Assembly: GCA_022827685.1 (NCBI GenBank)
Contig: JAJEIH010000127.1
Location: 1 to 41,762, forward strand
DNA: 41,762 bases
Reading direction: 5' to 3'
DNA from: Alphaproteobacteria bacterium
GTDB taxonomy: Bacteria; Pseudomonadota; Alphaproteobacteria; Bin95
Positions 1 to 41,762 of this stretch are shown here, piece by piece; positions within the stretch are counted from its first letter, which is position 1, and each line of letters opens with the position of its first letter. Position numbers and translations under genes: made by a program. The notes below the pieces were generated by a model. The model did no database searches. It was not told the origin of the DNA and saw only the letters and a list, made by a program, of their open reading frames with translations.

Positions 1-975
1 ACCGTCTTCGGCGTCGCCACGTCGCTGGGTCTTGGTGTCAGTCAGATGGCCGCCGGTCTCAACCACCTGTTCGGGGTTGATCCGGGAATCGTCACGCAGA
101 TCATTCTCATCGTCGCCATCTCGATCGTCGCCACGCTCTCGGCGGTCTCCGGGGTCGGCAAGGGCATCCGCATCATTTCGGAGTGGAACATCTGGCTTTC
201 GGTGGTGCTGCTGGCCTTCTTCCTGTTCTTCGGGCCGTTCAAATGGCTGATGGGGTTCTTCGTGACGTCCATCGGCGACTATCTCTGGAACGTAATCCCG
301 ATGGGGTTCTGGACCGCCGGGACCGAGCAGGAGATCAAGTGGCAGGGCGGCTGGACCATCTTCTACTGGGGCTGGTGGATTTCCTGGGCGCCGTTCGTGG
401 GCATGTTCATCGCCCGCATCAGCCGCGGCCGCACGATCCGCCAGTTCATGGTGGGCGTGCTGTTCGTGCCGACCACCATCGCCTTCTTCTGGCTGTGCAT
501 GTTCGGCGGCAACGCCATGTACCTGGAGCTCATGGCCGAGGGCGGCGTGGGGACGGCCGGCATCGCCGAGATGGTGCGCGCATGGAACCTGCCGTCGGCG
601 CTCTACGGCACCATCGACCGGCTGACCGAGCTCGCCTTCCTGCAGTGGATCATGGCGGCTCTGGCGACCCTGCTGCTGGCGACCTGGTTCATTACCTCGT
701 CAGACTCGGGCACGCTCGTCATCACCACCATGCTCTCCATGGGCGACGACAACCCGCCGCAGCGCTTCCGCATCGTCTGGGGCCTGGGCGAGGGCTTCGT
801 TGCGGGCGTGCTGCTGCTGGCCGGCGGCCTCAAGGCGCTGCAGACGGCTTCCATCGCCGCGGCGCTGCCGATCTCGATCATCATGCTGTTCATGACCTAC
901 GGCCTCATCAAGTCGCTGTCGGAGGACAGCTCGGCCGTGCCGGCCGAGGGCAAGGCGGAACCTGCGCCCGCCTGA
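1..975 (+). CDS. BCCT family betaine/choline/carnitine-type transporter, C-terminal part
   Basis: The reading frame is open from the first base, so the N-terminus lies outside the window; 324 residues remain. The sequence shows the BCCT hallmark: a Trp-rich segment at bases 352-402 (WTIFYWGWWISWAPFVG) followed by MFIARISRGRTIRQF. Further hydrophobic helices and the segment TSSDSGTLVITTM (about bases 694-732) also match the family. BCCT proteins are inner-membrane Na+- or H+-coupled importers of quaternary ammonium osmolytes such as glycine betaine, choline or carnitine, and sometimes ectoine. The protein ends in a short Ala/Pro/Glu-rich tail, so it lacks the long regulatory C-terminus of BetP. 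The converging neighbour is an EctD-like hydroxylase, consistent with a compatible-solute role. The substrate cannot be decided from this fragment. Confidence 0.9.
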   Translation, partial: TVFGVATSLGLGVSQMAAGLNHLFGVDPGIVTQIILIVAISIVATLSAVSGVGKGIRIISEWNIWLSVVLLAFFLFFGPFKWLMGFFVTSIGDYLWNVIPMGFWTAGTEQEIKWQGGWTIFYWGWWISWAPFVGMFIARISRGRTIRQFMVGVLFVPTTIAFFWLCMFGGNAMYLELMAEGGVGTAGIAEMVRAWNLPSALYGTIDRLTELAFLQWIMAALATLLLATWFITSSDSGTLVITTMLSMGDDNPPQRFRIVWGLGEGFVAGVLLLAGGLKALQTASIAAALPISIIMLFMTYGLIKSLSEDSSAVPAEGKAEPAPA

Positions 976-992
976 CCGCTCGAAACGGGCGG

Positions 993-1020
993 GGCGTCGC
1001 CGTTCCCGTACGGCGGCGCC
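993..1020. terminator. GC-rich hairpin between convergent genes (possible bidirectional terminator)
   Basis: A 10-bp stem (GGCGTCGCCG / CGGCGGCGCC, one G-U wobble in + strand RNA) encloses an 8-base loop. It lies in the 67-bp gap between the convergent stop codons of the BCCT gene and the hydroxylase gene. No T-tract follows on either strand, so it is not a classical intrinsic terminator; the position is what suggests termination. Confidence 0.4.
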
Positions 1021-1042
1021 GAGACAGCCGGGCCGGGCCTCC

Positions 1043-1828
1043 TTACCCGGTCGCGTCTGCGAGCAGGCAGGCGTCGTCGAGCGGCGCGACCGGGGTCAGG
1101 TCGCGGTGGTGCTGGTACTCCGGCCGTTTGTGGCGGGTCAGCGCGTTGCAGACCGGGTTGAGGATCAGGGAGAAGATCGTGCGCGGCCAGGGCGACATGT
1201 TGATGGATGAGCCGTGCACCAGCGCGTCGCCGAAGATCAGCACTGTGCCGGGCGGCCCCTTGGCGGCGACCAGACCGCCTTCGGCCGCCAGGCCGGCCAC
1301 GGTCCCGTTGTCGACCACCCAGAGCGGATAGCTCGTCGTCCAGGTATCCAGCACCGCCGGCGCGGCCCCGTGTTTGTGCGAGCCGCGGACGAAGACGATC
1401 GGCCCGTTGAACTCCGTCGCCTCGTCGAGCAGCACATGAAGGTTGAGCGCCAGGGGCTCCGGCACACCGTCCTCGCCGTGATGGGTGGCGAAATCGTAGT
1501 GCCATTGCCAGACGTCGCCCGAGAACGCCTCCTTGGCATTCACCTTGACCTGCTGAATGTAGAGGTCGTCGCCCAGGATTTGCCGGGCGGGCTCCACGAG
1601 CCGCGGATGGCGGACAAGGCGGGCATAGACATCGCTGCGCCGGTGCAGGGCCATGGCCGTCCGCACGGCATCGCTCCGCTTCTCCCGGAAGTTCTCCGGC
1701 CGGCGCTCGGCGAACAGGCGCGGCAGCTCCGCCTTCAGCACCTCGACCTCCCCGGGGGAGAACAGCGACGGGAGAATGAGGAACCCGTCCTCCCGGAACC
1801 GCGCGAGCTGCGTATCCGTCAACTTCAT
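1043..1828 (-). CDS. EctD-like phytanoyl-CoA dioxygenase family Fe(II)/2-oxoglutarate hydroxylase
   Basis: The protein has 261 residues. Iron-ligand candidates are H110 and D112 (in WQWHYDF) and H205 (in FGDALVHGSSINMSP); R216 in PWPRT is positioned to bind 2-oxoglutarate. The segments FNGPIVFVRGSHKHG and VHGSSINMSPWPRT closely resemble those of ectoine hydroxylase (EctD), and YIQQVKVN corresponds to EctD's substrate-side strand. The family couples oxidative decarboxylation of 2-oxoglutarate to hydroxylation of a small substrate in the cytoplasm. The protein is shorter than typical EctD (about 300 residues), and no ectABC genes are visible. Hydroxylation of ectoine, an imported osmolyte or an amino acid is therefore inference. 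It converges on the BCCT transporter gene, which suggests an uptake-and-modify pairing. Confidence 0.82.
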   Translation of the reverse strand: MKLTDTQLARFREDGFLILPSLFSPGEVEVLKAELPRLFAERRPENFREKRSDAVRTAMALHRRSDVYARLVRHPRLVEPARQILGDDLYIQQVKVNAKEAFSGDVWQWHYDFATHHGEDGVPEPLALNLHVLLDEATEFNGPIVFVRGSHKHGAAPAVLDTWTTSYPLWVVDNGTVAGLAAEGGLVAAKGPPGTVLIFGDALVHGSSINMSPWPRTIFSLILNPVCNALTRHKRPEYQHHRDLTPVAPLDDACLLADATG

Positions 1829-1950
1829 GAGATATTCCGCGGCCGACAGGCGCCGGTATGCGCCGCAGCCGGAAGGTTAACGCGGAATCCGCCGACCTGT
1901 CACCATCCCCGCAGCCGCCCGTCGTCCCGCCCTCCGCAAGCCGGCCGCAT

Positions 1951-1979
1951 TTGTCGGCGCGGGCCCGGCTTGCTAGAAG
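1951..1979 (+). promoter_or_regulatory. Putative sigma-70-type promoter for efp operon
   Basis: TTGTCG (1951-1956) and TAGAAG (1974-1979) are separated by 17 bp, and the -10 is preceded by TG at 1971-1972 (extended -10 pattern). The site lies 30 bp before the efp start, in the 181-bp gap between the divergent hydroxylase and efp genes. It was recognised by eye; no transcription start is known. Confidence 0.4.
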
Positions 1980-2009
1980 AGCGGCCGATTTTCCCGGCCC
2001 GAGGCCCCG

Positions 2010-2576
2010 ATGCGAATCCAGGCGAATACCATCCGTCCCGGCAATGTGATCGAGCATGACGGCAAGCAGTGCGTCGTCATCAAGATCGACCTGATCCTGC
2101 CCGGCAAGGGCAATGCCTTCATCGCCGTCGAAATGCGCGACCTGAAGACCGGCGTGAAGACCCAGGAGCGCTGGCGCACGGCGGACAGCGTGGAGCGCCT
2201 GATGACGGAGGAGCGGTCCTGCCAGTTCCTCTATGCGGAGGCCGACGGCTACACCTTCATGGACCAGGAGACCTACGACCAGTTCTCGCTCGACGCCGGC
2301 ACGGTCGGCGACGGCGCGCCGTTCCTCCAGGACGGGCTGGAGGTCAAGGTGATGACGGTGGACGGCAGCCCGGTCGGCCTCGAACTGCCGACGCGGATTT
2401 CGCTCGAGGTCGTGGAGGCGGAGCCCGTGGTGAAGGGGCAGACGGCGTCCTCCTCCTACAAGCCGGCGCTGCTGGAAAACGGGGTGAAGGTGATGGTGCC
2501 GCCGCACATCAAGGTCGGCGCGCGCATCGTCGTGAACCCGAACGACCTCAGCTATGTCGAGCGGGCCAAGGACTGA
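2010..2576 (+). CDS. efp: Translation elongation factor P
   Basis: The 188-residue protein has the normal EF-P length and three-domain layout: a KOW-like N-terminal domain and two OB-fold domains. EF-P binds between the ribosomal P and E sites and relieves stalling at polyproline stretches. The tip loop reads LPGKGNAF, with K33 at the position that is modified (beta-lysylated and hydroxylated) in enterobacteria. No epmA/epmB genes are nearby. The C-terminal domain carries the family signature region VPPHIKVGARIVVN. The gene is followed after 6 bp by suhB-like. Two genes downstream lies an extremely Pro-rich protein that is a plausible EF-P-dependent client; this last point is inference. Confidence 0.97.
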   Translation: MRIQANTIRPGNVIEHDGKQCVVIKIDLILPGKGNAFIAVEMRDLKTGVKTQERWRTADSVERLMTEERSCQFLYAEADGYTFMDQETYDQFSLDAGTVGDGAPFLQDGLEVKVMTVDGSPVGLELPTRISLEVVEAEPVVKGQTASSSYKPALLENGVKVMVPPHIKVGARIVVNPNDLSYVERAKD

Positions 2577-2582
2577 CCCGCC

Positions 2583-3413
2583 ATGCGCCGCCCGGCCGAG
2601 ATCAACGTCATGCTGCGGGCGGCGCACGCCGCCGGACGCGGGCTCGCGCGCGATTTCGGCGAGGTCGAAAACCTCCAGGTCTCGGAGAAGGGGCCGGGTG
2701 ATTTCGTCTCGGTCGCGGACCGGCAGGCCGAACGCCGGATCGTCGAGGAGCTCGGCCGCGCGCGGCCGCGCTACGGCTTCCTGCTGGAGGAAAGCGGCGC
2801 CGTCGAGGGCGCCGACACGAGCAACCGGTGGGTCGTCGATCCGCTCGACGGGACAGGCAATTTCCTGCACGGCATCCCGCATTTCTGCATATCCATCGCG
2901 CTCGAACGCGACGGCGAGCCGGTCGCCGCGCTCGTCTATAACCCCCTCACCGACGACACCTACTGGGCCGCGCGGGGCATCGGGGCCTATGCGAACAACC
3001 GGCGGCTCCGCGTCTCGGCGCGGGCGCGCCTGACGCATTGCATCCTGGCGACGGGCGAGGAAGTCGGCGCCGGCGTCGAGGCGAGGGCCGGCTATCTTCG
3101 CCAGCATGCGGCGGTCAAGGAAGCCGGGGTGAGCCTTCGCCGGCTGGGCGCGGCGGCGCTCGATCTCGCCTGGGTCGCGGACGGGCGCCTCGACGGATTC
3201 TGGCATTCGGGCCTCAACCGGTGGGACATCGCGGCCGGCGTGCTGCTGGTGCGCGAGGCCGGCGGCGCGGTGTCCGATACCGACGGGTCCGGAACCATGC
3301 TGGAGACGGGCAATATCCTTGCCGCCAACGACCGTCTGCACGGCCATTTGTGCCGGATCATGGAGAACGCGGCGGGGCCCGCTCCGGTTGCGCCGTCCGG
3401 GCGGGCGGCATAG
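2583..3413 (+). CDS. suhB: Inositol monophosphatase family protein (SuhB-like)
   Basis: The 276-residue protein carries both metal-binding signatures of the Li+-sensitive, Mg2+-dependent phosphatase family. The first is WVVDPLDGTGNFLHG with the preceding acidic EES (corresponding to the usual GEE). The second is LNRWDIAAGVLLVREAGG near the C-terminus. Family members hydrolyse inositol-1-phosphate and related sugar phosphates; E. coli SuhB also takes part in rRNA transcription antitermination. The ATG start lies 6 bp after the efp stop, so the two genes are probably co-transcribed. The substrate is not predictable from sequence, and a role in 3'-phosphoadenosine phosphate (CysQ-like) or histidinol-phosphate hydrolysis cannot be excluded. 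Confidence 0.9.
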   Translation: MRRPAEINVMLRAAHAAGRGLARDFGEVENLQVSEKGPGDFVSVADRQAERRIVEELGRARPRYGFLLEESGAVEGADTSNRWVVDPLDGTGNFLHGIPHFCISIALERDGEPVAALVYNPLTDDTYWAARGIGAYANNRRLRVSARARLTHCILATGEEVGAGVEARAGYLRQHAAVKEAGVSLRRLGAAALDLAWVADGRLDGFWHSGLNRWDIAAGVLLVREAGGAVSDTDGSGTMLETGNILAANDRLHGHLCRIMENAAGPAPVAPSGRAA

Positions 3414-3451
3414 AGTGACCCGATGCTGCCGACGCTGCGGCGGAAAGGGAG

Positions 3452-5386
3452 ATGGCGCGCTACCGAGGCATTTTACGAGCGGCCGTGGCGCTGGCTCTGC
3501 TTCTCCCGGCCGCTTGGCGCGCCGATGCGCAGGACATGCTGGTAATCGATGGCGGCGGGGCGCGCTGGAAGAGCGGTGAAAGCAGGAAGCCGTCCGTGAC
3601 CGTCGATTTCGGCGTGATCGACTCCCTGTCGGCCGACCGCCGGCGGAGCGCTTTCCGAAGGCAGGACCGCCGGGCCCGGCGATATCTGACCCTCAGCATT
3701 CCGCAGCCGGAAACGCCGCCCGCCGTGGTCGAGCGTCTCAAGGCGGCCGTCGCGCCGCCCGATAAGCCGGAGCCGCAGGCCGCAGCCGAGCGCCCCGAAC
3801 CGGCAGCGGCGCCGGCCACGGAGCCGGAACTCGCCGCCATACACCCCGAACCGGACACGGTGCCGACTGCCGAGCCGCAGCCGGAAGCGCGGCCCACAGC
3901 CGCACGCCCCGAGCAGCCTGACGCGCCGACCATGGAGCCCGAGCCGGAACTCGCCGCCATACATCCCGAGCCGGACACGGCGCCGGTCGCCGAACCGAAG
4001 CCGGAGACGCAGCCCACGGCCGAACGCCCCGAGCCGCCCGCCGACCCGGCCAGGGAGCCCGAGCCGGAACTCGCCGTCATACACCCAGCACCGGATACGG
4101 TGCCGACTGCCGAGCCGGAGCCGGAGGCGCAGCCCGCGGCCGAACGCCCCGAGCAGCCTGACGCGCCGGCCACGGAGCCCGAGCCGGAGCTCGCCGTCAT
4201 ACACCCCGAGCCGGACACAGCGCCGGCCGCCGAACCGAAGCCGGAGGCGCGGCCCACGGCCGAACGCCCTGAGCCGACAGCCGCACCGGCCACGGAACCC
4301 GAGCCGGAGCTCGCCGCCATACATCCCGAACCGGACACCGCGCCGGCCGCCCAGCCGGAGCCCGTGACGCAACCCACGGCCGAACGCTCCGAGCCGTCTG
4401 ATGCACCGGTCACGGAGCCCGAGCCGGAACTCGCCGCCATACCGCCAGCGCCGGACACGGCGCCGGTCGCCGAGCCGAAGCCGGAGGCGCGGCCTGCAGC
4501 CGAACGCCCCGAGCCGACAGCCGCACCGGCCACGGAGCCCCAGCCGGAACTCGCCGCCATACTACCCGAGCCGGACTCGGCGCCGCCCGCCGAACCGCCC
4601 GCAAGACCCGTGGCAACCTTGTCGAAACCGACCGACACGCCCCCGGTCCCGCCGGCCCAAGCCGCGCCGGTGCGGCGCCTGCCGGCCGGGGAGACCGACG
4701 CCACACCCGCGCTCCTCGCCTTTCTGAGCCGCGCCGACGGGACCCGGCCGCAGGCGGCGGCGCCTTCGTCGGCAAAGCCCGCGCGCGCGAAACTGCCGCC
4801 GCCGCGCCCCATCCATCCGCGCCCTGCGAAACCGGGCGCGCCGGACCGTTTCCGCCTGCCGCCCCCGGCGCCGGCGACCGATGCGCCCGGGAGCGCCGCC
4901 GCTTCTCCGGCAGTTGCGGGCGGGCTGCCGCCGCCTCCCCCGGCGACCGGAGCGTCCGGGGCCGGCGTCCTGCCGCCTCCGGTCCCGCCGACGGCCGGCG
5001 CGCCCGAAACGCTGCGCCGGAAGCTGGCTCTCGATGCGCCCGGCCTTGCAGCCGTTGCCGCCCCGGTCAGGACCGGCATGTATTCCGAGACGTTCTTCTA
5101 CGAGGCGGGCGGAACGGCGCTCGGCGCGGAGGACCGCGCGCGGCTGGGCGGCCTCGCCGCCAAGCTGGCCGGGGGAAGCGGGCTCACGGTCGAGATTCGG
5201 GCCTATTCCGGCTCCGCCGAAGGCGACGGGGTCGAAGCGCGGCGCGGGGCGTTGTCGCGCGCCATGGAAGTCCGCCGCCTGCTGATTGCCGCCGGCGTGC
5301 CGGAAACCCGCATCGTGGCGCGGGCGGCGGGCGCAGGCGGGGAGGCCGGAGCGCATGTCGATGTCGTGCTGGTCGGGCGAAGTTGA
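3452..5386 (+). CDS. Secreted Pro/Glu repeat protein with C-terminal OmpA-like domain
   Basis: The 644-residue protein has an N-terminal signal peptide (residues 1-26, ending ADAQ) and a short basic conserved region (about 27-95). A Pro/Ala/Glu-rich region (about 110-385) is built from about seven 40-residue repeats containing ELAAIHPEPDT-like cores, and a Pro-rich linker leads to an OmpA-like domain (about 543-644). In that domain, ARRGALSRAMEVRRLLIAAGV matches the helix that contacts peptidoglycan in OmpA/MotB proteins, but the usual GHTD loop is replaced by AYSGSAEGD. The likely role is a periplasmic peptidoglycan-spanning partner of the downstream TolQ/MotA-like channel. Unlike MotB, TolR or ExbD, it has no Asp-bearing transmembrane helix after the signal. 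The repeat number is probably variable between strains. Confidence 0.8.
   Translation: MARYRGILRAAVALALLLPAAWRADAQDMLVIDGGGARWKSGESRKPSVTVDFGVIDSLSADRRRSAFRRQDRRARRYLTLSIPQPETPPAVVERLKAAVAPPDKPEPQAAAERPEPAAAPATEPELAAIHPEPDTVPTAEPQPEARPTAARPEQPDAPTMEPEPELAAIHPEPDTAPVAEPKPETQPTAERPEPPADPAREPEPELAVIHPAPDTVPTAEPEPEAQPAAERPEQPDAPATEPEPELAVIHPEPDTAPAAEPKPEARPTAERPEPTAAPATEPEPELAAIHPEPDTAPAAQPEPVTQPTAERSEPSDAPVTEPEPELAAIPPAPDTAPVAEPKPEARPAAERPEPTAAPATEPQPELAAILPEPDSAPPAEPPARPVATLSKPTDTPPVPPAQAAPVRRLPAGETDATPALLAFLSRADGTRPQAAAPSSAKPARAKLPPPRPIHPRPAKPGAPDRFRLPPPAPATDAPGSAAASPAVAGGLPPPPPATGASGAGVLPPPVPPTAGAPETLRRKLALDAPGLAAVAAPVRTGMYSETFFYEAGGTALGAEDRARLGGLAAKLAGGSGLTVEIRAYSGSAEGDGVEARRGALSRAMEVRRLLIAAGVPETRIVARAAGAGGEAGAHVDVVLVGRS
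3781..4600 (+). repeat. Tandem 120-bp (40-codon) repeats inside the OmpA-domain gene
   Basis: Nearly identical segments ending gccggaactcgccgccat or a close variant recur every 120 bp, finishing at 3840, 3960, 4080, 4200, 4320, 4440 and 4560. The period is an exact multiple of three, so the frame is kept and the encoded unit is about 40 residues rich in Pro, Glu and Ala. The first unit is offset internally and the last is diverged, which suggests expansion by unequal recombination or replication slippage. Confidence 0.9.
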
Positions 5387-5417
5387 AGAACCGGGCTGAA
5401 ACCGCCGGCCGGGCGTC

Positions 5418-6557
5418 ATGACCCGTCCGACCCAGTATCTGGTGCGGATGGCCGTGTTCGTCGCGGTGGTCGTTGCGGCGGCGGTGCTGCTGTTCGGCCC
5501 GGTCGCGGACGCCTTCATGGCCAATCCGGCGCTGAACGGCCTGATCCTGGGCGTGCTGCTGATCGGCATCGCCTACAATTTCCGCCACGTGCTGCGGCTG
5601 TTCCGGGAGATCGCGTGGATCCGCTCGATCCAAGGGCCGGCGCCCGGCCGCGGCGCGCCGGAACCCGCAAGGCCGCAATTGCTGGCGACGCTCGCGACGG
5701 CCTTCTCCTCGGAGGCCCCGGTGCGGTTTTCCGCCGTCTCCATGCGCTCGATCCTCGACGGCGTGGCCTCGCGCGTTGACGAGGCGAGCGAGACGGCGCG
5801 CTACCTTGCCGGGCTGCTGATCTTCCTCGGCCTTATCGGCACGTTCTGGGGGCTCATCCAGACGGTCTCCGCCATAGGCGATGTCATAGGCGGGCTGGAG
5901 ATTGCCGCGGGCAGCCTCACCGGCGTCTTCGAAGAGCTGAAGACCGGCCTCGATGCGCCGCTGGCCGGCATGGGCACGGCGTTCAGCTCCTCGCTGTTCG
6001 GGCTGTCCGGCGCGCTGGTGCTCGGATTCCTCGACCTCCAGGCGTCGCAGGCGTCGAGCCGGTTCGTGAACGAGCTGGAGGAATGGCTGTCCTCGCTCAC
6101 CCGCCTCGGCTCCAGCGGCACGGGCTTCGCCGACGGCGACCATTCGGTGCCGACCTACATCCAGGCGCTGCTTGAAACCACGGCGGAGAACCTGGAGGAT
6201 TTGCGCCGCATCGTCGGCAGGGCGGAAGAGGGCCGTCATTCGGTGAACCGCAATCTCGAGGCGTTGTCGGAGACCCTGGCCGGCCTCGCCGAACAGCTGG
6301 GCACCAGCCAGGCCGCCCATGCGCGGCTCGCGGAAGAGCAGATCGAGACCCAGGCGCTGTTGCGCCGTGTGCTCGAAACCAGGCAGCAGGGGAGCCTGGA
6401 CGCGACGACCCGCCGGCATATCGCCAGTCTTGATTCGGCGCTCCTGCAGATGCGCGACGAGCTGCGGGCGGGACGCAGCGAGCTGACCGAGGACCTGCGC
6501 ACCGAGATCAAGCTGCTGGCCCGCACCGTGTCCGCGCGCCTGGAGGACCGCCGGTGA
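5418..6557 (+). CDS. MotA/TolQ/ExbB-type proton channel family membrane protein
   Basis: The 379-residue protein has four predicted membrane segments at about residues 8-27, 39-55, 129-152 and 183-206. The third contains [18 protein letters not shown], the family's conserved channel-lining motif with T142, and the fourth contains [18 protein letters not shown]. The region from about 207 to 379 is polar, heptad-like and probably a long cytoplasmic coiled coil. Proteins of this family form proton-driven pentameric motors with a MotB/TolR/ExbD partner. The gene starts 31 bp after the OmpA-domain gene, and its stop overlaps the guaA start (GTGA). No flagellar genes are visible, so a cell-envelope role is more likely than swimming. 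Confidence 0.85.
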
Positions 6558-8104
6558 GCGAACGGGTCCTGATCGTCGATTTCGGCAGTCAGGTTACGCA
6601 GCTCATCGCCCGCCGGGTTCGCGAGGCGGGGGTCTATTCCGAGGTTCATCCCTTCAACAGGGTGGACGGGGCCTTCGTTGCGGACTTCGCGCCGATAGCG
6701 GTCATTCTTTCCGGCGGGCCGGCCTCGGTGCTCTCATCCTCGGCGCCGTCCGCCCATCCGGCGCTGTTCGAGGCGGGCGCGCCGGTGCTGGGCATCTGCT
6801 ACGGGCAGCAGGTCATGGCGGCGCAGATGGGCGCCCATGTCCGGTCCGCCGACCACCGGGAGTTCGGGCGCGCAACGGTGGAGGCGGTCGCGGAGAGCGC
6901 GCTGTTCGAGGGCGTCTGGGAGCCGGGCGGGCGCTACCCGGTCTGGATGAGCCACGGCGACCGGGTCGAGACGCTGCCGGAAGGGTTCCGGGTCGCCGCG
7001 CGCAGCGAAGCCGCGCCCTATGCCGCCATCGCGAACGAGGACCGGCGGCTCTACGGCGTGCAGTTCCACCCCGAGGTCGTGCATACGCCCGACGGCGCCG
7101 GGCTGATCCGCAACTTCGTGCGCCGCATCGCGGGGGCCAAGGCCGACTGGTCGATGGCGGCCTTCCGGGAAACGGCTGTCGCCCAAATCCGCGCGGAGGT
7201 CGGCGGCGGGCGGGTCGTGTGCGGGCTTTCCGGCGGCGTGGACAGCACGGTTGCCGCGCTGCTGCTGCATGAAGCGGTCGGGGACCGGCTCAGCTGCATC
7301 TTCGTGGATACGGGCCTGATGCGTGCGGACGAGGCCGGGGAGGTGGTCGGCCTGTTCCGCAGCCATTTCAACATCCCGCTGGTGCATGCCGACGCGGGCC
7401 CGCTGTTCCTCGAGCGGCTGGCCGGCGTCGAGGACCCCGAGAGCAAGCGCAAGATCATCGGCGCCGCCTTCATCGAGGTGTTCGAGGCGGAGGCGGCGAG
7501 GCTCGGCGGCGCGGACTTTCTCGCCCAGGGAACGCTCTATCCGGACGTCATCGAGTCGGTCGCCTTCGACGGCGGTCCGTCGGTCACGATCAAGTCACAC
7601 CACAATGTCGGCGGCCTGCCGGAGCGCATGGGACTCGGGCTCGTCGAACCGCTCAGGATGCTGTTCAAGGACGAGGTCCGCGCGCTTGGCCGGGAACTCG
7701 GCCTGCCGGACCGCTTCGTCGGGCGCCATCCCTTCCCGGGCCCGGGGCTGGCGATCCGGATGCCGGGCGCGGTGGAGCCGGACAAGCTGGAGGCGCTCCG
7801 GCGGGCCGACGCCATCTTCCTGGAGGAGATCCGGCGCGCGGGCCTGTATGACGACATCTGGCAGGCCTTCGCGGTGCTGCTGCCGGTGCGCACGGTGGGC
7901 GTCATGGGCGACGACCGCACCTATGAACAGGCCTGCGCGCTCCGCGCCGTCACCTCCGCCGACGGCATGACGGCGGACTTCTACCCCTTCGACGCGGGCT
8001 TTCTCGGCCGGGTCGCGGTCCGGATCGTCAATGAAGTGCCGGGCATAAACCGCGTCGTTTACGACGTGACCTCCAAGCCGCCCGGCACCATCGAGTGGGA
8101 ATAG
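6554..8104 (+). CDS. guaA: GMP synthase (glutamine-hydrolysing)
   Basis: The 516-residue protein makes GMP from XMP, ATP and glutamine, the last step of GMP biosynthesis. The N-terminal class I amidotransferase domain shows C82 in LGICYGQQ and H172/E174 in FHPEV. The ATP-pyrophosphatase domain begins with [10 protein letters not shown] (PP-loop near residues 226-231), and the C-terminal dimerisation domain ends with the characteristic [10 protein letters not shown]. The GTG start overlaps the preceding stop codon by four bases, so translation is coupled to the MotA-like gene. Length and motifs are complete. Confidence 0.98.
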
Positions 8105-8111
8105 CCGGGCT

Positions 8112-9152
8112 TCAGTCCACCGGCACGCCGTATTTCTCGCCGAGCGCCCTGAACTGGCTCCAGGTGGCGTCCTCGATGTCGATGCCGTCCGCCCGCCGCG
8201 CTGCGGCGGTGCGCCGCTCGATCTCGCCGGGCGCCAGCACTTCCTCGACGCCGGCGGCGGTCCGCGTGCTCTTCAGATAGTCCACGAACTCGTCCACCTC
8301 GCGCCCGAACTCGTCCGGGTCGCGGAAGGCGGCGGCCTTGAAGAGCGCGAGGAAGCAGCCGTCATTGTGCCGCCCCGTCGGCTCGACGCCGAAGCCGAGC
8401 CCGGTCAGGAGCCCTGAGAGGATTTCGACCATCGCGGAGAGCCCGTAGCCCTTGTGGCCCTCGCTTCCGCCGAGCGGCAGCAGCACCGCGCCCTTGCCGA
8501 AATCACTGGGGTCCGTCGAGGCCCCGCCGTCCGAGCGCACGATCCAGCCTTCGGGAATCCCCTTGCCGCGCGCCTGGGCGAGCTTGATCTTGCCGGCGGC
8601 GACCGCCGAGGTCGCCATGTCGATCAGCACCGGCTCGCCGCGCGCAGACGGCACCGCCATGGCTATCGGGTTGGTCCCGAGCCGCGCTTCCGCGCCGCCG
8701 AACGGCGCCACGCTCTTCGGCGAGCGGCCCGAATCGGCGGTCATCATGGCGATGAAGCCGGCCTTCGCGGCCATGGTCGGATAGGCGCCGAGGCGGCCGA
8801 CATGGCTCTGGCGGAAGATCGTGCAGGCGGCGACGTTCTGGGCCTCGGCCTTTTCCATGGTGAGCTTCAGCGCGCGCTCGGCAATGGCGTAGCCGAAGCC
8901 CCAATGGCCATCCACAACCGTGGTCGTCGGGCTTTCGCGGACGATCTCGAAGGGCGCGCCGGGCACGATATGGCCCTTTTCCACCCTGTCGATATAGATC
9001 GGGATCTGGATTGCGCCGTGGCTGTCATGGCCGCAGAGATTGGCGTCCACCACATGGCGCGCGACGATTTCCGCCTCGTCATCGGGCGTGCCGCAGGCGG
9101 CCAGCAGGCGGCGGATGGTGTCTTCCAGTTTCCCGGCGGCGATAATCGGCAT
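8112..9152 (-). CDS. Ldh_2 family malate/L-lactate-type dehydrogenase
   Basis: The protein belongs to the NAD(P)-dependent malate/lactate/ureidoglycolate/sulfolactate dehydrogenase family, which is unrelated to classical Rossmann-fold LDH. Visible marks are HDSHGAIQIPIYIDRVEKG with the catalytic His, the VDGHWGFGYAIA region, LGTNPIAMAVPS and the C-terminal GHKGYGLSAMVEILSGLLTG. The length is 346 residues from the chosen ATG at 9152, which has AGAGGA ten bases upstream. A GTG at 9173 would add seven residues. Oxidation of a 2-hydroxy acid in the cytoplasm is expected, but members use many substrates. It converges on guaA (7-bp gap) and diverges from the M32 peptidase gene. Confidence 0.88.
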   Translation of the reverse strand: MPIIAAGKLEDTIRRLLAACGTPDDEAEIVARHVVDANLCGHDSHGAIQIPIYIDRVEKGHIVPGAPFEIVRESPTTTVVDGHWGFGYAIAERALKLTMEKAEAQNVAACTIFRQSHVGRLGAYPTMAAKAGFIAMMTADSGRSPKSVAPFGGAEARLGTNPIAMAVPSARGEPVLIDMATSAVAAGKIKLAQARGKGIPEGWIVRSDGGASTDPSDFGKGAVLLPLGGSEGHKGYGLSAMVEILSGLLTGLGFGVEPTGRHNDGCFLALFKAAAFRDPDEFGREVDEFVDYLKSTRTAAGVEEVLAPGEIERRTAAARRADGIDIEDATWSQFRALGEKYGVPVD

Positions 9153-9252
9153 GGGGTGCGGTTCCTCTCTCACATGGCGCGACTTCCGAGCATGGACCGG
9201 CTACGGTGCCGGGGTCCAGTCCGGAAAAGGCATACGCCGGGGGGAATATTGG

Positions 9253-10716
9253 ATGGGCAATGGGAGCTACGAGCGGCTGGAGCGCCGGTTCGCGCGCATC
9301 GGCGACCTGAATGCGGCGGCGCGGACCGTGCGCTGGTATTCGCTGACTTACGGGCCGCCGGGGGGCGAGGCCTCGCGGGGGCACCAGCTGGCCACTCTCG
9401 GCGGGCTCGCGCATGAGCTGCTGGTCGCGCCGGAGGCCGCGGAGGCGCTGGCGGCCGCGGAGGCGGAAGAGCCCTGGCAGGCGGCCAATCTCAGGGAAAT
9501 GCGCCGCCTGCACACCGCCGCCAGCGCCGTGCCTTCAGAGCTGGTGGAAGCGAAGGCGCGGGCCGTCTCCAGGGCGCAGGCGGTGTGGCATGCGGCGCGC
9601 CCCGAAGGCGATTTCGCCGCGTTCCTGCCGGCGCTCCGCGACGTTGTGGAACGCACCCGGGAGGACGCGCAGATCAAGGGCGAGGCGCAGGGCCTTGCGC
9701 CCTACGATGCCCTGCTCGACATCTACGATCCGGGCCGGCGCAATGCGGAGGTCGCGGCCATGTTCGGGGAACTGGAAGCGGTCCTGCCGGGCGTGATCGA
9801 CAAAGTGCGGGGCGGTCCGAAACCGCCGGGGCCGGAAGGGCCGCGGGAGGGCCTCGAGAGAATCGCCCGACGGATGATGGCCATGCTGGGCTTGGAAGAA
9901 CAGCATGTGAGGCTCGACGAGTCCGCGCACCCGTTCTCCACGGGCGAGCGGGACGATGTGCGCATCACCACCCGCTATTCGGGGCCGCCGGGCGAGGCCC
10001 TGATGGGGGTTCTGCACGAAAGCGGACACGCGCTCTATACGCGCGGGCTGCCCGAACAATGGCGCCGGCAGCCGGTCGGCCGGAACCGGGGCATGACGGC
10101 GCACGAGAGCCAGTCACTGTCCATCGAGATGCAGGCCTGTCGTTCGGAGGCCTTCGCCGTCCACTATGCGCGGCTGCTGGAAGAGGAGTTCGGCCCGGAG
10201 GGCGCGTGGGAGCCGGCGCGGCTCTACGGCGTGCTGACCCATGTCGAGCCGGACCTGATCCGCGTCGAGGCGGACGAGGTCAGCTATCCGCTGCACATCG
10301 CGGTCCGCTACCGCTGCGAAACCGCGCTGATTTCGGGCGCGCTCGACCCGTCGGACCTGCCCGGCGCCTTCGACGATGCGACCGAGGCCCTGCTCGGCAT
10401 CCGCCCGCCGGGGCCCCGCGAAGGCTGCATGCAGGACATCCACTGGTCGGGCGGCTCCTTCGGCTATTTCCCCACCTACACGCTCGGCGCGCTGATGGCG
10501 GCCCAGCTTGCCGAGGCCATGCGCGCGGCGCTGCCCGACCTGGACCGCGAGATCGGGCAGGGCGATTTCCGCCCGCTCATCGGCTGGCTCAGGGAGCATG
10601 TCCACGGCAGGGGCTGCTTCGATGCGTCCTCGGACGACCTCGTGGCGCAGGCGACAGGCCGGCCGCTCGATACGAGCGCCTTCATCCGCCACATCGGCGA
10701 ACGCTACGCCGGCTGA
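9253..10716 (+). CDS. M32 family carboxypeptidase (carboxypeptidase Taq type)
   Basis: The 487-residue protein matches the normal length of M32 zinc carboxypeptidases. The HExxH motif is HESGH (H255, E256, H259) in VLHESGHALYTRGLP. It is followed by the family-specific HESQSL and RYRCETALISGALDPSDLP segments, and by WSGGSFGYFPTYTLGALMAAQ near the C-terminus. The enzyme removes C-terminal residues from peptides in the cytoplasm. The frame is open upstream to 9040, but homologous sequence begins at MGNGSYERLERRFA, so the ATG at 9253 is preferred; a weak GGGGAA lies just upstream. The function is probably general peptide turnover. Confidence 0.93.
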   Translation: MGNGSYERLERRFARIGDLNAAARTVRWYSLTYGPPGGEASRGHQLATLGGLAHELLVAPEAAEALAAAEAEEPWQAANLREMRRLHTAASAVPSELVEAKARAVSRAQAVWHAARPEGDFAAFLPALRDVVERTREDAQIKGEAQGLAPYDALLDIYDPGRRNAEVAAMFGELEAVLPGVIDKVRGGPKPPGPEGPREGLERIARRMMAMLGLEEQHVRLDESAHPFSTGERDDVRITTRYSGPPGEALMGVLHESGHALYTRGLPEQWRRQPVGRNRGMTAHESQSLSIEMQACRSEAFAVHYARLLEEEFGPEGAWEPARLYGVLTHVEPDLIRVEADEVSYPLHIAVRYRCETALISGALDPSDLPGAFDDATEALLGIRPPGPREGCMQDIHWSGGSFGYFPTYTLGALMAAQLAEAMRAALPDLDREIGQGDFRPLIGWLREHVHGRGCFDASSDDLVAQATGRPLDTSAFIRHIGERYAG

Positions 10717-10735
10717 CGACCCGCCCCGGCAGCGG

Positions 10736-10765
10736 TTTCCGTCCGGGGTGGAAAGGCGGTAGATT
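10736..10765 (+). promoter_or_regulatory. Weak putative promoter upstream of Liv-type operon
   Basis: TTTCCG (10736-10741) and TAGATT (10760-10765) are separated by 18 bp in the 94-bp gap before the binding-protein gene. The match to consensus is partial. A strong Shine-Dalgarno sequence (GGGGAGG) follows near 10795. Confidence 0.25.
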
Positions 10766-10810
10766 AGGGTCGTCCGGCGGTCTGCCGCCAAACCGGGGAG
10801 GGTTTACGAC

Positions 10811-11995
10811 ATGAAGAAAACCGCGCTTGCGCTGGCGGCTGCCGCCGCGCTGCTTGCGTCGCCGTCTTTCGGCGCCGACAAGGTGAAAATCGGCTTCGTC
10901 ACAACGGTCACCACGCCTGCGGGCGTCATCGGGCGCGACATGGTCGATGCCGTCAATCTCGCCATGAAGGACATCGGCGGCATGATGGGCGGCCTCGAGG
11001 TCGAACTCATCATCGAGGATGACGGCTTCAAGCCGGAGATCGGCAAGCAGAAGACCGACAAGCTGGTCAAGCAGGACGATGTGCATTTCGTCGCCGGGTT
11101 CATCTGGTCGCATGTGCTGCTCGCCTCGCGCAAATCGGCGCTCGACGGCGGCAAATTCCTCATCAGCTCCAATGCCGGCCCCTCGCAGATCGCCGGCAAG
11201 CTCTGCCACGAGAACTTCTTCTCCACCTCCTGGCAGAACGACCAGACGCCGATGGCGATGGGCGAGGTGCTGAACCAGCGCGGCGTCAAGTCGCTCTATG
11301 TGATGGCGCCCAACTACGCCGCCGGCAAGAACATGGTCTCCGGCGTCGAGCGCACCTTCAAGGGCGAGATCCTCGGCAAGGACATGACCAAGTGGGGCAA
11401 GGACGCGCAGCTCGACTTCTCCGCCGAGCTCGCCAAGGCCAAGGCCTCCGGCGCGGACGGCATCTTCGTGTTCTATCCGGGCAAGGCCGGCGGCGCCTTC
11501 ATCAAGCAGTACCAGCAGGCCGGCCTGCAGGGCGAAATCGCGCTCTACACGGTGTTCACCGTCGACTCGATTGCGCTGCCGAACCTCCAGAAGGCCGGCA
11601 TGTCGGGCGTGCTCGGCTCGCTCAACACGCAGTTCTGGGGCCCCGATCTCGACACGCCGCAGAACAAGAAGTTCGTCTCCGGCTTCAAGGAGGCCTACGG
11701 GCGCTATCCGTCCTTCTACGCCGCGCAGTCCTACGACACGATCTTCCTCATCAAGAGCGCGGTCGAGGCCGTCGGCGGGAACATGGACGACATGGACGGC
11801 ATGCGCGCGGCCATGATGAAGGCCGACTTTCCCTCCGTGCGCGGGCCGTTCCGCTACGGCAACAACCACTTCCCGATCCAGAACTTCTATCTGAGGCAGG
11901 TGGTCGAGGATGCCGACGGGGTGTGGACGACGACGGTGGTCGATACGGTGCTGAAGGACCACCAGGACGTGTACGCCGCCGAGTGCAAGATGTAG
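10811..11995 (+). CDS. Liv-type ABC transporter periplasmic binding protein
   Basis: The 394-residue precursor has a clear signal peptide (MKKTALALAAAAALLASPSFGA) and a type I periplasmic-binding-protein fold (Peripla_BP_6). Typical pieces are KIGFVTTVTTPAGVIGRDMVDAV at the N-terminus, DDGFKPEIGKQKTDKLV and YVMAPNYAAGKNMVSGV. It captures the substrate for the four following genes. This subfamily imports branched-chain amino acids, amides, urea or aromatic and other acids, so the ligand cannot be named. A strong GGGGAGG ribosome-binding site precedes the ATG. The gene is 19 bp ahead of the first permease, an arrangement that usually gives excess binding protein. Confidence 0.92.
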   Translation: MKKTALALAAAAALLASPSFGADKVKIGFVTTVTTPAGVIGRDMVDAVNLAMKDIGGMMGGLEVELIIEDDGFKPEIGKQKTDKLVKQDDVHFVAGFIWSHVLLASRKSALDGGKFLISSNAGPSQIAGKLCHENFFSTSWQNDQTPMAMGEVLNQRGVKSLYVMAPNYAAGKNMVSGVERTFKGEILGKDMTKWGKDAQLDFSAELAKAKASGADGIFVFYPGKAGGAFIKQYQQAGLQGEIALYTVFTVDSIALPNLQKAGMSGVLGSLNTQFWGPDLDTPQNKKFVSGFKEAYGRYPSFYAAQSYDTIFLIKSAVEAVGGNMDDMDGMRAAMMKADFPSVRGPFRYGNNHFPIQNFYLRQVVEDADGVWTTTVVDTVLKDHQDVYAAECKM

Positions 11996-12014
11996 CGGAG
12001 GAGCCGGCCCGCCC

Positions 12015-12938
12015 ATGGATGCGGGTCTCGTCGCCGCGCAATTGCTGAACGGGCTTCAGCTCGGAGTGCTGCTGTTCCTGCTGGCCTCCGGGCTGACGCT
12101 CATTTTCGGCATCATGGACTTCGTCAATCTGGCGCATGGCTCGCTCTACATGGTGGGCGCCTATTTCTGCGCCACGCTGACGGACGCGACGGGCTCCTTC
12201 CTGCTGGCGGTGGCGCTGGCATTGCCGGCCACGGCGCTCGTCGGCGCGGCGGTCGAGCTTCTCGTGGTGCGCCGGCTCTACCGCCGCGACCACCTGGACC
12301 ATGTGCTCGCGACCTTCGGGCTCATCCTGTGCTTCGACGCCCTCGTGCAGATCATCTGGGGGCCTGAGGGCATGGCGATCCGCCTGCCGGCCTGGGCGGA
12401 CGGGCAGCAGCACCTGCCGGGCGGGCTGGTGTTCCCGACCTACCGGCTGCTGATCATCGGGGCCGGGCTTGCCGTGGCCGCCGGGCTCTATGTGCTGGTG
12501 GTGAAGACGAAGCTCGGCATGCGCATCCGCGCCGGCGCCTCCAACCCGGCCATGGCCGGCGCGCTCGGCATCGACATCGGCCTCCTGTTCACGCTGGTGT
12601 TCGCGCTCGGCGCCGTGATGGCGGGGCTCGCCGGCATGATGATCGCGCCCATTACCGAAGCCTCCATCGGCATGGGCAACGAGATCATCATCACGGCCTT
12701 CGTCGTCGTCATCGTGGGCGGCATCGGGTCGATCCGCGGCGCCTTCGTCGCGGCGCTGCTGATCGGGCTCATCGACACGATGGGCCGGTCCTTCCTCGAC
12801 ATGGGCCTCAAGCTGGTCATCGACGTCCAGGCCGCCGAGACCTCCGCGCCGGCGCTCTCGGCGATGCTGATCTACATCCTGATGGCGGCCGTGCTGGCGT
12901 TCCGTCCGCAGGGCCTCTTCCCGCCGAAGGCGCGATGA
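12015..12938 (+). CDS. LivH-type ABC transporter permease
   Basis: The 307-residue inner-membrane protein has about eight hydrophobic segments. It begins with LLNGLQLGVLLFLLASGLTLIFGIMDFVNLAHGS, the usual LivH N-terminus. The cytoplasmic loop that docks on the ATPases is near RIRAGASNPAMAGALGIDIG, and VVVIVGGIGSIRGAFVAALLIG is the conserved end region. It pairs with the next permease, and the genes overlap by four bases (ATGA at 12935). Confidence 0.93.
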   Translation: MDAGLVAAQLLNGLQLGVLLFLLASGLTLIFGIMDFVNLAHGSLYMVGAYFCATLTDATGSFLLAVALALPATALVGAAVELLVVRRLYRRDHLDHVLATFGLILCFDALVQIIWGPEGMAIRLPAWADGQQHLPGGLVFPTYRLLIIGAGLAVAAGLYVLVVKTKLGMRIRAGASNPAMAGALGIDIGLLFTLVFALGAVMAGLAGMMIAPITEASIGMGNEIIITAFVVVIVGGIGSIRGAFVAALLIGLIDTMGRSFLDMGLKLVIDVQAAETSAPALSAMLIYILMAAVLAFRPQGLFPPKAR

Positions 12939-13858
12939 GCCGGGCGGTCGGCTGGGCGCTGCTGGCCGCGCTTGCCGTCGGACCGCCGCTGGCGCTCGCC
13001 GCCGGCCAGCCCTTCTATGTCGACATCCTGACGCGCCTCGTCTGCCTCGCCGCGGCCGCCACCTCGCTCAACCTCATCCTCGGCCATGGCGGCATGATCA
13101 GCTTCGGCCATGCGGCCTATATCGGCATCGGCGCCTATGCGGTCGGCATCCCGGCCTATTACGAAATTTACGACGGCTGGCTGCATATCCTGCTCGCCGT
13201 CGCATTCTCCGCCCTGTTCGCGCTCGCCACGGGCGCCATCGCGCTGCGCACGCGCGGCGTCTATTTCATCATGATCACGATGGCGTTCGCGCAGATGGTA
13301 TTCTTCGCCGTCGTCAGCATCGAGGAATATGGCGGCGACGACGGCCTGGTGATCGACATCCGCTCGGAGTTCCCGCTGGTCGATCTGGAGGACAGCCTCA
13401 CCCTCTACTATGCCTGTTTCGCAGTCCTGCTCGGCACGCTCTACCTGGTGCACCGGCTTGTGCGGTCGCGCTTCGGCATGGTGATCGAGGGCGCCAGGGG
13501 CAATGAACGCCGGATGGCCGCGCTCGGCTTCGCGTTCTACCGCCACCGTCTCGCCGCCTACACGCTCGCCGGCGCGCTCTGCGGCCTCAGCGGCGCCATG
13601 CTCGGCAATTTCACCAATTTCATCAGCCCCGAGATGATGGACTGGACGCGCTCGGGCGAGCTGATCTTCATGGTGGTGCTGGGCGGGACGGGCGCGCTGT
13701 TCGGGCCGCTGATGGGCGCGGCCGCCTTCCTGCTGCTGGAGGAGCTGCTGTCCGGCTGGACGATCTACTGGCAGCTTCCCTTCGGCCTGCTGCTCATCCT
13801 GGTCGTGCTGTTCGCGCGCGGCGGGCTCGCGGGGCTGCTGGAGGGGCGCCGTGGCTGA
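12935..13858 (+). CDS. LivM-type ABC transporter permease
   Basis: The 307-residue membrane protein carries the LivM signature SLNLILGHGGMISFGHAAYIGIGAYAVG, a docking loop at GNERRMAALGFAFYRHRLAAYTLAGALCGLSGAM, and VVLGGTGALFGPLMGAAAFLLLEE near the end. It forms the translocation heterodimer with the LivH-type protein. It overlaps both neighbours: four bases with livH-like and eight bases with the first ATPase gene. Confidence 0.93.
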   Translation: MSRAVGWALLAALAVGPPLALAAGQPFYVDILTRLVCLAAAATSLNLILGHGGMISFGHAAYIGIGAYAVGIPAYYEIYDGWLHILLAVAFSALFALATGAIALRTRGVYFIMITMAFAQMVFFAVVSIEEYGGDDGLVIDIRSEFPLVDLEDSLTLYYACFAVLLGTLYLVHRLVRSRFGMVIEGARGNERRMAALGFAFYRHRLAAYTLAGALCGLSGAMLGNFTNFISPEMMDWTRSGELIFMVVLGGTGALFGPLMGAAAFLLLEELLSGWTIYWQLPFGLLLILVVLFARGGLAGLLEGRRG

Positions 13859-14606
13859 CGAACCGCTGCTCCGGGTCGAGGACCTGCAGAAGAGCTTCGG
13901 CGGGGTCGCCGCCGTCGATGGCGTGTCGATGGAGGTGCGCCGCGGCGAGGTCCATGCCGTGATCGGGCCGAACGGGGCCGGCAAGACGACCCTGATCTCC
14001 CTGCTCGCCGGGGAGCTGCGGCCGGACCGGGGCCGCGTGCTGTTCGACGGGCGCGACATCGCCCGCAGGCCCGCCCATGCCCGGGCGAGGCTCGGTTTTG
14101 CGCGCTCGTTCCAGATCACCAGCGTCGTGCCCGGGATGCGGGTGGTGGACAATGCGATGCTGGCGGTGCTCGCGCGGGACGGGCGGAGCTTCCGCTTCTG
14201 GCGCCCGGCGAGGAACGACCCGGCGCTCATCCGGCCGGCCATGGCGGCGCTGGAACGGGTGGGCCTCGCCGAGGTGGCCGAAGAGCGGGCGGGCGCCGTC
14301 AGCCACGGCGAGCACCGCCAGCTGGAAATCGCCATGACGCTGGCGGCGGAACCGGAACTGCTGCTGCTGGACGAACCGATGGCCGGCATGAGCGCGGAGG
14401 AAAGCCGGCGCATGACCGGCATTCTGGAAGGCCTCAAGGGCGAGAAGACCATGCTGCTGGTCGAGCATGACATGGATGTCGTGTTCGCGCTCGCCGACCG
14501 GATCAGCGTGCTCGTGGGCGGGCGCATCGCCGCCTCGGGGGCTCCCGACGCCGTGCGCGCCGACGAGGCCGTGCGCCGCGCCTATCTCGGCGACGAGGCG
14601 GCCTGA
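13851..14606 (+). CDS. LivG-type ABC transporter ATPase
   Basis: The 251-residue ATPase has Walker A GPNGAGKTTL, a signature written VSHGEHRQLEIAM in place of LSGGQ (a usual variant in LivG/UrtD proteins), Walker B LLLLDEPMAGMS and an H-loop in LLVEHDMDVVF. It hydrolyses ATP for the importer. It starts with GTG at 13851 inside the end of the livM-like gene, which indicates translational coupling. Confidence 0.92.
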   Translation: MADEPLLRVEDLQKSFGGVAAVDGVSMEVRRGEVHAVIGPNGAGKTTLISLLAGELRPDRGRVLFDGRDIARRPAHARARLGFARSFQITSVVPGMRVVDNAMLAVLARDGRSFRFWRPARNDPALIRPAMAALERVGLAEVAEERAGAVSHGEHRQLEIAMTLAAEPELLLLDEPMAGMSAEESRRMTGILEGLKGEKTMLLVEHDMDVVFALADRISVLVGGRIAASGAPDAVRADEAVRRAYLGDEAA

Positions 14607-14607
14607 C

Positions 14608-15309
14608 ATGCTGCGGATCGAGGGACTGGAGACATTCTACGGGCGCAGCCAGGCGCTGTTCGGCATTTCACTGGAGGTCGGCGAGGGCGAGGCGGTGGGC
14701 TTCATGGGCCGCAACGGCATGGGCAAGACGACCACCGTGAACTCGCTGTTCGGCATCGTGCCGTCCGCGGCGGGCGCGATCCTGTTCGAGGGCCGCGAGC
14801 TGCGCGACATGCCCTCCCACCGCATCGGCCGCCTCGGCCTGGGGCTTGTGCCCGAGGGCCGGCAGGTGTTCCCCAACCTGACGGCCGAGGAGAACCTGGT
14901 CGCGGCGGCCGCCAACCGCGGCGGACGCAGCAATCCGTGGACGGCCCCGCGCATCTTCGGGATGTTCCCGGAGCTGGAGGCGCGCCGGCGCAATATGGGC
15001 AATCTGCTTTCGGGGGGCGAGCAGCAGATGCTGGCGATCGGGCGCGCGCTGATGACCAACCCCAGGCTGCTGGTGCTGGACGAGGCGACCGAGGGCCTGG
15101 CGCCGCTGGTCCGCCGGCGCATCTGGGAGTGCCTCGCCAGCCTGAAGGAAGAAGGGCAGGCGATCCTCGTCATCGACCGGAATGTGGCGGACCTCGCCCG
15201 CCTCGGCGACCGCCACTATATCGTCGAGAAGGGCCGGATCGTCTGGACCGGCACCAGCGCGGAGCTGACCGGAGGCGGCGCCGACCTCGAACGCTGGCTC
15301 GGCGTGTAA
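14608..15309 (+). CDS. LivF-type ABC transporter ATPase
   Basis: The 233-residue ATPase has Walker A GRNGMGKTTT, signature LLSGGEQQMLAIGRAL and Walker B LLVLDEATEGLAPLV, the last typical of LivF. The region after Walker B reads AILVIDRNV, where LivF proteins usually have a VEQN-like sequence; an H-loop histidine is absent, as is common in the subfamily. The ATG at 14608 follows the livG-like stop by one base and matches the family's N-terminus (MLRIEGLETFYGRSQ). The importer cassette is complete: one binding protein, two permeases and two ATPases. Confidence 0.92.
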   Translation: MLRIEGLETFYGRSQALFGISLEVGEGEAVGFMGRNGMGKTTTVNSLFGIVPSAAGAILFEGRELRDMPSHRIGRLGLGLVPEGRQVFPNLTAEENLVAAAANRGGRSNPWTAPRIFGMFPELEARRRNMGNLLSGGEQQMLAIGRALMTNPRLLVLDEATEGLAPLVRRRIWECLASLKEEGQAILVIDRNVADLARLGDRHYIVEKGRIVWTGTSAELTGGGADLERWLGV

Positions 15310-15376
15310 CGGCCCGATTTCAGGCGCGGCGCCAGGGCCCGGACCGGAATGCGGTTCTGCCGGAACGGGTGCCACG

Positions 15377-15733
15377 CTAGCCGGAATACCAGACCGAGTA
15401 GGAGTTCGGCGCGAGCATGAAGGGTATGTGGTAGCGCCCCTCCGGGTCCGGCATCTCCAGGCGCACGACCACTTCGCGCATGAAGCGGGGACCGTGCGGC
15501 GGCGGCGTCATGGCCGAGAAACAGGCCCCGGCATCCAGCACCATCTCATAGACGGCGCCGGGCCTGAGGTCCGCCGGGTCGATCTCCTTCGCGAGCCGGC
15601 CGCCCTCGTCGGTCGCCTGCCGGAACAGTTCGGTGCGCCGGCCGTCGGCGTCGATCCGGGTGAGCGTGACGGGAACGCCGCCGGCATGGCTGCCGTCGAC
15701 CGAGTTCAGCGTGTGCGTGGACAGCAAGGCCAT
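15377..15733 (-). CDS. Transthyretin-like protein (5-hydroxyisourate hydrolase family) with altered C-terminus
   Basis: The 118-residue protein is full length for the family. It starts with LSTHTLNSVDG (catalytic-type H7), has R46 in DEGGRLAKE, and H102 in YHIPFMLAP. True 5-hydroxyisourate hydrolases end in YRGS, and that tail completes the active site. This protein ends SYSVWYSG, so the aligned tail is WYSG. The three other catalytic residues are present, so it may act on a different substrate. It follows the ThDP enzyme gene with only 3 bp between stop and start, so the two are almost certainly co-translated. No other purine- or urate-degradation gene is in the window. The family call is firm; hydroxyisourate hydrolysis is uncertain. 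Confidence 0.85.
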   Translation of the reverse strand: MALLSTHTLNSVDGSHAGGVPVTLTRIDADGRRTELFRQATDEGGRLAKEIDPADLRPGAVYEMVLDAGACFSAMTPPPHGPRFMREVVVRLEMPDPEGRYHIPFMLAPNSYSVWYSG

Positions 15734-15736
15734 CGG

Positions 15737-17467
15737 CTACTCGATCGACGCCTTGTCGCGCCTGTCGGTGGTGGCGAGCACGATCGGGCTGATCACGCCC
15801 TTCGCCTTCACATTCAGGCAGGCGGGCCTGCCGCTGGCGAGCGCGCGCCGGAGCGCCGGGCCGAGCTGGTCGCGGCTCTCCACCAGTTCCCCGTAGCCGC
15901 CCATGCCCTCGAAGATGCCGTGGAACGGGATGTCGCGGAAATCCGTGGCGAAGTGGCCGCCGCTTTCGAACAGCCGCTCCTGCTGCTGGGAGATGCAGTC
16001 GAGGCCGCCATTGTTGTCGATCACGACCGTGATGGGGCAGTCTTCCTGGAACGCCGCCTCGATGCCGAGCCCGCCGGAAAGGAACGCGCCGTCGCCGCTG
16101 ATCAGCACCACATTGCTGTCGGGATGGGTGTTCTTCGCCGAGAGCGCGAGCGAAACGCCGACGCCGAGCAAGGAATAGGACCCGGGATGCAGGATGCCGG
16201 CGAGCTTCTGCCCTTCCCATCCCGCGACATTCACCGCGATCTCCGACCAGAAGTGGGTGTTGCCGCCGTCGAAGACCAGCCAGTCCTTCTCCGAGAGCGC
16301 GCGGTTGACGTCGATGGCAAGCTGGAGCGGGTGCATCTTCTCGCCCCTCGCCTCGCCCGCCTCATTGTCGGCGTCGAGGTCGGCCAGCGTCCGCTCCACC
16401 CATTCGCCGCGCCGGGCGCGGTTGAGCGCGAACCATGCCTCGTCGAACGGGGCGAGCGTCATCAGGCTGTCGAAGAAGGCGCCCGGGTCGCTGAGCAGCA
16501 CATGGTCGGCCGCCCGGTTCAGCTCCAGTTCCTCATGGCTGCCGTTCACGCAGACCAGCTCGCAGCTTTCGGGGAACATCGGCGGGTTGCCGAAATTCAT
16601 CTGGTTGTCGAGGCGCCCGCCGACCATGACCGCGATATCGCAGTTTTCGGCGGCGAAGCAGTAGGGCGGATACTGGTGCCGGTCCGCCAGCCCCATATAG
16701 GCCTCGCTCTCCTCGCCCAGCAATTTCTGGTGGTAGGGCACGTTGAAGACCGGGATGTTGAGGGCCCGCCCGGCCCCTTCCAGCTTCTTCTCGTTGCCGG
16801 ACCACCACACGCCGTGCCCGCCGATGAGGATCGGCCGGCGCGCGGCGGCCAGCCGCTCCATCAACGGGTCCAGGTCGCGCGGGTCGGGCCAGGCCCGCGG
16901 AACCGGCCGGCCGGCGCGGGAGAAGGGCCGCTCGTCCCGCCCGGCGTCCTCGTCCACCGAGGAGAACATGATATCGACGGGCAGGCTGAGATGGACCGGG
17001 CCCGGATAGCCGCTGGTCGCGATCTTCCAGGCGCGGTCCACGAACTCGCCGATCCGCGTCCCGTCCGTGATGCTGGCGGAGTATTTGGTGAGCGGCCCGG
17101 CGATGGCAACGTCGTCGATCTCCTTGAAGCCGCCGGCGCCCTGGCGCTTCAGGGTGCTCGACCCGGTGATGAAGATGACCGGCGAGCGCTCGCCCCAGGC
17201 TTCCATGATCGCCGGCACCGCGTTGGCGAAGCCCTCCGGCCCCACCAGGCAGACCGCCGGCTTGCGCGTGATGCGCGTGTGCCCGTCCGCCAGATGCCCG
17301 GCGACCTGTTCGTGAGGGCAGTTCACCACCCTCGTCTGGCACTCCATGAAGCCCTCGAGCGCGGGGTTGCAGAACCCGCCGGCGAGCGTGAAGACATTCT
17401 CCACGCCCTTCTCGTGCAGCGCGCGCGCCAGCACATTCCCGCCCCGAAGGCGTCTCGTTCCGTCCAT
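15737..17467 (-). CDS. Thiamine-diphosphate-dependent enzyme (acetolactate synthase/decarboxylase superfamily)
   Basis: The 576-residue protein has the three-domain layout of this superfamily. The N-terminal pyrimidine-binding domain carries the cofactor-activating E53 in CPHEQVAGHLADGHTR. A central domain (about 195-340) resembles the DHAP/NAD-like fold. The C-terminal pyrophosphate-binding domain carries GDG (458-460) and NN (485-486), the Mg-ThDP motif. E53 argues against glyoxylate carboligase, which has Val at that position. The reaction could be decarboxylation or carboligation of a 2-oxo acid; the substrate is unknown. The ATG at 17467 with GGGGGA upstream is preferred over a TTG at 17497. 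The phosphatase gene lies 84 bp upstream on the same strand, and the transthyretin-like gene follows after 3 bp. Confidence 0.85.
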   Translation of the reverse strand: MDGTRRLRGGNVLARALHEKGVENVFTLAGGFCNPALEGFMECQTRVVNCPHEQVAGHLADGHTRITRKPAVCLVGPEGFANAVPAIMEAWGERSPVIFITGSSTLKRQGAGGFKEIDDVAIAGPLTKYSASITDGTRIGEFVDRAWKIATSGYPGPVHLSLPVDIMFSSVDEDAGRDERPFSRAGRPVPRAWPDPRDLDPLMERLAAARRPILIGGHGVWWSGNEKKLEGAGRALNIPVFNVPYHQKLLGEESEAYMGLADRHQYPPYCFAAENCDIAVMVGGRLDNQMNFGNPPMFPESCELVCVNGSHEELELNRAADHVLLSDPGAFFDSLMTLAPFDEAWFALNRARRGEWVERTLADLDADNEAGEARGEKMHPLQLAIDVNRALSEKDWLVFDGGNTHFWSEIAVNVAGWEGQKLAGILHPGSYSLLGVGVSLALSAKNTHPDSNVVLISGDGAFLSGGLGIEAAFQEDCPITVVIDNNGGLDCISQQQERLFESGGHFATDFRDIPFHGIFEGMGGYGELVESRDQLGPALRRALASGRPACLNVKAKGVISPIVLATTDRRDKASIE

Positions 17468-17551
17468 CCGTCGATCCCCCGCCGGCCGAAGGAGCAATGT
17501 TGCCGGCCCGCCCGAATGGTAGCGGATAGCCGTTTCACCCGACAGACGGGG

Positions 17552-18289
17552 CTAATCCAGCATCGCCACCCTGAGCCGCGCCCGCTCCTCCGCGCCGAAG
17601 CCGACCGCACTGTCGAGCCAGCCCTCCAGCCCGCCATGCTCCCGGTCCAGCGTGGCCCAGGACGCAGCCAGATATTCCTCCCTTGCGGAGAACACCGGCT
17701 CGTAGATTTCGCGGGGCAGGCCTTCGGGTTCGCGGTTGCCGCGGTCCCAGTGGCGGTTGGTGAGCAGGTAGTCCTCCATGACCGTCTCGCGCGGGACGCC
17801 GAGCGCCTCCAGCACCACGGCGGCGGCGAAGCCGGTGCGGTCCTTGCCGGCGGTGCAATGGAAGAGGAGCGGCGGCGCGTCCTCCGCGATCAGCCGGCTG
17901 AGGATCGCCCCGCAGGCGGGCGCATATCTCTCCGGGTAGCCGGCATAGCTTCTCGTGAGCCACTCCTTCGCCACCGCGGCCGAGGACACGCCGCCCATGT
18001 TCAGCGTCTCCAGCAGCGAGGCGCCGGGGGCCGCGGGGAGGCCGATATGCACGCTCGCAACGGACCCGGGCAGGAGGGCCGGCTCGCCCGCGCGCTCCGG
18101 CCCGTAGCGCAGGTCCAGCGCCTCCTCGAGGCCGAGCGCCGCCAGTGTCGCGCCGTCGCCGGGCGTCAGCCGGTGCAGCCCGTCGGCCCGGAACAGCCGG
18201 CGCCAGCGGACCCGGCGGCCGTCAGCGGCCTCGTAGCCGCCGAGGTCGCGGAAATTCGTGGCGCCCTCAAGCGCGATCAGCCGGTGCAT
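17552..18289 (-). CDS. Tyrosine-protein phosphatase (Y_phosphatase3 type)
   Basis: The 245-residue protein has the CX5R active site HCTAGKDRTG (C145, R151) and an N-terminal GATNFRDLGGY. Both are typical of the bacterial dual-specificity/lipid phosphatase group that includes Mycobacterium PtpB and Listeria LipA. The chosen ATG at 18289 begins at the conserved start (MHRLIALEGATNFRD); upstream in-frame codons run into the dnaB promoter region. It is divergent from dnaB and lies upstream of the ThDP enzyme gene on the same strand. The substrate (phosphoprotein or phosphoinositide) is not predictable, and no signal peptide is seen. Confidence 0.86.
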   Translation of the reverse strand: MHRLIALEGATNFRDLGGYEAADGRRVRWRRLFRADGLHRLTPGDGATLAALGLEEALDLRYGPERAGEPALLPGSVASVHIGLPAAPGASLLETLNMGGVSSAAVAKEWLTRSYAGYPERYAPACGAILSRLIAEDAPPLLFHCTAGKDRTGFAAAVVLEALGVPRETVMEDYLLTNRHWDRGNREPEGLPREIYEPVFSAREEYLAASWATLDREHGGLEGWLDSAVGFGAEERARLRVAMLD

Positions 18290-18334
18290 GGTGGCGGTTA
18301 TCCCCCCTTTCCAGAATATCCCCAGAGACTCGAC

Positions 18335-18340
18335 TATACT
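18335..18340 (+). promoter_or_regulatory. Possible -10 element for the dnaB operon
   Basis: TATACT (5 of 6 to consensus) lies 22 bp before the dnaB ATG in the 73-bp divergent gap. No convincing -35 at standard spacing was found, so this is tentative. Confidence 0.3.
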
Positions 18341-18362
18341 GCCCCGGTCTAATGGCGCTCCC

Positions 18363-19880
18363 ATGACAGCACAAGCCGATCCCTGGTTCGCCGAAGAGCC
18401 GTCCTACGAGGCCCCGCCCGACGACGATCTCTCCTACCGCCAGCTTCCGTCCAATCTTGAGGTCGAGATGGCGCTGCTCGGCGCGATCCTGGTGGACAAC
18501 CGCCTGCTGGAGCAGGTGGGCGACTTCCTGGAGGCGGACCATTTCTTCGACCCCAGCCACCGGCGCATCTACGAGGCCGTCCAGCGTATGACCGAACGCG
18601 GCGGCCAGGCGAGCCCCGCGACGCTCCGCGACCATTTTTTCCAACAGGACCGGCTGGCCGATGTCGGCGGGCCGCGCTACCTGGCGGAGCTGGCCGCGAG
18701 CGCCATCGGCGTCATCGACGCGGTCTCCTTCGCACAGGCCATCCACGACCTGCATCTGCGCCGCGCGCTCATCTCCATCGGCGGCGAGGTGGTCAACGAG
18801 GCCTATGACAGCGACCTCGAACTGACCGCCGCCGGGCGAATCGAAAAGGCGGAGCACCGGCTGTTCGAGCTCGCCACAACCGGCGCCGAGCATACGGGCT
18901 TCCGGCCCTTCTCCGGGACGCTCGCATCCGCCATCGACATGGCCGAAAGCGCCTTCCGCCGCGAAGGCAGCCTGACCGGCGTGACCACCGGCTTTCGGGA
19001 CCTCGACGCGAAGCTGGGCGGCCTCCAGCGCTCCGACCTCCTCGTGCTGGCCGGCCGGCCCGGCATGGGCAAGACCGCGCTTGCGACCAATATCGCCTTC
19101 AACGCCGCGCGGGCGCGCGTCCGGGAACGCGGCGAGGACGACGAGGTCCACGAGATCGACGGCTACGCGGTCGCCTTCTTCTCGCTGGAAATGTCGGCCG
19201 AGCAGCTGGCGCTGCGTATCCTCTCCGAGCAGGCGCAGGTTTCCTCCGACGAGATCCGGCGCGGGCGCATCAGCCAGGCCGAGTTCGACGCGGTGTTCCG
19301 GGCAAGCCAGGAGCTGGAACACCTGAAGCTCTTTATCGACGACACGCCGGCGATCTCCGTCTCGCAACTCCGCACCCGCGCCCGGCGCCTGCTGAGAAGC
19401 CAGGGGCGGCTGGACCTGGTCGTGGTGGACTATATCCAGCTCATTCAGCCGGGCGCCGGGCGCCGGCCGGAAAACCGCGTGCAGGAAGTCTCGGAGATCA
19501 CCCGCGGCCTCAAGACCGTGGCCAAGGAGCTTGACCTGCCGATCCTCGCCCTTTCCCAGCTTTCCCGCGCCGTGGAGCAGCGCGAGGACAAGCGTCCGCA
19601 CCTTGCGGACCTGCGCGAATCGGGCTCCATCGAGCAGGATGCCGACGTGGTGATGTTCATCTACCGCGAGGAATACTACCTCGCCCGCCAGGAGCCGCAG
19701 GAAGGCACCGACAAGCACCAGGAATGGCAGGAGCAGATGAACGAGGTCCACAATCTCGCCGATGTCATCGTCGCCAAGCAGCGCCACGGACCGACGGGCA
19801 AGATCGAACTCTTTTTCGAGGGGCGGTTCACCCGTTTCGCCGACTACGACAGACACCGCAATGACGAGCCGCCCGTCTGA
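18363..19880 (+). CDS. dnaB: Replicative DNA helicase DnaB
   Basis: The 505-residue protein has the N-terminal DnaB domain (LPSNLEVEMALLGAILVDNRLLEQV, about residues 27-130) and a RecA-like motor domain. Walker A is GRPGMGKTAL (K237), Walker B lies in LDLVVVDYIQLI, and LALSQLSRAVEQREDKRPHLADLRESGSIEQDAD is the conserved motif block. The hexameric helicase unwinds DNA ahead of the replication fork. The start is set at ATG 18363 because upstream in-frame sequence overlaps the divergent gene and is not conserved-looking. It is the first gene of an overlapping operon that runs to 26741; its end overlaps alr by 20 bp. Confidence 0.97.
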   Translation: MTAQADPWFAEEPSYEAPPDDDLSYRQLPSNLEVEMALLGAILVDNRLLEQVGDFLEADHFFDPSHRRIYEAVQRMTERGGQASPATLRDHFFQQDRLADVGGPRYLAELAASAIGVIDAVSFAQAIHDLHLRRALISIGGEVVNEAYDSDLELTAAGRIEKAEHRLFELATTGAEHTGFRPFSGTLASAIDMAESAFRREGSLTGVTTGFRDLDAKLGGLQRSDLLVLAGRPGMGKTALATNIAFNAARARVRERGEDDEVHEIDGYAVAFFSLEMSAEQLALRILSEQAQVSSDEIRRGRISQAEFDAVFRASQELEHLKLFIDDTPAISVSQLRTRARRLLRSQGRLDLVVVDYIQLIQPGAGRRPENRVQEVSEITRGLKTVAKELDLPILALSQLSRAVEQREDKRPHLADLRESGSIEQDADVVMFIYREEYYLARQEPQEGTDKHQEWQEQMNEVHNLADVIVAKQRHGPTGKIELFFEGRFTRFADYDRHRNDEPPV

Positions 19881-20973
19881 AAGCGCGCCATCGCACAGGA
19901 CGCGCCCGGGCGGCATGCCGGCGCCGCCGGGGCGGCTCGCCATCGACCTCGACGCCATCGCCGGCAACTGGCTGAAGCTCTGCGGTCTGGCGGCCCCGGC
20001 AGCCGTTGCCGGCGTCGTCAAGGCCGATGCCTACGGGCTCGGCATGGACCGGGTGACGCCCGCGCTCCGGCGGGCCGGCTGCTCCCTGTTCTTCGTGGCC
20101 GGGCTGGAGGAGGGCGCGTCGCTCAGGGCGCTGTTGCCCGATGTCGAGATCGCCGTGCTCAGCGCGCCGGTGGAAGGGTTCCAGGCGGCCTATCGCGACT
20201 ATCGCCTGCTGCCGGTTCTGAACCATGCAGGCGACCTCGCCGCCTGGCCGGGCGAGGACGCCGTGCTGCATATCGACACCGGCATGACGCGCCTCGGCCT
20301 CGACCCCGCCGACGCGGCGGCGCTCGAACAGCGGCGCTTCCGCCTGGTCATGAGCCACCTGGCCTGCGCGGACGAGCCGGACCATCCGCTGAACGAGGCC
20401 CAGCGCCGCCTGTTCACGGAGCTGGCCGCCCGGTTCGACGCGCCGGCGAGCCTCGCCAACTCCTCCGGCGTCTTCCTTGGCCCCGGCTACCGCTTCGACC
20501 TCGCCCGGCCGGGCATGGCGCTCTACGGCCTCAACCCGACGCCGGGCGAGGCGAATCCGATGCAGCCCGTCATCCGCCTCGAGGCCCGCGTGCTCCAGGT
20601 CCGGGAGGCGGGCCGGCCGCTCACCGTCGGCTACGGCGCCACCGCCGAAGTCCGGGCCGGCCGGCGGCTGGCCACGGTTGCCGCCGGCTATGCGGACGGC
20701 TATCTACGCGCTGCAAGCCCCGGGGCCGGGGCAATGCTGCACGGCCGCGAGGTGCCGTTGATCGGACGCGTATCGATGGATTCGATCGTATTGGACGTGA
20801 CCGGGCTGCCGCCGGGCTCCGTGAACCCCGGCGACTGGGCCGTGCTGATCGGCGAGGGCGTGGACGCCGACGCGCTGGCGGAGGCCGCCGGCACCATCGG
20901 CTACGAAATCCTGACCTCCCTCGGCGCGCGTTACGCCCGCTCCTACACCGGCGGCGGGGGCTCCGGCGCTTGA
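19861..20973 (+). CDS. alr: Alanine racemase
   Basis: The 370-residue PLP enzyme interconverts L- and D-alanine for peptidoglycan synthesis. The PLP lysine is K54 in VVKADAYGLG, and the catalytic tyrosine is Y258 in VGYGATAEV. IDTGMTRLGL, LANSSGVFL, RPGMALYGLNP and GRVSMDSIVLDV are the other family blocks. ATG 19861 lies inside the end of dnaB; a second in-frame ATG at 19915 (MPAPPGRLAIDL) is nearer the conserved start and could be the true one. The stop overlaps the mlaE TTG start. The dnaB-alr order is common in alphaproteobacteria. Confidence 0.95.
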   Translation: MTSRPSESAPSHRTRPGGMPAPPGRLAIDLDAIAGNWLKLCGLAAPAAVAGVVKADAYGLGMDRVTPALRRAGCSLFFVAGLEEGASLRALLPDVEIAVLSAPVEGFQAAYRDYRLLPVLNHAGDLAAWPGEDAVLHIDTGMTRLGLDPADAAALEQRRFRLVMSHLACADEPDHPLNEAQRRLFTELAARFDAPASLANSSGVFLGPGYRFDLARPGMALYGLNPTPGEANPMQPVIRLEARVLQVREAGRPLTVGYGATAEVRAGRRLATVAAGYADGYLRAASPGAGAMLHGREVPLIGRVSMDSIVLDVTGLPPGSVNPGDWAVLIGEGVDADALAEAAGTIGYEILTSLGARYARSYTGGGGSGA

Positions 20974-21743
20974 ACCCGCTGGCGGCCATCGGCCGGGCAT
21001 TCCTCGCCCTGCTGGAAGCGATGGGGCGGCTGGTGCTGTTCGCGGCCGCGGCGGTGTCGCACATCGTCCGCCCGCCCTTCTATCCGCGCGTTCTGCTGCG
21101 CCAGATGGTGGATATCGGCTACTACTCGCTGCCGGTCGTGGCGCTGACGACGCTGTTCAGCGGCATGGTGCTGGCGCTCCAGAGCCATACCGGCTTTGCG
21201 CGCTTCTCGGCCGAGGGCGCGGTCGCGGGCGTGGTCTCGCTCGCGATCACGCGCGAACTCGCGCCGGTGCTGGCGGGCCTTATGGTCGCCGGGCGGGTGG
21301 GCGCGTCCATGGCGGCCGAACTCGGCACGATGCGCGTCACCGAGCAGATCGACGCGCTCTCCACCCTCTCGACCGACCCGATGAAATACCTGGTGGCGCC
21401 CCGCATCCTCGCGGGCTTCGCCATGCTGCCGCTGCTGGTCCTGGTCGGCGATGTCATCGGCATTTTCGGCGGCTATATCGTGGGCATCTACAAGCTCGAC
21501 TTCTCGCCCGCGGCCTATATCGACCAGACATGGCGGTTCGTCGAGGTACGCGATGTCGTGTCCGGCCTCGTCAAGGCGGCGGCCTTCGGCTTCCTCGTCT
21601 CGCTGATGGGGTGCTATCACGGCTACCGGTCCGAGGGCGGCGCGCAGGGCGTCGGGCGGGCGGCGACGAATGCGGTGGTCTCCTCGGCCATCCTCATCCT
21701 CGTGTTCAACTACATCATCACCGAACTGTTCTTCGCCAAATGA
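20970..21743 (+). CDS. mlaE: MlaE-family ABC transporter permease
   Basis: The 257-residue inner-membrane protein has the MlaE/TtgB2 permease signature. It includes the segment LYPRVLLRQM-like YPRVLLRQMVDIGYYSLPVV, the conserved helix ALTTLFSGMVLALQS and the coupling region GRVGASMAAELGTMRVTEQIDAL. These proteins move phospholipids (or, in paralogues, other lipids or toluene) between the membranes together with an MlaF ATPase and an MlaD substrate-binding protein. The TTG start at 20970 overlaps the alr stop, and the end overlaps mlaF by four bases. No MlaD-type gene follows here. Confidence 0.92.
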   Translation: MNPLAAIGRAFLALLEAMGRLVLFAAAAVSHIVRPPFYPRVLLRQMVDIGYYSLPVVALTTLFSGMVLALQSHTGFARFSAEGAVAGVVSLAITRELAPVLAGLMVAGRVGASMAAELGTMRVTEQIDALSTLSTDPMKYLVAPRILAGFAMLPLLVLVGDVIGIFGGYIVGIYKLDFSPAAYIDQTWRFVEVRDVVSGLVKAAAFGFLVSLMGCYHGYRSEGGAQGVGRAATNAVVSSAILILVFNYIITELFFAK

Positions 21744-22519
21744 GCGGCCCGGACGAACCGAAGATCCGTATCCGGGGCCTGCACAAGGCCTTCGGCGCGA
21801 AGAGCGTGCTGCGCGGCGTCGATCTCGATGTCGGCGCGGGCGAGTCGGTGGTCGTCATCGGCGGGTCGGGCACCGGCAAGTCGGTGACGGTCAAATGCAT
21901 GCTCGGCCTTGTCGAGCCCGACGGCGGCAGCATCCTGATCGACGGGGCGGAGTCGGTCGGGCTCAGGGGCGCGGCGCGCGAGGCGGTCAACGCGCGCATG
22001 GGCATGCTGTTCCAGGGCGGCGCACTGTTCGACAGCCTCCCGGTCTGGGAGAACGTGGCCTTCGGGCTGGTCGCGGCCGGGCAGAAGACCCGCGGAGCGG
22101 CGAAGCCGGTCGCGCTGGACTCGCTCGCCCGGGTGGGCCTCGGCCCCGAGGTCGGCGAGCTGATGCCGGCGGAGCTTTCCGGCGGGATGCAGAAGCGCGT
22201 GGCGCTCGCCCGCGCCATCGCCGCCCGGCCGGACATCATCTTCTTCGACGAGCCGACCACGGGCCTCGACCCGATCATGGCCGACGTCATCAACGACCTG
22301 ATCGTCCAGTGCGTGCGCGAACTCGGCGCGACCGCGCTCTCGATCACCCACGACATGGCGAGCGCGCGCAAGATCGCCGACCGCATCGCCATGCTGCATG
22401 ACGGGCGGATCGTCTGGTCGGGGCCGGTCTCGGAGATCGACGAGAGCGGCAACGACTTCGTGGACCAGTTCATCCACGGCCGCGCGTCGGGACCGATCCG
22501 CATGGCGGTGCGCCGGTGA
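21740..22519 (+). CDS. mlaF: MlaF-family ABC transporter ATPase
   Basis: The 259-residue ATPase has Walker A GGSGTGKSVT, signature ELSGGMQKRVALARAIA (SGGMQKR is typical of MlaF), Walker B IIFFDEPTTGLDPIM and H-loop ITHDMASARK. It powers the MlaE permease encoded just before it. The start overlaps the mlaE stop as ATGA, and its own stop overlaps the radA start as GTGA. Confidence 0.93.
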   Translation: MSGPDEPKIRIRGLHKAFGAKSVLRGVDLDVGAGESVVVIGGSGTGKSVTVKCMLGLVEPDGGSILIDGAESVGLRGAAREAVNARMGMLFQGGALFDSLPVWENVAFGLVAAGQKTRGAAKPVALDSLARVGLGPEVGELMPAELSGGMQKRVALARAIAARPDIIFFDEPTTGLDPIMADVINDLIVQCVRELGATALSITHDMASARKIADRIAMLHDGRIVWSGPVSEIDESGNDFVDQFIHGRASGPIRMAVRR

Positions 22520-23892
22520 GCCGCAAGGACAGGAGCTATGTCTGCCAGACCTGCGGCGCGGCGGCGCGCCAGTGGGCGGGACGCTGCGGAAGCTGCGGGG
22601 CGTGGAACAGCCTTGTGGAGGAAGCGGCCGGACCCGCAGCCGCCGGGCGGTCCGGCCGCAGGCTGGACCTGGTGCCCCTCGACGCCGCGCCGCCTCCCGT
22701 CGAGCGCCGTGCCACCGGTATCGCCGAGTTCGACCGGGTGCTGGGCGGCGGGCTGGTGCCGGGAAGCTGCGTGCTCATCGGCGGCGACCCCGGCATCGGA
22801 AAGTCCACCCTGCTGCTGCAGGCGGCGGCGAAGCTGGCGGCCCGGGGCCATGACTGCCTCTATGTCACCGGCGAGGAGGCGGTCTCGCAGATCGCCATGC
22901 GGGCGCGGCGCCTCGGCATGGCGGATGCGCCGGTGGCGCTTGCGGCCGCCACGGCGGCGGGCGACATCGCGGCCACCCTTTCCGAGCGGGGCGAGGTGGC
23001 GGTGGTCGATTCGATCCAGACCGTGCATCTCGACGGCCTTGAATCGGCGGTCGGCTCGGTCGCGCAGGTGCGCGCCTCCGCCCAGGCGCTGATCGAGGTC
23101 GCCCGCCGGCGCGGGGCGGCGCTGCTGCTGGTCGGCCATGTCACCAAGGACGGCGCCATAGCGGGCCCGCGCGTGCTGGAGCACATGGTCGATACCGTGC
23201 TCTATTTCGAGGGCGAGCGCGGCCACCATTTCCGCATCCTGCGCGCCGTGAAGAACCGCTACGGGGCGACCGACGAGATCGGCGTGTTCGAGATGACCGA
23301 CCGGGGCCTGGGCGAGGTCGCCAACCCGTCCGCGCTCTTCCTCGGGGACCGGCAGGACGGCGCCGCGCTCGCCGGCACGGCGGTGTTCGCGGGCGTGGAG
23401 GGCGCGCGGCCGCTGCTGGTGGAAATCCAGGCGCTGGTCGGCCCGCCGGCCGCCGGCTCGCCGCGCCGGGCCGTCGTCGGCTGGGACACGGGGCGGCTCG
23501 CCATGGTGCTGGCCGTGCTGGAGGCGCGGGCCGGGGTCGCGCTCGGCGGGCGCGACATCTATCTCAATGTTGCGGGCGGGCTGCGCATTTCCGAGCCGGC
23601 GGCGGACCTCGCCGTGGCCGCCGCGCTCGTCTCCTCGCTCGAGGGCGCAGCCGCGCCGGCCGGGAGCGTGTGGTTCGGCGAAATCGGGCTCACCGGCGAG
23701 GTCCGCCCGGTCGCGCACGGCGACACCCGGCTCCGGGAAGCGCGGAAGCTCGGTTTCGAGACCGCCATAGTCCCCTCGGCCCGGCAGCCCGCCGGAAGCG
23801 GCGGGCTGCGCATCGAGACCGTCGGCCATGTCGCGGAGGTGGCCGCCAGGCTCGGCGCCGGCCCCCGGGCCGGGAGGCGCGCCCGCGCATGA
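22516..23892 (+). CDS. radA: DNA repair protein RadA
   Basis: The 458-residue protein has a C4 zinc finger (CQTCG and CGSCG, residues 10-28), a RecA-like ATPase with Walker A GGDPGIGKST (K96), and a C-terminal Lon-like domain. The RadA-specific KNRFG motif reads KNRYG here (246-250), a conservative change. RadA is a helicase-like branch-migration factor in homologous recombination. The GTG start overlaps mlaF, and the stop overlaps the cvpA ATG. Confidence 0.97.
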   Translation: MSRKDRSYVCQTCGAAARQWAGRCGSCGAWNSLVEEAAGPAAAGRSGRRLDLVPLDAAPPPVERRATGIAEFDRVLGGGLVPGSCVLIGGDPGIGKSTLLLQAAAKLAARGHDCLYVTGEEAVSQIAMRARRLGMADAPVALAAATAAGDIAATLSERGEVAVVDSIQTVHLDGLESAVGSVAQVRASAQALIEVARRRGAALLLVGHVTKDGAIAGPRVLEHMVDTVLYFEGERGHHFRILRAVKNRYGATDEIGVFEMTDRGLGEVANPSALFLGDRQDGAALAGTAVFAGVEGARPLLVEIQALVGPPAAGSPRRAVVGWDTGRLAMVLAVLEARAGVALGGRDIYLNVAGGLRISEPAADLAVAAALVSSLEGAAAPAGSVWFGEIGLTGEVRPVAHGDTRLREARKLGFETAIVPSARQPAGSGGLRIETVGHVAEVAARLGAGPRAGRRARA

Positions 23893-24557
23893 CCGACATC
23901 TACACGCTCGACCTCGCGCTGTTCGCCGTCGTCGTGGCCTCGGCCATCATCGCCTATCTGCGCGGGTTCGTGCGCGAGGTGTTTTCGCTCGCAAGCTGGA
24001 TCGGCGCGGCGGTCCTCGCCTGGATCGCCTTCGCGCCGCTCGCCGCGCTGCTGTCGCAGTATCTGCAGCCTCCGGTGCTGGCGCGGATCGCGGCCGGGGC
24101 GGGCGGGTTCCTCGCCGCGCTGGTGCTTCTGTCCGTCATTGCGGGGCGGATAGCAGGCCGGGTGGAGCGCTCCAGCCACAGCGCGCTGGACCGCGCGCTC
24201 GGTTTCCTGTTCGGCATCATCCGGGGCGCCGTCATCATCTGCGCGCTCTACCTTGTGGGCACGCGGCTCGTACCGCCCGAACACCAGCCGGGCTGGGTGC
24301 AGGACGCACGCAGCACTCCCCTGGTGGCCGCGGGGGCTCGCGAGATCGAGCAGCTTCTGCCGTCGGACCTTGCCGATTACGGCGCGACCGAGGCCGACCG
24401 CATCCAGCGCGAGATAGAGCGGGCCGAGGACGCCAAGCGCCTTTACGAGAAACTGGAACGGCCCGAGGCCGAGCCGGAAACGGCTGCAAAAACCCCGCCC
24501 AAGGGGTATAACGAGCAGGAACGACGCGGCCTCGACCGCCTGATCGAGGGCAACTAG
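23889..24557 (+). CDS. cvpA: CvpA family membrane protein
   Basis: The 222-residue protein begins with four hydrophobic segments (about residues 7-27, 36-58, 66-90 and 104-125). They include AYLRGFVREVFSLASWIGA, the usual CvpA motif. A charged C-terminal tail of about 95 residues follows. CvpA was first linked to colicin V production and purF regulation and is now associated with envelope integrity. The ATGA overlap with radA and the placement directly before purF are conserved in many proteobacteria and support the call. Confidence 0.93.
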   Translation: MTDIYTLDLALFAVVVASAIIAYLRGFVREVFSLASWIGAAVLAWIAFAPLAALLSQYLQPPVLARIAAGAGGFLAALVLLSVIAGRIAGRVERSSHSALDRALGFLFGIIRGAVIICALYLVGTRLVPPEHQPGWVQDARSTPLVAAGAREIEQLLPSDLADYGATEADRIQREIERAEDAKRLYEKLERPEAEPETAAKTPPKGYNEQERRGLDRLIEGN

Positions 24558-24572
24558 CGAAGGGAGGCCCGT

Positions 24573-26027
24573 TTGCGAGCCGTTCACCCCTTCGACGACG
24601 ACAAGCTGCATGAGGAATGCGGGGTGTTCGGCATCGCCGGGCATGCCGACGCGGCCGCGCATACTGCGCTCGGCCTGCACGCCCTCCAGCATCGCGGCCA
24701 GCAGTCCGCCGGCATCGTCTCCTCCGACGGCGAGCAGTTCTACAGCCTGCGCGGGCCGGGCCAGGTCAGCGAGACCTTCGGCAATGAAGAGGCGATCGGA
24801 CGCCTCCAGGGCGCCATCGCGATCGGCCACAACCGCTATTCGACCACGGGGGCGCCGGTGGCCCGCAACATCCAGCCGCTGTTCGCGGATTTCGCCTTCG
24901 GCGGCGTGGCGGTGGCGCATAACGGCAACCTGACCAACGCGCTCTCGATCCGGCGCAGGCTGGCGGGCATGGGCGCGCTCTTCCAGAGCACCACCGACAC
25001 CGAGGTCATCATCCACCTCATCGCCCGCAGCCGGAAACCGATGCTGGCGGACCGGCTCGTCGAGGCGCTCGGCGAGGTCGAGGGCGCCTATTCGCTCGTC
25101 GCCATATCGCGGAGCAAGCTCTTCGGCGTGCGCGACCCCCACGGCGTGCGCCCGCTGGTGCTCGGGCAGCTCGGCGAGGCCTGGATCCTCGCTTCCGAGA
25201 CCTGCGCGCTCGACATCATCGGGGCCGACTATGTCCGCGATGTCGAGCCGGGCGAGATGGTGGTGGTGGACGGGGGCCGGATCGAATCGCATTTCCCCTT
25301 CGCCCCGACGCGGCCCCGGCCCTGCATCTTCGAGCTCATCTATTTCGCCCGGCCCGACAGCGCCGTGTTCGGCCGCAGCGTCTATGAGGCGCGCATGGAA
25401 ATCGGGCGCGAACTGGCCCGCGAGGCGCCGGCCCCGGCGGATGTGGTCGTGCCCGTGCCCGATTCCGGCGTGCCCGCCGGGCTCGGCTACGCCCAGCAGG
25501 CCGGCCTTCCTTTCAGCCTCGGCATCATCCGCAACCACTATGTCGGGCGCACCTTCATCGAGCCGACGCAGCAGATCCGCCATCTGGGCGTGCGCCTGAA
25601 GCACAACGCCAACAAGGCGGTGCTGGCCGGCAAGCGCGTCGTGCTGGTGGATGACAGCATCGTGCGCGGCACCACCTCGACCAAGATCGTCGAGATGGTG
25701 CGCAATGCCGGCGCGGCGGAAGTGCATATGCGGATTTCCAGCCCGCCCACGACCCATTCCTGCTTCTACGGCATCGACACGCCGCACCGCGACACGCTGC
25801 TCGCCGCCCGGTTCGACCTCGACCGGATGCGCCGCGAGATCGGCGTCGATTCGCTGGCCTTCATCGGTCTGGACGGCCTCTACCGCGCGCTCGGCGAGGA
25901 CGGCGGACGCGGCCGGGCGCCCGCCTTCTGCGACGCCTGCTTCACCGGCGACTACCCGATCGACCTGCTCGACCGGCGGGACGGATCCGCCGCCGGCCGG
26001 ATGTCGCTGCTCGACGAACTGGCCTGA
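24573..26027 (+). CDS. purF: Amidophosphoribosyltransferase
   Basis: The 484-residue enzyme catalyses the first committed step of purine synthesis, making phosphoribosylamine from PRPP and glutamine. A short propeptide precedes the N-terminal nucleophile C16 in EECGVFGIAGH. The PRPP-binding loop is VLVDDSIVRGTTSTK. Cysteines in RPCIFEL, SCFYGID and FCDACFTGDYP fit the four ligands of the structural Fe-S cluster of the Bacillus-type enzyme, which is also maturation-dependent. The start is TTG at 24573 with an excellent AAGGGAGG upstream. Confidence 0.97.
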   Translation: MRAVHPFDDDKLHEECGVFGIAGHADAAAHTALGLHALQHRGQQSAGIVSSDGEQFYSLRGPGQVSETFGNEEAIGRLQGAIAIGHNRYSTTGAPVARNIQPLFADFAFGGVAVAHNGNLTNALSIRRRLAGMGALFQSTTDTEVIIHLIARSRKPMLADRLVEALGEVEGAYSLVAISRSKLFGVRDPHGVRPLVLGQLGEAWILASETCALDIIGADYVRDVEPGEMVVVDGGRIESHFPFAPTRPRPCIFELIYFARPDSAVFGRSVYEARMEIGRELAREAPAPADVVVPVPDSGVPAGLGYAQQAGLPFSLGIIRNHYVGRTFIEPTQQIRHLGVRLKHNANKAVLAGKRVVLVDDSIVRGTTSTKIVEMVRNAGAAEVHMRISSPPTTHSCFYGIDTPHRDTLLAARFDLDRMRREIGVDSLAFIGLDGLYRALGEDGGRGRAPAFCDACFTGDYPIDLLDRRDGSAAGRMSLLDELA

Positions 26028-26036
26028 GCGCCGCCG

Positions 26037-26741
26037 GTGCCGGAGCCGAAGCCGCTGGCCGGCGCGGTTGCGCTGGTGACCGGGGCCTCCGGCGGGCTCG
26101 GCCGGGCGGTTTCGGTGCGGCTGGCCGCGGCGGGCGCGCATGTCGTGCTGCTCGCCCGCACGGTCGGCGGGCTGGAAGAGGCGGACGACGCGGTCCGCGC
26201 GGCCGGCGGCCGGGCGACGCTCTGCCCGCTCGACCTCGCCGCCCCCGGGGAGCTGGAACGCGCGCTTGCCGCGCTCGGCGCGCGCTTCGGGCGCCTCGAC
26301 ATCCTCGTATCCGCGGCCGCGGCGCTCGGCGCGCTCGGGCCGGCGCACCAGATCGCCGACGAGGCCTGGCGCCGGGCGCTCGACACCAATCTCACCGCCG
26401 CGATGCGCCTCATCCGCGCCGCGGACCCGCTGCTTCGCAGCGCGCCTGCCGGGCGGGCCGTCTTCGCGACCGGCTACCCCGCCGCCCGCGCCTATTGGGG
26501 CGCTCACGCCGCCAGCAAGGCCGCGCTGGAGGCGCTGGTGCTGGCCTGGGCGGCGGAGACGGCGCGCACGGCGCTCCGGGTCAATCTCGTCGATCCCGGG
26601 CCGATGCGCACGCGGCTGCGCGTCGCCGCCTATCCGGGCGAGGACCCGGCTGCCCTGCCCCCGCCCGACGCGGCAGCCGACCTCGTCCTCGGCCTCGCTT
26701 CGCCCGACTGCGCGGCGCATGGACAAATCCTGAGCCCGTAA
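26037..26741 (+). CDS. SDR-family protein with degenerate active site
   Basis: The 234-residue protein has the SDR nucleotide-binding motif TGASGGLG (residues 15-22) and N118 in DTNLTAAM. The catalytic Tyr of YxxxK is replaced by H157 (WGAHAASKAAL; K161 is kept). The catalytic Ser region reads VFATGYPAAR with no Ser, and the NNAG motif is VSAAA. Close relatives in alphaproteobacteria, downstream of purF, normally carry WGAYxxSK. The protein therefore probably binds NAD(P) but may not act as a classical dehydrogenase. The GTG start lies 10 bp after purF. It is the last gene of the dnaB-purF operon. Confidence 0.8.
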   Translation: MPEPKPLAGAVALVTGASGGLGRAVSVRLAAAGAHVVLLARTVGGLEEADDAVRAAGGRATLCPLDLAAPGELERALAALGARFGRLDILVSAAAALGALGPAHQIADEAWRRALDTNLTAAMRLIRAADPLLRSAPAGRAVFATGYPAARAYWGAHAASKAALEALVLAWAAETARTALRVNLVDPGPMRTRLRVAAYPGEDPAALPPPDAAADLVLGLASPDCAAHGQILSP

Positions 26742-26761
26742 AGCTCCCGTTTCTTCCCGGC

Positions 26762-27655
26762 TCAGCGCGAGCGGCTGCGGGCGTATTCGGCCCAGTCCGG
26801 CAGCCCGGCGCGGGCATAGAGGCCGGCGGCGTCCCGGTAGAGCCGCCGCGCCCTTGCCGGGTCGGTCGCAATCCCCGCCCGGGCCAGCGCGACATTGGCG
26901 CGGCCGCGCACGGAGACCGCCCTGAGGTAGATCGCGTGGGCTTCGTCCAGCAGGAGCGCGGCCTGCTCGCGCGCGCCGCTCCCCGCCTTCACCGAGGCGA
27001 GGCCGACCAGCGCATTCGCCTCCCCGACGCTGTTGGCGAGGCCGGCGAAGAGCCGCCGGGCGTCGAGATAGCGCCGTTCCGCGCGCACGAAATCCCTGCG
27101 GGCGAGCGCCATGTCGCCGAGCCCGTGCAGCGCATCCGCCTCCCGCCTCGCATCGCCCAGCGCCGCAAAAGCGTCGCGGGCCTGCCCGTAGGCGCGCTCG
27201 GCATCCTCCGCCCGTCCCGCGCTCCGGGCGGCCAGCGCGTCGCCGAACGCGGCTTCGGCTTCCGCAACCGATATGGCCGGGCGCATGTCCGCCTTCGGGC
27301 TCTCTTCGGCAGGCTCCTGCCCCGACTGGTCCTCACCAGCCGAAGGTGCGGCGGCGCTAACGCCGCCATTCTTGATATTCGCCGCGTTGGGCGCGGCGGC
27401 GGTGGCCGGAGCGGTATCGGGGCGGCCGGAGAGGCCGCGATGCGCCACCACCTGCATCAGCGCCGCGCCGAGCAGCAGCACCAGGGCCGCGGTGAAGGAC
27501 CGCCTGCCCGCCCACCGGCTCCAGCCGCGCTCCCGCCTGGCGAGCAGCCCGGCATAGACCAGCAGCAGGTGGATGCAGCCGAGCGCAAGCAGGCCGAGGC
27601 CGCCCGCTACCGCCAGCCATGCGACGCGCTGGAGCGTTTCAGCGGCTTCGAACAC
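26762..27655 (-). CDS. Membrane-anchored TPR-repeat protein
   Basis: The 297-residue protein has two N-terminal transmembrane helices (about residues 11-34 and 52-70), then an Ala/Pro-rich linker to about 125. A helical region with tetratricopeptide-like repeats follows (AFGDALAARSAGRAEDAERAYGQARDAF and similar, about 133-290). TPR domains mediate protein-protein contacts; the partner is unknown. The start is GTG at 27655, with no better ATG in frame. It converges on the SDR gene (20-bp gap) and diverges from the LLM gene. Confidence 0.68.
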   Translation of the reverse strand: MFEAAETLQRVAWLAVAGGLGLLALGCIHLLLVYAGLLARRERGWSRWAGRRSFTAALVLLLGAALMQVVAHRGLSGRPDTAPATAAAPNAANIKNGGVSAAAPSAGEDQSGQEPAEESPKADMRPAISVAEAEAAFGDALAARSAGRAEDAERAYGQARDAFAALGDARREADALHGLGDMALARRDFVRAERRYLDARRLFAGLANSVGEANALVGLASVKAGSGAREQAALLLDEAHAIYLRAVSVRGRANVALARAGIATDPARARRLYRDAAGLYARAGLPDWAEYARSRSR

Positions 27656-27848
27656 CGCGCTGCGCGCTTTCTGTTTCGGCCATGGGGCAGAGGGGCCTGT
27701 TTCCGCACAGGAGGAGGCGATTATGCCGCCCCGGCCCGGCCCGCCGCAACCGGACCTTCATTCCCGGCGCCCGGAACCGCCGGTTCCGCCCTTGCGCCCC
27801 GGCCCGGCCCGGACGAACATCGGGGCCACAGACAGGGAGGGCCGGACC

Positions 27849-28844
27849 ATGCCGCGCATCGGAGTCGCATTCTCGGGCGGGTTGACCGCGACGGAGATCG
27901 CCGACTGCGCCGAGCGGGCCGAGGCGCTGGGATACGAATCGGTCTGGGTCGCGGAAGGGCACGGCGGCGACCAGTTCGCCATCCTCGCGGCCTGCGCGCT
28001 GCGCACGAAGCGCGTGCGCCTCGGCACCGCCATCACCAGCGTGTATGTGCGCACCGCGCCGACGATAGCGATGGCGGCCGCGGCCGTGGACGAGCTCTCC
28101 GGCGGCCGGTTCGTCCTCGGGCTCGGGTCGAGCCACAGGGTCCAGGTGGGGCCCGAGCACGGGGTGGAATATTCCCGGCCCCTCGGCCGCGTGCGGGACA
28201 CGGCGGCGGTGGTGCGCGCGCTGCTGCGCGACGGCGAGGTCAGCCATGCGGGAGAGACGGTCCGGATCGAGCGCTTCGACCTCTGGTTCCGGCCGTTCCG
28301 CGACGACCTCCCGATCTACCTCTCCGCGCTCTTCCCGAAGATGCTGGAGCTTTGCGGCGAGGTGGCGGACGGCCTGATCCTCACCCGCGGCACGCTGGAG
28401 ACGGCGGCGCGGGCGCGCGGGCACATCGCCGCCGGGGCCGCCCGCGCCGGGCGCGACCCGGCCGCGGTCGAGATTTCGTCGCTCCTGCCGGCGAGCGTTT
28501 CCGCCGATCGCAACGAAGCCTTCGCCGCCGCTCGTCCCGGCCTCGCCTTCTATGCGGGCTTCTTCCCCCGCTACAACCGGCTGATTGCCGAAAGCGGCTT
28601 CCCCGGGGAGACGGCGGCCATTGCGCGGGCATGGGCCGGCGGCGACCGGGCGGCGGCCGAGCGCGCCGTCACCGACGAGATGATCGCCGCGACCGGCATC
28701 GCCGGCGAGCCGGCCGAGTGCCGGGAACGGCTCGACGCCTATCGCGCCTCGGGCCTCGACCTGCCGATCATCAGCCCCTTCGCCCGCGGCCCCGGCGCGA
28801 AGGAGAAGTTCCTCGCGGCCATAGAAGCCTGCGCGCCCCGTTAG
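27849..28844 (+). CDS. LLM-class (luciferase-like) flavin-dependent oxidoreductase
   Basis: The 331-residue protein is a TIM-barrel member of the bacterial luciferase-like family. AERAEALGYESVWVAEGHGGDQF, KRVRLGTAITSVYVRTAPTIAMAAAAVDELSGGRFVLGLG and PIYLSALFPKMLELCGEVADG are the familiar blocks. Such enzymes use FMN or F420; the substrate is unknown. The ATG at 27849 has an ideal AGGGAGG eight bases upstream and fits the family's N-terminus (MPRIGVAFSGG). A second in-frame ATG at 27723, also behind a strong GGAGG, would add 42 Pro-rich residues. Confidence 0.86.
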   Translation: MPRIGVAFSGGLTATEIADCAERAEALGYESVWVAEGHGGDQFAILAACALRTKRVRLGTAITSVYVRTAPTIAMAAAAVDELSGGRFVLGLGSSHRVQVGPEHGVEYSRPLGRVRDTAAVVRALLRDGEVSHAGETVRIERFDLWFRPFRDDLPIYLSALFPKMLELCGEVADGLILTRGTLETAARARGHIAAGAARAGRDPAAVEISSLLPASVSADRNEAFAAARPGLAFYAGFFPRYNRLIAESGFPGETAAIARAWAGGDRAAAERAVTDEMIAATGIAGEPAECRERLDAYRASGLDLPIISPFARGPGAKEKFLAAIEACAPR

Positions 28845-28930
28845 CGCGGCAGGCGCCCGCATGCCGCCGCCGATCCCGGCGGAAGCGAAGCGGCGCGGCG
28901 GCGGGGCCCGCCCCACCGGGCAGTTGCGGG

Positions 28931-28991
28931 ATGTCATGTTTTGTCATGCGGGCCCGGCGGAACCCCGTGCGATATGTCATGGGATGTCATG
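28931..28991 (+). promoter_or_regulatory. Two copies of an 18-bp double-octamer motif (operator-like)
   Basis: The pattern ATGTCATG-NN-(A/T)TGTCATG occurs at 28931-28948 and again at 28974-28991. Within each copy the octamers are 10 bp apart, one helical turn, and the copies are 43 bp apart, about four turns. This phasing suggests cooperative binding of a regulator on one DNA face. The binding protein and the target gene are unknown. Confidence 0.4.
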
Positions 28992-29095
28992 ATCCGCACG
29001 CGCAGGGCGCATATGCTGTGTGCTGTCCGGGCATGGGCTCCGGGTATTCTACCAACGATGCCGGATTGCGGCTCATAGGAGTTGGCTGCCTCAAC

Positions 29096-29125
29096 TGTCA
29101 CCCCGGCTCGGAGGCCGGGGTGACA
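29096..29125. repeat. REP-like inverted repeat
   Basis: TGTCACCCCGGC (29096-29107) pairs perfectly with GCCGGGGTGACA (29114-29125) around a six-base loop. Neither side is followed by T in the transcript direction, so it is not an intrinsic terminator. A related core (TCACCCCGGCC...GGCCGGGG) occurs at 36771-36793, which suggests a dispersed intergenic family. Confidence 0.6.
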
Positions 29126-29469
29126 AAAAGGGAGTGCAGGGACAAGGAAAGGCGGCGGCATCGGTTCCGATCAATGACCGTTGGTATTCCATCCGGTTTC
29201 TCCGGTCCCTCGTCTTCGGCATGGGCCTGTCCTTTCGATCCATCTTCGTTCCGTTCTTCCCGCCGCCCGGCTGGCCAGGCGGCGGGACCCTGATTCGCGC
29301 GTATCCTGCGCGCGCCTGCGCCGGCGCGGGCGCGCGTATCGCGGCGGCGCGGCTCGTGCGCCTGATTGCGCGCGCGAGACGCAGGGCGCACCTCTCCTGT
29401 GCGTTCCTCAGGGGGTTTTTCGCGCCGGTGCGGAAAACAAGGCGGCCTCCGGACGCCGCTTCCTTCCTC

Positions 29470-29550
29470 CGGCGCCATAATAGCACGGAAATCTAGATAA
29501 TCAATGATTTTATGGGAATTATTACACGAAATTAATGTTCGCGAATCGGA
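29470..29550 (+). promoter_or_regulatory. AT-rich putative promoter region for NAD-glutamate dehydrogenase
   Basis: The stretch contains CATAAT (29476-29481) and GATAAT (29496-29501), each 5 of 6 to the -10 consensus. It also contains TTATGG (29510-29515) with TAATGT 17 bp later (29533-29538), and an 8-bp palindrome TTCGCGAA (29538-29545). Which pair is used cannot be decided by eye. Confidence 0.35.
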
Positions 29551-29711
29551 GTCCCGAAACAGGGCGGCAATGCCTATATTGCATGGAGCCGCCGCACCGC
29601 GGGAGCTCCCGCGGCCCGGTTCGCGACCGGGATCCCGGGAGACAGCCCGCGACAGCGCCCCGTGGCGCTCGCGCGGCATGCCGGCGCGGACGACGCGAAA
29701 GGATGTCTCCC

Positions 29712-32700
29712 ATGGCGGTCCAGCCCGATACGCAGCAGACGGAACTGTTCGAGGAAATCGCCGCGCTCGCAAGCGGGCGGCTGGGCGGCGGGGAGCTGGA
29801 TGCCGCGCTCTCCTTCATCGCCCTCTATTACGCGGGCGTTTCGCAGGAAGATCTGGCCGAGCGCCGGCCGGACGACCTCTACGGCGCGGCGGTGGCGCAT
29901 CTCAACCTCGCCCGCCGGCGCGCGCCGGGCGAAGCGAAGGTCCGCGTTTACAACCCCGAAATCGAGCAGCATGGCTGGCAGTCCACCCACACCATCGTCG
30001 AGATCGTCACCGACGACCTGCCGTTCCTGGTCGATTCCGTGCGCATGGTCCTCAATGCGCGCGGCTATACCAGCCACCTCGTCATCCACCCGGTCATGCG
30101 CGTCCGCCGGGAGGCCGGGGGACGCATCGAAGCGGTGCTCCCGGTCGAGGAGGCCGGCGGCGGGGGAACGGACGTCGAGGCGGTCATCCATATCGAGACC
30201 GACCGGCAGACGGAACGGGGCGTGCTCGACGCGATCGCGGCCGAGATGCTGGCTGCTCTCGGCGATGTGCAGGTCGCGGTGGAGGACTGGGGCGGCATGC
30301 GCGAGCGGATGCGCCTCGCCATCGAGGAGCTCGACGCGCTGCCGCCGTCCGACGGCGGCGAGGAACGGGAGGAGGTGAAGGCGTTCCTCGAATGGATCGA
30401 GGACAACCATTTCACCTTCCTCGGCTACTGCGAAAGCCGCATGGAGCGGGCCTGCGGCGCGGGCCGGTTCGCGCCGGAACCGGACAGCGGGCTCGGGCTC
30501 CTGCGCAGCCAGGACGGACCGCCGCCGGTTCCGGACCTGCCGCCGCCCGGCCCGGGCGGCGCGGACGCGGCCGAAATGCTGGCGATCACGCGCGCCGACC
30601 GGCGCTCGCGGGTCCACCGGCCGAGCCATCTGGACTGCATCGCCCTCAGGCGGTTCGACGCCGACGGCAATGTCGCGGGCGAGCACCGCTTCCTCGGCCT
30701 CTACACCTCCGAGGCCTTCAACCGGGCGCCGCGCGACATTCCCCTGTTGCGGCGGAAGGCGGACGCATTGCAGCGCCGCGCCGGCTATCCGCCGGGCAGC
30801 CACGCCGCCAAGGCGCTGCAGAACATCGTCGATACCTTCCCGCGGGAGCTGTTGTTCCAGATCCCGGCCGGGGAGCTGTTCGAGACGGCGACCGGCATCC
30901 TGCACCTCCAGGAACGGCAGCGCATCCGCCTGTTCATCCATCCGGACCGGTTCGGGCGCTTCTATTCCTGCATCGTGTTCGTGCCGAGGGACCGCTACAA
31001 CACGAGGAGCCGGCAGGTCATCCAGGGGATACTGGAAGAGGCGCTCGGCGCGACGGACACCGAGTTCACGGTGCGCCTGTCGGAATCGGTGTTGGCGAGG
31101 CTGTTTTTCGTCATGCGCGTCGATGCCGGGCCTGCGCCGCAATACGACCTTGCGGACCTCGAAAGGCGGCTGCGCGTCGCAAGCCGCAGCTGGGCCGACG
31201 ACCTGCACGACGCGCTCCTCGACCGTTTCGGCGAGGAGGCGGGCACGAGCCTGTTCCGGCGCTACGGCGAAGCCTTCCGCGCGGACTACCGCGAGGCCTA
31301 TTCCGCGCGGATCGCCGTGCTCGATGTCGAGAAGATGGAGCGGATCCGGGAGAACGGCATCGAGATGAGCCTCTACCGCCCGCTCGAGGCCGAGGAAGGG
31401 CGGCTGCATTTCAAGCTGTTCCAGCTCGGGCAGAGGCCGGTCGCGCTCTCCGACGCGCTGCCGATGCTGGAGAACATGGGCCTCAAGGTCGAGGACGAGC
31501 ATCCCAGCAAGATCAAGCGGACCGACGCGCCGAGAGTGTGGCTGCACGACTTCGGCCTGCTGCACGGGGAAGGCCCCGATTTCGAGCCGGACCGCATCGA
31601 GGCGCTGTTCCGCGAGGCCTTCGCCCGGGTCTGGACGGGCGAGGTCGAGAATGACGGCTTCAACCGGCTCGTACTGCGGGCCCGGATCGGCTGGCGCGAA
31701 ATCGTCATCCTGCGCGCCTATTGCAAATATCTGCGCCAGGCCGGGACCGCCTTCAGCGAAGCCTATATCCAGGATGCGCTCGCCGCCAATCCGGAGATCG
31801 CGGCCATGCTGGTCGAGCTGTTCGAGGTCCGCCTCGACCCCGCCCGCCAGGAGGACGCTCCGGAGGGCAGGAACGGGGCGGTGGCCCGGATCGAGGCCGC
31901 GCTCGAAGTGTCGACCCGGATCGAGGCCGCGCTGGAGCAGGTAGCGAACCTGGACGAGGACCGGATCCTGCGCAGCTATCTTGGCGTCATCGGCGCCACG
32001 CTGCGCACCAACTACTTCCAGCCGGGCCCGGACGGGGCGCCGAAGCCCTACCTCTCCTTCAAGCTGGACCCGCAGCGGATTCCGGAACTGCCGGAGCCGC
32101 GGCCGCAATACGAGATCTTCGTCTATTCGCCGCGCGTCGAGGCCGTGCATCTGCGCGGCGGCGCGGTGGCGCGCGGCGGCATACGCTGGTCGGACCGGCG
32201 CGAGGATTTCCGCACCGAGGTGCTGGGCCTCGCCAAGGCCCAGATGGTGAAGAACGCGGTGATCGTCCCTGTCGGCTCCAAGGGAGGCTTCTTTCCCAAG
32301 AAGCTGCCGGTCTCCGCAGGCCGCGAGGCCGTCCAGGAAGAAGGGGTGGCCTGCTACCGGACCTTCGTGCGCGGCATGCTGGACATCACCGACAATCTCG
32401 CCGGCGGCCGGGTGGTGCCGCCGGCGCAGGTCGTGCGCCATGACGGCGACGACCCTTATCTGGTCGTGGCGGCCGACAAGGGCACGGCGACCTTCTCCGA
32501 CATCGCCAACGGCGTGGCGGCGGAATACGGCTTCTGGCTTGGCGACGCCTTCGCCTCCGGCGGCTCGCAGGGCTACGACCACAAGGGCATGGGCATCACC
32601 GCGCGCGGCGGGTGGGAGTCGGTCAAGCGCCATTTCCGGGAGCTCGGCGTGGACTGCCAGACGACCGGCTTCACCGCGGTCGGCATCGGCGACATGGGCG

Positions 32701-34571
32701 GCGACGTATTCGGCAACGCGATGCTGCTTTCCCCGCATATCCGGCTCGTGGCCGCCTTCAACCACATGCACATCTTCATCGACCCGGACCCGGACGCCGA
32801 AGCCGCCTTCGCGGAGCGCCGGCGGCTCTTCGCCCTGCCCCGCTCGACATGGGACGATTTCGACCGCTCCATCCTGTCCGCCGGGGCCGGCATCCATCCG
32901 AGAAGCGCCAAGTCCGTCCCGCTCAGCCCGGAGGCGCGCGAGGCGCTCGGCACCGACGCCGAGGCACCGACGCCGACCGAGCTGATCGCCCTCATCCTCA
33001 AGGCGCCGGTCGATCTGCTCTGGAACGGCGGCATCGGCACCTATGTCAAGTCGCGGCGGGAAAGCCACGGCGATGTCGGCGACCGGGCCAATGACGCCGT
33101 GCGCATCAATGGCGAAGACCTGAGGTGCCGGATCGTCGGGGAGGGCGGCAATCTCGGCTTCACCCAGCTCGGGCGCATCGAATATGCGGCGAAGGGCGGG
33201 CGGATAAACACCGACGCCATCGACAATTCCGGCGGCGTGGACTGCTCGGACCACGAGGTCAACATCAAGGTGCTGCTGAACGAGGCGGTGGCCGCCGGCG
33301 ACATGACCGGCAAGCAGCGCAACCGGCTGCTGGAGGACATGACCGGCGAGGTGGGCGCGCTGGTGCTGCGCAACAACTACCTGCAGACCCAGGCGCTCAG
33401 CGTGGCGGCGGCCCATGCGCCCTCCATGCTGGAGGTGCATGGCCGGCTCATCCGCCGGCTGGAGCGGGACGGCGAGCTCGACCGCGAGATCGAGTTCCTG
33501 CCCGGAGCCGAGGAGTTCGCCGAGCGCCTCGAGGCGAAGGGGCGGCTCTTCACCCCGGAGCTCGCCGTGCTGATCGCCTATGTGAAGCTCGGCCTGTTCC
33601 AGCGCCTGCTGGCGTCGGAACTGCCGGACGAGCCGTTTGCGGCGAACGAGCTCCGGGCCTATTTCCCGACCGCGCTCGGCGAGCGCTTCGGCCCGCTCAT
33701 GCCCTCCCACCGCCTCGCGCGCGAGATCGTCGGCACGCAGGTCGCGAACGAGATGGTGAACCGTTGCGGGATCACCTTCGCGTTCCGGCTGGGCGAGGAA
33801 ACCGGGGCGGACGACGCGGACATCGCGCGGGCCTATCTCGTCGCGCGCGACGTTTACGGCATGCGCCAGACCTGGGCGGCGATCGAGGCGCTGGACGGCC
33901 GGGTGGGTGCGGATGTCCAGATTTCCATGCTGCAGGAGACGCGCAAGCTGGTGGAGCGGGCCGCGCGCTGGCTGCTCCGCAACCGGCCGCGGCCTCTCGA
34001 TATCGGGCGCGACATAGAGCATTTCGCGCCCGGCGTAGCGGCGCTGCGCGAGAGCCTCCGCGACGTCGTCGCCGCTTCGAGCCGGAGCGCCATGGACGAG
34101 ACCGCGGGCCGCCTGGCCGGGCAGGGCGTGCCCGAAGACCTCGCGCAGGACGTGGCGATCTGCGAGGACCTGCTCTCGGCGCTCGCCGTGGTGGAGGTCG
34201 CCGCGGGCGCGGCGATCCCGGTCGAGACGGCGGCGTCGGTCTATTTCGAGCTCGCCGAGAAGCTCGACCTGCACTGGCTGCGGGACCGGATCGCGGCGCT
34301 GCCGAGGGACAACCGCTGGCAGGCGCTCTCCCGCGCGGCGCTGCGCGACGACCTCCATGCGCAGTTGAGCGCGCTGACCCTGGACACGCTGAGGCTCGAC
34401 GGCGGCGGGGCGGACCCGGCCGGGCGCGTGGATGCCTGGCTCCGGCGCAACCGCATCCCCGCGGCCCGGTGCCGGCAGATCATCGCCGACCTGATGAATG
34501 CCGGCCACACCGACTTCACCATGCTCTCCGTGGCGATGGGCGAGATCAGGACGCTGCGCCAGTCGGACTGA
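29712..34571 (+). CDS. gdhB: NAD-specific glutamate dehydrogenase, 180-kDa class
   Basis: The 1619-residue enzyme oxidises glutamate to 2-oxoglutarate and ammonia with NAD+, a mainly catabolic role. The size is right for this class (about 1600 residues): a long N-terminal region with ACT-like folds (about 1-700), a dehydrogenase core and a C-terminal domain. In the core, GGIRWSDRREDFRTEVLGL, VPVGSKGGFFPKK with the substrate-binding lysines, and FTAVGIGDMGGDVFGNAML (nucleotide-binding turn) are clear. The start is ATG 29712 with AAGGA nine bases upstream; ATG 29703 is an alternative. It stands alone with a long upstream region, suggesting its own regulation, perhaps by nitrogen or carbon supply. 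Confidence 0.95.
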   Translation: MAVQPDTQQTELFEEIAALASGRLGGGELDAALSFIALYYAGVSQEDLAERRPDDLYGAAVAHLNLARRRAPGEAKVRVYNPEIEQHGWQSTHTIVEIVTDDLPFLVDSVRMVLNARGYTSHLVIHPVMRVRREAGGRIEAVLPVEEAGGGGTDVEAVIHIETDRQTERGVLDAIAAEMLAALGDVQVAVEDWGGMRERMRLAIEELDALPPSDGGEEREEVKAFLEWIEDNHFTFLGYCESRMERACGAGRFAPEPDSGLGLLRSQDGPPPVPDLPPPGPGGADAAEMLAITRADRRSRVHRPSHLDCIALRRFDADGNVAGEHRFLGLYTSEAFNRAPRDIPLLRRKADALQRRAGYPPGSHAAKALQNIVDTFPRELLFQIPAGELFETATGILHLQERQRIRLFIHPDRFGRFYSCIVFVPRDRYNTRSRQVIQGILEEALGATDTEFTVRLSESVLARLFFVMRVDAGPAPQYDLADLERRLRVASRSWADDLHDALLDRFGEEAGTSLFRRYGEAFRADYREAYSARIAVLDVEKMERIRENGIEMSLYRPLEAEEGRLHFKLFQLGQRPVALSDALPMLENMGLKVEDEHPSKIKRTDAPRVWLHDFGLLHGEGPDFEPDRIEALFREAFARVWTGEVENDGFNRLVLRARIGWREIVILRAYCKYLRQAGTAFSEAYIQDALAANPEIAAMLVELFEVRLDPARQEDAPEGRNGAVARIEAALEVSTRIEAALEQVANLDEDRILRSYLGVIGATLRTNYFQPGPDGAPKPYLSFKLDPQRIPELPEPRPQYEIFVYSPRVEAVHLRGGAVARGGIRWSDRREDFRTEVLGLAKAQMVKNAVIVPVGSKGGFFPKKLPVSAGREAVQEEGVACYRTFVRGMLDITDNLAGGRVVPPAQVVRHDGDDPYLVVAADKGTATFSDIANGVAAEYGFWLGDAFASGGSQGYDHKGMGITARGGWESVKRHFRELGVDCQTTGFTAVGIGDMGGDVFGNAMLLSPHIRLVAAFNHMHIFIDPDPDAEAAFAERRRLFALPRSTWDDFDRSILSAGAGIHPRSAKSVPLSPEAREALGTDAEAPTPTELIALILKAPVDLLWNGGIGTYVKSRRESHGDVGDRANDAVRINGEDLRCRIVGEGGNLGFTQLGRIEYAAKGGRINTDAIDNSGGVDCSDHEVNIKVLLNEAVAAGDMTGKQRNRLLEDMTGEVGALVLRNNYLQTQALSVAAAHAPSMLEVHGRLIRRLERDGELDREIEFLPGAEEFAERLEAKGRLFTPELAVLIAYVKLGLFQRLLASELPDEPFAANELRAYFPTALGERFGPLMPSHRLAREIVGTQVANEMVNRCGITFAFRLGEETGADDADIARAYLVARDVYGMRQTWAAIEALDGRVGADVQISMLQETRKLVERAARWLLRNRPRPLDIGRDIEHFAPGVAALRESLRDVVAASSRSAMDETAGRLAGQGVPEDLAQDVAICEDLLSALAVVEVAAGAAIPVETAASVYFELAEKLDLHWLRDRIAALPRDNRWQALSRAALRDDLHAQLSALTLDTLRLDGGGADPAGRVDAWLRRNRIPAARCRQIIADLMNAGHTDFTMLSVAMGEIRTLRQSD

Positions 34572-34578
34572 CCGCCGG

Positions 34579-35508
34579 TCACGCCGCCGCTCCCGGGTCC
34601 GAAAGCGCGGCATCGACCGCGTCGCCATAGGGCACGTCACGGGCGATCAGCCCGCCCGCGAGCAGGGCCGCCTTGAGGCGGGCATAGGCCGCGGCCGGCA
34701 GCGCCGTGCCGCGCGGCCACACACGCGCCTCCCGGTAGCCGGCCACGATGCGCGCAAGGCCTTCCGGCGGCAGGTTCGGGAAGAACGCCGGGCCGACCAG
34801 GGCTGCGGTCTCCTCCGGCTCTGTCTCGTGGATGCGCGTCAACGCCGCCTGAATAGCACGGGTGAGCGCCATGCAGGCGCCGCGGCGTTCGGCGGCGAAG
34901 CGCCGGGTCGTGTAGAAGCTGGTGAAGGCGATGTCGCCGCGCACCGAGAAGCGGTGCCAAAGATGCCCGTGCCCGCCGGAGACGAGGCGCTCGGCGTGGG
35001 GCTCGAACAGCTGCACGACATCGATCTCGCCGCGCTTCAGGGCCTCGGCGTTCTCCGCCATCGGGGCGTCGGGGGCGCGGGTGAGCGCGGCGGGGTCGAT
35101 GCCGGCGCGGTCGAGGTCGTCGTAAAGCAGCATCCAGGGCGTGGGCACGTCGGTCGCGACGCCGAGGCGCGGGCCGACCAGGTCCTCGAACCGGAAGCGC
35201 GGATTGGGCTCGCGCCCGACCAGCACGAACGGGTCGCGGGCCACGACCTGCGCGAAACAGACGAGCGGGCTCGTCCCGCCCCGCGCATGGGCGGCGTCGT
35301 GGTGCATCATCACCCGCATCGGCCCGCCGAAGGAGACATCCGCGCGCCCCTCGATCAGCCCCCGGGCGGTCTCCGGCGGCGCGGGCGAGAGCCGGAGCTC
35401 GACTTCCAGCCCCTCGGCCTCGAACAGCCCGGCCCACTGCGCCAGGTAGAACGGCGCGTAGCTGCACGCGCGCAGGTTCTCGTAAAGGATGATCTTTTCG
35501 CTTGCCAT
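34579..35508 (-). CDS. NMT1/THI5-like (SsuA-type) substrate-binding protein, no signal peptide
   Basis: The 309-residue protein has the type II periplasmic-binding fold of the NMT1/THI5 family. It begins ENLRACSYAPFYLAQWAGLFEAEGLEVEL, and IEGRADVSFGGPMRVMMHH is the usual ligand-region block. Relatives bind thiamine-pyrimidine precursors, sulfonates, nitrate or riboflavin precursors. No signal peptide or lipobox precedes MASEKIILYENLR, and the upstream in-frame sequence (to 35934) is not signal-like. No ABC permease or ATPase is adjacent. It may be cytoplasmic, or an enzyme or sensor of this fold. It converges on gdhB (7-bp gap) and diverges from the TRAP operon. Confidence 0.78.
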   Translation of the reverse strand: MASEKIILYENLRACSYAPFYLAQWAGLFEAEGLEVELRLSPAPPETARGLIEGRADVSFGGPMRVMMHHDAAHARGGTSPLVCFAQVVARDPFVLVGREPNPRFRFEDLVGPRLGVATDVPTPWMLLYDDLDRAGIDPAALTRAPDAPMAENAEALKRGEIDVVQLFEPHAERLVSGGHGHLWHRFSVRGDIAFTSFYTTRRFAAERRGACMALTRAIQAALTRIHETEPEETAALVGPAFFPNLPPEGLARIVAGYREARVWPRGTALPAAAYARLKAALLAGGLIARDVPYGDAVDAALSDPGAAA

Positions 35509-35566
35509 GGCGGGAGAGTAGCGCGGCGGGCCGGCAGGGCGATACCGGACGCCTGCGCACCGCGAT

Positions 35567-35596
35567 TTGACAACACGCAGCGGTCTGGGCCTAACT
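35567..35596 (+). promoter_or_regulatory. Putative promoter of the TRAP transporter operon
   Basis: A perfect TTGACA lies at 35567-35572, followed after 18 bp by CTAACT (35591-35596), a poor -10. It is 90 bp before the dctP-like start, in the gap between divergent genes. A GGGGGAA ribosome-binding site precedes the ATG at 35687. Confidence 0.4.
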
Positions 35597-35686
35597 GCCG
35601 CAGCGATGCGAGGAACAGACACTCGCCGCTTCCGTGCCCTCGGCGCGCGACCCGCGCGCGGCACCGACACAGTGGGGGAAGCCAGA

Positions 35687-36721
35687 ATGAGAACCAAATC
35701 GACAATCGCCGCCGCCGCAACGCTGTTCGCCGGGCTCGCCCTGTCGGGCGCGCCTGCGAGCGCAGAGCAGCAGTGGAGCATGGCCACGCCGTGGGGCGGC
35801 GGTCCGCTGCTCGAATACACCGCCAAGGGCATCGCCAAGGAGATCGAGTTCCTTACCAATGGCGAGATCAAGGTCGAGGTGTTCCCGGGCGGCACGCTCG
35901 GCAAGGCGCTCAAGGTGACCGACACCGTGCGCAAGGGCGTCGCGGAGATCAGCCATAACTGGGCCGGCTACGACTGGGGCGTCGACCGGACCGGCGTGCT
36001 GTTCGGCGGCTTCGCCGGCACCATGGAACACGAGAAGATGGTCCACTGGATGTTCCGCGGCGGCGGCGCCGACCTGCTGATGGAATGGCGCATGGCCAAG
36101 TTCGACATCGCCTCCATTCCCTGCGGCTCCGCGCCTCCCGAGGTGTTCATGCACAGCCACAAGCGCGTGGCCTCGCTGGCCGACTATGAGGGCATGAAGG
36201 TGCGCACCTCCGGCGCCTGGGCCGAGATCGCGCAGACGCTGGGCGCATCCACGGTCATCCTGCCCGGCGCCGAGGTCTATCCCGCGCTCGAGCGCAAGGT
36301 GGTGGACGGCATCGAGTGGGGCACGCCGTGGATGAACGAGTCGGCCGGCTACGAGAAGATCGCCAAATACATCGTCGTGCCCGGCATCCACCAGCCGACC
36401 GCCTTCCACGAGTGCCAGATCAACAAGGATGTCTGGGAAAAGCTCTCCGACCGCAACAAGATGCTGCTTCAGCGTGCGGGCGAGCGCATGACGTTCAACT
36501 TCTGGATGGAAATCGGCCACCAGGACGCGCCGTCGTTCCAGAACTTCCTGAAGGGCGGCAACGAGGTCGTGGACCTCGACGCGGACTTCATCGCCAAGGC
36601 AAAGACCGCCACGGACGAGTGGGCCGCCAAGCAGGCCGCCGAGAACGAGTGGTTCGCGCGCGTCTGGCAGAGCCAGCAGGACTACGCCGCGACCTGGTCC
36701 GAGGCGCACCGCTACCGCTAG
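35687..36721 (+). CDS. TRAP transporter solute-binding protein (DctP/TAXI-like)
   Basis: The 344-residue precursor has a signal peptide (residues 1-26, ending GAPASA). It then has the DctP-type fold: QQWSMATPWGGGPLLEYTAKG, GEIKVEVFPGGTLGKALKVTDTVRKG, and the ligand-binding region YEGMKVRTSGAWAEIAQTLGASTVILPGAEVYPALERKVVDGIEWGTPW. The usual carboxylate-clamping Arg is R in VRTSG. TRAP systems import carboxylic or sulfonic acids using Na+ gradients. The ligand is unknown; the subgroup resembles binders of 2-oxo acids or lactate. The frame is open upstream to 35567, but the signal peptide fixes the start at 35687. Confidence 0.92.
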   Translation: MRTKSTIAAAATLFAGLALSGAPASAEQQWSMATPWGGGPLLEYTAKGIAKEIEFLTNGEIKVEVFPGGTLGKALKVTDTVRKGVAEISHNWAGYDWGVDRTGVLFGGFAGTMEHEKMVHWMFRGGGADLLMEWRMAKFDIASIPCGSAPPEVFMHSHKRVASLADYEGMKVRTSGAWAEIAQTLGASTVILPGAEVYPALERKVVDGIEWGTPWMNESAGYEKIAKYIVVPGIHQPTAFHECQINKDVWEKLSDRNKMLLQRAGERMTFNFWMEIGHQDAPSFQNFLKGGNEVVDLDADFIAKAKTATDEWAAKQAAENEWFARVWQSQQDYAATWSEAHRYR

Positions 36722-36732
36722 TGGCGGACGAG

Positions 36733-36793
36733 CGGGCGGGCCGCGAGGCCCGCCCGACTCCCTTCGCGGTCACCCCGGCCGCCGCGGCCGGGG
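36733..36793 (+). promoter_or_regulatory. Two strong intercistronic hairpins between TRAP binding-protein and permease genes
   Basis: Hairpin 1 has a perfect 10-bp stem CGGGCGGGCC / GGCCCGCCCG closed by a GCGA (GNRA) tetraloop (36733-36756). Hairpin 2 has a perfect 8-bp stem CCCCGGCC / GGCCGGGG with a five-base loop (36773-36793). They fill the 108-bp gap after the binding-protein stop. Such structures often protect the 3' end of binding-protein mRNA or attenuate read-through. No T-tract follows. Confidence 0.65.
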
Positions 36794-36829
36794 CCCCACG
36801 CTCGCCTCACCGATGAGGAATGACACGGC

Positions 36830-37366
36830 ATGGTTGCCCTCATCCGAGGAATAGAGCGCCTCTCCCAGTCGCTCGGCGTGGTCGGCGCCTGGGTCATGGC
36901 GCCGCTCATCCTGTCCATGGTCTATGAGGTGCTGGCGCGCCACCTGTTCGACGCGCCGACCTTCTGGGCCTATGAGGTGGGCTACATGCTGGCGGGCACC
37001 TGCTACCTGTGCGGCATGGCGTATTGCATGAAGGAGCGCGGCCACATCCGCGTCGACTTCATCTACGACAATATCGGGCCCAGGGGCCGGGCGGTCGTGG
37101 ACATCTGCGGCTTCGTGTTCCTGATGCTGCCGGGCGCGATCTGGGTCACCTTCGGACTCCAGGAATACGCCTACGAGGCATTCGAAAGCGGCGAGGTTTC
37201 CGGCGAATCCGCCTGGAACCCGGTGATCTGGCCGTTCAGGACGGTCTGGGTCGTCGCCTTCGCGGTGCTGTGCCTGCAGGCGTTCGCCGAACTGGCCAGG
37301 TCGGCGCGCGTGCTGCTCGGCCTCGCCCGGGAGGAAGGCTTCGAGCCGCATGGAGTCGAGCTGTGA
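36830..37366 (+). CDS. TRAP transporter small permease (DctQ-type)
   Basis: The 178-residue inner-membrane protein has four hydrophobic segments, including SLGVVGAWVMAPLILSMVYEVLARH and WAYEVGYMLAGTCYLCGMAYCM. It has the motif KERGHIRVDFIYD that marks DctQ proteins. It associates with the large permease encoded next. Its stop overlaps the dctM-like GTG start by four bases, so the two proteins are made in a coupled way. Confidence 0.92.
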   Translation: MVALIRGIERLSQSLGVVGAWVMAPLILSMVYEVLARHLFDAPTFWAYEVGYMLAGTCYLCGMAYCMKERGHIRVDFIYDNIGPRGRAVVDICGFVFLMLPGAIWVTFGLQEYAYEAFESGEVSGESAWNPVIWPFRTVWVVAFAVLCLQAFAELARSARVLLGLAREEGFEPHGVEL

Positions 37367-38685
37367 CCCTCGGCATCGGCCTCATGATGTTCCCGGCCCT
37401 GATGGTGGCCATCTTCATGGGGTTCCCGGTGGCGTGGTCGCTGATGGGAATCGCCGTCATCTTCGGCTACTACCGCTTCGGCGACGCGCTCGTCTATCAG
37501 CTCGTGGCCAAGGTGGACGACGTCGCCTCCTACTATGTGCTGGCCGCCGTGCCGCTGTTCGTCTTCATGGGCGTGATGCTGGAGCGCTCCGGCATCGCCG
37601 AGCGCCTGTTCGAGGCCATCCACCTGTGGACCCGCCGGCTGCCGGGCGGCCTGGCGGTCGGCACCGTGCTGCTGTGCGTGGTGTTCGCCGCGGCGAGCGG
37701 CGTGGTGGGGGCGACCGAGTCGGTGGTCGGCCTGCTCGCCATCCCGATCATGCTGCGCTACGCCTACGACAAGGGCCTCATCTCCGGCACCATCTGCGCG
37801 GGCGGCTCGCTCGGCACCATCATCCCGCCGTCGGTGGTGGTGGTCATCCTCGGTCCGGTCGCGGACGTGTCCGTGGGCGACCTGTTCGTCGGCATGCTGT
37901 TCCCGGGGCTGCTGCTCGCGCTCTCCTACGTGCTCTACATCCTGGTCCGGTGCATGCTGAAGCCCGGGGACGGGCCGCGCCTGCCGCCGAGCGACGACGA
38001 CCCGCCCATGGCCCGGCGGATCTACATCACCGCGACGGCGATGATGCCGCCGCTGGTGCTCATCTTCGCCGTGCTCGGCACGATCATGCTCGGCTGGGCG
38101 ACGCCGACCGAGGCGGCGGCGATGGGCGCCATCGGCACCGTCATCCTGACCGTCGTGTACGGCCGGTTCAACGTCGCCACCCTGCACGCCGCGTTCATGA
38201 AGACGCTCCAGGTGACGGCGATGATCCTGACCATCCTGCTCGGCGGGACCATGTTCGCCGGCGTGTTCGTCGCGCTCGGCGGAATCAGCGCCGTGGAAGG
38301 GTTGCTGGAAGCGGCGAACCTCTCCCCGACCGCGACCATCTTCATCCTGCTGTTCATCGCCTTCATCGCCGGCTTCGTGCTCGATCTGATTTCCATCGTG
38401 CTCATCATCATCCCGGTGGCGGTCGCGGTGCTGCGCAAGATGGGCGTCGATGACGTCTGGTTCTGCATCATGTTCCTGATCGTCATCCAGACCAGCTACC
38501 TGACGCCGCCGATGGCGCCGGCCATCTTCTACCTGCGCGGCATCAGTCCGCCGGAGATCAGGCTGGCGGACATGTATCGCGGCGTGATCCCGTTCATCCT
38601 CCTGGAACTGGCGGTGCTGGCACTGGTGTACTGGTTCCCGGGGATTGCGCTGTGGCTGCCGAGCGTGGTGTTCAAGACGTTCTAG
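37363..38685 (+). CDS. TRAP transporter large permease (DctM-type)
   Basis: The 440-residue protein is very hydrophobic with about 12 membrane segments, the expected size for DctM. ASGVVGATESVVGLLAIPIMLRYAYDKGLISGTICAGGSLGTIIPPSVVVVILG is the conserved substrate/Na+ site region in the first half, and PTEAAAMGAIGT and SYLTPPMAPAIFYLRGI are the matching parts in the second half. It forms the ion-coupled channel. The GTG start at 37363 (MTLGIGLMMFPALMVAIFMGFP) overlaps dctQ. The operon is complete: binding protein, small permease and large permease. Confidence 0.94.
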   Translation: MTLGIGLMMFPALMVAIFMGFPVAWSLMGIAVIFGYYRFGDALVYQLVAKVDDVASYYVLAAVPLFVFMGVMLERSGIAERLFEAIHLWTRRLPGGLAVGTVLLCVVFAAASGVVGATESVVGLLAIPIMLRYAYDKGLISGTICAGGSLGTIIPPSVVVVILGPVADVSVGDLFVGMLFPGLLLALSYVLYILVRCMLKPGDGPRLPPSDDDPPMARRIYITATAMMPPLVLIFAVLGTIMLGWATPTEAAAMGAIGTVILTVVYGRFNVATLHAAFMKTLQVTAMILTILLGGTMFAGVFVALGGISAVEGLLEAANLSPTATIFILLFIAFIAGFVLDLISIVLIIIPVAVAVLRKMGVDDVWFCIMFLIVIQTSYLTPPMAPAIFYLRGISPPEIRLADMYRGVIPFILLELAVLALVYWFPGIALWLPSVVFKTF

Positions 38686-38698
38686 CGGCCGATCCGTC

Positions 38699-38717
38699 CG
38701 GGTCGAAACGGGACCCG
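38699..38717. terminator. Short hairpin between convergent genes
   Basis: CGGGTC and GACCCG form a 6-bp stem around a seven-base loop in the 43-bp gap between the convergent dctM-like and GNAT-like genes. No T-tract is present; only position supports a terminator. Confidence 0.25.
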
Positions 38718-38728
38718 TCCGCAGGGCC

Positions 38729-39232
38729 TCAGTCTCCCGGCAGGGCGCGCCAGTCCTCGAAGGAGATGGCGCGGCCGGGATAGGCGGGGCTGGCGAAGGG
38801 CCAGGTGTCGGCGATCCAGGCGCGGACCGTCCGGTAGAGTTCCCCGTCGAGCCCGCTCGCGAGCGCGTCGGCGCGCACCCACATCATCACCTTGCAGTCA
38901 TGGCCGCGCTTGCGGGTGGGCTTGATATAGACGCAGCCGAGGCAGCGGCCTTCGTCCGGCGCCATCACGGTGTAGGCGAAGGAGGCGCGGTGCCTGAACT
39001 CGTGCTGGTGCCAGCCGAGATCGACGAGGTCGTCCTCGATGGTGAGCCCCTCCGGCCATGAGCCGCCGCTTTCCGGGCTGTAGGTGGCGCGCAGGTGCTC
39101 GACGCTCGACATCACGGCGTCGTAGTCCTTGACGAGATCGTTGACCGTCAGCATCCGCAGGCGGAACCGCGGATGTTCGAGGACATCGGGAACGTCGAAA
39201 CCGTCGGGGACGAGGCGGCGGCGGTCGTGCAT
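38729..39232 (-). CDS. Small GNAT-like acetyltransferase-fold protein
   Basis: The 167-residue protein has LTVNDLVKDYDAVMSSVEHLRATY at the N-terminus and a core FAYTVMAPDEGRCLGCVYIKPTRKRGHDCKVMMWVRADALASGLDGELYRTVRAWI. This resembles the beta4-alpha3 part of GNAT proteins. The acetyl-CoA pyrophosphate loop (Q/RxxGxG/A) is not clear: the position reads ALASGLDGEL. Acetylation of a small molecule is possible but not shown. It is divergent from the aminopeptidase gene, with a repeat block between them. Confidence 0.62.
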   Translation of the reverse strand: MHDRRRLVPDGFDVPDVLEHPRFRLRMLTVNDLVKDYDAVMSSVEHLRATYSPESGGSWPEGLTIEDDLVDLGWHQHEFRHRASFAYTVMAPDEGRCLGCVYIKPTRKRGHDCKVMMWVRADALASGLDGELYRTVRAWIADTWPFASPAYPGRAISFEDWRALPGD

Positions 39233-39293
39233 GGGGCGCGCTCCGGCATGGCGTGTTCGCGGGCGGCCATTCTACCGGCATCGGCGCTGCATG

Positions 39294-39404
39294 TGTCGAA
39301 AGGCGGCGTCGGCGCCGTGTCTGTCGAATGGCGGCGTCGGCGCCGCCGCGCGTGTCGAATGGCGGCGTCGGCGCCGCGTGTGTCGAATGGCGGCGTCGGC
39401 GCCG
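39294..39404. repeat. Four GC-rich tandem repeats
   Basis: A 24-bp core starting TGTCGAATGGCGGCGTCGGC and ending GCCG occurs at 39294, 39322, 39353 and 39381. Copies 2-4 are identical in the core and copy 1 has one difference (A for T at core position 8). Spacing alternates 28, 31, 28 bp. Each core ends with the palindrome CGGCGCCG. It lies in the divergent gap between the GNAT-like and aminopeptidase genes. The spacing is not a multiple of three, which argues against coding. Confidence 0.85.
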
Positions 39405-39484
39405 CCGGGGCCGAAGCGCGCCGATTGCCGCCGGTTCCGCGAGGGCCTACGGTCGCCGGCGGCCCGTTTCCGGGAGTGCGCCCC

Positions 39485-40492
39485 TTGCCCGTCTTCCCCT
39501 TCCACGAATTGCGCCGCGCGGCCTGGAACCTCGCCGGCGGCAATGTGCGCCCCGGCGAGGACGTGCTGGTGGTCGCGAGCTCGGACCAGGAGCCGGCGCT
39601 GGTCGATGCGCTGGTGGCCGCGGCCGACGCGGCCGGCGCGGGCACGGCGACGGCCGCCATCGTCGCCTGCCCCGCCGACATGGCCGACTACCGCCACCCC
39701 GCCCCGGTCGTCGCCGCGGCCGAGCGCGCCGGGCTCACCATCGTGGCGACGTCGATCCGCTTCCCGCGCGCCTATGACGACCTCAGCCGCGCGCTGTTCG
39801 CCGCCGGGCGCCGGCAGGTGCTCATCAACAACGCGCCGCTGGCCGATTTCGTGCGCGGCGCGGCGCTCGCAGACCCCGACGCGCTGCTGGCGCGCACGCG
39901 GAAGCTCGCCGGGGCCGTCTCGGCGGCGCAAACCGTGCGCGTCACATCGCCGAACGGCACGGACCTCACCGTCCGCGTCTGCCGGCCCTGCCTGCCGCTC
40001 ACCGGCTTCGCGGAGGAGGACACCGGCTTCGGCTCCTTCCCGAGCGGCGAGGCCATGCTGTCGCCGGAGGAGGGCAGCGCGGAGGGCGTCTTCGTGGCCG
40101 ACGCCTTCGGGCAGATGGTCTATCTGGCGGATGCCGGCCCGCAGCTCGGCCTGCTGGAGGACCCCGTCCGGCTGGAATTCGCCGGCGGCCGGCTGGCCCG
40201 CCTTTCCGGCGGCAGCGCCGCAAGGCGGCTGGAGGCGGTGCTGGATGCGGCCGACGGCAATGCAAGGCTGCTCGCCGAGCTCGGCCTCGGCACCAACGGC
40301 CACGCGCGCGCCCTCGGCCATGTGGAGAACAAGTTCCGCCTCGGCACCGCCCACATCGCGCTCGGCGACAACCACCTGATCGGCTGGCGCGCGGCGGACA
40401 AATACGGCGGCACGATAACCAGCAACCGCCACATCGACCTCGTCGCCGACAATATCCGCATAGAGATCGACGGCGAGCCCGTGACGCCCTGA
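39485..40492 (+). CDS. M29-like metal-dependent aminopeptidase (leucyl aminopeptidase family)
   Basis: The 335-residue protein resembles the aminopeptidase T (M29) family, which also contains 2,5-dihydroxypyridine dioxygenase. VRPGEDVLVVASSDQEPALVDALVAAA is the N-terminal domain start. ELGLGTNGHARALGHVENKFRLGTAHIALGDN and the later HIDLVADN hold the expected His/Glu/Asp metal ligands. The start is uncertain: TTG 39485 has GGGAG eight bases upstream, and GTG 39476 is also possible. The open frame continues upstream through the tandem repeats, but that part is not protein-like. The substrate is not predictable: peptide or aromatic ring cleavage. Confidence 0.78.
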   Translation: MPVFPFHELRRAAWNLAGGNVRPGEDVLVVASSDQEPALVDALVAAADAAGAGTATAAIVACPADMADYRHPAPVVAAAERAGLTIVATSIRFPRAYDDLSRALFAAGRRQVLINNAPLADFVRGAALADPDALLARTRKLAGAVSAAQTVRVTSPNGTDLTVRVCRPCLPLTGFAEEDTGFGSFPSGEAMLSPEEGSAEGVFVADAFGQMVYLADAGPQLGLLEDPVRLEFAGGRLARLSGGSAARRLEAVLDAADGNARLLAELGLGTNGHARALGHVENKFRLGTAHIALGDNHLIGWRAADKYGGTITSNRHIDLVADNIRIEIDGEPVTP

Positions 40493-40610
40493 GCGCGGCA
40501 ACAGGTCGTTAGCGCCCTGTGGAAGTGGACGTCCGAAGCGCGCCCTGCAGCTTTCTTGCGGGATTACATACCAAGGTAACAACGGTCGTATAAATAAGAG
40601 GATTATATAC

Positions 40611-40639
40611 TTGACCTATGAGCGGTGATGCCCTATATT
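40611..40639 (+). promoter_or_regulatory. Promoter of IS1595 transposase
   Basis: TTGACC (40611-40616) and TATATT (40634-40639) are separated by exactly 17 bp, 34 bp before the transposase ATG. This is the best sigma-70 match in the window and lies inside the element. Confidence 0.65.
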
Positions 40640-40672
40640 CGGCTTAACGACGCTGAAACAGGGGCTTAGGCC

Positions 40673-41626
40673 ATGGCGAAGCACAAGGGACCGGGCAAGG
40701 CAGACCGCGAAGGCATTAGCCTGATGCAGCTTACCGCCATGTTCCCGGATGAGGCGGCCGCGACCGCGTATTTCGAGTCGCTGGTATGGCCGCACGGCCG
40801 CTATTGCCCGCACTGCGGTTGCACGGAGACGGTCGAGGCTGCGCCGTCCGCGAAAATGCCCTACCGCTGCACCGGCTGCCAGAGGACCTTTTCGGTCAAG
40901 ATCGGGACGGCGCTGGAGCGGTCGCGCGTGTCGATGCGCCAGTGGGTTTTCGCCATCTATCTGGAAATGACGAGCCTGAAAGGCGTTTCGTCGATGAAGC
41001 TGCATCGAGACATAGGCGTGACACAGAAGACGGCTTGGTTCATGCTTCACCGCATCCGGGAGGCGTGGGGCGGTCTGAAAGAGACCTTTGACGGCCCCGT
41101 GGAAGCGGACGAGACCTATATGGGCGGGCGTCGGGCGAACATGTCCAAGGCGAAGCGGAAAGAGCTTGCGGACACGGGCCGGGGCACTGTCGGCAAGACC
41201 GCCGTTGCCGGCGTGAAGGATCGGGCGACGAATGAGGTCCGGGCGAAGGTCGTTGCCGATACGACCGGCGCGACGCTGCAAGGCTTCGTGCGCCAGCACG
41301 CGGCGCCGGGCGCAACCGTCTATACCGACGAGGCCACCGCCTATGCCGGACTGGCGGCCGACTTCGAGCACGAAGCCGTCAATCACAGTGTCGCGGAATA
41401 TGTGCGCGGGCAGGCGCATACGAACGGCATGGAGAGCTTCTGGAGCATGTTGAAGCGCGCCCATAAGGGCGTCTATCACAAGCTGTCCGCGAAGCATCTT
41501 GACCGCTATGTCCGGGAGTTTGCCGGACGGCACAATGTCCGCGAGGCGAACACGGTGGACCAGATGGCGTCCGTGGTCGCCGGGATGGTCGGCAAGCCCC
41601 TGATGTACCGCGACTTGATCGCCTAG
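40673..41626 (+). CDS. IS1595-family transposase (ISXO2-like domain)
   Basis: The 317-residue protein begins with a zinc ribbon (CPHCG at about residues 44-48 and CTGCQ at about 66-70). A helix-turn-helix region follows (MRQWVFAIYLEMTSLKGVSSMKLHRDIGVTQKTAWFMLHRI). The catalytic core has acidic residues in VEADETYMGGRR and YTDEATAY and the end motif HTNGMESFWSMLKRAHKGVYH, the DD-N/E pattern of ISXO2-like transposases. No frameshift or stop interrupts it, so it may be active. It is expressed from its own promoter. Confidence 0.95.
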   Translation: MAKHKGPGKADREGISLMQLTAMFPDEAAATAYFESLVWPHGRYCPHCGCTETVEAAPSAKMPYRCTGCQRTFSVKIGTALERSRVSMRQWVFAIYLEMTSLKGVSSMKLHRDIGVTQKTAWFMLHRIREAWGGLKETFDGPVEADETYMGGRRANMSKAKRKELADTGRGTVGKTAVAGVKDRATNEVRAKVVADTTGATLQGFVRQHAAPGATVYTDEATAYAGLAADFEHEAVNHSVAEYVRGQAHTNGMESFWSMLKRAHKGVYHKLSAKHLDRYVREFAGRHNVREANTVDQMASVVAGMVGKPLMYRDLIA

Positions 41627-41762
41627 CCCAAGTTTAACAGACTTTATTAAAGTTCGTTTATTATCAGCGTGTTAAGAAGCAATATTTTTGCGTGGGGCAC
41701 TACATTTCAGTTTTTGGGCGTTGGAGGGGGGTCAGACGATCATTTTCCGGACGCCTCCGGGT
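41627..41762. other. AT-rich right end of the insertion sequence and window edge
   Basis: No gene is seen. A short stem ACTTT/AAAGT (about 41640-41653) followed by a T-rich run could end the transposase transcript. The right terminal repeat (41732-41754) follows, and only eight bases of flank remain. Confidence 0.4.

Follow-up and report, generated by a model that had tools for sequence, protein, structure and literature searches.

The gene pair of the window

The stretch of DNA analysed here (the window, 41,762 nucleotides of an alphaproteobacterial contig) carries two adjacent genes on its minus strand, and all coordinates given below for this pair refer to that strand. The first gene (positions 15737 to 17467) starts with ATG and encodes a ThDP-dependent enzyme of 576 amino acids. 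The second (15377 to 15733), whose start is separated from the stop codon of the first by a gap of 3 bp (15734 to 15736), encodes a predicted hydrolase of 118 amino acids with the transthyretin-like (TTR-like) fold of 5-hydroxyisourate hydrolases (HIUases). The original prediction had described this arrangement, as well as an activating glutamate, E53, in the larger protein and the combination of H7, R46, and H102 with a WYSG ending in the smaller one, and each of these readings was borne out.

In the ThDP protein, Pfam recognises the N, M, and C domains of TPP_enzyme (E-values of 2e-31, 7e-21, and 3e-23). Glu53 (codon at 17309 to 17311), the cofactor-activating residue, aligns with the corresponding glutamate of solved ThDP lyases and is present in 81/81 relatives, and the GDG-NN motif (G458-D459-G460 and N485-N486) is conserved. 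Both PDB sequence matches and Foldseek comparisons indicate that the closest solved relatives are 2-hydroxyacyl-CoA lyase (HACL), benzaldehyde lyase/formolase (BAL), and oxalyl-CoA decarboxylase (OXC); the AlphaFold model is good overall (pLDDT 79.9) but poor at residues 489 to 508 and at the C-terminus. The window's subfamily shares with these enzymes the three-domain architecture, the activating Glu, and the GDG-NN motif, but it is only 24 to 26% identical to them over the fold alignments and is without a characterised member. Among the equivalog families shown, the protein stays below every cut-off, with 211.7 bits against 600 for HdaclCoAlyACT, 169.9 against 557 for the oxalyl-CoA decarboxylase family, and 243 against 587 for PRK05858, the best of the acetolactate synthase families. 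Within the subfamily, identity is 70 to 80% across classes of Pseudomonadota, and 298 of the 576 positions are conserved at 97% or more. The C-terminus (RDKASIE, 15737 to 15800) is near-invariant across these classes, which is unusual for a terminus.

The small protein belongs to the Transthyretin family PF00576 (62.9 bits against a cut-off of 25.3; E-value of 5.2e-17). Its AlphaFold model, built with 30 relatives, has a pLDDT of 90.6, and HIUases are its best Foldseek matches, with 4q14 at the top (1e-10) and 8uw4 and 7kcn also among them. Its residues H7 (codon at 15713 to 15715), R46 (15596 to 15598), and H102 (15428 to 15430) correspond to His7, Arg41, and His92 of the HIUase of K. pneumoniae (PMC8272043). 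Its C-terminus reads HIPFMLAPNSYSVWYSG, so that W115-Y116-S117-G118 (codons at 15380 to 15391) stands, in an equal-length replacement, where HIUases of the same length end in YRGS.

A Liv-type importer had also been noted next door. Its position is as described, but the neighbourhood is not conserved. Together with an Ldh_2 dehydrogenase and an M32 carboxypeptidase, it forms a genus-core block (window positions 8115 to 15309), and all seven genomes of the genus that we searched have it at 93 to 100% identity. No pair was found in four of these, and in G004 and G005 the importer lies on a different contig from the pair. We therefore rejected the importer as a component of the system, and, given that this block is located apart from the pair in relatives, it provides no evidence on the pair's substrate. 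Elsewhere in the window, a frame at 40673 to 41623 has an N-terminus that, by eye only, resembles an IS1595-type transposase.

Conservation of the pair and its separation from 5-hydroxyisourate hydrolases

Species genomes were scanned with a ThDP enzyme alignment, which gave 488 candidates; we inspected the best 80 of these together with up to 10 kb of flanking sequence per side. These 80 relatives (70 to 96% identity) span SAR11, SAR116, Rhizobiales, Rhodobacterales-type bacteria, and gamma- and betaproteobacteria, and many of them are freshwater and soil-type genomes. In every one of the 80, the small gene lies directly downstream of the ThDP gene. It is an intact open frame in 78; two loci that could be taken to lack it (L036 and L081) do contain it, split by Ns in the former and by a frameshift within an A run in the latter, and their apparent absence of the gene was rejected. 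Of the 78 homologous pairs, 66 have a gap of no more than 10 bp between the two genes, and no plasmid-borne relatives of the pair were found. Since the 80 nearest relatives all have it, the pairing goes beyond chance, and the possibility, raised with the original prediction, that the pair occurs in this genome only can be set aside.

Two even draws of genomes give the same picture. When 385 alphaproteobacterial genomes were drawn, six contained a ThDP orthologue, and a TTR-like match of at least 149 bits was found in these six alone, the next best being 89. The chance that two random sets of six coincide is 2e-13, or 4e-9 by genus, although these values are only indicative because of shared descent. 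Among about 396 genomes drawn from Pseudomonadota, G000 and G681 carry both genes, and these are adjacent. In both draws (about 400 genomes each), the ThDP orthologue and the small subfamily occur in exactly the same genomes.

The tail is conserved together with the pair, as the original prediction had proposed to check in homologues. Position 115 is W in 85/85 distinct paired proteins, whereas it is Y in 53/53 unpaired HIUases, all of which end in YRGS or YRGN. Position 117 is S in 81 of the 85 paired proteins, and position 116, which is R in HIUases, is variable among them, mostly W. Altogether, four switches distinguish the two sets (P16 to H, N42 to D, Y115 to W, and G117 to S); for instance, the subfamily-specific His16 (codon at 15686 to 15688 in the window) is present in 85/85 paired proteins, while 50 of the 53 HIUases have Pro there. 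In contrast, H7, R46, Y101, H102, and P104 are common to both sets, with H7, R46, and H102 in 85/85 paired proteins and 53/53 HIUases. In a tree of 139 rows, a single branch parts paired from unpaired proteins with a support of 100/100, and the split persists at a support of 97 after removal of the tail columns; the forks within each set are unsure because the alignment is short (about 118 columns). The HIUase equivalog TIGR02962 separates the proteins in the same way, as the window protein scores 62.4 bits, and all eight scored subfamily members, this one included, fall at 61.6 to 73.4, under the cut-off of 87.45, while three YRGS proteins score 126 to 128. Thus, the subfamily resembles HIUases (HiuH/PucM) in fold, length, the H7/R46/H102 set, the YHxP motif, and the length of the tail, and it differs from them in the residues above, in its score, in the constant presence of a ThDP enzyme beside it, and in the lack of a purine locus among the 80 loci.

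The published work on HIUases allows these residues to be read in terms of function. In the K. pneumoniae enzyme, His92 and His7 activate water and the carbonyl is polarised by two Arg41 residues, while the tail contributes Tyr105, which holds the substrate, and the C-terminal Ser, whose carboxylate is salt-bridged to Arg41 (PMC8272043). Deletion of the tail tetrapeptide strongly suppresses catalysis, whereas S108A alone has little effect (PMC8272043), and the transthyretin-like protein of Salmonella dublin shows no rapid hydrolysis of 5-hydroxyisourate when it carries Y108F (PMC4324301). These published mutations indicate that the Tyr and the tail matter for 5-hydroxyisourate. From these residue roles, it follows that the paired subfamily keeps the water-activating set and is without the substrate-holding Tyr, which, as far as sequence comparison can tell, is the look that one would expect of a protein with a changed substrate and retained chemistry.

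It might be argued that the small protein is a divergent HIUase, acting on 5-hydroxyisourate or on a methylated form of it, as TmuH does for methylurates. The fold and the His-Arg-His set are retained, there is a demethylase in the operon of relatives (see below), and the effect of S108A in K. pneumoniae is mild. We nevertheless consider this very unlikely, given that the tail Tyr is gone in all 85 paired proteins, that the tail deletion and Y108F impair hydrolysis, and that every scored member lies under the TIGR02962 cut-off. Moreover, no purine or urate gene recurs beside the pair in the 80 loci, and several genomes that carry the paired subfamily also have a separate YRGS copy. The genome of the window has one as well. 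The original prediction stated that no purine-degradation genes are nearby, which holds within the window but not for the genome, in which contig C46 carries a purine permease, a fusion of a PuuE-like part of the polysaccharide-deacetylase type with OHCU decarboxylase, a YRGS HIUase, XDH, and urate oxidase (L122:2763-13446). The proposed non-urate role and the coupling to the ThDP enzyme both stand, because the pair and the non-YRGS tail are found together throughout the genomes examined and a separate purine locus has its own YRGS enzyme.

In our literature search, we found no report of a WYSG homologue proven to hydrolyse 5-hydroxyisourate, and nothing on the function of the gene pair or of the SAR11 transthyretin. 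There is, however, a closely related observation. In the parts of a 2025 paper available to us (PMC11698098), a second homologue of "5-hydroxyisourate lyase" in SAR11 and SAR116 is described as having low similarity to the copy of the purine operon, lying at another location, and occurring without purine genes; the conclusion was that it has "a different function", and it was excluded from the counts. This homologue very probably corresponds to the W-x-S subfamily, and the present analysis very probably identifies its context. The ThDP pairing, the tail, the operon, and the function are not reported in those parts of the paper.

A different possibility is that the small protein is not catalytic at all, but a partner or stabiliser of the ThDP enzyme that uses the HIUase fold for binding, in the manner of a regulatory small subunit. 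The obligate 1:1 adjacency, with such short gaps in most pairs, would suit this role, and the extreme conservation of the ThDP protein, including its final SIE, might reflect a docking surface. However, H7, R46, Y101, H102, and P104 are invariant in the 85 paired proteins, and binding alone needs none of them; indeed, transthyretins of the human type, which are binding proteins without hydrolytic activity, have lost the enzyme residues (PMC4324301). We thus regard a purely structural role as unlikely. The subfamily described here shares with vertebrate transthyretin its descent from the HIUase fold and the missing YRGS tail, but it keeps the hydrolytic His and Arg, is bacterial, and belongs to a catabolic operon.

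The operon of relatives and a candidate catabolic route

The earlier reading of the pair missed an operon that is evident across the 80 loci. The usual order is an FMN-dependent 2-hydroxyacid dehydrogenase (68/80), the ThDP enzyme, the TTR-like protein, and a GcvT/DmdA-like demethylase (74/80). The upstream region often encodes a divergently oriented ABC importer of the peptide type (SBP_bac_5 in 42 of the 80 loci) and a peptidase S51 (39/80), and the importers vary in kind across loci, including Opp/Dpp, TRAP, Tct, and Liv types. In SAR116 loci, MttB-family genes lie between the S51 and LysR genes (L167:4243-5865, L168:11278-12828, and L095:6235-7794), and a second GcvT-type gene occupies this position in SAR11; known members of the MttB family demethylate quaternary amines. 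In several lineages, the operon is followed by genes for MetF-like proteins, PurU, and homocysteine methyltransferase, which is consistent with oxidation of a folate-held methyl group. The first gene of the operon is replaced by one for a GlcD-type FAD enzyme in L107, a second hint that a step from 2-hydroxyacid to 2-oxoacid belongs to the route. Even so, "2-hydroxyacid" would itself be a provisional label, because the FMN enzyme often has Phe at the position of the usual carboxylate-binding Tyr24 (Phe in 52 and Tyr in 7 of the 59 read). Two loci have, near the cluster, genes for SBP56 proteins, which are relatives of methanethiol oxidase that do not reach the MtoX cut-off (L107:2178-3530 and L169:9000-10349).

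The demethylase found in this operon elsewhere, and not in the window, is 42 to 49% identical to DmdA of P. ubique and reaches 524 to 580 bits with PRK12486, the NCBIfam model of DMSP demethylase, above its cut-off of 410 (authentic DmdA, 3tfh, scores 636). The DMSP-specific residue of DmdA is W171 (PMC7487153). At the equivalent position of the partner proteins, located by its spacing to the E and the Y in this motif, 72 of the 74 have Tyr and the other 2 have Phe. Considering also the different operon, residue comparison indicates that this demethylase is not DmdA proper, and its target could be an S-, N-, or O-methyl group. PRK12486 would label it as DMSP demethylase, for example at L066:12089-13231, L035:10933-12057, L080:13161-14285, and L037:12076-13212, and metagenome counts of dmdA may therefore include it.

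Taking these data together, the small protein probably acts as a non-urate hydrolase that is coupled to the ThDP step within a catabolic module for demethylation. A nutrient pathway different from urate use is in fact very likely, because the tail needed for urate chemistry is lost and the gene always stands beside one and the same ThDP enzyme. The protein would be a neofunctionalised HIUase fold that keeps His-Arg-His to activate water at a carbonyl, exchanges the Tyr that holds 5-hydroxyisourate and the RGS tail for W-x-S plus the new His16, and works in step with the adjoining enzyme, presumably on its substrate or its product. We would give roughly even chances to the broader proposal of an undescribed catabolic route, found in SAR11, SAR116, and Proteobacteria of fresh water and soil, in which an HIUase-fold enzyme that has become a non-urate hydrolase is tied to a C-C cleaving ThDP enzyme, and which feeds on a common methylated dissolved compound.

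In lineages with the full operon, the following order of steps and types of reaction seem plausible to us. The route would begin with import, and an amide-type bond might then be hydrolysed by the S51 peptidase, or by an asparaginase in close relatives of the window. The DmdA-like demethylase would transfer methyl groups to folate, with an MttB-family or second GcvT-type demethylase added in marine lineages. The FMN enzyme would convert a 2-hydroxyacid to a 2-oxoacid, the ThDP enzyme would carry out a C-C cleavage or decarboxylation, and the TTR-like protein would contribute a hydrolysis, probably the opening of a ring or imide. As for the class of substrate, we tentatively favour a methylated onium organic acid or amide (quaternary ammonium or sulfonium) of plankton and other organisms, with somewhat less than even confidence.

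Two more specific substrates deserve consideration. The first is a dimethylsulfonium hydroxyacid, such as 4-dimethylsulfonio-2-hydroxybutyrate, which would undergo DmdA-like demethylation, FMN-dependent oxidation to 4-methylthio-2-oxobutyrate, and decarboxylation to methional by the ThDP enzyme. The similarity of the partner to a sulfonium demethylase, the SBP56 proteins of L107 and L169, and the presence of MtnA near the operon of L045 are in line with this scheme. However, it leaves both the TTR-like hydrolase and the S51 peptidase without a role, the DMSP-specific Trp is replaced by Tyr or Phe, the MttB-family neighbours suggest quaternary amines, and many freshwater and soil-type genomes carry the system, so we find it quite unlikely.

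The second is the degradation of mycosporine-like amino acids, in which the methoxy group on the ring would be O-demethylated, the TTR-like protein would hydrolyse the imine, and the ThDP enzyme would cleave the ring as cyclohexane-1,2-dione hydrolase or IolD does. From the chemistry, such a route would provide a job for every enzyme, including the peptide-type importer, and it would suit sunlit marine and fresh waters. Nevertheless, the closest solved relatives of the ThDP enzyme are HACL, BAL, and OXC, with no dione hydrolase among the matches listed, and DmdA-type enzymes are, to our knowledge, not known to act as O-demethylases. The literature on mycosporine degradation yielded no supporting paper either, and we consider this option highly improbable.

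If the preferred reading of a methyl-removing module with a non-urate hydrolase is true, there are several consequences. The subfamily enzymes are now annotated as 5-hydroxyisourate hydrolase and the operon partner as DMSP demethylase, and both labels would mislead; thus, ocean counts of purine use and of DMSP use would need to be split by the tail (W-x-S versus YRGS) and by the Trp-to-Tyr switch. A nutrient route would come to light in cells that are among the most abundant on Earth, with the operon as a direct list of candidate genes for the pathway. Finally, there would be a bacterial case of HIUase-fold neofunctionalisation that keeps catalysis, alongside that of vertebrate transthyretin.

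The situation in the window's own genus is somewhat different. There, the pair does not have the FMN and DmdA-like genes as neighbours, and the candidates for orthologues elsewhere in the genome of the window were rejected, being homologues of only 35 to 37% identity. For this reason, the full route may not run in this genus as described above. Directly upstream of the pair, two relatives of the same genus carry a gene for an asparaginase, another amide hydrolase, in the place that S51 has in other lineages. An Ldh_2-family gene follows the demethylase in the SAR116 locus L168, and in the alphaproteobacterial genome of L045, the operon is adjoined by genes for MtnA (7633-8712), a class II aldolase (7001-7633), an MttB-family protein (4435-6093), and a GcvT-type protein (3304-4404).
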